Shown: in pieces, positions 1 to 37,842 of the stretch
Position numbering within the stretch: position 1 is the stretch's first letter
Layout: the number at the start of each line of letters is the position of its first letter
Assembly (NCBI GenBank): GCA_947258705.1
Contig: CAMYJA010000017.1
Span: forward strand, 1-37,842
DNA from: an uncultured Hyphomicrobiaceae bacterium
Lineage (GTDB): Bacteria > Pseudomonadota > Alphaproteobacteria > Rhizobiales > CAMYJA01
Reading direction: 5' to 3'
DNA: 37,842 nt
Made by a program: the position numbers and the translations under genes
The notes under the pieces: model-generated
Databases searched by the model: none
The model's input: the letters and a program-made list of their open reading frames with translations, nothing else
Told to the model about the DNA's origin: nothing

Positions 1-48
1 ATCAATGGGTTAACAAAAAAAACCAAACCAATCGTCATCCCGGCGTCC

Positions 49-112
49 TGTCGGAGACAGGCAAATAAAGGAGTGTCGGAGACAGGCAAATAAAGGAGTG
101 TCGGAGACAGGC
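49..112. repeat. Tandem 25-bp direct repeat, 2.5 copies
   Basis: Units lie at 49-73 and 74-98, identical to each other, followed by a partial unit at 99-112. Each unit starts TGTCGGAGACAGGC and ends AAATAAAGGAG. The units abut with no spacers, so this is not a CRISPR array. Confidence 0.9.
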
Positions 113-414
113 GGGAAAACGAGGCCGGGACCCATGTCACGTCGATACGATAGCGTTGTCCGATCATTCGCACCCGGCCTGTGAGCTTTTCGTTCAATTA
201 TACCTGCCCTCAAATTGCACCCGCTCTGGGCCCCGATCTTCACCGGGGTGACGTGAGTGCGTGGCGTATCCGGACGTGCACAGCTGCAAGGCAATCTCGC
301 CCATCAACCAGCACCGCCCGTGCCGTATAATCATATCCTGACAGCCCGGCCAGCCCGGCCAGCCGGGCAATAGCTTGGTAGTCTTTAACGGCGCTTAGCG
401 CCGCCCTGCCGTTA

Positions 415-439
415 TGTCGGAGACATACAAATAAAGGAG
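415..439. repeat. Dispersed fourth copy of the 25-bp repeat
   Basis: Same unit as at 49-98 with two adjacent substitutions in the middle. It lies about 300 bases from the tandem block, so the element is dispersed as well as tandem. Confidence 0.8.
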
Positions 440-456
440 TGCCGCAGCAGAGCTGC

Positions 457-500
457 GATTAGCACGTGAGGCAAAGCAGATTAGCCGTGAGCGCAAAACA
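457..500. repeat. Imperfect 22-bp tandem duplication
   Basis: Copies at 457-478 and 479-500 both begin GATTAGC, continue with CGTGAG and end in an A-rich GCAAA tract, with one small shift between them. No function is apparent. Confidence 0.6.
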
Positions 501-516
501 AAGCTGACGAAGTCAG
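490..516 (-). terminator. Probable pepA terminator
   Basis: Read on the minus strand, CTGAC-TTC-GTCAG (504-516) forms a short hairpin starting inside the pepA stop codon, followed by the T-rich tract CTTTGTTTTG. The stem is only 5 bp, so strength is uncertain. Confidence 0.45.
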
Positions 517-2051
517 TCCTCGTAATGGTCCGCGATGAGACGGTCGAGGAGCCGGACGCCATAGCCCGAGCCCCAGCTCTCGTTGATGTCGGATTTCGGC
601 GACGCCATGGCCGTGCCGGCGATGTCGAGATGCGCCCAGGGCACGTCCTTGACGAACCGCTTGATGAACTGCGCCGCCGTCGACGAGCCCGCCTCCCGGC
701 CGCCGATATTTTTCATGTCCGCCGTTTTCGAATTGATCATCTTGTCGAAGGCGGGCGCCAGCGGCATCCGCCAGACCTTCTCGTTCGTCGCCAACCCGGC
801 TTTGTCCAGTTGCCCGGCGAGCCGGTCGTTATTGGAAAAGAGCCCGGCATATTCCTTGCCGAGCGCCACGATGATGGCGCCCGTCAGCGTCGCCAGATCG
901 ATGACGAATTTCGGCTTGAACTTTTGCTGCGCGTACCAGATGGCGTCCGCCAGCACCAGCCGTCCCTCCGCATCCGTATTGAGAACCTCGATGGTCTGCC
1001 CCGACATCGAGGTGACCACATCCCCCGGCCGCTGCGCATCCGCACCCGGCATGTTCTCGACGAGGCCGACAATGCCGATGGCGTTGACCTTGGCCTTTCG
1101 CTTCGCCAGCGCCGCCATCAGGCCGGTGACGCAGGCCGCCCCGCCCATGTCGCCCTTCATGTCGCCCATGCCGGCCGAGGGCTTGATCGAAATGCCGCCC
1201 GTGTCGAACGTCACCCCCTTGCCGACGAAACAAACGGGCTGGGCTTTTTTGGATTTCGCCCCCATCCATTTCATCACCGCCAGACGCGCGGGCTGCTTGC
1301 TCCCCTGCGCCACGCTCAGCAGCGAGAACATTTTCAGCTTCCTCAGCGCCGGTTCGTCGAGAACCTGCACGGAAAGCCCGGTGCTCTTGAGCGCCTTCAC
1401 GCGTTTGGCAAACTCCAGCGGGCTGAGAATATTGGCCGGCTCGTTGACGAGATCCCGGGCGATGAAAACCCCCTCGCCCAGTGCCTTGCGCGCCCTGAAC
1501 GCCCGTGCCGCCGCGCGCGGATCGGCGCAATGGATCGTCAGCCGGGTGAGCGTTGGCTTGCCGGCATTATTGTTGTTGTTATTGTTCCCGTTGCCGTTCT
1601 CGTTGTTGTTTTTCGACTTCCGGTATTTATCGAACCTGTAATGCCTGAGAAAGGCGCCGAGGGCGAAATCCGCGATCTCGTCGGCGCTGGCGGCCGCCTT
1701 GTCGAAATCGAACACGACGCTGAGGGCCGGTACATGCTTGCCGGCCACGCCCGCGCGCACATATCCCCCGAGCCGGGTCCAGTCCGATGATTTGAGGCCC
1801 TTGAGACTGCCGGTGCCGAGCATGAAAATCTGACTGTCATGGAGTTTGGCCGGGGCGACAATATGCACTGCCTGCCGCCGCTTGCCCGTAAAGCCGGACG
1901 TCTTGGCTGCCCGGGTCAGGGACTTGTCCGTCCCCGCATCGATTTTCCTGGCAATGGGGCCCAGCGCGAATTTGTCGCCTGCAAAAAGCAGAAATGCATG
2001 TTCCTTTTCCGCATCGAGCTTCGAAAAGCGGATATTCAATGTTTTGGTCAT
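513..2051 (-). CDS. pepA: Leucyl aminopeptidase (M17 family)
   Basis: A cytoplasmic two-metal aminopeptidase that removes N-terminal residues from peptides. The C-terminal catalytic domain has every expected residue: K278, D283, K290, D301, D360, E362 and R364, including the signature NTDAEGRL. These sit at a constant +8 offset from the E. coli PepA residues as I recall them. The N-terminal domain is present but diverged. An open frame starts at GTG 2060, but ATG 2051 sits just behind GGTGAGG and gives the usual N-terminus, so I use it (512 residues). Between the two domains, at about residues 148-162, is an Asn-rich low-complexity insert encoded by a trinucleotide repeat (1566-1610). The gene is divergent from lptF, the usual arrangement in proteobacteria. 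Confidence 0.95.
   Translation of the reverse strand: MTKTLNIRFSKLDAEKEHAFLLFAGDKFALGPIARKIDAGTDKSLTRAAKTSGFTGKRRQAVHIVAPAKLHDSQIFMLGTGSLKGLKSSDWTRLGGYVRAGVAGKHVPALSVVFDFDKAAASADEIADFALGAFLRHYRFDKYRKSKNNNENGNGNNNNNNNAGKPTLTRLTIHCADPRAAARAFRARKALGEGVFIARDLVNEPANILSPLEFAKRVKALKSTGLSVQVLDEPALRKLKMFSLLSVAQGSKQPARLAVMKWMGAKSKKAQPVCFVGKGVTFDTGGISIKPSAGMGDMKGDMGGAACVTGLMAALAKRKAKVNAIGIVGLVENMPGADAQRPGDVVTSMSGQTIEVLNTDAEGRLVLADAIWYAQQKFKPKFVIDLATLTGAIIVALGKEYAGLFSNNDRLAGQLDKAGLATNEKVWRMPLAPAFDKMINSKTADMKNIGGREAGSSTAAQFIKRFVKDVPWAHLDIAGTAMASPKSDINESWGSGYGVRLLDRLIADHYED
1566..1610 (-). repeat. In-frame Asn-codon microsatellite in pepA
   Basis: A run of AAC/AAT codons broken by Glu and Gly encodes eleven Asn in fifteen residues. 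It lies at the linker between the N-terminal and catalytic domains, so length change by slippage in multiples of three would leave the frame intact. Confidence 0.8.
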
Positions 2052-2301
2052 ATGCCTCACCGGTTCACGAGTAAAAAAACTCGGATCAATCGAAAACTGC
2101 TTGAATGTTCTGGCCTATTGAACAGCAAACATCTAAAACTTCCCTTAGCGTCGGCGAAAGAGACGAGTTGCATCGGCATTTGAGCCGAATTTCAGTCACC
2201 TTTCTATGCTAACAGACGGAAGCAATTAAGCTTTTTAACAAATAAGCGTAAATTTCCGCACCAAACGCTAACGCTGTTGATCGAGGGGGCCCAAAAACGC
2301 G

Positions 2302-3507
2302 ATGGATATATTCGGTCGCTACATATTCCGCATGAATGCCAGCGCGCTTCTGCTGATCCTGATGTCGCTGACGGGGATTCTCTGGATCGCGATGGCCCTG
2401 AAGCAGTTGAAGCTTCTCACCTCGGCCGGCCAGAGCAGTGTCATTTTTCTAAAAATGACGTTTCTGGCCCTGCCCAGCCTGCTGGCGGTCATCCTTCCCA
2501 TCGCCCTGCTGATTGCCACCATCCACACACTGAACAGGCTCAACGGCGATAGCGAACTCATCGTTTACAACGCCGCCGGTGCGCATGCCTGGAAAATCAT
2601 CCGGCCCGTAGTCCTGCTGGCGCTGGTCATTTGCGCAGCCATCGCCCTGGCCAACGCCGTGGTCATACCCTGGAGCCAGCAGACCCTGCGCTCATATGTC
2701 ACCAAGGTGCGAACGGATCTCATTTCCCAGGTCTTGCAGCCCGGAAAATTTTCGAGCCCCGAAAAAGGTCTCACATTTCATATTCGCGACCGCGACCGTT
2801 CCGGCGAACTCCAGGGGCTGGTCATGAGCGACGCCCGCGATCCCAGGCAGCACCTCACCTATCTCGCCAAGCGCGGCAACATTCAGCGCCAGGACAAGGC
2901 GACGCTTCTGGTCATGACCGAAGGACATATCATATATCGTGATCCGAAAGTGGACGGCGCGCGGATCGTGACCTTCGAGAAATACGTCATCGATCTTTCC
3001 CGCTTCGGCCCCAAAACGACCAGCCGGCGCCTGAAGCCCGGCGCCCTTTATCTTTCAGAACTCTGGTCGCCCGACAAGAACCTCTGGGCCTATAAAAAAT
3101 TCCAGGGCAAAATGCGCTCCGAACTTCATGAACGATTGGCCAATCCCTTATATCCTCTCGTTTTCGTCCTCATTGCCATTGCCTTCCTCGGGCAGGCCCA
3201 GACAACCCGCCAGAACCGTGTCAGGAGCGTCATAACGGCATTCGGCCTCGCAGCCGGCATCCGTGTTCTTGGGCTTGCGGCCACGAATTTCGCCTCGAAC
3301 CACGCCTCGGCGGTGCTGCTGATCTATGCCATTCCCCTGTCCGCCATCGTCCTGGCCCTGGCCGTCACCCATTACAGGATGTCGCCGCGCCGCAGGTCGC
3401 GCTTCGCCCGCAACGTCGACACCGCCATCGAAAACACGTTCACGCGCGTTCGCCGCGCCGCCACCGGTTCGATCGGCACCGGCAACAATGTCGAGAACCG
3501 GCCATGA
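2302..3507 (+). CDS. lptF: LPS export ABC transporter permease LptF
   Basis: One of the two inner-membrane permeases of the LptB2FG transporter that extracts lipopolysaccharide from the inner membrane for transfer to LptA/LptC. The 401-residue product has the YjgP/YjgQ layout: an N-terminal block of three helices (about 10-30, 50-75, 97-122), a periplasmic beta-rich domain (about 130-270) and a C-terminal block of three helices (about 280-360). The stretch around residues 80-90 (NRLNGDSEL) is the cytoplasmic coupling region facing LptB. The first membrane block is preceded by MDIFGRYIFR, a usual LptF start. GAGGGGG lies about 13 bases before the ATG. The last four bases (ATGA) are shared with lptG, so the two are translationally coupled. 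LptB is not in the window. Confidence 0.93.
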   Translation: MDIFGRYIFRMNASALLLILMSLTGILWIAMALKQLKLLTSAGQSSVIFLKMTFLALPSLLAVILPIALLIATIHTLNRLNGDSELIVYNAAGAHAWKIIRPVVLLALVICAAIALANAVVIPWSQQTLRSYVTKVRTDLISQVLQPGKFSSPEKGLTFHIRDRDRSGELQGLVMSDARDPRQHLTYLAKRGNIQRQDKATLLVMTEGHIIYRDPKVDGARIVTFEKYVIDLSRFGPKTTSRRLKPGALYLSELWSPDKNLWAYKKFQGKMRSELHERLANPLYPLVFVLIAIAFLGQAQTTRQNRVRSVITAFGLAAGIRVLGLAATNFASNHASAVLLIYAIPLSAIVLALAVTHYRMSPRRRSRFARNVDTAIENTFTRVRRAATGSIGTGNNVENRP

Positions 3508-4598
3508 GCACCACCGGCACATTGGGGCGCTATATCGCCGCACGCTTCGCAATCGCCATTTTAGGCGCCTTTCTATTGTGCGTCTGCCTGATTTTCATGA
3601 TTGATATCGTTGAACTTTTGCGTCAGTCGGGCAAACATGGCAGCGTTCCCCTCACCAGCCTTCTCTGGATGAGCCTGCTGCGCGTTCCGGCCTTCGCCGA
3701 GCTGACCCTGCCCTTCGCCGCGCTGGTTGGCTCGATCACGGCCTTTCTCCTTCTCAGCCGCAGTTCCGAACTGACAATTGTCCGCGCCGCGGGCATGTCC
3801 GCCTGGCAGTTCGTCTTTCCCGGCGTTATTGTCGCCTTTGTCATCGGGCTTATGTCAATTCTGGTGTTCAATCCCATGGCCGCCGGCGCAAGAGTCCATG
3901 CGGAAACGCTTTATGCGGAGGCATTCGGCAAAAAGTCCTCACTTCTGAAAACCAAGAAAGCCGGGCTTTGGCTGCGTCAGGATAGCGCCGACGGACAATC
4001 CATTATCAGCGCCTACAGCTCTTCGGACCGGGGAATGACCCTCACGCGGATCGAAATATTGCAATTTGACCGTAATTCCAACTTTGTCGAGCGCATTGAT
4101 GCCAAAAAAGCACAGCTCAAGGACGGTTATTGGAACGTATCGGAGGCATGGGCCACAAGACCGGGCCAAATCCCTGAATATTATAAGAATTATCTGGTTC
4201 CGACCTATCTGACCAGGACCCAGGTCATTGACTCCCTGGGCTCGATAATCTCGATTTCGTTCTGGGATTTGCCCAAATTCATCGCTTTGGCCGATAAGGC
4301 AGGCCTTCCCTCGACCAAATACCGTGTCCAGCACCAGCTTTTGCTGTCTCGTCCTATGCAAATGGTGGTCATGGTATTTTTAGCGGCGACTGTTGCATTA
4401 AGGACATTTCGTTTTGGTGGAATACAGACTATGATCGTCACGGGGATGATCGCGGGATTCGGCTTTTTCATTTTAGCAGAAATCTCGCGCCAGGTCGGAA
4501 TATCCGGCCTGACGCCACCTATGGCTGCTGCCTGGGGGCCAATCGCGATCGTATTATGTCTGTCACTAGCGGTGTTGTTACACCAGGAGGACGGCTGA
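3504..4598 (+). CDS. lptG: LPS export ABC transporter permease LptG
   Basis: Second permease of LptB2FG. The 364-residue product has the same 3+3 helix plan as LptF, with N-terminal helices at about 14-35, 57-80 and 96-117, a periplasmic domain to about residue 270 and three C-terminal helices. The coupling region reads LSRSSELTIVRAAGMS (about residues 90-105). The start ATG overlaps the lptF stop by four bases. The stop TGA is followed directly by the lptD start with no spacer, so lptF-lptG-lptD is clearly one operon. Confidence 0.93.
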   Translation: MSTTGTLGRYIAARFAIAILGAFLLCVCLIFMIDIVELLRQSGKHGSVPLTSLLWMSLLRVPAFAELTLPFAALVGSITAFLLLSRSSELTIVRAAGMSAWQFVFPGVIVAFVIGLMSILVFNPMAAGARVHAETLYAEAFGKKSSLLKTKKAGLWLRQDSADGQSIISAYSSSDRGMTLTRIEILQFDRNSNFVERIDAKKAQLKDGYWNVSEAWATRPGQIPEYYKNYLVPTYLTRTQVIDSLGSIISISFWDLPKFIALADKAGLPSTKYRVQHQLLLSRPMQMVVMVFLAATVALRTFRFGGIQTMIVTGMIAGFGFFILAEISRQVGISGLTPPMAAAWGPIAIVLCLSLAVLLHQEDG

Positions 4599-6935
4599 GT
4601 GTTGCGTATTTTTGCTAGACCGGACTGCAATCGCGGTACGGCCAGGGTGGCTGCGAGGCTGCGCGTTTTTGCGCGCGGACTTTTCGTCGCCTCCACAACA
4701 GCACTGATATGCCTCTCCACGCCCGCTTACATGAGCGGCGCCGAAGCCCAGACCAATGTTGTCGAATCCCTCACCCCGGCTACGCTCAACAAGAAAAGCC
4801 CCCTCCTTCTCCAGGCCGACGAGCTGATTTATGACAATAATAACAATAGGGTAACAGCTCTCGGCAATGTCGAGATCTACTATAATGATTACACATTGCT
4901 GGCCGACAAGGTGATCTATGACCAGGGTCTGAACCGTCTATCGGCGGAAGGCAATGTAAGGATCAAGGAACCCAGCGGCGCCATTATCAATGCCGAACGC
5001 ATCACCCTTACCGATGATTTCCGTGAAGGCTTTATCCAGTCCCTGAAAATCGTGTCCGACGATGACTCGCGCATCGCGGCTGCGCGCGCCATCAGGGTGG
5101 ACGGCAACACCACGATTTTCGAACGCGGCGTATTCACGCCCTGCAAACCCTGCGAAAGACACCCCGACAAGGCGCCGCTCTGGAGCGTCAAGGCTGCTAA
5201 AATCGTGCATGACCAGGGCGAAAAGCAGATTTATTACGAAAATGCCACCTTCGATATTCTGGGCATGCCGGTAGTGTGGCTGCCCTATTTCACCCATGCA
5301 GATCCCACTGTAAAGCGACGCTCCGGTTTCCTCATTCCTGGATACGGGCAGTCGGAAGATCTGGGCCATACCGTGACCATCCCCTACTACCTCACTATTG
5401 CCCCCAATATGGATCTTCTCTTCGACCCCATGTATTCGGAAAAACAGGGCGTCCTTTACAAGGGAGAATGGCGCCATCGCCTGGCAAACGGCGCCTATAA
5501 TTTGAAGTTTGCCGCAATTGACCAGCATGCCGGGAGCGAAATCGATCCCAATCATGTCGGTTCCCGTGGCAGCCTGCAATCGACCGGCCGGTTCACATTC
5601 GGCTCTTGGTGGACGGCGGGCTGGCATGCGACGCTGGAAAGCGACGACACCTTCCGGCGTTTTTACAAGCTCGATAACATCCTGAAGACCGACCGCATAT
5701 CCACGGCCTATATCGAGGGCATCAGCGACCGCAACTATCTCGGCGCTTTCGCCTATCACTTCGGCGGTCTTATAGCCGACGATATTTCGAACTCGGAAGC
5801 GATCGTGCATCCGCTGATCGACTACAATTACATTTTCTCCGACCCGGTAGTGGGCGGAGAGCTCAGCTTCGACGCCAACCTCATCAGCCAGACGCGCCAG
5901 GATGGTGCCGACAACAACCATGTCATTACACGGATTAACTGGCGCAAGCAGTTCATCGATCAGGCCGGCCAGGTCTTCACGCCATTTGCGCATTTGCGTG
6001 GCGACGTCTATCAGGTCTCGAATGTGCCCAACCTCACAAATCCCTTTACCTCGGACGACGAATTCATCAGTCGCGGCATGGCGACCGCTGGATTGCAATA
6101 CCAATATCCCTTCGTCACCCGCACGGCCAATGCCTCGCACGTTGTTGAACCGATCGCGCAGATCATCGCCCGTCCCGACAGCACCATTCAGGACGACATC
6201 CCCAACGAAGACGCGCAAAGCCTCGTCTTTGACGACACCCTTCTCTTCGACATCGACAAGTTTTCGGGCTATGACCGCATCGAAACCGGCGTCCGCACCA
6301 ATGTCGGCGTGCAATACACCATCCAGCAAAATTCGGGCGGCTCGATGCGGGCGATCTTCGGGCAAAGCTATCATCTGGCTGGGGACAACGAGTTTTTCCA
6401 GCGCACCGGACTTGAATCCGACCGGTCCGATTTTGTCGCCGGCCTCTACATAGAGCCGAACGAACATATACTGTTGATTTCCCAGAGCCGCTTCGACGAT
6501 CAAACCTTCGAGCTCCAGCGCGAAGATCTCTATGCGCTCGCCAGATACGGTCCCTTCAGCGGATCGCTCACCTACGCCTTTATCAGGGACAGTTTGGCCG
6601 GTTCCAACACCGTGCCGCTCAATGAGCAGGAGATTGTTGCACGGGCCGATCTGCAACTGACCGAACGCTGGAGCCTTTCGGGCGGCATCCGCTACGACTT
6701 TGAAGAATCCAGCAGGATGCAGGACTATGTCGGCCTGAAATATGCCGATGAGTGCTTTACCCTGTCCGTCCGTTATTCCGAAAACTTCTTCCAGGACCGC
6801 GATCTCGATCCGGAACGCGGTGTATTTGTCCGCTTTGAACTCAAACATCTCGGTGGCTTTGAATTCAAGACCGATTCAATCGATGAATTTGTCGCAAACA
6901 CGGAAGCCGATCTCGTCGGCGAAGCGGTACAATAG
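4599..6935 (+). CDS. lptD: LPS assembly outer-membrane protein LptD
   Basis: The outer-membrane beta-barrel that inserts lipopolysaccharide into the outer leaflet with LptE. The start is GTG 4599, immediately after the lptG stop and 8 bases behind a perfect AGGAGG (4585-4590). A long signal peptide with a basic n-region ends near residue 50 (AEA-QT). Residues about 66-175 form the OstA/LptA-like beta-jellyroll that receives LPS. The rest to residue 778 is the barrel, ending in alternating aromatic strands. Outside the signal peptide region I see only three cysteines: C182 and C185 (CKPC, in the N-terminal domain) and C719 in a late barrel strand. E. coli has four, forming two long-range disulfides, so the pairing here must differ. 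LptE is not in the window. Confidence 0.93.
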   Translation: MLRIFARPDCNRGTARVAARLRVFARGLFVASTTALICLSTPAYMSGAEAQTNVVESLTPATLNKKSPLLLQADELIYDNNNNRVTALGNVEIYYNDYTLLADKVIYDQGLNRLSAEGNVRIKEPSGAIINAERITLTDDFREGFIQSLKIVSDDDSRIAAARAIRVDGNTTIFERGVFTPCKPCERHPDKAPLWSVKAAKIVHDQGEKQIYYENATFDILGMPVVWLPYFTHADPTVKRRSGFLIPGYGQSEDLGHTVTIPYYLTIAPNMDLLFDPMYSEKQGVLYKGEWRHRLANGAYNLKFAAIDQHAGSEIDPNHVGSRGSLQSTGRFTFGSWWTAGWHATLESDDTFRRFYKLDNILKTDRISTAYIEGISDRNYLGAFAYHFGGLIADDISNSEAIVHPLIDYNYIFSDPVVGGELSFDANLISQTRQDGADNNHVITRINWRKQFIDQAGQVFTPFAHLRGDVYQVSNVPNLTNPFTSDDEFISRGMATAGLQYQYPFVTRTANASHVVEPIAQIIARPDSTIQDDIPNEDAQSLVFDDTLLFDIDKFSGYDRIETGVRTNVGVQYTIQQNSGGSMRAIFGQSYHLAGDNEFFQRTGLESDRSDFVAGLYIEPNEHILLISQSRFDDQTFELQREDLYALARYGPFSGSLTYAFIRDSLAGSNTVPLNEQEIVARADLQLTERWSLSGGIRYDFEESSRMQDYVGLKYADECFTLSVRYSENFFQDRDLDPERGVFVRFELKHLGGFEFKTDSIDEFVANTEADLVGEAVQ

Positions 6936-7241
6936 GCCGCGCCCGCCCTCATGCTGCATCTATGGACGGACAACACCTTCCACATCCGGGCTTGTCGGAA
7001 CGCATTGATAACTGGCTTATAAAGCCTCTTTCAGGCGTGTTCTCACGCCATTCTATTGCCAATGTCCTGTGAATAAACAGCTTCCAGGCACCGTTGGCAT
7101 TCACGCCATGATGTATATGATATTATCGGCGTGAGAATCATGTTCCCTGCGGCGCCGCTGAAACGGCCGCACGGCCTGATTGAACAGATACCTTTGATTG
7201 AACGGGCACCCTTGACTGAAATGATCGAGCACAAAGCGACA
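6936..7241. other. lptD-surA intergenic region
   Basis: Non-coding by my reading. It holds a weak GGCTT-ATA-AAGCC hairpin followed by TCTTTC (7014-7030) that could attenuate transcription after lptD, and a promoter-like pair for surA (7094-7121). A GTG-initiated extension of surA upstream to 7131 is open but unlikely (see surA). Confidence 0.45.
7094..7121 (+). promoter_or_regulatory. Candidate surA promoter
   Basis: TTGGCA (7094-7099) and TATGAT (7116-7121) are separated by 16 bases, each one mismatch from the sigma-70 consensus. Transcription would start near 7128, leaving a leader of about 110 bases before the chosen surA start. Confidence 0.4.
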
Positions 7242-8339
7242 ATGAACAATCCAAGACTGAACAAAGCCCTTGCGACCCGCGCGCTGTTGGTGATGGCAAT
7301 GGCCCTTTTCATGGCGCCCTCCACGGCGCGGTCGGCGCAATCCATTGTAGCGCTTGTCAATGACGAGCCCATTTCAGCCTTCGATCTCAGCCAGCGCATC
7401 AATCTCGTTCTCACCAATTCCCCCAGGCTTCGCAAGAAGCTGAATGCGCGCCTGAAATCTCCGACAATCAACGATGAGTTCCGCAAATACGCCACGCGCT
7501 ACAATCCGACCAGTCGCGAGGAACTGAGGAAGATCCAGCAAAAATTTGTCAGCCAGATCAGGCGGGATATTATGAAGGGCTTCCGACCCACCGCACGGAA
7601 ATCGGCCATGGACGAACTGGTCGAGGAACGCCTCAAGCTTCAGGAGGCGAAACGCCTCAACATTGTCGTTACCAAAGAGGAAGTTTCCGGCGCCCTCGCG
7701 AATATGGTGAAGCTCAACAAGATGACCGAAAAACAATTCGCGGCGATGTTGAAAAAATCCGGCGTGAGCATGGCGACCATGCGCCAGCGCCTCAAGGTCA
7801 GCATGAGTTGGCGCAAGGCCGTGCAACGAAAATTCGGCCGGCAGATGTCGCTTACGAACCAGTATCTGGATCGCGAACTCAACACCACTGGCGGTGCGAC
7901 TGATGCGGAAAAAAGCATAGAGTTGCAGCTGCACAGGATTACGCTTCCCCTCACCGGGAAGATCAATCAGAAAATCATGGTCAAGCGCTTTGCCGAAGCC
8001 GACAGTCTCCGCAGCCGCTTCCGCTCCTGCCGGGCTGTTCAGAGCCTGACGGTGAATGTCAAAAACGCCAGATACGAAAATCTCGGTCGCAAGCGCGCAT
8101 CGACATTTTCCGAACCGATCCGCACACAACTCCTTCAGGCGAAAGTCGGCCAGATGCCGCCCCCGACCCTGTCACCGGCCGGCATTCAGCTCTACGCGGT
8201 TTGCGGGCGACGCAAGGTTGCCACCGACGAAAAAAAACGCGTGGCGGAAAAACGAAAATTACAACTGCAGGAATTCAACATTCTCTCCGAGCGCCATCTC
8301 AGGGATTTGAAGCAGGACGCCTACATCGAATACCGGTAA
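7242..8339 (+). CDS. surA: SurA-type periplasmic chaperone / peptidylprolyl isomerase
   Basis: A periplasmic chaperone for outer-membrane proteins, fitting its place right after lptD as in E. coli (lptD-surA-pdxA-rsmA). I choose ATG 7242 because it starts a clean signal peptide: basic n-region, hydrophobic core, cleavage near ARSA-Q, then the SurA N-terminal sequence SIVALVNDEPIS. The frame is open back to GTG 7131, which would bury the signal peptide under 37 extra residues. The N-terminal chaperone domain is recognisable (VEERLKLQEAKRLNI, then the helical segment to about residue 240). The following parvulin-like region is degenerate: I do not see the usual parvulin glycine-rich motif, and it carries two cysteines. 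Isomerase activity is therefore doubtful. I see no strong ribosome-binding site. Confidence 0.82.
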   Translation: MNNPRLNKALATRALLVMAMALFMAPSTARSAQSIVALVNDEPISAFDLSQRINLVLTNSPRLRKKLNARLKSPTINDEFRKYATRYNPTSREELRKIQQKFVSQIRRDIMKGFRPTARKSAMDELVEERLKLQEAKRLNIVVTKEEVSGALANMVKLNKMTEKQFAAMLKKSGVSMATMRQRLKVSMSWRKAVQRKFGRQMSLTNQYLDRELNTTGGATDAEKSIELQLHRITLPLTGKINQKIMVKRFAEADSLRSRFRSCRAVQSLTVNVKNARYENLGRKRASTFSEPIRTQLLQAKVGQMPPPTLSPAGIQLYAVCGRRKVATDEKKRVAEKRKLQLQEFNILSERHLRDLKQDAYIEYR

Positions 8340-8445
8340 AGTTTTGGTGCACCAATCGGTCCCGGACGGTATAGTGACCGTTCAAACGGTTTGAGACGGA
8401 ACCGGTTTCAAGCCAACCCGACACTCCTGCAAAAGCAATTAATCC

Positions 8446-9480
8446 ATGCCCCAGCGCCCTCTTGCCCTCAGCATGGGCGATCCAGCCGGTATCGGCCCCG
8501 AAATCACCCGTAAAGCCTGGCTCAGGCGGCATCAGGCGAAGCTCGAGCCCTTTGTCGTTGTCGGAGATCCGCGGGCCTATGATGACAAATTGCATGATCC
8601 GGCAAAACCGGTTCCCGTTGGAATTGTCTCGACCATGGCCGAAGCTTGCGCCGTGTTCGACCAGGCCCTGCCGGTCATCGAACTCGAATGCCCCCGCATA
8701 CCGGTTCCCGGCCGTCCCGACAGCCGTAATGCACCCGCTATCGTCAAATCCATCGAGTATTGCGTCGCGGCTGCCGTCAAAGGCGATGCGCTTGGCGTCG
8801 TCACCAATCCCATTTCCAAGGCGCATCTGTATGAGGCGGGTTTCAAGCATCCCGGCCATACCGAATTCCTGGCCGAGCTGTCGCGCTCCCTAAGCGGCCA
8901 AGCGGTCACGCCCGTGATGATGTTGGCCGCCGATGAGCTTAAAGTTGTACCGGTCACCGTTCATATTGCCCTGCGCGATGTGCCCCGCTCCCTGACCACC
9001 GACAGCATCGTCGAGAGCGCCCGCATTACGGCCCGGTCCCTGCGGTCGGGTTTTGCCATGTCCGCGCCCCGCCTGGCGATCACGGGCCTCAATCCCCATG
9101 CCGGCGAAAACGGCGCCATGGGCGACGAGGAATTGCGCATCATCGAACCGGCCATTGAAATTCTGAAAGGTGAGAATATCGCGGTCACCGGCCCCCACCC
9201 GGCCGACACGATTTTCCACCCCGATGCGCGCAAAACCCATGACGCCGTCATCGCCATGTATCACGATCAGGCCCTGATTCCGCTCAAGACCCTGGCCTTC
9301 GACCGCGGCGTAAATATTACGCTCGGCCTGCCGTTTATCCGCACGTCCCCCGATCACGGCACCGCCTTCGATATCGCAGGTAAAAGCAGTGCTTCCGAAA
9401 CGAGCCTGATAGAAGCGCTGAAAAGCGCCCATCAAATGGCGGGCAATCGCGCCTCCAGCAGATCCGTGATGTGCCCATGA
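8446..9480 (+). CDS. pdxA: 4-hydroxythreonine-4-phosphate dehydrogenase
   Basis: Catalyses the NAD-dependent oxidation of 4-phosphohydroxy-L-threonine in DXP-dependent pyridoxal phosphate synthesis. Signatures are the N-terminal [27 protein letters not shown] (first metal-binding His), NPHAGENG (second His) and [11 protein letters not shown] (third His), ending in [13 protein letters not shown]. At 344 residues it has the usual length. The stop overlaps rsmA by four bases (ATGA), indicating coupled translation. The order surA-pdxA-rsmA is the classical proteobacterial one. Confidence 0.96.
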
Positions 9481-10355
9481 CGCCAAAGCCGGCACCGCCA
9501 GGCACGAGTTTGAGCGACGGCCTGCTGCCGCTGCGCGATGTCATCCGCAAATATGAGCTGAGTGCGCGCAAGAGTCTGGGCCAGAATTTCATCCTCGACC
9601 TCAATCTGACGCGCCGGATCGCCAGGGCCGCCGCGCCCCTCGACGACCGGACCATCATCGAAATCGGCCCCGGGCCCGGCGGGCTGACGCGCGGACTTCT
9701 CATGGAAGGCGCCAGACATGTCATCGCCATCGAGCGGGACAGGCGCTGCCTCGAAGCCCTTGACGAAATCGCGCGGGCCTATCCCGGCCGTCTCGAAATC
9801 CTTCATGCCGATGCGCTAAAAACCGATTATGCCTCTCTCGCCACCGGCAAGGCCGCCATCGTCGCCAATCTGCCCTATTCAATCGGAACCGCGCTTCTGG
9901 TGAAATGGCTGACCACAGATCCCTGGCCGCCCTGGTATCAAAGCCTGACGCTGATGTTTCAGCGCGAAGTGGCCGAGCGCATCATTGCCCGTCCGGGCAC
10001 GAAAGCTTATGGCCGCCTTGCCATACTCGCGCAAATCCGCACCCGCCCGGAAATATGCCTGACCCTGCCGCCCGAGGCCTTCACGCCGCCACCCAAGGTT
10101 GCATCGGCACTCGTGTCGATCACCCCCATCGCGGGCGAGCCGCCAGGCTGTGATATTGACACTTTGAGCAAAGTCACCGCCGCCGCCTTCAACCAGCGGC
10201 GCAAAATGCTGCGCAAATCGCTGGCGCAGATTCACCCCGCTCCCGAAACGCTTTTGGCCGATTTGGGGATCGATCCGACGCGGCGGGCCGAAAGTCTCGG
10301 CGTTGAGGAATTTTGTGCCCTGGCGCGCCAGATTCAACACACCAGGCGAGATTAG
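9477..10355 (+). CDS. rsmA: 16S rRNA adenine(1518/1519) dimethyltransferase
   Basis: KsgA/RsmA dimethylates two adjacent adenines in helix 45 of 16S rRNA late in 30S assembly, using S-adenosylmethionine. Visible motifs are [10 protein letters not shown] near the N-terminus, the SAM-binding [11 protein letters not shown], the acidic IERD after it, and the catalytic NLPYSIGT (usually NLPYNIST). I prefer ATG 9477, which overlaps the pdxA stop as ATGA; an in-frame GTG lies two codons upstream at 9471. Length is 292 residues, typical. It ends the surA-pdxA-rsmA unit; a 180-base gap with AT-rich palindromes follows. Confidence 0.95.
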
Positions 10356-10379
10356 GCTAAGCCATTGAAATTAATCACT

Positions 10380-10430
10380 ATACTATAGTATTTTGCGTAA
10401 TTTCCGTAAAAACACGGCTTCATCAAAGCC
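10380..10430 (+). other. AT-rich palindrome and weak hairpin after rsmA
   Basis: A perfect 12-base palindrome ATACTATAGTAT (10380-10391) runs into TTTT, and a 5-bp hairpin GGCTT/AAGCC lies at 10416-10430. Either could help end the rsmA transcript, but neither is a textbook terminator. Confidence 0.3.
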
Positions 10431-10451
10431 CCTTGAATTTCGCCCCTGATC

Positions 10452-10480
10452 TTCTCAAAACGACCTGATCAGGATATGAT
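10452..10480 (+). promoter_or_regulatory. Promoter with operator-like palindrome, first tandem gene
   Basis: TTCTCA (10452-10457) and TATGAT (10475-10480) are 17 bases apart. The spacer holds the palindrome CCTGATCAGG (10464-10473). The same three elements recur at identical spacing before the second paralogue, which argues that they are functional. The palindrome sits where a repressor would block RNA polymerase. Confidence 0.55.
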
Positions 10481-10486
10481 GGCTTT

Positions 10487-10509
10487 CAGTGAACGTCACT
10501 TGTTCGCTG
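10487..10509 (+). promoter_or_regulatory. Leader hairpin, first tandem gene
   Basis: CAGTGAAC (10487-10494) pairs with GTTCGCTG (10502-10509) through eight pairs including one G-T wobble, around a 7-base loop. A matching hairpin precedes the second paralogue, where the wobble pair is T-A. It lies just downstream of the likely transcription start and could be a leader structure or a second operator. Confidence 0.4.
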
Positions 10510-10535
10510 AATGATAACAATTATGGGGGGATCTC

Positions 10536-10895
10536 ATGGATCCGCAACAATTATTCTATTTTATTGTTCTGATTGGTACGCTTCTGGTTTTTATATCGGA
10601 TTCCATCGGCAATATGCTTTCCTTCGGCAACCGGGTCGCAAATGCGCTCACGACGGCCGTCGTCTGGGGCGTTCTCTTTATCGCTCTTTATTTCGTTCTG
10701 GGCGCCATCGGCATTCAGCTGGCTTCCAGTCTTCAGGGCCTCATGATTCTGACGGCAAAAGGTATTCTTATCGTTTTCGTCGCGGATATGATCGGCAATG
10801 CCATTGCATTCGGCAACCGCTTCATCAATGCGCTGGTAACGGCCATTGTCTGGGCGGGTATATTTGTCGCTCTTAAAGTCTACGGGATAGCCTGA
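10536..10895 (+). CDS. Small four-helix membrane protein with internal duplication, copy 1
   Basis: I do not recognise a named family. The 119-residue product is almost entirely hydrophobic, with four probable membrane helices (about 6-22, 38-57, 66-84, 99-115). It is an internal tandem duplication: residues 14-51 align without gaps to 76-113, with 22 of 38 identical. Each half reads G-x-L-x-V-F-x-x-D-x-I-G-N, then F-G-N-R-x-x-N-A, then T-A-x-V-W. The D-IGN-FGNR-NA segment is the polar link between the two helices of each half, so both links face the same side of the membrane. There is no signal peptide. The start is supported by GGGGGG about 6 bases upstream. The next gene is a close paralogue with its own copy of the promoter region. 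Function is unknown; a paired-repeat channel, transporter or scaffold is possible, but that is guesswork. Confidence 0.8.
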   Translation: MDPQQLFYFIVLIGTLLVFISDSIGNMLSFGNRVANALTTAVVWGVLFIALYFVLGAIGIQLASSLQGLMILTAKGILIVFVADMIGNAIAFGNRFINALVTAIVWAGIFVALKVYGIA

Positions 10896-10965
10896 TCAAT
10901 CCGCAAAAGCTCATCAGAACTGATTATTTCTAACACTTTGAAAATACTTGTATTTCAAAGCCATC

Positions 10966-10994
10966 TTCTCAAAACGATCTGATCAGTTTATGAT
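10966..10994 (+). promoter_or_regulatory. Promoter with operator-like palindrome, second tandem gene
   Basis: TTCTCA (10966-10971), a 17-base spacer containing CTGATCAG (10979-10986), and TATGAT (10989-10994). The palindrome starts 13 bases after the start of the -35 element, exactly as in the first copy, while surrounding bases have drifted. Confidence 0.55.
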
Positions 10995-11002
10995 GTTTTT
11001 CC

Positions 11003-11021
11003 GTGAACAGCGCTTGTTCAC
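11003..11021 (+). promoter_or_regulatory. Leader hairpin, second tandem gene
   Basis: GTGAAC (11003-11008) pairs perfectly with GTTCAC (11016-11021) around a 7-base loop. It is the counterpart of the hairpin at 10487-10509. Confidence 0.4.
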
Positions 11022-11051
11022 TCTACGACAACATTAATTGGGGGACGACTA

Positions 11052-11432
11052 ATGGACGCGCAACAAACATTCTATTTCATAATACTAATCGGCACGCTTC
11101 TGGTATTCATATCGGATTCCATCGGCAATATGCTCTCCTTCGGCAACCGCATCGCAAATGCCTTCACCACGGCCATCGTCTGGGGCATTCTCTTTATCGC
11201 TCTTTATTTTGTTTTGGGATCCATCGGCATGGAGCTGGCTTCCAGTCTTCAGGCTCTCATGATAACCGCGGCAAAAGGCATTCTTCTTGTATTCGTCGCG
11301 GATTTGATCGGCAATGCCATTGCATTCGGCAACCGTTTCATCAATGCGTTGGTGACAGCCATCGTATGGAGCGGTTTGATGCTCGCCTATGAGTTCTATG
11401 GCAAGGTCATCCTCACCGGTCTTACCGCCTGA
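11052..11432 (+). CDS. Small four-helix membrane protein with internal duplication, copy 2
   Basis: Paralogue of the preceding gene, about 80% identical over 119 residues by hand alignment. Most differences are conservative (V/I, I/L, A/S), and the D-IGN and FGNR-NA motifs of both halves are unchanged (residues 22-35 and 84-97). The C-terminus differs and is seven residues longer (126 in total). The gene starts 516 bases after copy 1, and the duplicated unit includes at least 85 bases of upstream DNA. GGGGGA lies about 7 bases before the ATG. The conservative substitution pattern suggests that both copies are under selection. A strong hairpin at 11534-11573 closes the unit. Confidence 0.8.
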   Translation: MDAQQTFYFIILIGTLLVFISDSIGNMLSFGNRIANAFTTAIVWGILFIALYFVLGSIGMELASSLQALMITAAKGILLVFVADLIGNAIAFGNRFINALVTAIVWSGLMLAYEFYGKVILTGLTA

Positions 11433-11533
11433 TAGTCCGCCGGTCTGACCCCTGATGCCGGATCGGGCCACCCGGGACCGTCACCTCAGGGGACGCAACC
11501 CGGGGCACGCCTGAACGAGATGCGATTGAAAAG

Positions 11534-11573
11534 AATAAGGCCTTGCGCTCACTTCGAAGCGCAAGGCCTTATT
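11534..11573. terminator. Bidirectional terminator hairpin
   Basis: A perfect 16-bp inverted repeat (arms 11534-11549 and 11558-11573) around the 8-base loop CACTTCGA. The arms end in AAGG/CCTT and AATA/TATT, giving T-rich 3' ends on both strands. It lies between the convergent membrane-protein gene and the minus-strand gene ending at 11632, so it can serve both. Confidence 0.7.
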
Positions 11574-11631
11574 GATTCCCGACGACCGCTATAAACAATT
11601 ATTCAAACGGTGAGTGGTTTGCGCCGGAGCG

Positions 11632-12501
11632 CTATTCGCCGCGTGAGCAATCGATGTTGACGGTGAATGTCGCGCTGTTGTTGGCCTCGTTGAGTTCCTC
11701 GATCTGGTTATAGGGATCGACGACCGCGTAAACCGTTACATTGACATCGTCCGAGCGCGCGCCGGTTGTGCAGATCTTGCTTGAAGATGTGCTGTAATCC
11801 TCGACACCAAGTTCATCCAGAACTCTGTCGAGGCCCTTGATGCTGATGGTATTTCCCTCTGCATAGGGGGATACCTCCAGATCCTTGGCGCGGTAATAGG
11901 CGCGGAGCGCACGGCTTGTTTCGCTGCCATACGATCCATCGACACCGTATTTGGGCAGTGAATCGTCCCGCCATTCGATCAGGAAGATCTGAAGCGCTTT
12001 GACGCGGCGTCTGACGACATCATATTCATCGTCGTCATCGTCGTCATAGCGGGAAAAACGCCTGTTGGCATAATCGATCTTTGGCGGCTTGTTGAAAAAA
12101 CGGCATCGCTTGATCTTGTTCGTTCCGATCTCGATGCCAATCCCCTTCTGATCGAGCGGTGCAAGAGGACTTGTCAGCCTTTTCCTGTCCAGGAGATCGA
12201 TATTCTGCGGGACGTAAACGACCAGCGTCCAGTCCTCGCTTTCTTTCGCCTGGCCGAGATTTTCGAGCACCGCAGCAGCTGAACCGCCGAATTGTGCCGG
12301 TCCCGTGCCGATATTCTTGATGGCAATGGTTCCCTTCCACAACGCTTCGCCCTTTTTGCAGCTTCCCTGCAAAGGAATGCGCGAGTCATTGGTGATGACA
12401 AGATCCGGCAGCTGCTGCGCCCGCACGGTTTGCGGCAGCAGGATCAGACCGGCTAACAGAAATACATATGCAATATAATTCTTACGACTGAACGTCCCCA
12501 T
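11632..12501 (-). CDS. Exported CARDB-like protein with nested peptidoglycan-binding-like domain
   Basis: A 289-residue secreted or periplasmic protein of unknown role. I choose ATG 12501 over the open start at 12543 because GGGGAT precedes it and the signal peptide then begins properly (basic start, hydrophobic core, cleavage near VRAQ, residue 29). Residues about 32-70 (LPDLVIT, then TIAIKNIGTGPA) match the opening strands of a CARDB adhesion-like domain, and residues about 254-283 (VDPYNQIEELNEANN) match its closing strands. Between them is a segment resembling a PG_binding_1 unit (about 166-207: VKALQIFL, YGVDGSYGSETSRALRAYYR). An acidic run of six Asp precedes it (about 153-158). Four cysteines, C48, C133, C244 and C285, flank the insert and could form disulfides. 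It may attach to peptidoglycan. It is separated from gmk by a terminator. Confidence 0.7.
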   Translation of the reverse strand: MGTFSRKNYIAYVFLLAGLILLPQTVRAQQLPDLVITNDSRIPLQGSCKKGEALWKGTIAIKNIGTGPAQFGGSAAAVLENLGQAKESEDWTLVVYVPQNIDLLDRKRLTSPLAPLDQKGIGIEIGTNKIKRCRFFNKPPKIDYANRRFSRYDDDDDDEYDVVRRRVKALQIFLIEWRDDSLPKYGVDGSYGSETSRALRAYYRAKDLEVSPYAEGNTISIKGLDRVLDELGVEDYSTSSSKICTTGARSDDVNVTVYAVVDPYNQIEELNEANNSATFTVNIDCSRGE

Positions 12502-12618
12502 GATATCCCCTATTTGTTCTAGGAAGTTATCGCTATCATTCAATAGTAAACGGGGAAATTCAAGGGGATGGAAGCGTTAAGAGTTAATACTGACGCCTGT
12601 TTGCAACACCCGTTTTTC

Positions 12619-12640
12619 TAAAAAAGGTTGTAAAAACAAC
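12619..12640 (-). terminator. Terminator after gmk
   Basis: On the minus strand GTTGT-TTTT-ACAAC is followed by C and six T residues, just past the gmk stop. The stem is short and AT-rich, but the T-run is clear. It would close the fabD-to-gmk transcription block. Confidence 0.5.
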
Positions 12641-12648
12641 AGCTCAGC

Positions 12649-13272
12649 CTAATCCACCATTTCCCGGACGAATTCCGCAAGCCCCAATTGCCGTTCCCGG
12701 TGCAGACGCGACGCCTCCACGATGGACTTGAGCTGTGCGGCACTCTCATCCACATCCCGGTTGACGATGACATAATCATACTCCGCCCAGTGACTGATTT
12801 CGTTTGAAGCCGCCGCCATTCGTTTGGCAACGACCTCGGAGTCGTCCTGACCGCGCGACATAAGACGGTTCTCCAGCTCATCGCGCGACGGCGGCAGGAC
12901 GAAAATTGAAATCACGTCCTGGCCGGCGTGCTGGCGCAATTGCTGCGCGCCCTGCCAGTCGATATCAAACAGCACATCGCGTCCGCTTGTGAGCTTCTCG
13001 AATACAGTGGCCTTCGGCGTTCCGTAACAATTGCCAAACACCTGAGCCCACTCAATGAGCGCGTCCTGGGATACGAGCTCGTCAAAACGGGCCTGATCGA
13101 CGAATGTGTAATCCTCTCCGTCGATCTCCCCCGGTCGGGCTTCACGCGTCGTGACGGAAACCGACATGGAGATATTGGCGTCCTCCTCGATAAGCCGGCG
13201 TGCCAGCGTCGTCTTGCCCGCGCCCGACGGCGATGACAGCACAAATAAAGATCCCCGTCGCATCATGTCCAT
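12649..13272 (-). CDS. gmk: Guanylate kinase
   Basis: Phosphorylates GMP to GDP with ATP, in the cytoplasm; essential for GTP and (p)ppGpp pools. The P-loop SSPSGAGKTT contains K20. The GMP-binding region follows (SVSVTTREARPGEIDGEDY and TPKATV), then DVLFDIDWQGAQQL and the lid residues SRG around 140. At 207 residues it has the family length. GAGAG lies about 3-7 bases before ATG 13272; two further in-frame ATGs follow within four codons. It starts 14 bases after the yicC stop, a pairing common in bacteria. Confidence 0.96.
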   Translation of the reverse strand: MDMMRRGSLFVLSSPSGAGKTTLARRLIEEDANISMSVSVTTREARPGEIDGEDYTFVDQARFDELVSQDALIEWAQVFGNCYGTPKATVFEKLTSGRDVLFDIDWQGAQQLRQHAGQDVISIFVLPPSRDELENRLMSRGQDDSEVVAKRMAAASNEISHWAEYDYVIVNRDVDESAAQLKSIVEASRLHRERQLGLAEFVREMVD

Positions 13273-13286
13273 TAGCTCTCAATCAC

Positions 13287-14174
13287 CTATTCGATATTCT
13301 GAATCTGTTCGCGCATCTGCTCGATCAGCACCTTGAGCTCGAGCCCCAGTCTTGTCATCTCGTTATCGTTCGATTTCGAGCACAATGTATTCGCCTCACG
13401 GTTGAACTCCTGCGCAAGAAAGTCCAGCTGCCGCCCCACGGCGGCATCCGATTTGAGAAGCCCCCGCGCTTCCGCCACATGGGCCTCTAGCCGTTTCAGC
13501 TCTTCCTCGACATCCGCCCTCTGCGCCAGTAGAACGGCTTCCTGATAAAGCCGGTCTTGATCGAGCGCGCTCGCCTCATCCACCAGCTTGCCGACCATTT
13601 CCCGCAGCCTGCCGCGGATGAATTCCGGCTGCCGGGACGGCAATTGGGATATCCGTTTCGTGATAGCGCCAATTTTGTCGACTTGTTCCTGGACGACCTC
13701 TTCAAGATGGGCGCCCTCACGCTCGCGGTTGGCAAGCACCAGCCGCACCACCTCTTTAAAACTCTCCAAAAGGGCGTCACGGCGCGCCTTGATCGTCTCG
13801 TCGCTCTCTTCCACCTCGATCGTCTCGAGCACGCCGCGTATGCCGATCAGCGCTTCGAGATCGGGCATGTCCTCCTTGGCGATCTCCGAGGCCCGACGGG
13901 ACGCTTCGAGAACCTGCGAAAACACGGCCTCGTTGAGTTGTATCACCGTCGCCCCCTGATCGCGCTTTGCATTGAGCGCGACGGTACAGTTGCCACGCTT
14001 GAAATATTCTGCGCAGATTTTACGGACAGGGCTTTCCAGATCCTCAAGACCCGCCGGCAGTCTCACCCGGACGTCGAGCCCGCGGCCGTTCACCGTCCGC
14101 AATTCCCAATGCCACGGCGTGTCCAAATGCACGCCCTCGCTGCGGCCAAACCCGGTCATGCTTTTGATCGCCAT
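13287..14174 (-). CDS. yicC: YicC/YloC family endoribonuclease
   Basis: A conserved protein of 295 residues, typically next to gmk; E. coli YicC has been reported to act as an endoribonuclease. The N-terminus MAIKSMTGFGRSEG is the family hallmark, followed by ELRTVNGRGLDV. The C-terminal DUF1732 region ends with DFLAQEFNREANTLCSKSND and a charged helix. The central part (about 110-200) is rich in Glu, Arg and Ala and is probably coiled. Read in the same direction as gmk with a 14-base gap, and 301 bases after mltG. Confidence 0.92.
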   Translation of the reverse strand: MAIKSMTGFGRSEGVHLDTPWHWELRTVNGRGLDVRVRLPAGLEDLESPVRKICAEYFKRGNCTVALNAKRDQGATVIQLNEAVFSQVLEASRRASEIAKEDMPDLEALIGIRGVLETIEVEESDETIKARRDALLESFKEVVRLVLANREREGAHLEEVVQEQVDKIGAITKRISQLPSRQPEFIRGRLREMVGKLVDEASALDQDRLYQEAVLLAQRADVEEELKRLEAHVAEARGLLKSDAAVGRQLDFLAQEFNREANTLCSKSNDNEMTRLGLELKVLIEQMREQIQNIE

Positions 14175-14475
14175 AAATTTCGATCCAATCCCAATGTTCG
14201 CGTCATCTCATCATCGCGCCGAAGTTGCGGCCATAGGAGCCAGCGGGGCGGCAATGGTGCGAATCCGAATAAACTTGGATCACTGTAATGGCTTTATTGA
14301 AAAGTGAAAACTGCGATGCGCGGTGACAGGCGCATAATGTGAAGCGCAAAGCCGTGTGGCCGGCTACAAACGCAGGAACACGCCTGCCCTAGCTAACCAG
14401 CCCCAGGTCAGCCTGTGCCAGGTCAGCCTGTCCGGAATGATAGCCAGGGTCATGGCAATTATTCAGAAGCGCCGC
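14175..14475. other. mltG-yicC intergenic region
   Basis: No gene seen. It contains a tandem 15-base duplication (14402-14416 and 14417-14431, one mismatch, core CCAGGTCAGCCTGT). I find no convincing promoter or terminator, so whether yicC-gmk is read from the upstream operon or separately is open. Confidence 0.5.
14402..14431. repeat. 15-bp tandem duplication
   Basis: Two adjacent copies of CCAGGTCAGCCTGT with one flanking base, differing at a single position. No function is apparent. Confidence 0.8.
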
Positions 14476-15912
14476 CTAAGGCCGTGGCCGCTGCACCGGC
14501 AGGGGAACCTTGGGGGCGTTTGTTCCAGCCGCGGTCGACGCTTGCGCCTGTGCTGACGGTGCCTGGCCGAGCAAGGGCAGCGTTGCGGCCTGACCGGAAG
14601 CGTCGACAGTCTCCGGCAGTGTATTGCTCAATGAAAGTCCGGGGATGTTGATATTCACCGCGTCCCCTGCTGTGGGGCTGTCATTCGCCGCGGCCTCTGC
14701 CGCCTCGGCAAGATCTGCCGCGCGCTGCTTGGCCTGCCGCGCTCTTAATCCACGTTCGAATTTCCGCCACTTGGCGACATTCCGCTGATGCCCCCGGAGT
14801 GTTGGGGAAAACGCATGCCCCCCGGTGCCGTCGGCGACAAAATAAAGATCCTTTGTATCCGCCGGATTGAGCACGGCCTCTATGGCCGCCCGTCCCGGAT
14901 TGCCGATCGGCGTCGGCGGCAAGCCGTCGATCTGATAGGTATTATAGGGCGTCCGTTTCCTCAGCTCGCTCCTGCGCAGCGGATGGCCGAGAGAGCCCTT
15001 TCCGCCGACCAGACCATAGATGATCGTCGGGTCCGATTGCAGTTTCATCCCGCGTTTCAGCCGGTTGACAAAAACGCCGGCCACCCGTTCGCGCTCATCG
15101 GCCCGTCCGGTTTCGCGCTCGACGATCGACGCCAGGATGATGGCTTCTTCGGGCGAATGAATAGGCAATCCCTTGGCTCTCTTGGGCCAGAGCGTTTTTA
15201 CGAATTTCCGTTGTTCCGCCTGCATCCGCTCGATCAGCTCCTGCCGTCCCATATTGCGGGAGAATTTATACGTATCCGGTAGCAGGCTGCCCTCGGCGGG
15301 GATTGTCGTCACTTCGCCGCTCAACATTTCATGACGGTTGAGTATTGCGATGATCTGCTCACTGGTCAGCCCCTCGCGCAGGGTGACCTTGTGCAGGATC
15401 GCCTTCCCTTCGACCAGCTTGTCCAGCACCTGGCGCATGCTGGAGTGTTTGCGGAATTCATACTCGCCGGCCTTCAGCTTCGATTGCGCTTTGAAATAAA
15501 GCGCGCTGCCGACGAATATCCGGCTGTCCTCGATCACGCCCTCGCGTTGCAGAGTGCGCGCAATTGCGTTCAGTCCGCTGCCGGGCGGAATGCTGATTAC
15601 CGTTGTGTATTCAAGCGGTCCCGGTTGATCGAACTGGGTTTTGATGAACAAAAAAAGCAATCCGACGGCGACCATGGCCATCAGGACGAATGTCAAAACG
15701 CCATTGACAAGTTTCATAATACCGCCGCTCCCCTTCTTCCGCCGCCTGATTTCGCGGCGCTGCCGGCGCTGGGGCGGTTCCACCCCGCGAGTGGGTTCGA
15801 GTGCTTCAGCCGGCGATCTCGGCATATCACCGAACTCATGAACGAACGAACCGGGCTCCGGCGCCCCGGTTTTCTTCGGACCACCCCAATTATATTGATT
15901 CGCGCGTGCCAT
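14476..15912 (-). CDS. mltG: Endolytic murein transglycosylase MltG (YceG-like)
   Basis: An inner-membrane lytic transglycosylase that cleaves nascent glycan strands and is thought to set their length. The 478-residue product has a cytoplasmic basic N-terminus (about 1-65, RRQRREIRRRKK at 49-60), a single membrane helix (about 68-90), a LysM-like segment beginning ISIPPGSGLNAIA, and the YceG catalytic domain. The catalytic Glu is E265 in ASIVERETG, with LQSDPTIIYG and YNTYQIDGLPPTPIGNPG following. A low-complexity Ala/Pro-rich tail of roughly 80 residues ends in PLPVQRPRP. GGGG precedes the ATG by 4 bases. It lies 124 bases after fabF, an order typical of alphaproteobacteria. Confidence 0.95.
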   Translation of the reverse strand: MARANQYNWGGPKKTGAPEPGSFVHEFGDMPRSPAEALEPTRGVEPPQRRQRREIRRRKKGSGGIMKLVNGVLTFVLMAMVAVGLLFLFIKTQFDQPGPLEYTTVISIPPGSGLNAIARTLQREGVIEDSRIFVGSALYFKAQSKLKAGEYEFRKHSSMRQVLDKLVEGKAILHKVTLREGLTSEQIIAILNRHEMLSGEVTTIPAEGSLLPDTYKFSRNMGRQELIERMQAEQRKFVKTLWPKRAKGLPIHSPEEAIILASIVERETGRADERERVAGVFVNRLKRGMKLQSDPTIIYGLVGGKGSLGHPLRRSELRKRTPYNTYQIDGLPPTPIGNPGRAAIEAVLNPADTKDLYFVADGTGGHAFSPTLRGHQRNVAKWRKFERGLRARQAKQRAADLAEAAEAAANDSPTAGDAVNINIPGLSLSNTLPETVDASGQAATLPLLGQAPSAQAQASTAAGTNAPKVPLPVQRPRP

Positions 15913-16036
15913 CAGGCCCCATATGAATAATTACGTTCGAATAGCGCCAGCCTATCACGAAATATGGCAAAAGCGGGGAGCCTGAAGGCATTAATCATTA
16001 CCTGGCATTCGGATTTTTCAGGCGTTCTGTCGCGGG

Positions 16037-17302
16037 TCAGGCGTTCACGCTTCTGAGGATAATGGAGGCATTGGTTCCGCCGAAGCCGAAAGAGTTGCTG
16101 AGCGCAATATCGATCTCCTGCTCCTTTTTCTTGTGCGCAACCAGATCGATGGCCGTTTCGATCGAGGGATTGTCGAGATTGATCGTCGGCGGCGCCACAT
16201 TATCCCGCATCGCCAGAAGAGAGAATACGGCTTCCACCGCCCCCGCGGCACCCAGCAGGTGACCGATTGCCGACTTGGTCGACGACATGGTCAGTTTACC
16301 CGCTGCGTCGCCGAAAATACGCTCCACGGCGCCAAGCTCGATTTCATCCCCCATAGGCGTCGATGTACCGTGCGCATTGACATAATCGATGTCCGCGACA
16401 TCGATACCGGCGCGTTTGATGGCGGCCTCCATGCACCGGTAGGCGCCATCGCCCGTCGCCTCGGGCGCGGTGATGTGATAGGCATCGCCCGACATGCCAT
16501 ATCCGATGACTTCGCCATAGATCTTGGCGCCGCGCGACATGGCATGTTCATATTCCTCGAGAACGACGATACCGGCGCCTTCCCCCATGACAAATCCGTC
16601 GCGATCCCGGTCATAGGGCCTGGATGCCTTTTCTGGCGTATCGTTGAAATGCGTCGACAAGGCCTTGGCAGCGCTGAAACCGGCGAGAGCGATCCGGCAG
16701 ATCGGCGATTCCGCACCGCCAGCAACCATTACATCGGCATCGTCGAAGGCGATAATGCGCGCCGCGTCGCCAATGGCATGAGTGCCCGTCGAGCACGCCG
16801 TAACGACCGCATGATTAGGCCCCTTGAGCCCGTGTTTGATCGAAACATAGCCGCCGGCCAGATTGATCAGCCGGCCGGGAATGAAAAACGGCGACACCCG
16901 TCTCGGCCCCTTGGCTTCGAGCAAAAGCGAGGTTTTGGCAATACCGTCGAGACCGCCGATGCCCGAACCGATGAGAACGCCGGTCCTGTTGCAGTCCTCT
17001 TCGCTCTCCGGATGCCATCCCGCATCGTCAAGCGCCTGATCGGCCGCGCAAATGCCGTACAGAATAAAGTCGTCGACTTTTCTCTGGTCTTTGGGTTCCA
17101 TCCAGTCGTCGGGATTGAACGAACCGTTCGAGCCGTCACCTCGCGGTATGCGGCAGGCGATCTGGCATGCCTGATCCGAAACGTCGAAATCCTCGACCCG
17201 GCCGGCGCTGCTTTCACCGTTCAAGAGGCCGGTCCAGCTTGCCTCGACACCGCACCCCAAGGGTGTCACCAAACCAAGACCGGTAACGACAACGCGCCTC
17301 AT
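16037..17302 (-). CDS. fabF: 3-oxoacyl-ACP synthase II
   Basis: The condensing enzyme that elongates acyl-ACP with malonyl-ACP in type II fatty-acid synthesis; in many bacteria it also adjusts membrane fluidity. The catalytic triad is complete: C170 in TACSTGTHA, H311 in NAHGTSTP and H348 in SAIGHLLGAAG, with the C-terminal SNSFGFGGTNAS loop. At 421 residues it is the usual size and starts MRRVVVTGLG. It follows acpP by 93 bases in the fabD-fabG-acpP-fabF order. Confidence 0.97.
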   Translation of the reverse strand: MRRVVVTGLGLVTPLGCGVEASWTGLLNGESSAGRVEDFDVSDQACQIACRIPRGDGSNGSFNPDDWMEPKDQRKVDDFILYGICAADQALDDAGWHPESEEDCNRTGVLIGSGIGGLDGIAKTSLLLEAKGPRRVSPFFIPGRLINLAGGYVSIKHGLKGPNHAVVTACSTGTHAIGDAARIIAFDDADVMVAGGAESPICRIALAGFSAAKALSTHFNDTPEKASRPYDRDRDGFVMGEGAGIVVLEEYEHAMSRGAKIYGEVIGYGMSGDAYHITAPEATGDGAYRCMEAAIKRAGIDVADIDYVNAHGTSTPMGDEIELGAVERIFGDAAGKLTMSSTKSAIGHLLGAAGAVEAVFSLLAMRDNVAPPTINLDNPSIETAIDLVAHKKKEQEIDIALSNSFGFGGTNASIILRSVNA

Positions 17303-17395
17303 GGATAATTCCCAACTCCTGATGATGTGTTTGGTGGCCCCTCACTCGGGCAAAGCCATGTCCCGGGGCTTCCGCTCGATGAGCGTTTTCTGTTT

Positions 17396-17632
17396 CTAGG
17401 CGGAGGCCCCTTCGAGAAACTTCACCGCATCGCCGACCGTCAAAATGGTTTCGGCGGCATCATCGGGGATTTCGCAGCCGAATTCCTCTTCAAATGCCAT
17501 GACAAGCTCGACCGTATCCAGGCTGTCGGCCCCGAGATCGTCGATAAAACTTGCTTTGTCGACAACCTTTTCGCCCTCGACACCAAGATGCTCAATAACA
17601 ATTTTCTTAACGCGTTCTGCAATATCGCTCAT
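17396..17632 (-). CDS. acpP: Acyl carrier protein
   Basis: A small acidic carrier that holds growing acyl chains on a 4'-phosphopantetheine arm. The attachment serine is S37 in [10 protein letters not shown], the invariant DSL motif. I choose ATG 17632 (78 residues, MSDIAERV) because GAGAG then lies at good spacing; an upstream in-frame ATG at 17638 is too close to it. It lies between fabG and fabF, with about 200 bases upstream that could hold a separate promoter, as acpP is usually expressed much more strongly than its neighbours. Confidence 0.96.
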
Positions 17633-17832
17633 TTTCATTCTCTCGTTTGGTTTTTAAATACTGGTTGTCCAGGGGGCCAACCTGATTTCAAATGTCCAAT
17701 AGCAAGCTGCTCCACCTGAAACAACGTGTTATTTCGCCACTGGGATAAACAATAGAGATCTTCAGTCGGGAAATTATGATTATTACGCCTTTTCCCGTCT
17801 TATTGCACTGAAACGACCAACAAATCAAATCC

Positions 17833-18570
17833 TCAAACCATTGTCATGCCGCCATTCACATGCAGCGTCTGTCCGGTCACATAGGCAGCCTCGTCGCTTG
17901 CCAGATAGAGAGCGGCGGCTGCGATGTCTTCGGGCTTGCCGAATTCCTGTGCAGGAATGTGTTCGGCAATGGCCTCGACCTGTTTTTCATTGAGGAAATC
18001 GGTCATCGGCGTTGAAATAAATCCTGGCGCGATGCAATTCGCTGTAATACCGCGCGACGCGACTTCCCGCGCCAGCGATTTCGTCATGCCGATCATGCCG
18101 GCTTTCGATGCCGCATAATTCGGCTGCCCCGGATTTCCGATAATCGCGCTGATCGACGTAATATTGACAATCCGGCCGGACCGGCGCCGCATCATGTTTC
18201 GCAGCACATTGCGCGTCAGCATGAAGACCGAACTCAAATTCACCTCGATGACCTGATCCCATTCCTCGTCTTTCATGCGCATGAAGAGATTGTCCTTGGT
18301 GATCCCGGCATTGTTGACGAGTATGTCGAGCTGTCCCAGCGCCTCCTCCGCCTGTCCTCCCAATGCCTTCACCGCTTCGCGGTCCGACAGGTTGCATGGA
18401 CACACATGCACGCGCTCGCCCAGCTCGCCGGCAAGTTCGGTCAGGCGGTCTTCGCGCGTTCCCGAAATGGCGACATTGGCGCCATTGGCGTGCAACTGCC
18501 GGGCGATCGAAGCGCCGATCCCTCCCGTTGCCCCCGTCACGAGCGCGCCTTTTCCCTTCAAATCAAACAT
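17833..18570 (-). CDS. fabG: 3-oxoacyl-ACP reductase
   Basis: Reduces 3-oxoacyl-ACP with NADPH, the first reduction of each elongation round. A classical short-chain dehydrogenase: TGATGGIG cofactor loop (12-19), NNAG at 86-89, N111, S139 and the Y152-x3-K156 pair, with the conserved CIAPGFISTPMT. I use ATG 18570 (245 residues), 11 bases behind GGGAGG; a TTG at 18579 is also in frame but only 2 bases from that site. It is 37 bases downstream of fabD. Confidence 0.96.
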   Translation of the reverse strand: MFDLKGKGALVTGATGGIGASIARQLHANGANVAISGTREDRLTELAGELGERVHVCPCNLSDREAVKALGGQAEEALGQLDILVNNAGITKDNLFMRMKDEEWDQVIEVNLSSVFMLTRNVLRNMMRRRSGRIVNITSISAIIGNPGQPNYAASKAGMIGMTKSLAREVASRGITANCIAPGFISTPMTDFLNEKQVEAIAEHIPAQEFGKPEDIAAAALYLASDEAAYVTGQTLHVNGGMTMV

Positions 18571-18607
18571 AAGAACCAAATCCTCCCTGACCGGAACGCG
18601 GTCAAAT

Positions 18608-19555
18608 CTAGGCGTTTATTTTTTCAAAAAATGCATCAATGTCCTGCGGGGTGCCGATCGACACCGCTTCGAGCGACCGTTCGATGCGGCGTGCGAGACC
18701 GCTCAACACCTTCCCCGATCCGATTTCGAGCGTCCGGCTGACCCCGTTAGCCGCCATATGGCTGATGCTTTCGCGCCAGCGCACGGTCCCCGTGACCTGA
18801 TCGAGAAGGTTTTTGACGATTTCATCCGGCGCCGTGCTTTCCCGGGCCTGCACATTCGCAACCACCGGCACCGACGGCGCCATGACCTCCACTCCTTGTA
18901 ACGCCTCATCCATGATCTCAACGGCCGGCGCCATGAGCGAACAATGAAACGGCGCGCTTACATCCAGCAGCACCGCCCGCCGGGCGCCGAAATCCTTGGC
19001 CATTTCAACCGCCCTGTCGATCGCTTGCCTGTGTCCGCTGATCACCACCTGTCCAGGCGCATTGTCGTTGGCCACCTGGCAGACACCGCCCGAAGCGGCC
19101 TTTTCCGTCAGTGCCTGAGCCTGATCGAGCTCAAGCCCGAGGAGCGCCGCCATGGCCCCCTCGCCGACCGGGACCGCCGCCTGCATGGCCTTGCCGCGCG
19201 TTTTGAGAAGCCGCGCCGCTTCGCTGACGCTGATCGCCGACGCAGCCGCCAGGGCCGAATACTCCCCCAGAGAATGCCCGGCGACAAAGGCCGCCTGATC
19301 GGCAACCTTATAGTTGAAATCTTTTTCAAGAACCCGGATCACGGCAATGGAGACCGCCATCAGCGCCGGCTGGGCATTCTCGGTCAGGGTCAGCGTTTCC
19401 TGCGGCCCCTCGAACATCAAATGCGCAAGCTTTTGTTCGAGCGACTCGTCGATTTCCTCAAAAACCTCCCGCGCTGTGGCGAAAGATGTGGCGAGTTCGC
19501 GCCCCATACCCACCATTTGACTTCCCTGTCCCGGGAATGTGAATGCAATCGACAT
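18608..19555 (-). CDS. fabD: Malonyl-CoA-ACP transacylase
   Basis: Transfers malonate from CoA to ACP, supplying the extender unit for FabF. The nucleophile is S95 in AGHSLGEYSA, with the partner His H204 in SAPFHCSLM, and FPGQGSQ at 7-13. The segment VANDNAPGQVVISG is characteristic of the family. At 315 residues it is typical. It is the first gene of the minus-strand fab block and is divergent from rpsF across 496 bases. Confidence 0.96.
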   Translation of the reverse strand: MSIAFTFPGQGSQMVGMGRELATSFATAREVFEEIDESLEQKLAHLMFEGPQETLTLTENAQPALMAVSIAVIRVLEKDFNYKVADQAAFVAGHSLGEYSALAAASAISVSEAARLLKTRGKAMQAAVPVGEGAMAALLGLELDQAQALTEKAASGGVCQVANDNAPGQVVISGHRQAIDRAVEMAKDFGARRAVLLDVSAPFHCSLMAPAVEIMDEALQGVEVMAPSVPVVANVQARESTAPDEIVKNLLDQVTGTVRWRESISHMAANGVSRTLEIGSGKVLSGLARRIERSLEAVSIGTPQDIDAFFEKINA

Positions 19556-19932
19556 GTGATTTCAGTCCAATAAACGAAAGACACGTTCCCGCGCTCGGCC
19601 GGAAAACACTTTAAGAGACGTTTTGAGCGCCGCTTGTCAAGTCGCGATAGCCATAACCCTTGGATTAGATTGCGCGCGGCATCTCATCCCGGCGCAATGT
19701 GCGGATGATCGGAATAATTGCGGCCAAGGCACTTTTCACTTGCCCTTGACGGGTCAAAGCATATAGAAGTCTGCACTTGAACCACCCCAGTTGGAGGCTG
19801 AACGGAAGCGTTCGCGATCCGGTCTCGGAATTTGGAGAAGATCTCAATTCCCGGATCAAGGATCATGGACGAGACGGATAACGTCGCACTTCCCGTGTTT
19901 TCGCTCTTTCGGGTCAGACACTGAGTGTCAAT

Positions 19933-19967
19933 TTTTGAGCCTTTCGTGACTAGTCACTGGCTCAAAA
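19933..19967 (+). promoter_or_regulatory. Compound hairpin in the rpsF leader region
   Basis: TTTTGAGCC (19933-19941) pairs with GGCTCAAAA (19959-19967), and inside it lies the perfect palindrome GTGACTAGTCAC (19946-19957). It lacks a T-tract on the plus strand, so it is more likely an operator or leader structure than a terminator. On the minus strand the arm ends AAAAATTG. Confidence 0.4.
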
Positions 19968-19992
19968 GGGGCTATGCGCTGGGATGGTTGTG

Positions 19993-20018
19993 AACGGAAC
20001 CGTTTAAACGGAACCGTT
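19993..20018 (+). promoter_or_regulatory. Double inverted repeat before rpsF, possible S6:S18 leader
   Basis: Two copies of AACGGAACCGTT (19993-20004, 20007-20018), 14 bases apart, each an inverted repeat. Together they can fold as one hairpin: stem AACGG/CCGTT, an AA/AA internal loop, stem CCG/CGG and a TTTAAA loop. Many rpsF mRNAs carry a leader bound by the S6:S18 complex that presents a CCG; this could be that element, or a DNA operator. Confidence 0.35.
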
Positions 20019-20051
20019 TTGACATAAACCAATCGAAGGAAGGCTCACGCC

Positions 20052-20579
20052 ATGCCCTTATATGAGCATGTCTTTATGACGCGTCAGGATGTATCGTCTC
20101 AGCAGATCGATCAGCTGACCAGCGAGTTCAGTAAAATCATCGAAGAAGGCGGCGGCAAGATCGCCCGTAGCGAATATTGGGGATTGCGCCCCCTCGCCTA
20201 TAAAATCAAGAAAAACCGCAAGGCCCATTACACCATGCTGAACATCGACAGCCCCCATGAAGCGGTGGCCGAGATGGAGCGCCGCATGAGCCTGTCGACG
20301 GATGTTCTGCGTTACATGACGGTGCGCGTGAACGAACATGAGGCGGACCAGTCGGTCATGATGCGCAAAAGCGACCGCGACGACCGCAGGGGCGGACGCG
20401 GAGACCGCCCGCCCTTCAGGCGCGATCAGGACGGCTCAGGCGGCCGGCCCGACAGCGGCCGTAAATTTGAAGCGTCGAAAAAACCGGATGATGCGCCGCG
20501 CCCCGAAGTAAAAGACGACAGCCCCCCCGCTGAAGCGCCAGCCGGAGCCCCTGCCGATGTAGCGAAGGAGACGGACTGA
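20052..20579 (+). CDS. rpsF: Small-subunit ribosomal protein bS6
   Basis: Binds S18 and the central domain of 16S rRNA. Residues 1-95 are the S6 fold, beginning [18 protein letters not shown] and including [17 protein letters not shown] and the VLRYMTVRV strand. The remaining 80 residues form a low-complexity tail: a basic/acidic Arg-Asp-Gly part, then a Pro/Ala/Asp/Glu part. Total 175 residues against roughly 100-135 usual. AAGGAAGG is placed well before the ATG. It leads the rpsF-rpsR-DUF2232-rplI-dnaB block. Confidence 0.96.
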
Positions 20580-20824
20580 TGGCCAATGATTCACAGGGCG
20601 CGCGCCGCCCGTTTTTCCGCCGCCGTAAATCCTGCCCTTTTTCGAGCGATAAATCGCCGAAAATCGATTACAAGGATGTGCGGCTGCTGCAACGCTATAT
20701 TTCCGAACGCGGCAAGATGGTGCCGAGCCGCATCACGTCGGTTTCCGCAAAGAAACAGCGCGAACTGGCGAAAGCCATCAAGCGCGCGCGCTATCTCGGC
20801 CTGCTTCCATATCTTGTGAAATAG
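20579..20824 (+). CDS. rpsR: Small-subunit ribosomal protein bS18
   Basis: The S6 partner on the 30S platform. 81 residues with the S18 signature from [20 protein letters not shown] to [21 protein letters not shown]. The N-terminus is Arg-rich ([13 protein letters not shown]) with one Cys. Its ATG shares one base with the rpsF stop (TGATG), so translation is coupled, which suits the S6:S18 heterodimer. Confidence 0.96.
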
Positions 20825-21033
20825 CCGGCCGGACCTGTGCAGCGGGCGGCCGTGCCGCGCCGTTCGCGCAAAACGGTTCATGTCTTGGCTATGATGTGAT
20901 AAGAGACCGGAATTGAAAACGAAACATCGCGGATCAAGTCAATCTGCGAACCGGGTTGGGACAGGTCGTTGGCCGGCACTATGCCGTACATTGTCACTGT
21001 CTCTAACCGCTTCCATGGCGGGACAGCAAAATT

Positions 21034-22047
21034 ATGATGGCAAATCCTTACATCGTCGGGCTCATCGCCGGCATTGCGTCCGGTTTTCTGTCGGCTTTCG
21101 CCCTTACCGGCGCCCCGGCTGCGAAAATCCTCATCTACCTCGCTCCCTTGCCCTGTTTCATCGCCGGTTTCGGCTGGCGCCTCAATGCTTCTGCCGCCGC
21201 TATGATCAGTGGCGTGCTTCTTCTCATTCTGATGGCAGGACCAAAAGCCGGGTTCGGCTTTTTTCTCACCATCGCCCTGCCCACGCTTGTTCTGACCTAT
21301 CTCGCTTATTTGAGCCGCACCGATACACCGCCCGTCACGGACAGCGTCCAGACGGCCCAGCCGCAATCCCAGCCGCCAACCCCGGACCAGGTCACCGAAT
21401 GGTATCCGGTCGGCCATCTCGCCTTCTGGGCCGCCATTATGGCCGGCCTCCTCACCATCATCGTGATCCTGTCCCTGGGCCAGGACTATGATGCCTACAA
21501 GGCGTCCGTGAAAACGCTGTTCGATGAAAACATCCTGAGCCAGCTCGAGGCCTTGTCGGGCCAGAAAATCGACCCCAGTGAAGTCAGCACATTGAGCGAG
21601 ATCGCCGTCAATATCCTGCCCGGCGCCTCCTCCCTGTCATGGCTCGCCCTGACGATCTTCAACATGTGGCTCGGTGCCCGTCTCACCCTCGCCATGGGAC
21701 GCCTGCAACGGCCCTGGCCCCATATCCCGGCTCTGGAATATCCCAATTATCTTTCCTTCGCCTTCGTACTTGCCATCGGGCTGACATTCACGAGCGGAAT
21801 ACCGCTCCTGATCGGCATCGCCTTTTTGGCCGCCTTCATTCTTCTCTACATACTCCTCGGTTTCGCCGTTCTCCATACCGTAACCGAGGGCAATCCCTAT
21901 CGTCCCTTCATGCTCCCTTTCGCCTATGTCATTTTCATTTTTATCGGCCAGTACGGCGTCATGATCATGGCGACGCTGGGACTTGCAGAACCCTTGTTCA
22001 GATTGCGCAAACGACTGACGGGTCCGCCGCCGTCGCCCGGCGCATAA
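21034..22047 (+). CDS. DUF2232 (YybS-like) inner-membrane protein
   Basis: A 337-residue multi-spanning membrane protein of unknown biochemical role. It shows about eight hydrophobic segments: roughly 6-25, 31-49, 54-72, 75-93, 130-150, 200-225, 240-275 and 290-320. A soluble stretch of about 40 residues with Pro/Gln-rich low complexity lies at 95-125, and a hydrophilic segment follows at 150-195. The position between rpsR and rplI is where alphaproteobacteria carry this DUF2232 gene, and that context is a main part of the call. The ribosome-binding site is weak and two ATGs stand side by side. Confidence 0.75.
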   Translation: MMANPYIVGLIAGIASGFLSAFALTGAPAAKILIYLAPLPCFIAGFGWRLNASAAAMISGVLLLILMAGPKAGFGFFLTIALPTLVLTYLAYLSRTDTPPVTDSVQTAQPQSQPPTPDQVTEWYPVGHLAFWAAIMAGLLTIIVILSLGQDYDAYKASVKTLFDENILSQLEALSGQKIDPSEVSTLSEIAVNILPGASSLSWLALTIFNMWLGARLTLAMGRLQRPWPHIPALEYPNYLSFAFVLAIGLTFTSGIPLLIGIAFLAAFILLYILLGFAVLHTVTEGNPYRPFMLPFAYVIFIFIGQYGVMIMATLGLAEPLFRLRKRLTGPPPSPGA

Positions 22048-22146
22048 AACGCAAACCGCGGCGCGGAACCTGAGGGATGAACACCCCGGTTTCTGAAATC
22101 CGCATACACAAATCGATCAACCGCCAGCAAATACCGGAGTAAACAA

Positions 22147-22842
22147 ATGCAGGTTATTCTTCTCGAGCGCATCGGCAAACTGGGCCAGATGGGCGACATC
22201 GTAAATGTCAAAGACGGCTATGCGCGCAACTTCCTTCTGCCCAAGGCAAAAGCACTGCGCGCGACCAAGGCCAATATCGCGCATTTTGAAAAAGATCGTG
22301 TTCAGCTTGAAGCGGTCAATCTTGAACGCAAGAAAGAGGCTGAAGCGATTGCCGACAAGCTGGGCGGAGAGGCATTTGTCGCCATCCGTCAGGCAGGAGA
22401 CACCGGCCAGCTCTACGGTTCCGTCACCCCGCGCGATATTTCCGAAGTCGTTACCGAAAACGGTTTCACCATCCAGCGTCAGCAAATTGTGCTCTCCCGT
22501 CCGATCAAGTCCCTCGGCCTGCACGATGTCATCGTCAGCCTGCATCCGGAGGTCGAGGTCAATATAACGGTGAATATCGCCCGCACGGCGGATGAAGCCG
22601 AACGCCAGATGCGCGGAGAGGATGTCACAGCCGAGAAACGGGACGAGGAGGATATTCAGGCCCAGGTCGAGGAAGTCTTCGAAGACGAGGAGCGGGCCCA
22701 GGAAGCTGCCGCATCCCTGACGGACGAGGAAACGCCGGCCGATGAAGAGGCGGCCGGAGCGGCTCCGAAAGACGATAAGGCTGAAGCGGCGTCGGCGGAA
22801 GTGGCGGATGACGCCGCTGATTCGCCCCAGGACAGCGCCTGA
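22147..22842 (+). CDS. rplI: Large-subunit ribosomal protein bL9
   Basis: Binds 23S rRNA near the L1 stalk. The N-terminal domain [19 protein letters not shown] followed by [16 protein letters not shown] is unmistakable, then the long connecting helix (about 50-75) and the C-terminal domain (about 80-150, [12 protein letters not shown]). After it comes a tail of about 75 residues dominated by Glu, Asp and Ala. Total 231 residues against about 150 in E. coli. GGAG lies 7 bases before the ATG. The acidic tail parallels the long tail of bS6 in the same operon. Confidence 0.96.
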
Positions 22843-22983
22843 CGCCTCCAAATTCCACAACAGCTAGCGTGGACTGAAACTGGGCGGCACAACATATGGA
22901 ACATCTATCCCTGCATGTTTTGCCGCTCAGAATCCAACTCCGATTGCAAGCCGAATTTAAATATTTCTGCCCCCCTTGTGCAT

Positions 22984-23010
22984 TGCGGGGATGAAGTGCC
23001 GCCCCCCGCA
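22984..23010 (+). other. Hairpin upstream of dnaB
   Basis: TGCGGGG (22984-22990) pairs with CCCCGCA (23004-23010) around a 13-base loop, 44 bases before the dnaB start. There is no T-tract, so it is not a standard terminator. It could damp read-through from rplI into dnaB. Confidence 0.3.
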
Positions 23011-23053
23011 AACCGCCCTCTCCCCATGCCTGAGAATCGGGTAGCGTGCCGCC

Positions 23054-24559
23054 ATGTCGATTACATCTGCCAAAATGGAAACTGCCTCCTCCGACGAGGA
23101 GCTACCCTTCCGCATCGCGCCGCACAATATTGAGGCGGAACAGGCGCTCCTGGGCGCTATTCTGGTCAATAATGCCGTTCAGGACCGCATTTCGTCCTTT
23201 CTCGAGCCGGCTCATTTCTATGATCCCCTGCACGCCAAGATCTATGAAACGATTGGCCGCCTGATTTATATGGGCAAGCAGGCCACGCCGGTAACGGTTC
23301 GCTCCTTTTTCGAGAACGAGGAAAGCATCAATGACGATCTGACGGTGCCGCAATATCTCGGCCGTCTCGCCGCCAATGCCACGTCGATCATCAATGCCGA
23401 AGCCTATGGCCGCACCATTCTCGAAGCCGCCATCCGCCGCAATCTGATCGGCATAGGCGAAGACATGGTCAATGGCGCCTATCAGGCGGACCTCGAGCTG
23501 CCGCCGGAAAAACAGATCGAAGAAGCCGAGCAGCGCCTTTACGAAATCGCCGAAAGCAACAAATACGGCAAGGGCTTCATCCCCTTTTCCGATGCCCTGA
23601 TCGATGCCATCAACATGGCCAGCAATGCCTATGAGCGCGATGGCGGCTTATCGGGACTGGCGACCGGGCTGAAAGACCTCGATCAGCGCATGGGCGGCTT
23701 GCAGCCTTCCGACCTGATTATTCTGGCCGGCCGGCCGGCCATGGGTAAAACGGCCCTGGCCACCAATATCGCCTTTCATATTGCCAATGCCCACAAGTCC
23801 GAAACCTCGGAAGACGGCACCGTGACAACCGTTGACGGCGGCATTGTCGGCTTTTTCTCGCTCGAAATGTCTTCGGAGCAGCTCGCCACCCGTATCATTT
23901 CCGAACAGGCCGAAATCACGTCCGAAAAAATCCGCCGCGGCATGATCAACCGCGATGAATTTGAAAAACTTTATCAGGTCTCTCAGAGATTGGACAAAAT
24001 TCCGCTTTATATTGACGAAAGCGGCGGCATCACGGTGGCCCAGCTGGCTGCCCGCGCCCGCAGGTTGAAGCGTCGAAATGGACTGGATCTGATCGTGATC
24101 GACTATTTGCAATTGCTGTCTGGCTCATCGCGGAAATCGTCGGAAAACCGTGTCCAGGAGCTGACCGAGATCACCACCAACCTGAAAGCCCTCGCCAAGG
24201 AGCTCGAAGTGCCGATCATTGCCCTGTCGCAGCTCTCGCGCCAGGTCGAAAACCGCGACGACAAGCGTCCCCAGCTCGCCGACCTCAGGGAATCAGGCTC
24301 TATCGAACAGGACGCGGATGTGGTTATGTTTGTCTACCGCGATGAATATTACATCGAGCGCAAGAAGCCGTCCGAGAGCAAACATGAAGAGATGATGGCA
24401 TGGCAGGCGGAAATGGAGAGCGCCATGGGTCTTGCCGAGCTCATTGTCGGCAAACAGCGCCATGGCCCGACCGGCACCGTTCAGGTTAAGTTCGAAGGCC
24501 ACGTCACCCGTTTCTCCGATCTCGCCAAAGAGGATCATCTGCCGGAGCGATATGATTGA
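23054..24559 (+). CDS. dnaB: Replicative DNA helicase DnaB
   Basis: The hexameric 5'-3' helicase at the replication fork. The N-terminal domain (about 19-125, PHNIEAEQALLGAILV) binds primase. A linker follows, then the RecA-like motor with Walker A GRPAMGKTA (226-234, K232), Walker B LDLIVIDYLQLL, and the RESGSIEQDADVVMF segment that carries DNA-contact and finger residues. The 501-residue length is normal and I see no intein. The ribosome-binding site is weak. Its stop overlaps alr by four bases (ATGA). Confidence 0.97.
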   Translation: MSITSAKMETASSDEELPFRIAPHNIEAEQALLGAILVNNAVQDRISSFLEPAHFYDPLHAKIYETIGRLIYMGKQATPVTVRSFFENEESINDDLTVPQYLGRLAANATSIINAEAYGRTILEAAIRRNLIGIGEDMVNGAYQADLELPPEKQIEEAEQRLYEIAESNKYGKGFIPFSDALIDAINMASNAYERDGGLSGLATGLKDLDQRMGGLQPSDLIILAGRPAMGKTALATNIAFHIANAHKSETSEDGTVTTVDGGIVGFFSLEMSSEQLATRIISEQAEITSEKIRRGMINRDEFEKLYQVSQRLDKIPLYIDESGGITVAQLAARARRLKRRNGLDLIVIDYLQLLSGSSRKSSENRVQELTEITTNLKALAKELEVPIIALSQLSRQVENRDDKRPQLADLRESGSIEQDADVVMFVYRDEYYIERKKPSESKHEEMMAWQAEMESAMGLAELIVGKQRHGPTGTVQVKFEGHVTRFSDLAKEDHLPERYD

Positions 24560-25815
24560 CAAATCTGCCCAGGACGAAAAACAGGCCTGACCGGAAATCG
24601 ATCGGTAAATCCTCACACAAGGATATTCCGAAAGATAGCGGCAAGGCTGCCTCATCCGGCTTATCCGACATCCCGCCCGGCGTGCCGGAAATTCCAGGCG
24701 ACGTTCCCGAGGATGTCGGCGCCGTTTTGACGATCGATCTCGGCGCGGTAGCCGCCAATTACGCTATCATGCGGAAATTGTCCGGCAAGGCCAATTGCGC
24801 GGCCGTCGTCAAGGCCAACGCCTATGGACTTGGCGACCGCGAAATTGTACGCACCCTCGTCAAACAGGGCTGCAACACGCTCTTCGTCGCCAATCTCAAG
24901 GAAGCCATCCGCGCCCGGCGCACCTCGCGCAAACCCGATATCTATGTCCTCGACGGCTTTCACCCCGAACGCGGTCCCGACTATCTCAAACATAAACTCA
25001 GGCCCGTCCTCAACAATCTTGCCGAAATAAGAACCTGGAACGGCTTCGCGAAGGCCGAGAACGTTCCGGCGCCTGCGGCCATCCAGCTTGACACCGGTAT
25101 GAACCGCCTTGGCCTGCCCGAATATGAAATTTCGGCCCTGGCGCAAAATCCCGATGACCTGCGCCACTTCGAATGCGCCCTCGTCATGAGCCATCTCGCC
25201 TGCGCCGACGACCCGACCCATCCCATGAGCGCCTGGCAAAAAAAGCTTTTCGACCGTTATCGCGAATTGCTGCCCGACGCGCAGTTGAGCCTTGCAAATT
25301 CGGCCGGCATAGCATGCGGCAAACAATATCATTACGACATGACGCGCCCCGGCATTGCACTTTATGGCGGCGAACCATGCAACGGCATCAGCCTCGGCCT
25401 GAAACCCGTTATAAGCCTCATGGGCCGCATATTGCAGGTCCACACGGCTGAGACCGGCGAAAGCGTCGGCTATGGCGCAACCCACACCTTCACGCGCAAG
25501 AGCCGGATCGCCACCGTGTCGCTCGGCTATGCCGACGGAATATTGCGCATCCTAGGATCGAGCCTCGCCAAATCGGCGCCCAGGGGGCGGTATGGCGCTC
25601 ACGACCTTCCCCTTATCGGCCGCATATCCATGGACCTCATCACCTATGATCTGACCGATATGGAAGCCGGGCAATGCCGCCCCGGCGACTGGATCGAAAT
25701 TATCGGCCCCACGAACGATATCAACCGCCTGGCCGACTGTGCGCGGACCAATTCATATGAGATTCTGACATCCCTCGGCAGCCGTCCCCACCGCATTTAC
25801 AAACGGATTGGCTGA
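24556..25815 (+). CDS. alr: Alanine racemase
   Basis: A PLP enzyme interconverting L- and D-alanine for peptidoglycan. The PLP lysine is K86 in VVKANAYGLG, the opposite-face base is Y306 in VGYGATHTF, and the second barrel signature LIGRISMDL is present. The start is ATG 24556, overlapping the dnaB stop as ATGA. This gives about 55 residues before the barrel, a hydrophilic Pro/Lys/Ser-rich leader with no signal peptide, making the protein 419 residues against about 360-380 usual. A later start is possible, but no good alternative Met lies before the barrel. Confidence 0.94.
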   Translation: MTNLPRTKNRPDRKSIGKSSHKDIPKDSGKAASSGLSDIPPGVPEIPGDVPEDVGAVLTIDLGAVAANYAIMRKLSGKANCAAVVKANAYGLGDREIVRTLVKQGCNTLFVANLKEAIRARRTSRKPDIYVLDGFHPERGPDYLKHKLRPVLNNLAEIRTWNGFAKAENVPAPAAIQLDTGMNRLGLPEYEISALAQNPDDLRHFECALVMSHLACADDPTHPMSAWQKKLFDRYRELLPDAQLSLANSAGIACGKQYHYDMTRPGIALYGGEPCNGISLGLKPVISLMGRILQVHTAETGESVGYGATHTFTRKSRIATVSLGYADGILRILGSSLAKSAPRGRYGAHDLPLIGRISMDLITYDLTDMEAGQCRPGDWIEIIGPTNDINRLADCARTNSYEILTSLGSRPHRIYKRIG

Positions 25816-25822
25816 TCGGATC

Positions 25823-27211
25823 ATGGCCCGTGCATCGAACCAGTATGTCTGTCAGGATTGCGGTGCGGCGCATTCGCGCTGGGTCGGAAAATGCACCGCC
25901 TGCGAGGCCTGGAACTCGCTTGTCGAGGAAGCCGGAGCGGCCGCGTTCACGCCGCCGGGCACACCGAACAGTGCTCGCAAGGGTAACGTCATAGAACTCG
26001 AATCCCTGGCCGGCAGCACCGAGGAAATGCCGCGCATGATCGCCCGCATGCCCGAGCTCGACCGGGTTACCGGCGGTGGTTTCGTACCCGGTTCCGCCAT
26101 CTTGATAGGCGGTGAGCCCGGCATCGGAAAGTCCACACTATTGCTTCAGGTTGCATCTGCACTGGCAGAGACCGGCCGCACCGCCATGTATTTTTCCGGC
26201 GAGGAAGCGACCGCTCAGATCAGATTGCGCGCGCAGCGGCTGGGGCTGGAAAAGGCCCCCGTCGCCATCGCGGCTGAAACGAATCTGGGCAACATCCTCG
26301 CCACATTGCGCAAGGGCAAGGCGCCTGATCTGGTCATAATCGATTCTGTTCAGACCCTGTGGTCCGATGGCCTCGATTCAGCGCCCGGCACCGTTTCCCA
26401 GTTGCGCGCCACCACCCAGTCCCTGATCCGTTTCGCAAAATCCAAAGGCTCCGCCATCCTGCTGGTCGGCCACGTCACGAAGGACGGACAAATCGCCGGT
26501 CCCAAAGTCATCGAGCACATGGTCGATACGGTGCTCTATTTCGAAGGCGACCGCGGCCATCCGTTCCGCATTCTGCGATCGATCAAAAACCGCTTCGGCC
26601 CGACCGATGAAATCGGCGTTTTCGAAATGGCGGAAAAAGGCCTGGTCGAAGTCGAAAACCCTTCCGAGCTCTTTCTCGGCGACCGCGACAATCCAAGTCC
26701 CGGCGCCGCCGTGTTTGCCGGTATCGAGGGAACCCGGCCTATTTTGGTGGAAATCCAGGCCCTCGTCGCGCCCTCCAGCCTCGGCACCCCGCGGCGTGCC
26801 GTCATCGGCTGGGAACCGAACCGCCTGTCCATGTTGCTTGCCGTGCTCGAAGCGCGCGCCGGGCTGGCCCTTGGCGCCCATGATGTTTACCTCAACGTCG
26901 CCGGAGGATTGAAAATCACGGAACCCGCCGCCGATCTCGCAGCGGCCGCGGCCCTCGTTTCGTCATTCTCGGGCTGCGCCCTGCCCAGCGACCGCGTCTA
27001 TTTCGGTGAAATCAGCCTGTCCGGCGCCATCCGCGCCTCGGCCCATATGGTGTCGCGGTTGAAAGAGGCTCAAAAACTCGGCTTCAAATCGGCCGTAATA
27101 CCGAACCGTGGCGAATATGAAAACGACGCGGTAACCCTTGCCACGGAACGCATTGGCGAACTGAAGCCGTTTGTGGTGAAATGCGCTGGCTGCGCCGAAG
27201 GCAAAGATTGA
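25823..27211 (+). CDS. radA: DNA repair protein RadA (Sms)
   Basis: A RecA-like ATPase and helicase that promotes branch migration in recombinational repair. The N-terminal zinc finger is C10-x2-C13 and C24-x2-C27, Walker A is GGEPGIGKST (K103), and the RadA-specific KNRFG motif is followed by TDEIGVFEM. The C-terminal Lon-like domain starts near DVYLNVAGGLKITEPAADL. I use ATG 25823, seven bases after the alr stop; an in-frame TTG at 25808 overlaps alr. Length is 462 residues, typical. Confidence 0.96.
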   Translation: MARASNQYVCQDCGAAHSRWVGKCTACEAWNSLVEEAGAAAFTPPGTPNSARKGNVIELESLAGSTEEMPRMIARMPELDRVTGGGFVPGSAILIGGEPGIGKSTLLLQVASALAETGRTAMYFSGEEATAQIRLRAQRLGLEKAPVAIAAETNLGNILATLRKGKAPDLVIIDSVQTLWSDGLDSAPGTVSQLRATTQSLIRFAKSKGSAILLVGHVTKDGQIAGPKVIEHMVDTVLYFEGDRGHPFRILRSIKNRFGPTDEIGVFEMAEKGLVEVENPSELFLGDRDNPSPGAAVFAGIEGTRPILVEIQALVAPSSLGTPRRAVIGWEPNRLSMLLAVLEARAGLALGAHDVYLNVAGGLKITEPAADLAAAAALVSSFSGCALPSDRVYFGEISLSGAIRASAHMVSRLKEAQKLGFKSAVIPNRGEYENDAVTLATERIGELKPFVVKCAGCAEGKD

Positions 27212-27323
27212 CTATTGCGCCTTCGCCTTCAATTCGCCATAACCGGAAGTTCTTGATAGTCTCACAATGGGTGTAACGCGAATTACAGTCTGAAAAGCTA
27301 TTCAAACAAAAGCAGGAATCCAC

Positions 27324-27866
27324 ATGCTCGGTCCTTTGACATATCTGGATGTTGCCGTAATATTTATTTCCGTATTTTCAGGCTTTTTGGCCATGTATCG
27401 CGGCGTTACAAGAGAACTCCTCTCCATATTGTCCTGGGTGCTGGCAGCCCTCGCCGCCATATATTTCGTCCTCAATTACCCCGACCTCTCGGCTGAACTG
27501 GCGGAAAAATTCTTCCAGTCCGAAACACTGGCGAAAATTGTTCTCGGCGCCGGCATATTCCTCTTCGTGCTCCTCATCGTACATTTTTTGACCTCGCAGA
27601 TTTCGGACCGCATTCTCGACAGCCGCGTCGGTATGATCGACCGCATACTCGGCTTCCTGTTCGGCCTCGTGCGCGGCTTTTTGATCGTCGTCATCGCCTA
27701 TCTCTTTTTCGATTTCCTCGTGGAGCAGGAAACCCAGCCGGAATGGATCCTTGAGTCCCAGTCCCTCCCCTATATAAAATCCACGGGCAAAACGATCGAA
27801 TCGGTACTCCTGGAAGTCATGCCCTCATCGCTGAGCCTTCCCTCTCCGACCACGGAAGCTCCGTAA
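27324..27866 (+). CDS. cvpA: CvpA family membrane protein
   Basis: A small inner-membrane protein, in E. coli needed for colicin V production and linked to envelope stress, next to purF as here. The 180-residue product has four hydrophobic helices (about 8-28, 30-50, 68-92, 105-130). Family features include the early YLDVAVI and the YRGVTRELLSILSW segment between helices 1 and 2, and the DRILGFLFGLVRGFLIV segment leading into helix 4. AGGAA lies 6 bases before the ATG. The C-terminus is a soluble tail ending in Pro/Ser/Thr. Confidence 0.9.
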   Translation: MLGPLTYLDVAVIFISVFSGFLAMYRGVTRELLSILSWVLAALAAIYFVLNYPDLSAELAEKFFQSETLAKIVLGAGIFLFVLLIVHFLTSQISDRILDSRVGMIDRILGFLFGLVRGFLIVVIAYLFFDFLVEQETQPEWILESQSLPYIKSTGKTIESVLLEVMPSSLSLPSPTTEAP

Positions 27867-27901
27867 TCACTGGCATATTTTGTGGTGAAATATCTGGCCT
27901 G

Positions 27902-27923
27902 AACGCTTTTAAAGTGTAGCGTT
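27902..27923 (+). promoter_or_regulatory. Inverted repeat upstream of purF
   Basis: AACGCT (27902-27907) and AGCGTT (27918-27923) flank a 10-base AT-rich centre, 130 bases before purF. It may be a control site for purF, but it does not match the E. coli PurR box in layout. Confidence 0.25.
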
Positions 27924-28052
27924 TGAGACATTCCGAGACTATAAACACGACAGGTAGATGACGCTTCGGTGAAGGATTTGTGAAATATTCGTCGCCATGG
28001 CGTCATTTGCAGTTTATGGGTCGAATTCAGCTGAATATGTGGGGCAGCAAAT

Positions 28053-29543
28053 ATGACCGGTTTCGATCAGGCTGACTTGTTTGAAAATGATCCGGACGCG
28101 CTCGATTTGGACGATGATCGTCTGCGCGAGGAATGCGGCGTTTTCGGCATTTTCAAACATGACGACGCCGCCGCCATGACAACACTCGGGCTGCACGCGC
28201 TCCAGCACCGCGGCCAGGAAGCAGCCGGAATAGTGACCTTCGACGGCAGCGGCTTTTATTCCGAACGGCGCATGGGCCTGGTCGGCGAAAACTTCGACAA
28301 GCGCTCGGTCATCGAGAGGCTGAAAGGCGACAGCGCGATCGGCCATGTCCGCTATTCGACCACCGGCGAGACGGCCCTGCGAAACGTTCAGCCCCTCTTT
28401 GCCGATCTGGATACCGGCGGCTTCGCCGTCGCCCATAACGGCAATCTGACCAATGCCTTGAATGTGCGCGACGAGATCATCAAAAGCGGCGCGATCTGCC
28501 AGTCCACATCCGACACCGAAGTCATTCTTCATCTCGTCGCGATGAGCAAGCGCCCGAGCACGGTCGATCGTTTTATCGAAGCCTTGTACCGAATTGAAGG
28601 GGCCTATGCCCTTGTTTGCCTGACCAATGACATGCTGATCGGCGCACGCGATCCCATCGGCATCCGGCCGCTTGTCCTCGGACGGCGTGACGACGCCTAT
28701 GTTTTGGCTTCGGAAACCTGCGCCCTCGATATCGTCGGGGCGGAATTTGTCCGCGAAGTGGAAAACGGCGAGGTCGTCGTCATCACCGACAATGGCGTTC
28801 AGTCCCATCATCCTTTCCCCAAGCGTCCCGCCCGGCCCTGCATTTTTGAATATATCTATTTCGCCAGGCCCGATTCCTACATGGAAGGCCAGTGCGTTTA
28901 TGAAGTCCGCAAGCGAATGGGCGACCAACTGGCCGCAGAATCCCCTGTCGATGCAGATGTCGTGATCCCCATACCCGATTCCGGCGTTCCCGCCGCCATC
29001 GGTTTCGCCCAGGCCGCGGGCATTGCTTTCGAGCTAGGTATCATTCGCAATCACTATGTCGGACGCACCTTCATCGAGCCCGAACAGCGTATCCGCCAGC
29101 TTGGCGTCAAGCTCAAACATTCCGCCAATGTAAGCGCCATCAGGGGAAAACGCGTCGTGCTCGTCGATGACAGCGTGGTTCGCGGCACCACCTCGCTGAA
29201 GCTCGTGAAAATGATGTATGACGCCGGCGCGTCGGAAGTGCATATGCGCATTTCCAGCCCGCCCATCACCCACCCGGATTTCTACGGCATCGACACCCCA
29301 AATCAGAAAAAACTTCTCGCCGCCAATTACGATCTTGAAGGCATGCGCAAGCATATGGGTTGCGACACATTGGCATTTTTGAGCGTTGAAGGCGTTTACA
29401 AGGCCATGGGAAGGGGAGAACGCAACAAAAATGAGCCGCAATACACCGATCATTGTTTCACCGGCGACTATCCCACGCGTCTCACCGACCGTGAAGGCGC
29501 CCCCGAACCCCGGCAGCTCTCCCTGCTTGCCGAAGCCGGGTGA
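28053..29543 (+). CDS. purF: Amidophosphoribosyltransferase
   Basis: First committed step of purine synthesis: PRPP plus glutamine gives phosphoribosylamine. C28 in ECGVFGIF is the glutaminase nucleophile, so the first 27 residues are an acidic propeptide to be removed. HRGQEAAG, HVRYSTTG and NGNLTN build the glutaminase site, and VVLVDDSVVRGTTS is the PRPP loop. The B. subtilis-type enzyme uses four Cys for an iron-sulfur cluster; here the SPPITHPDFYG position has Asp and the end reads HCFTGDYPT, so a complete cluster seems absent. 496 residues. It lies downstream of cvpA as in E. coli. Confidence 0.96.
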   Translation: MTGFDQADLFENDPDALDLDDDRLREECGVFGIFKHDDAAAMTTLGLHALQHRGQEAAGIVTFDGSGFYSERRMGLVGENFDKRSVIERLKGDSAIGHVRYSTTGETALRNVQPLFADLDTGGFAVAHNGNLTNALNVRDEIIKSGAICQSTSDTEVILHLVAMSKRPSTVDRFIEALYRIEGAYALVCLTNDMLIGARDPIGIRPLVLGRRDDAYVLASETCALDIVGAEFVREVENGEVVVITDNGVQSHHPFPKRPARPCIFEYIYFARPDSYMEGQCVYEVRKRMGDQLAAESPVDADVVIPIPDSGVPAAIGFAQAAGIAFELGIIRNHYVGRTFIEPEQRIRQLGVKLKHSANVSAIRGKRVVLVDDSVVRGTTSLKLVKMMYDAGASEVHMRISSPPITHPDFYGIDTPNQKKLLAANYDLEGMRKHMGCDTLAFLSVEGVYKAMGRGERNKNEPQYTDHCFTGDYPTRLTDREGAPEPRQLSLLAEAG

Positions 29544-29862
29544 CGCGACCGGATCGGCGGCATCCGCGAAGGAAATACCGGCGCCGGGCTTGTCCGGGCC
29601 TCTAGTGGACAATGCACCGCATCATCACATAATCGCCGGAAACAATATGATACAGTCTGATTGAATTTGATCTGCACAATTCCCATCTGGAGGGACGGTT
29701 AACCGAACAGGGTTTGAATATTGACGATGGTTCGCGGGTAATTGCGCAAATTGATGCGCAGGACCGCAAAGGACCAAAGACCAAATCCACCGGGTCACTA
29801 CAGGGTCACTGCAGGGTCGCCCTGATGTGACGGGAACAGTTAAAACGACAAGGAGAGAGAAC
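29544..29862. other. purF to TAXI-protein intergenic region
   Basis: No gene supported. It contains an 11-base tandem repeat, AGGGTCACT-like, from about 29792 to 29818 (two full units and a partial third), and the ribosome-binding site of the next gene. GTG 29827 opens the downstream frame early, but the real start is probably 29863. No convincing promoter was found. Confidence 0.45.
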
Positions 29863-31047
29863 TTGCGTCATTTCACATTAAAGTTTGCGTTTGCCACGCT
29901 GGCGTCAGTTGCGGCGATGGACAGTGCCACAGCCAGTCAGATCAACACGGCCGAAGCAGGTGGCGCATATTACGATACCTTGTGCCCACCCGTCCGCGAC
30001 GTACTGAGCAAGGCCAAGTTCGATTACGAATGTGCTCTCTCCGCCGGCACGCGCGAAAACATCCAGCGCGTAACCGGCACGCCGTCCGATCTTGGATTTG
30101 CGCAATTCGACGTCTATGCCCTTGAACGCTCTTTGCGCGGCGGCGACAATCCATTCACGCTTATCCGCTCCGACATCGTTCGCGAATGCCTGTTCATGGT
30201 GACGAAGAACGACAAGATCACCAATTACGGGGAGATCGCAGCCCTCGCATCGGGACTGCGCATTATCCTTCCGCCGAAAAAAAGCGGCAGCGCGGGAACC
30301 TTCGAATTTCTTCAGCAGATCGATCCCGACGGCATCGGCCAGGCCACGGATATCGCCCATGCCTCAAGCACGGACGAAGCCATCCAGAAAGCTCTTAGCG
30401 CCAATGATACGGTTGCTCTTTTCGTGCAACTGCCGGATCCGGACAATGCCCGTTTCAAAAAGATCAGTGAGCTCAACGGCCGGATCATTCCGGTGATCGA
30501 CCGTAACATTCTGCGTCAGGAAATTGCCGGCGAAAAAATCTATTACGCCCAGGAAGCCGAAATCGGCGGCGGCACGTGGCTGAAATCGGGTGAGACCCCC
30601 GTAACGGCCTGCACGCCCATGGTCATCTTCACCGGCGCCAATGCCGACGTCGCGGCGGGAGACGCCCGCGCCAACCACGCCGATCTCATAAAAACCCTGA
30701 GAGCGGCCAAGGCCGAGGAGCTTCAGCCGAAACAAAGCCTCTTTAAAAAGGTCTGGGCCAAGGCCAAGGCCCTTTCCGCCCAGAGCATAGAAAAAACCCT
30801 TGAAGCCACCGACAAGGCGCGCCAGGCGTCTCAGCCGATGATCGACAAGGCGCGCGATGCCAGCGAAAAAGCCTTCGACAAGGCCCGGCCCGCCATCGAA
30901 AAGGCCAGAGAAGCGACCGAGCGCGCTCTTGAAAAGGCCCAACCGATGATCGACGAAGCCAAGAAAAAGGCCGGTGAGATGACCGAACGCGCCAAGGAAG
31001 AGGCCAAGGAACTGATGGACCGCGCCAAGGATGCGACCAATCAGTAA
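29863..31047 (+). CDS. TAXI-type solute-binding-like protein with helical repeat tail
   Basis: An exported protein of 394 residues. I choose TTG 29863 because AAGGAG lies exactly 7 bases upstream and the signal peptide then starts at once (MRHFTLKFAFATLASVAA, cleavage near TAS-Q, residue 25). An in-frame GTG at 29827 lacks this site. Residues about 28-285 resemble TAXI family TRAP-transporter binding proteins: AGGAYYDTLCPPVRD, then an ENIQRV-x-DLGFAQFDVYA segment. Four cysteines (C41, C57, C109, C250) suit the periplasm. From about 286 the chain becomes Ala/Lys/Glu-rich helix with three gapless 18-residue repeats (324-341, 342-359, 360-377), beginning QPMIDKARDA or similar. No TRAP membrane subunits are nearby, so transport is doubtful; ligand sensing or envelope attachment is equally possible. 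An intrinsic terminator follows. Confidence 0.65.
   Translation: MRHFTLKFAFATLASVAAMDSATASQINTAEAGGAYYDTLCPPVRDVLSKAKFDYECALSAGTRENIQRVTGTPSDLGFAQFDVYALERSLRGGDNPFTLIRSDIVRECLFMVTKNDKITNYGEIAALASGLRIILPPKKSGSAGTFEFLQQIDPDGIGQATDIAHASSTDEAIQKALSANDTVALFVQLPDPDNARFKKISELNGRIIPVIDRNILRQEIAGEKIYYAQEAEIGGGTWLKSGETPVTACTPMVIFTGANADVAAGDARANHADLIKTLRAAKAEELQPKQSLFKKVWAKAKALSAQSIEKTLEATDKARQASQPMIDKARDASEKAFDKARPAIEKAREATERALEKAQPMIDEAKKKAGEMTERAKEEAKELMDRAKDATNQ
30832..30993 (+). repeat. Three 54-bp (18-codon) repeats encoding amphipathic helix
   Basis: Three consecutive 54-base units encode QPMIDKARDASEKAFDKA-like 18-mers with conserved P/I at positions 2-4, K/E-A near 6-7 and K-A at the end. Eighteen residues equal five helical turns, so one face repeats exactly. 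A partial unit precedes and a diverged one follows. Confidence 0.75.
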
Positions 31048-31081
31048 TCGCTGACGGGCCGGACGGCCTGCCGATAAATTC

Positions 31082-31107
31082 AAGGGGCGGAGCGATCCGC
31101 CCCTTTT
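31082..31107 (+). terminator. Intrinsic terminator after the TAXI-like gene
   Basis: AAGGGGCGGA (31082-31091), loop GCGA, TCCGCCCCTT (31096-31105), then TT. A perfect 10-bp GC-rich stem. It lies only 16 bases before the next start codon. Confidence 0.8.
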
Positions 31108-31123
31108 CTGCCTCGGGGAAGAC

Positions 31124-31849
31124 ATGGCTGAAAACGGGAAGCTTGAAGGCCGCACCGCTCTCATTACCGGCGCATCGCGCGGCATCGGTCTCGCCATTGC
31201 CAAGGCCTATGCCCGCGAGGGCGCCCATGTCATTCTCGTTGCGCGAACGCGCGGTGGCCTCGAGGAGGCCGATGACGCCATACGCGGGGTAACCGGCAGC
31301 GACAAAGGCGCCACGCTCATCCCCCTCAATCTCGACAAGCACGATCGTGTCGACGCTCTTGGTCCGACGCTTTTCGAACGCTTCCCGCAATTGGACATCG
31401 TCGTCGGCAATGCTGCCATCCTCGGCCCCCTGTCGCCGCTCGACCACATACGCGATCAGGACTGGCAGAGCGTTCTCGACATCAATCTCACCGCCAATTG
31501 GCGGCTCATCCGCACCCTCGACCCGCTGTTGAAACGCGCTGAAGCCGGACGGGCCATTTTTCTTACCTCGGGGGCCGCCAGCGGCACGCATGCCTATTGG
31601 GGGCCATACGCGGTTTCGAAGGCCGGGTTGGAGGCGCTGGTTAAAACCTATGCGGCAGAGGTCAAAAACACATCCGTGCGCGCCAATCTGGTCGATCCCG
31701 GAGCCGTCGCCACGAATATGCGCGCCAAGGCCTTTCCCGGAGAGAATCCCGAAACCCTGCCGCAACCTGACGAGCTCATTGATCTGTTCATCCGTCTTGC
31801 CAGTCCCGATCTCACCGATAACGGGAAAATATTCAGTTTCAAAAACTGA
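31124..31849 (+). CDS. Short-chain dehydrogenase/reductase
   Basis: A cytoplasmic NAD(P)-dependent oxidoreductase of the classical SDR type, substrate unknown. It has the TGASRGIG cofactor loop (15-22), GNAA at 95-98, N121, S149 and the active Y162-x3-K166 (YAVSK). 241 residues. The Arg in the loop and R41 after the second strand suggest NADP(H). GGGGAAG precedes the ATG by about 5 bases. Because a strong terminator lies just upstream, its promoter must lie within the end of the previous gene, or expression depends on read-through. The neighbour is a second, degenerate SDR. Confidence 0.85.
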   Translation: MAENGKLEGRTALITGASRGIGLAIAKAYAREGAHVILVARTRGGLEEADDAIRGVTGSDKGATLIPLNLDKHDRVDALGPTLFERFPQLDIVVGNAAILGPLSPLDHIRDQDWQSVLDINLTANWRLIRTLDPLLKRAEAGRAIFLTSGAASGTHAYWGPYAVSKAGLEALVKTYAAEVKNTSVRANLVDPGAVATNMRAKAFPGENPETLPQPDELIDLFIRLASPDLTDNGKIFSFKN

Positions 31850-31992
31850 CGGTTCCCGCGTGGCCGATGAGCTCCGGGCGTAGCCGTTCCCCCTTGCTTT
31901 CGGTGACGTTGAAATCGCAATTGCCTGACCGGGCGTGATCTGCCAAACTCCCGAACGCGGATAAAATCATCATTTCAATCGGGACAAAGAAC

Positions 31993-32697
31993 ATGAACGT
32001 GTCAGGCAAGACGGCAATCGTTTTTGGCGGAACATCCGGCATCGGCCTTGCCGCCGCCAAACAGCTTGCGGCGCAGGGCGCCAAAACCATTGCGGTAAGC
32101 CGCGACCCGGACAAGGCCGGAGAGGTGCCGGCAGGCATCACGCTCAAGAAATGCGACGTGCTCGATCGCGAAGCCCTGATGCAGCTATTCAGGGAGCATG
32201 CCCCCTTTGACATTCTGGTCAGCGCGGCGACCGGCGGCGGCAGGTCCATAGGCCCGTTTCTCGAAATGGACATGGACGGCTTTCAGGCTTCCTACGCCAA
32301 ACTCTGGGGTTACGCCAATGTCGTTCGTTACGGCACGGAGCATATGAGCGAGGACGGCACGATCGTTCTCGTGAGCGGCGCGCCCGCGCGCAAGGCGAAA
32401 TCGGGCCAGGTTTCCCTGTCAACGGTCGGCGGCGCGGTAGAGGCACTGGTCCGCGCCGTGGCTCCCGAAATCGCGCCGCGCCGGTTGAACGTGGTGTCCC
32501 CCGGCATCATCGACACCCCCATGGTCGCGGCTCAGGGCGAGGAACGCAAGGCCCACTATGCGAAAATGACCGCTGACAACGTCATACCCCGGCCGGGTAC
32601 GGCGGACGAGGTCGCGCAGGCCATTCTGTTCATGATCGAGAACGATTTCGTCACCGGCACCACCATCGACGTTGACGGCGGCTGGCTGGTCTCCTGA
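31993..32697 (+). CDS. Atypical SDR family protein lacking the YxxxK pair
   Basis: A Rossmann-fold protein of 234 residues with a good cofactor loop (GGTSGIG, 12-18), SAATGGG in place of NNAG (77-83), a Ser strand (LVSGAP, 126-131) and the C-terminal VVSPGIIDTPM and VDGGWLVS segments. Aligned on VEALVRAVAPE, the catalytic Tyr and Lys positions are L142 and G146, so normal SDR catalysis should not occur. The frame is intact and the structural motifs are kept, so it is not a decaying pseudogene. It may bind a cofactor for regulation or use another mechanism. It converges on tgt with only 12 bases between. Confidence 0.8.
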   Translation: MNVSGKTAIVFGGTSGIGLAAAKQLAAQGAKTIAVSRDPDKAGEVPAGITLKKCDVLDREALMQLFREHAPFDILVSAATGGGRSIGPFLEMDMDGFQASYAKLWGYANVVRYGTEHMSEDGTIVLVSGAPARKAKSGQVSLSTVGGAVEALVRAVAPEIAPRRLNVVSPGIIDTPMVAAQGEERKAHYAKMTADNVIPRPGTADEVAQAILFMIENDFVTGTTIDVDGGWLVS

Positions 32698-32709
32698 GGG
32701 TGCCATTCC

Positions 32710-33840
32710 TCATCCCCGGTAGCGCGCGCGAAAGTCGGACGCAAAAGCCGCAAAACGGTCCTCCGCGATCGCCGCCCTGATCGCCGCCATAAAATCCTGA
32801 TAGAAATGCACATTCGCCTGTGTAAGGAGCATCGGCGCGAGATATTCCCCGGCCTTGATGAGATGATGGAGATAGGCGCGGCTGTAATCCCGCGCCGCCG
32901 GACAGGAACTGTTGGCATCGAGGGGCCGCGTATCCTCGCCATGCGCCGCATTGCGCAGATTGACCTTCCCGTCCCATGTAAAGGCCTGCCCGTGCCGCCC
33001 GGACCGCGTCGGCATAACGCAATCGAACATGTCGACGCCGCGTTCGACAGCGCCGAGAATATCAAGGGGCGTCCCCACCCCCATGAGATAGCGCGGCCGG
33101 TCTTTGGGTAGAAACGGCGCCGTTTTCTCAAGGGTTTCGAACATCACGTCCTGCCCCTCGCCCACCGCCAGACCGCCGATGGAGTAGCCGTCAAAACCCA
33201 TCTCGACCAGCCCCTCAATCGAGCGGGCTCGGAGATCGGGATAGACGCTGCCCTGCACGATGCCGAACAGCGCCTGACCCTTGCCGCCATATTGCTCAAA
33301 CGCCTCCTTCGAGCGAACAGCCCAGCGCAAGGACAACTCCATCGACGCCTGAGCCGCCTCATGGGCGCACGGGTATGACGTGCACTCGTCGAATTGCATC
33401 TGGATATCGCTGCCCAGAAGGCACTGAACCTCGATGGAGCGTTCCGGCGTCAGCTCATGCGCGCTGCCGTCGATATGCGATTGAAAGGTAACGCCTTTTT
33501 CCGAAAGCTTCGCCAGCTTCGAAAGCGACATCACCTGAAAGCCGCCCGAGTCGGTGAGGATCGGGCCGTCCCAGTTCATGAATTGATGAAGCCCGCCGAA
33601 AGACGCAATCCGCTCCGCCCCCGGCCGCAGCATGAGATGATAGGTATTGCACAAGAGCACATCCGAACCGGCCGCGCGCACATCTTCGGGGAACATCGCC
33701 TTGACCGTCGCCGCCGTGCCCACCGGCATGAAGGCCGGCGTCCGGATAACGCCCCGCGGCGTCGTCACCGCGCCAAGCCGTGCCGCGCGCCCGGCACCGC
33801 CGCTCACCGCTTTCAACTCAAATGAGAATTTATCGCTCAT
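32710..33840 (-). CDS. tgt: Queuine tRNA-ribosyltransferase
   Basis: Exchanges guanine-34 for preQ1 in tRNAs with GUN anticodons. Base-recognition and catalytic segments are present: [32 protein letters not shown] and [19 protein letters not shown]. The zinc site is unusual: bacterial Tgt normally has C-x-C-x2-C before NYSRAY, but here the corresponding stretch is [13 protein letters not shown], keeping one Cys of three, plus the later His in NVHFYQ. I checked this against the bases at 32887-32930. 376 residues. The ATG overlaps the queA stop by four bases, so queA-tgt is coupled. Confidence 0.93.
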
Positions 33841-34946
33841 CGCGCTTCAACGTCACCTTGTTTGGGATGCAAAAGACAACCGTCTCCGTAGGAATAAAAC
33901 CGGTAATGCTCGCGTATGGCATGGGCGTAGGCCCGCTGCATGACCTCGAGGCCCGAAAAAGCCGACACCAGCATGAACAGGGTTGAGCGCGGCAGATGAA
34001 AATTGGTCATGAGCAGATCCACCGCCCTGAAGAGGTAACCGGGCGTGATGAAAATATCCGTCTCGCCCTTGAAAGGTTGTATCCGCCCCGCGTCGTCGGC
34101 CGCACTTTCCAGTAGCCGGAGCGATGTCGTTCCGACCGCTACGATCCGGCCGCCCCGCGCCCGCGCCTCGTTCAATTGACGTGCGCTGTCAGGGGTGATC
34201 TCTCCCCATTCCCCATGCATCTTGTGCGCCTCCGTATCCTCTGCCTTGACCGGCAGAAACGTCCCCGCCCCCACATGCAGCGTCAGCTCGACCGTCTCCA
34301 CGCCCCGCGCCCTGATGCCGGCCATAAGCTCATCGGTGAAATGAAGTCCCGCAGTCGGGGCCGCGACAGCGCCTTGCCGGGCGGCAAATATGGTCTGGTA
34401 ATCGGTTCTGTCACGCGCCTCGGCCCCGCGCTTCGACGCGATATAGGGCGGCAGCGGCATCGATCCTAGCGATGCGATGGACTGATCGAGCGCGGCGCCG
34501 GTAAGATCGAAGGCAAGCGTCACCTCCCCGCCCTCCCCGCGCGCTTCGACAATTGCATCGAGAACGCCCGATGGGCAGGCATCGCTCGCCCCGGCATTAT
34601 CAGCGCAAAAGCGCACCCGGTCGCCGGGCTTGAAACGCTTGGCCGGCCGCGCAAACGCCGCCCACCGGTTCGGGCCGAGGCGCTTATGCAGATTGACGGA
34701 AACCCGCGCCCGGTTGCCCTCCCTGATACGCACGCCCGTCAGCGCCGCGGGCAGGACGGAGGTATTGTTGAGCACCATTACGTCGCCCGGACCGAGAAGA
34801 TCCGGCAGATCGCGCACGGTCCGGTCGATGAGCTCCGGCGTGGCGCCGGGCCTGACTTCCAGAAGACGCGCCCGGTCGCGCGGGCTGACCGGATGAAGCG
34901 CAATGCACGCCTCCGGCAGCTCAAAATCGAAAAGATCAACCTGCAC
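33837..34946 (-). CDS. queA: S-adenosylmethionine:tRNA ribosyltransferase-isomerase
   Basis: Adds the cyclopentendiol ring from SAM to preQ1-tRNA, giving epoxyqueuosine, the step after Tgt. The N-terminus [47 protein letters not shown], the [19 protein letters not shown] region (about 218-236) and [18 protein letters not shown] are all family signatures. 369 residues, slightly longer than usual. The overlap with tgt is ATGA. A 132-base gap to the cyclophilin gene holds a REP-like fragment. Confidence 0.96.
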
Positions 34947-35078
34947 TATTGAAATCCAAACCTTTAGCCCGCACCCCGGCCTGATCCTGCGGGCGATCCA
35001 GCCGCTTGAAGCCGGGTGAGCGTCTCGAAGGATGTGGCCGGATAGAGGAACGGACCGCGATCTAAAGCTGATCCAACC

Positions 35079-35549
35079 TTAGGTGTCCGAGACCACCCGC
35101 ATCGAAACGATTTGATCGGGATCCTGGACCGGCTCGCCGCGCTTGATCTTGTCGACACATTCCATGCCGTCGATGACCTTGCCCCAGACCGTATATTGCC
35201 CGTCGAGAAAACGCGCATCGTCAAAACAGATAAAAAACTGGCTGTCGGCGGAATTCGGATCCTGCGCCCGCGCCATGGAACAGGTGCCGCGCACATGCGG
35301 CTCGGGGCTGAACTCGGCGTCGAGATTTTGGCCCGATCCGCCGGTGCCGCGTCCATCGGGACATCCGGTCTGCGCCATGAAGCCGTCGATCACCCGGTGG
35401 AATTTGAGCCCGTCATAAAAGTTCTGGCCCGCGAGTTCCTTGATCCGCGCCACATGTTTGGGCGCGAGGTCCGGACGGAGCTCGATCGTCACCGTGCCAT
35501 GATTGGTCTCGAGGATGAGCGTATCTTCAGGATTCTTAATCTCTGTCAT
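35079..35549 (-). CDS. ppiB: Cytoplasmic cyclophilin-type peptidylprolyl isomerase
   Basis: Catalyses cis-trans isomerisation of prolyl bonds. It has the active-site segment FYDGLKFHRVIDGFMAQTG with the catalytic Arg, GTCSMARAQDPNSADSQFFI and the VWGKVIDGMECVDKI strand. 156 residues with no signal peptide. It is a close relative of the lipoprotein cyclophilin just upstream. The coaD-cyclophilin-queA-tgt order recurs in alphaproteobacteria. A CCGGAC/GTCCGG inverted repeat lies between the two cyclophilin genes (35598-35621). Confidence 0.93.
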   Translation of the reverse strand: MTEIKNPEDTLILETNHGTVTIELRPDLAPKHVARIKELAGQNFYDGLKFHRVIDGFMAQTGCPDGRGTGGSGQNLDAEFSPEPHVRGTCSMARAQDPNSADSQFFICFDDARFLDGQYTVWGKVIDGMECVDKIKRGEPVQDPDQIVSMRVVSDT

Positions 35550-35654
35550 TTTTTCCCTGCTTTAAAATTTTCGGATGATTTCTCTGCCCGAATCCGGCCG
35601 GACTTTGCCGGAGTTGTCCGGTCGCAAGAGAGCTTGAAAGAACAAGCCGCCTTC

Positions 35655-36272
35655 CTAGTTTGTCTTGACGTCCGACGCAACCCGCATTTTGATGATGGTG
35701 TCCACGGGCGCCGGAACAACGCCGCTGCCGGCCACGCCTTTCTTGATCTTGTCAACCGCGAGCATGCCGTCCGTGACCTTGCCCACGACGGTGTATTTGC
35801 CCTGTAGCGAGCGGCAGCCGACGCCGTAACAGATGAAAAACTGGCTGTTCGCGCTATCGGGGCTGTTCGAGCGGGCCATGCCGATCGTGCCGCGCAAATA
35901 GGGCTCCTTGGAAAACTCGGCCGGCAGGTCGGGATATTTCGAGCCGCCCGTGCCGGTTCCCGTCGGATCGCCGGTCTGCGCCATGAAGCCTGAAATCACG
36001 CGGTGAAACTTGACGCCGTCATAGAATTTCTCCCGCGTCAGTTTCTTGATCCGCGCCACATGCTTGGGCGCCAGGTCCGGCCGCATCACCATCGTCACCC
36101 GGCCATGTTTCGTATCGAGAAAGATGGTGTTTTCAAGGAGTGCCGCCACTGTCCCGAGATCCGTTGCCTGTTGTCCGAGATCTTCGGCCTTTTGCGTCAC
36201 TTCCCCCTGCGAACAGCCGGGCAGAAGGCCCATAAGAGCGAGCGCAAATGAGATTACTATGGCATTCTTCAT
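35655..36272 (-). CDS. Lipoprotein cyclophilin-type peptidylprolyl isomerase
   Basis: A periplasmic counterpart of the next gene. The first 20 residues are a lipoprotein signal with lipobox LPGC (C20), followed by SQGE; lack of Asp at +2 predicts outer-membrane sorting. A helical linker (about 21-48) leads to the cyclophilin domain with FYDGVKFHRVISGFMAQTG, GTIGMARSNSPDSANSQFF and VVGKVTDGMLAVDKI. 205 residues. GGGGG precedes the ATG by about 8 bases. It probably arose by duplication with acquisition of the signal. It helps fold envelope proteins, by inference. Confidence 0.92.
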   Translation of the reverse strand: MKNAIVISFALALMGLLPGCSQGEVTQKAEDLGQQATDLGTVAALLENTIFLDTKHGRVTMVMRPDLAPKHVARIKKLTREKFYDGVKFHRVISGFMAQTGDPTGTGTGGSKYPDLPAEFSKEPYLRGTIGMARSNSPDSANSQFFICYGVGCRSLQGKYTVVGKVTDGMLAVDKIKKGVAGSGVVPAPVDTIIKMRVASDVKTN

Positions 36273-36295
36273 GAAATTACCCCCGAAAATCTAGT

Positions 36296-36319
36296 TTAAA
36301 AATGCAGAGTTCTGCATTT
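36296..36319 (-). terminator. Terminator between coaD and the lipoprotein cyclophilin
   Basis: A 9-bp inverted repeat AAATGCAGA/TCTGCATTT (36300-36308, 36311-36319) with a two-base centre. On the minus strand it is followed by a T-run and AAAC, so coaD probably ends here and the cyclophilin gene has its own promoter. Confidence 0.55.
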
Positions 36320-36337
36320 ATATCCAATAAACGGCAC

Positions 36338-36835
36338 CTATGTCCCGAATTTCTTTTGCAAGGCCTCAGCCACGTTTTCGGGCACGAAATGCGTCACATC
36401 CCCCCCCATTTCCGCGATCTGGCGTATTAAACTGGCCGCGATATGGCGGGTTTGCGGCGATGCGTTGAAAAAAACCGTCTCCAGTCCGGGCGCCATTTCC
36501 GCATTCATGCCGTCCATCCTGGCTTCGTAATTGTAATCAGCACTGTCGCGCAATCCCCGGATGATGATCTGGGCCCCGTTTTCGCGCGCCGCATCCACTG
36601 CAAGATTGTCAAAAGGCACGATTGCAAATTTTTTCCCGGCCTTTTCGGCGAGAACCGCCACACCGTCTTCAAGCAGCTTGATCCGCTCTTCGGCAGGGAA
36701 CAGCGGTTTCTTGCCGTCATGCACCCCGACCCCGATGACGAGCGTATCGACCAGACCGAGCGCGCGCGCGACAATATCGAGATGTCCGCGATGGACGGGA
36801 TCGAAACTGCCCGGAAAAAAACCTGTAACTGTCAT
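36338..36835 (-). CDS. coaD: Pantetheine-phosphate adenylyltransferase
   Basis: Joins 4'-phosphopantetheine to AMP from ATP, giving dephospho-CoA. A nucleotidyltransferase fold with PGSFDPVHRGHLDI at 8-21 (H15-x2-H18), the substrate-binding RGLRDSADYNYE and a late IAASLIRQIAEMGGD replacing the usual ISSTxIR-type motif. 165 residues, typical. I see no clear ribosome-binding site. It is the first gene of the coaD-cyclophilin-queA-tgt cluster. Confidence 0.96.
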   Translation of the reverse strand: MTVTGFFPGSFDPVHRGHLDIVARALGLVDTLVIGVGVHDGKKPLFPAEERIKLLEDGVAVLAEKAGKKFAIVPFDNLAVDAARENGAQIIIRGLRDSADYNYEARMDGMNAEMAPGLETVFFNASPQTRHIAASLIRQIAEMGGDVTHFVPENVAEALQKKFGT

Positions 36836-37010
36836 GGCTGTGTGGAATAGAGGCTCAGACGTGAAAAGACAAGGATTAGCTGTTCGTCAGAGCCCGCACC
36901 ACGACGCTTATCCTCAAGTTGAAAAACCCTCTTTTCCTCAGGATGAGGAGGGCGGCCATTTCTGGCAACCCGCTTCGAAGGATGAGGTTGAATATCTACC
37001 TCAACACCCT

Positions 37011-37036
37011 CCCCGTCATTCTGCCGAAGGACGGGG
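37011..37036. repeat. REP-like palindrome, CCCCGTC type
   Basis: CCCCGTC (37011-37017) pairs with GACGGGG (37030-37036) around a 12-base loop that includes ATTCTGCCGAAG. It shares CGTCATTC-GCGAAG-like features with the element at 37105. Confidence 0.6.
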
Positions 37037-37104
37037 CCCAAGCGGCCCTTGGCTGGCAACACTCAGCCATTTAGAATGAAGCGTAACGGGGCAATCCCCC
37101 GAAA

Positions 37105-37140
37105 CGTCATTCCTGCGAAGGCAGGAATCTATCCGACCAT
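37105..37140 (+). repeat. REP-like palindrome, left of the GIY-YIG gene
   Basis: CGTC, then ATTCCTGC (37109-37116), loop GAAG, GCAGGAAT (37121-37128), then CTATCCGACCAT. A second copy in inverted orientation lies at 37551-37574, and a diverged direct copy at 37616-37657. Confidence 0.75.
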
Positions 37141-37187
37141 CAGCTTGCGCGACGCAGCGGGTAGGAACGCAACGAAAGAAACAAACG

Positions 37188-37520
37188 ATGCCGAAGCGAC
37201 CGTCTGTATATATCCTCGCCAGCGATATACACGGAACGCTCTATATCGGTGTAACAGCCCGCCTCGAAGACCGCATTGCCGAACACAGGCAGGATCTTAT
37301 CGACGGGTTCAGCGAACGTTACGGCGTTCACAGACTTGTCTATTTCGAATTTCACAAAACCATGGACGAAGCCATCAAGCGTGAGAAACAGATCAAGAAA
37401 TGGAAACGCGCCTGGAAGATCAGATTGATCGAGCAATTGAACCCCGAATGGCGCGACCTCATGGACGAAACCGGTGTCATTCAAAATACGGGCCCTGGCG
37501 GACAGGCTGAGAGCAACTGA
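37188..37520 (+). CDS. GIY-YIG nuclease family protein
   Basis: A small single-domain GIY-YIG protein of 110 residues. The first motif is VYIL (7-10), the second YIG (19-21) in LYIGVT, followed by the catalytic Arg R29, then YGVHRLVYFE, the metal-binding Glu E66 in KREKQIKKWKRAW and Asn N85. All expected residues are kept, so it should be an active endonuclease. The basic REKQIKKWKRAWK helix suits DNA binding. Substrate and role are unknown. The gene stands alone between REP-like repeats: one palindrome copy 48 bases before it and an inverted copy 31 bases after it. The ribosome-binding site is weak (GAAAGAAA). Confidence 0.9.
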   Translation: MPKRPSVYILASDIHGTLYIGVTARLEDRIAEHRQDLIDGFSERYGVHRLVYFEFHKTMDEAIKREKQIKKWKRAWKIRLIEQLNPEWRDLMDETGVIQNTGPGGQAESN

Positions 37521-37550
37521 TAACGGTCATTGCTTGACAAGGCGACATGG

Positions 37551-37574
37551 ATTCCTGCCTGCGCAGGAATGACG
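37551..37574 (-). repeat. REP-like palindrome, right of the GIY-YIG gene, inverted
   Basis: ATTCCTGC (37551-37558), CTGC, GCAGGAAT (37563-37570), then GACG. Its reverse complement matches the left copy including the leading CGTC; only the loop differs (GCAG versus GAAG). Confidence 0.75.
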
Positions 37575-37615
37575 GCGTGTGGATAGTCACCCGCACATTC
37601 CACCACCACTCTCCA

Positions 37616-37657
37616 TCATGCCTGCGAAGGGAACCAGTTCCTGGCATCCATCCGACC
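37616..37657 (+). repeat. Diverged REP-like copy with an expanded centre
   Basis: Starts TCATGCCTGCGAAG and ends GGCATCCATCCGACCAT, matching both ends of the left copy, but the centre carries an extra small palindrome GGAAC-CA-GTTCC (37630-37641). Confidence 0.5.
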
Positions 37658-37705
37658 ATCGGCTGGCAAATGGTCAGATTGCGAACTGATGCTTTATCCA
37701 AAACA

Positions 37706-37742
37706 CTTCCTCCCCCTTCAAGGGGGAGGAAGCGACTAGTCG
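37706..37742. repeat. Long inverted repeat plus adjacent palindrome
   Basis: CTTCCTCCCCCTT (37706-37718) and its complement (37720-37732) with a single base between, followed at once by the 10-base palindrome CGACTAGTCG (37733-37742). It resembles widespread intergenic repeats of alphaproteobacteria. Confidence 0.65.
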
Positions 37743-37842
37743 TAGGAGAGGGTGTTACTTAATAAGAAGAGACAGTGCGTACGTGGTTATGAAAACCGGC
37801 TATTAGATATTTAATCTGCGAACAGCAAATTCATCACCATTT

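Follow-up and report, generated by a model that had tools for sequence, protein, structure and literature searches.

Predicted membrane hairpin proteins of Hyphomicrobium and related bacteria: an undescribed family, doubled twice in one uncultured genome

Closest described systems

Subunit c of the F-type and V-type ATPases is a two-helix hairpin that also exists as a fused four-helix duplicate. The gene pair described here, from a 37,842-nt stretch of DNA of an uncultured Hyphomicrobiaceae bacterium (the whole stretch analysed, referred to as the window), shares this evolutionary pattern, in which a hairpin is duplicated and fused into four helices. However, the Asp of the present hairpins is close to the loop of helix 1, whereas that of subunit c is mid-membrane, in helix 2. 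The pair has no ATPase genes beside it, and the ATP synthase subunit c profile matched neither the two proteins nor any of 20 family units. NqrD/RnfA-type subunits of Na+-pumping NADH oxidoreductases gave the best structural match in VIA-align (NqrD, Z 7.2, rmsd 4.0, 112 aligned), a score within the range that unrelated helical bundles also reach. The same type of subunit was retrieved by Foldseek at E 1.4, yet there was no sequence match and no nqr or rnf genes adjoin the pair. Another likeness, restricted to the proposed role, in which a membrane protein encoded close to a bactofilin would couple cytoskeleton and cell wall, is to LmdC, the membrane protein coupling bactofilin BacA to peptidoglycan in Hyphomonas neptunium and Rhodospirillum rubrum (PMC10945521). 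LmdC is bitopic and carries a large periplasmic M23 peptidase, whereas the hairpins lack any enzymatic domain and are nearly devoid of soluble parts, and the two have no sequence relation.

The original prediction had placed the two proteins in no described family, and profile searches of Pfam, NCBIfam and PHROGs together with PDB sequences yielded no convincing match for either. Searches with 20 family units against Pfam, NCBIfam and PDB sequences were no more convincing. The Pfam, NCBIfam and PHROG matches of proteins and units were scattered, nearly all below cut-off or with E > 0.001. The PDB sequence matches were single helices of GPCRs and were rejected. PgaD (TIGR03940), the NCBIfam model closest to protein 1 (E 0.0046), was likewise discarded; it scored 16.9 bits where the cut-off is 31.45, the match spans only 26 residues, from the loop into the first part of helix 2, and no pga genes lie near the pair. 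Foldseek retrieved nothing below E 0.001, the best values being 0.76 (PDB) and 0.13 (viral models). The family is new, and its architecture of hairpin duplication plus fusion has precedents.

Repeat structure and order of the duplications

Gene 1 (10536..10895, + strand) encodes a 119-residue predicted membrane protein with two hairpin units (residues ~1-59 and 66-119), recognised as two domains by the unit profile (1.7e-23 and 1.7e-21). Its tandem paralogue, gene 2 (11052..11432, + strand), encodes 126 residues and also contains two units, detected as two profile domains. Both reading frames had been placed correctly in the original prediction, which gave about 80% identity between the products; the proteins are 81% identical. 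Each had also been read as two copies of a 38-residue unit, and the comparison of halves bears this out. In protein 1, 22 of 38 ungapped positions are identical, and the half-versus-half local score is 126, against a mean of 28.8 for shuffled sequences (sd 5.5, maximum 53 in 1000; z 17.6); protein 2 gave a z of 17.1 against shuffles.

From an alignment of 12 two-unit proteins, AF2 modelled protein 1 as four helices (residues 3-28, 33-57, 66-90 and 95-117) arranged in two hairpins, with a pLDDT of 87.4 and a pTM of 0.81, consistent with the helical membrane protein originally proposed. A single-unit relative was modelled as one two-helix hairpin (pLDDT 80.8, pTM 0.51). With two helices per unit, a two-unit protein would have both its loops on one side of the membrane. 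The loop Arg, by the positive-inside rule, suggests that this side is the cytoplasm, although Lys residues nearer the opposite end blur the assignment.

The motifs D-x-IGN and FGNR-xx-NA are present in all four units of the window, as had been noted, and each unit matches profile A1 (G-N...F-x-N-R-x-x-N-A-x-x-T-A) at 1.7e-21 to 6.4e-23. Across 70 aligned units of the family, the motif residues Gly (87%), Asn (90%), Phe (91%), Arg (87%), Ala (90%) and Thr (86%) are well conserved. The strict conservation claimed for the loop holds for G-N...F..R..A and fails for the Asp of D-x-IGN, which is kept in only 66% of these units and is missing from several single-unit members. Outside the window and L100/L101, most fused forms have the Asp in one unit and Gly or Ala in the other. 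We observed the one-sided arrangement in L034, L036-L038, L042, L048, L053, L056, L059, L060, L062, L065, L103 and L104; the unit that keeps the Asp is the C-unit in all of these except L059. A one-sided Asp suggests a division of labour between the units of fused proteins.

In a tree of 64 units, the two N-units of the window pair with each other (99.5/99), as do the two C-units (71/97), and a constraint joining the N- and C-units of protein 1 gave a p-AU of 0.042. The internal duplication is thus older than the gene duplication, so that the two nested rounds originally proposed are supported, with the module doubled within the gene first and the whole gene second. A single origin of all fused forms was not rejected (p-AU 0.16-0.29 on 43 columns), while parsimony required 9 changes; repeated independent fusion across the family is suggested by these data rather than proven, since 43 columns are too few to tell one origin from several. 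The two copies differ by a dS of 0.54 and a dN of 0.11 (NG86), a ratio of ~0.21, indicating purifying selection on both genes ever since their split and agreeing with the selective constraint expected for them.

The DNA alignment places the duplicated segment at ~10432-10857, copied to ~10947-11374, and so includes ~100 bp before each start codon. The region upstream of gene 1 (10432..10535, + strand) contains a promoter-like site, TTCTCA-17-TATGAT (10452-10480, + strand), and its copy upstream of gene 2 (10947..11051, + strand) contains a matching one (10966-10994, + strand); both were found in a promoter scan as consensus matches only. As the duplication spans this stretch, each gene has its own copy of the promoter-like site. 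Both upstream regions also share GTGAAC...CTTGTTC (10499-10521 and 11013-11035). In copy 2 this shared sequence lies between the promoter-like site and the start codon and makes the near-palindrome GTGAACAgcgcTTGTTCAC, perhaps an operator.

Relatives and gene neighbourhoods

A plain protein search in the order retrieved relatives at E values down to 6e-14, and unit profile A1 matched 31 of the 397 sampled genomes (15 of 141 genera). We detected 34 loci in a scan of named genomes using an alignment of single-unit relatives as query; they were mainly from Hyphomicrobium, with others from Rhodomicrobium, Filomicrobium, Hyphomicrobiales MAGs and one Ponticaulis MAG. A pattern scan of the named genomes with protein 1 alone retrieved no relatives. 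In the class-wide sample (385 genomes), the window's own genome was the sole match of the profile search. The only candidate outside the class, G900 in the phylum-wide sample of 299, was a doubtful match (E 2.6e-4) in a 350-residue frame and was judged to be due to chance. In the grouping of the genome set, the window's family comprises one genome only; relatives in the order and at the named loci show that the hairpin extends beyond it. The outcome that would have refuted the original prediction, a lack of homologues beyond this genome, thus did not occur. On sequence grounds, this is a real, undescribed hairpin family that is almost confined to one alphaproteobacterial order, in Hyphomicrobium and its kin.

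The commonest relative is a single-unit hairpin protein of 60-90 residues, and many of these have a Pro/Thr/Ala-rich tail. Fused two-unit proteins were found in several Hyphomicrobium, in Filomicrobium-like MAGs, and in L056, L059 and L100/L101, and tandem fused proteins in the window, the most duplicated form among those found. The single unit being the usual form, with fused and tandem forms also occurring, the hairpin is the basic module. Most relatives are encoded by one single-unit gene per genome. Pairs are therefore not the rule, and the earlier idea of a heterodimer is not supported as one. In one Filomicrobium MAG (L061), single-unit genes stand in tandem (1083-1358 and 1514-1741), possibly as an intermediate towards fusion. 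In another (L063, 8001-8387), an in-frame TGA close to a Trp position of relatives interrupts a fused two-unit gene, which would leave two separate hairpins or else reflect sequencing error or decay. L112, L113 and L117 form a divergent branch with an altered loop, e.g. GNFINVIFNGNP; genus f33 has the divergent branch in most of its sampled genomes, together with unlinked CARDB/peptidoglycan-binding genes.

The gene order in the window is rsmA, the hairpin pair, a convergent CARDB gene, gmk and yicC. The CARDB gene (11632..12543, - strand) encodes a predicted secreted protein (Pfam CARDB, 1e-5), and a perfect 16-bp inverted repeat resembling a terminator (11534..11573) lies between it and the hairpin pair. 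A PG_binding_1 domain was detected in the mid-region of its homologues (2e-13 in L033, 6.9e-7 in L058). The corresponding region of the window protein can be aligned to this domain, although it is no longer recognised as one by score, and the protein carries an acidic insert, DDDDDDEYD. A CARDB/peptidoglycan-binding gene is adjacent and convergent to a hairpin gene in three families, namely the window, L033 (MnTg02) and L058 (MAG IP29b). The hairpin gene is single in the latter two, whose CARDB proteins are 34-36% identical to that of the window, and the outer flanks differ between the three loci. Full-length homologues, counted without the many proteins that match PG_binding only, occur in 13 of the 397 genomes of the order, and a hairpin was detected in 11 of these 13 (Fisher 7e-12 by genome and 7e-6 by genus, uncorrected for shared ancestry). 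Beyond the three adjacent cases, genomes with both have the two genes far from each other or on separate contigs. A search of the literature for CARDB together with peptidoglycan binding and Hyphomicrobiales returned nothing relevant.

Bactofilins are the other recurrent neighbours. At two chromosomal sites in Hyphomicrobium, in different lineages, a convergent bactofilin gene lies ~0.3-4 kb from the hairpin gene. With an identity of only 28-35%, these two bactofilins are different paralogues; by a rough estimate, two such sites among twelve would arise by chance with a probability of 0.004. Of the 31 hairpin genomes, 29 have bactofilins; the window's genome encodes four, all on other contigs and none in the window. 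A paper on Rhodomicrobium bactofilin makes no mention of such a neighbour.

Possible functions

Our best reading, which we favour tentatively, is that the hairpins form a small inner-membrane scaffold of the cell envelope. A hairpin module with a core of ~40 residues was doubled in one gene to give, in the predicted fold, four helices with their polar loops on the same side, and the whole two-unit gene was then doubled along with its promoter region. The hairpins may pack together by way of their conserved polar loop region, D-x-x-G-N...F-G/S-N-R-x-x-N-A, into oligomers in which fusion and tandem copies would put more linked hairpins into each assembly. Such an assembly might anchor or organise envelope parts, possibly in physical contact with the CARDB/peptidoglycan-binding-like protein in the window lineage and with bactofilin in some Hyphomicrobium. 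LmdC is a precedent for a membrane protein that links bactofilin to the wall. Several points stand against a scaffold: the hairpin and neighbour genes are not co-transcribed, being convergent; most hairpin loci adjoin neither kind of gene; other genomes with both hairpin and CARDB/peptidoglycan-binding genes have them unlinked; and the hairpin loop offers a cytoskeletal protein very little length to dock on.

Duplicated hairpins commonly form channels, and a small channel or carrier is a possible, if rather unlikely, alternative, in which two or more hairpins, or two four-helix proteins, would make a pore whose ion path is lined by the membrane-embedded Asp and the conserved Asn and Arg of the loop; an asymmetric assembly would then follow from gene fusion and duplication. 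The conserved polar residues within or beside the helices fit a pore, as does the one-sided Asp of most fused forms other than those of the window and L100/L101, which recalls asymmetric fused transporters. However, this Asp is not family-wide, being absent from several single-unit members; the hairpin loci have no constant neighbour among transporters, permease partners or known substrate genes; and no structural match was significant. The gene neighbours lean towards an envelope scaffold over a pore or carrier, while sequence cannot separate the three.

About as unlikely as the channel is a small membrane protein acting without a partner, which would tune membrane properties or the stability of another inner-membrane complex, for instance under stress, with copy number setting dosage. 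Stand-alone genes for small hydrophobic proteins in many different neighbourhoods are what such a modulator would predict, and so is the duplication of the gene together with its promoter region. However, the loop is conserved beyond the needs of generic membrane packing, the conserved CARDB/peptidoglycan-binding neighbour points to a partner, and only one of ~50 family genes had an EcfG-type general-stress promoter pattern in its upstream region. The scaffold, the channel and the partner-free modulator are not far apart in likelihood. An origin as a holin-like or toxin-like protein, from phage or a toxin-antitoxin system, is very improbable. It would account for the small size, for scattered sub-threshold matches between Pfam holin families and some of the units (best 7.5e-5, in one member) and for a weak PHROG match (0.059). 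On the other hand, Pfam holin families matched neither window protein at E up to 10, relatives sought in viral contigs, plasmids and phage records were absent from all three, and no viral fold match was significant. The window neighbours rsmA, gmk and yicC are housekeeping genes, and long-term purifying selection on both copies also argues against such an origin.

A more specific version of the envelope scaffold, which we regard as doubtful, would make the hairpins a transmembrane rivet between cytoplasmic bactofilin and periplasmic peptidoglycan-binding proteins, with valency tuned by duplication through single, tandem single, fused-pair and tandem fused-pair forms. The family provides a natural series in related bacteria of one membrane hairpin at copy numbers of one, two (tandem or fused) and four, suited to tests of how duplication and fusion enlarge membrane proteins. 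The relatives of Hyphomicrobium have an unusual budding and stalked growth. If the envelope reading is true, the hairpins would add an uncharacterised small membrane component to the cell wall and cell-shape machinery of these bacteria.
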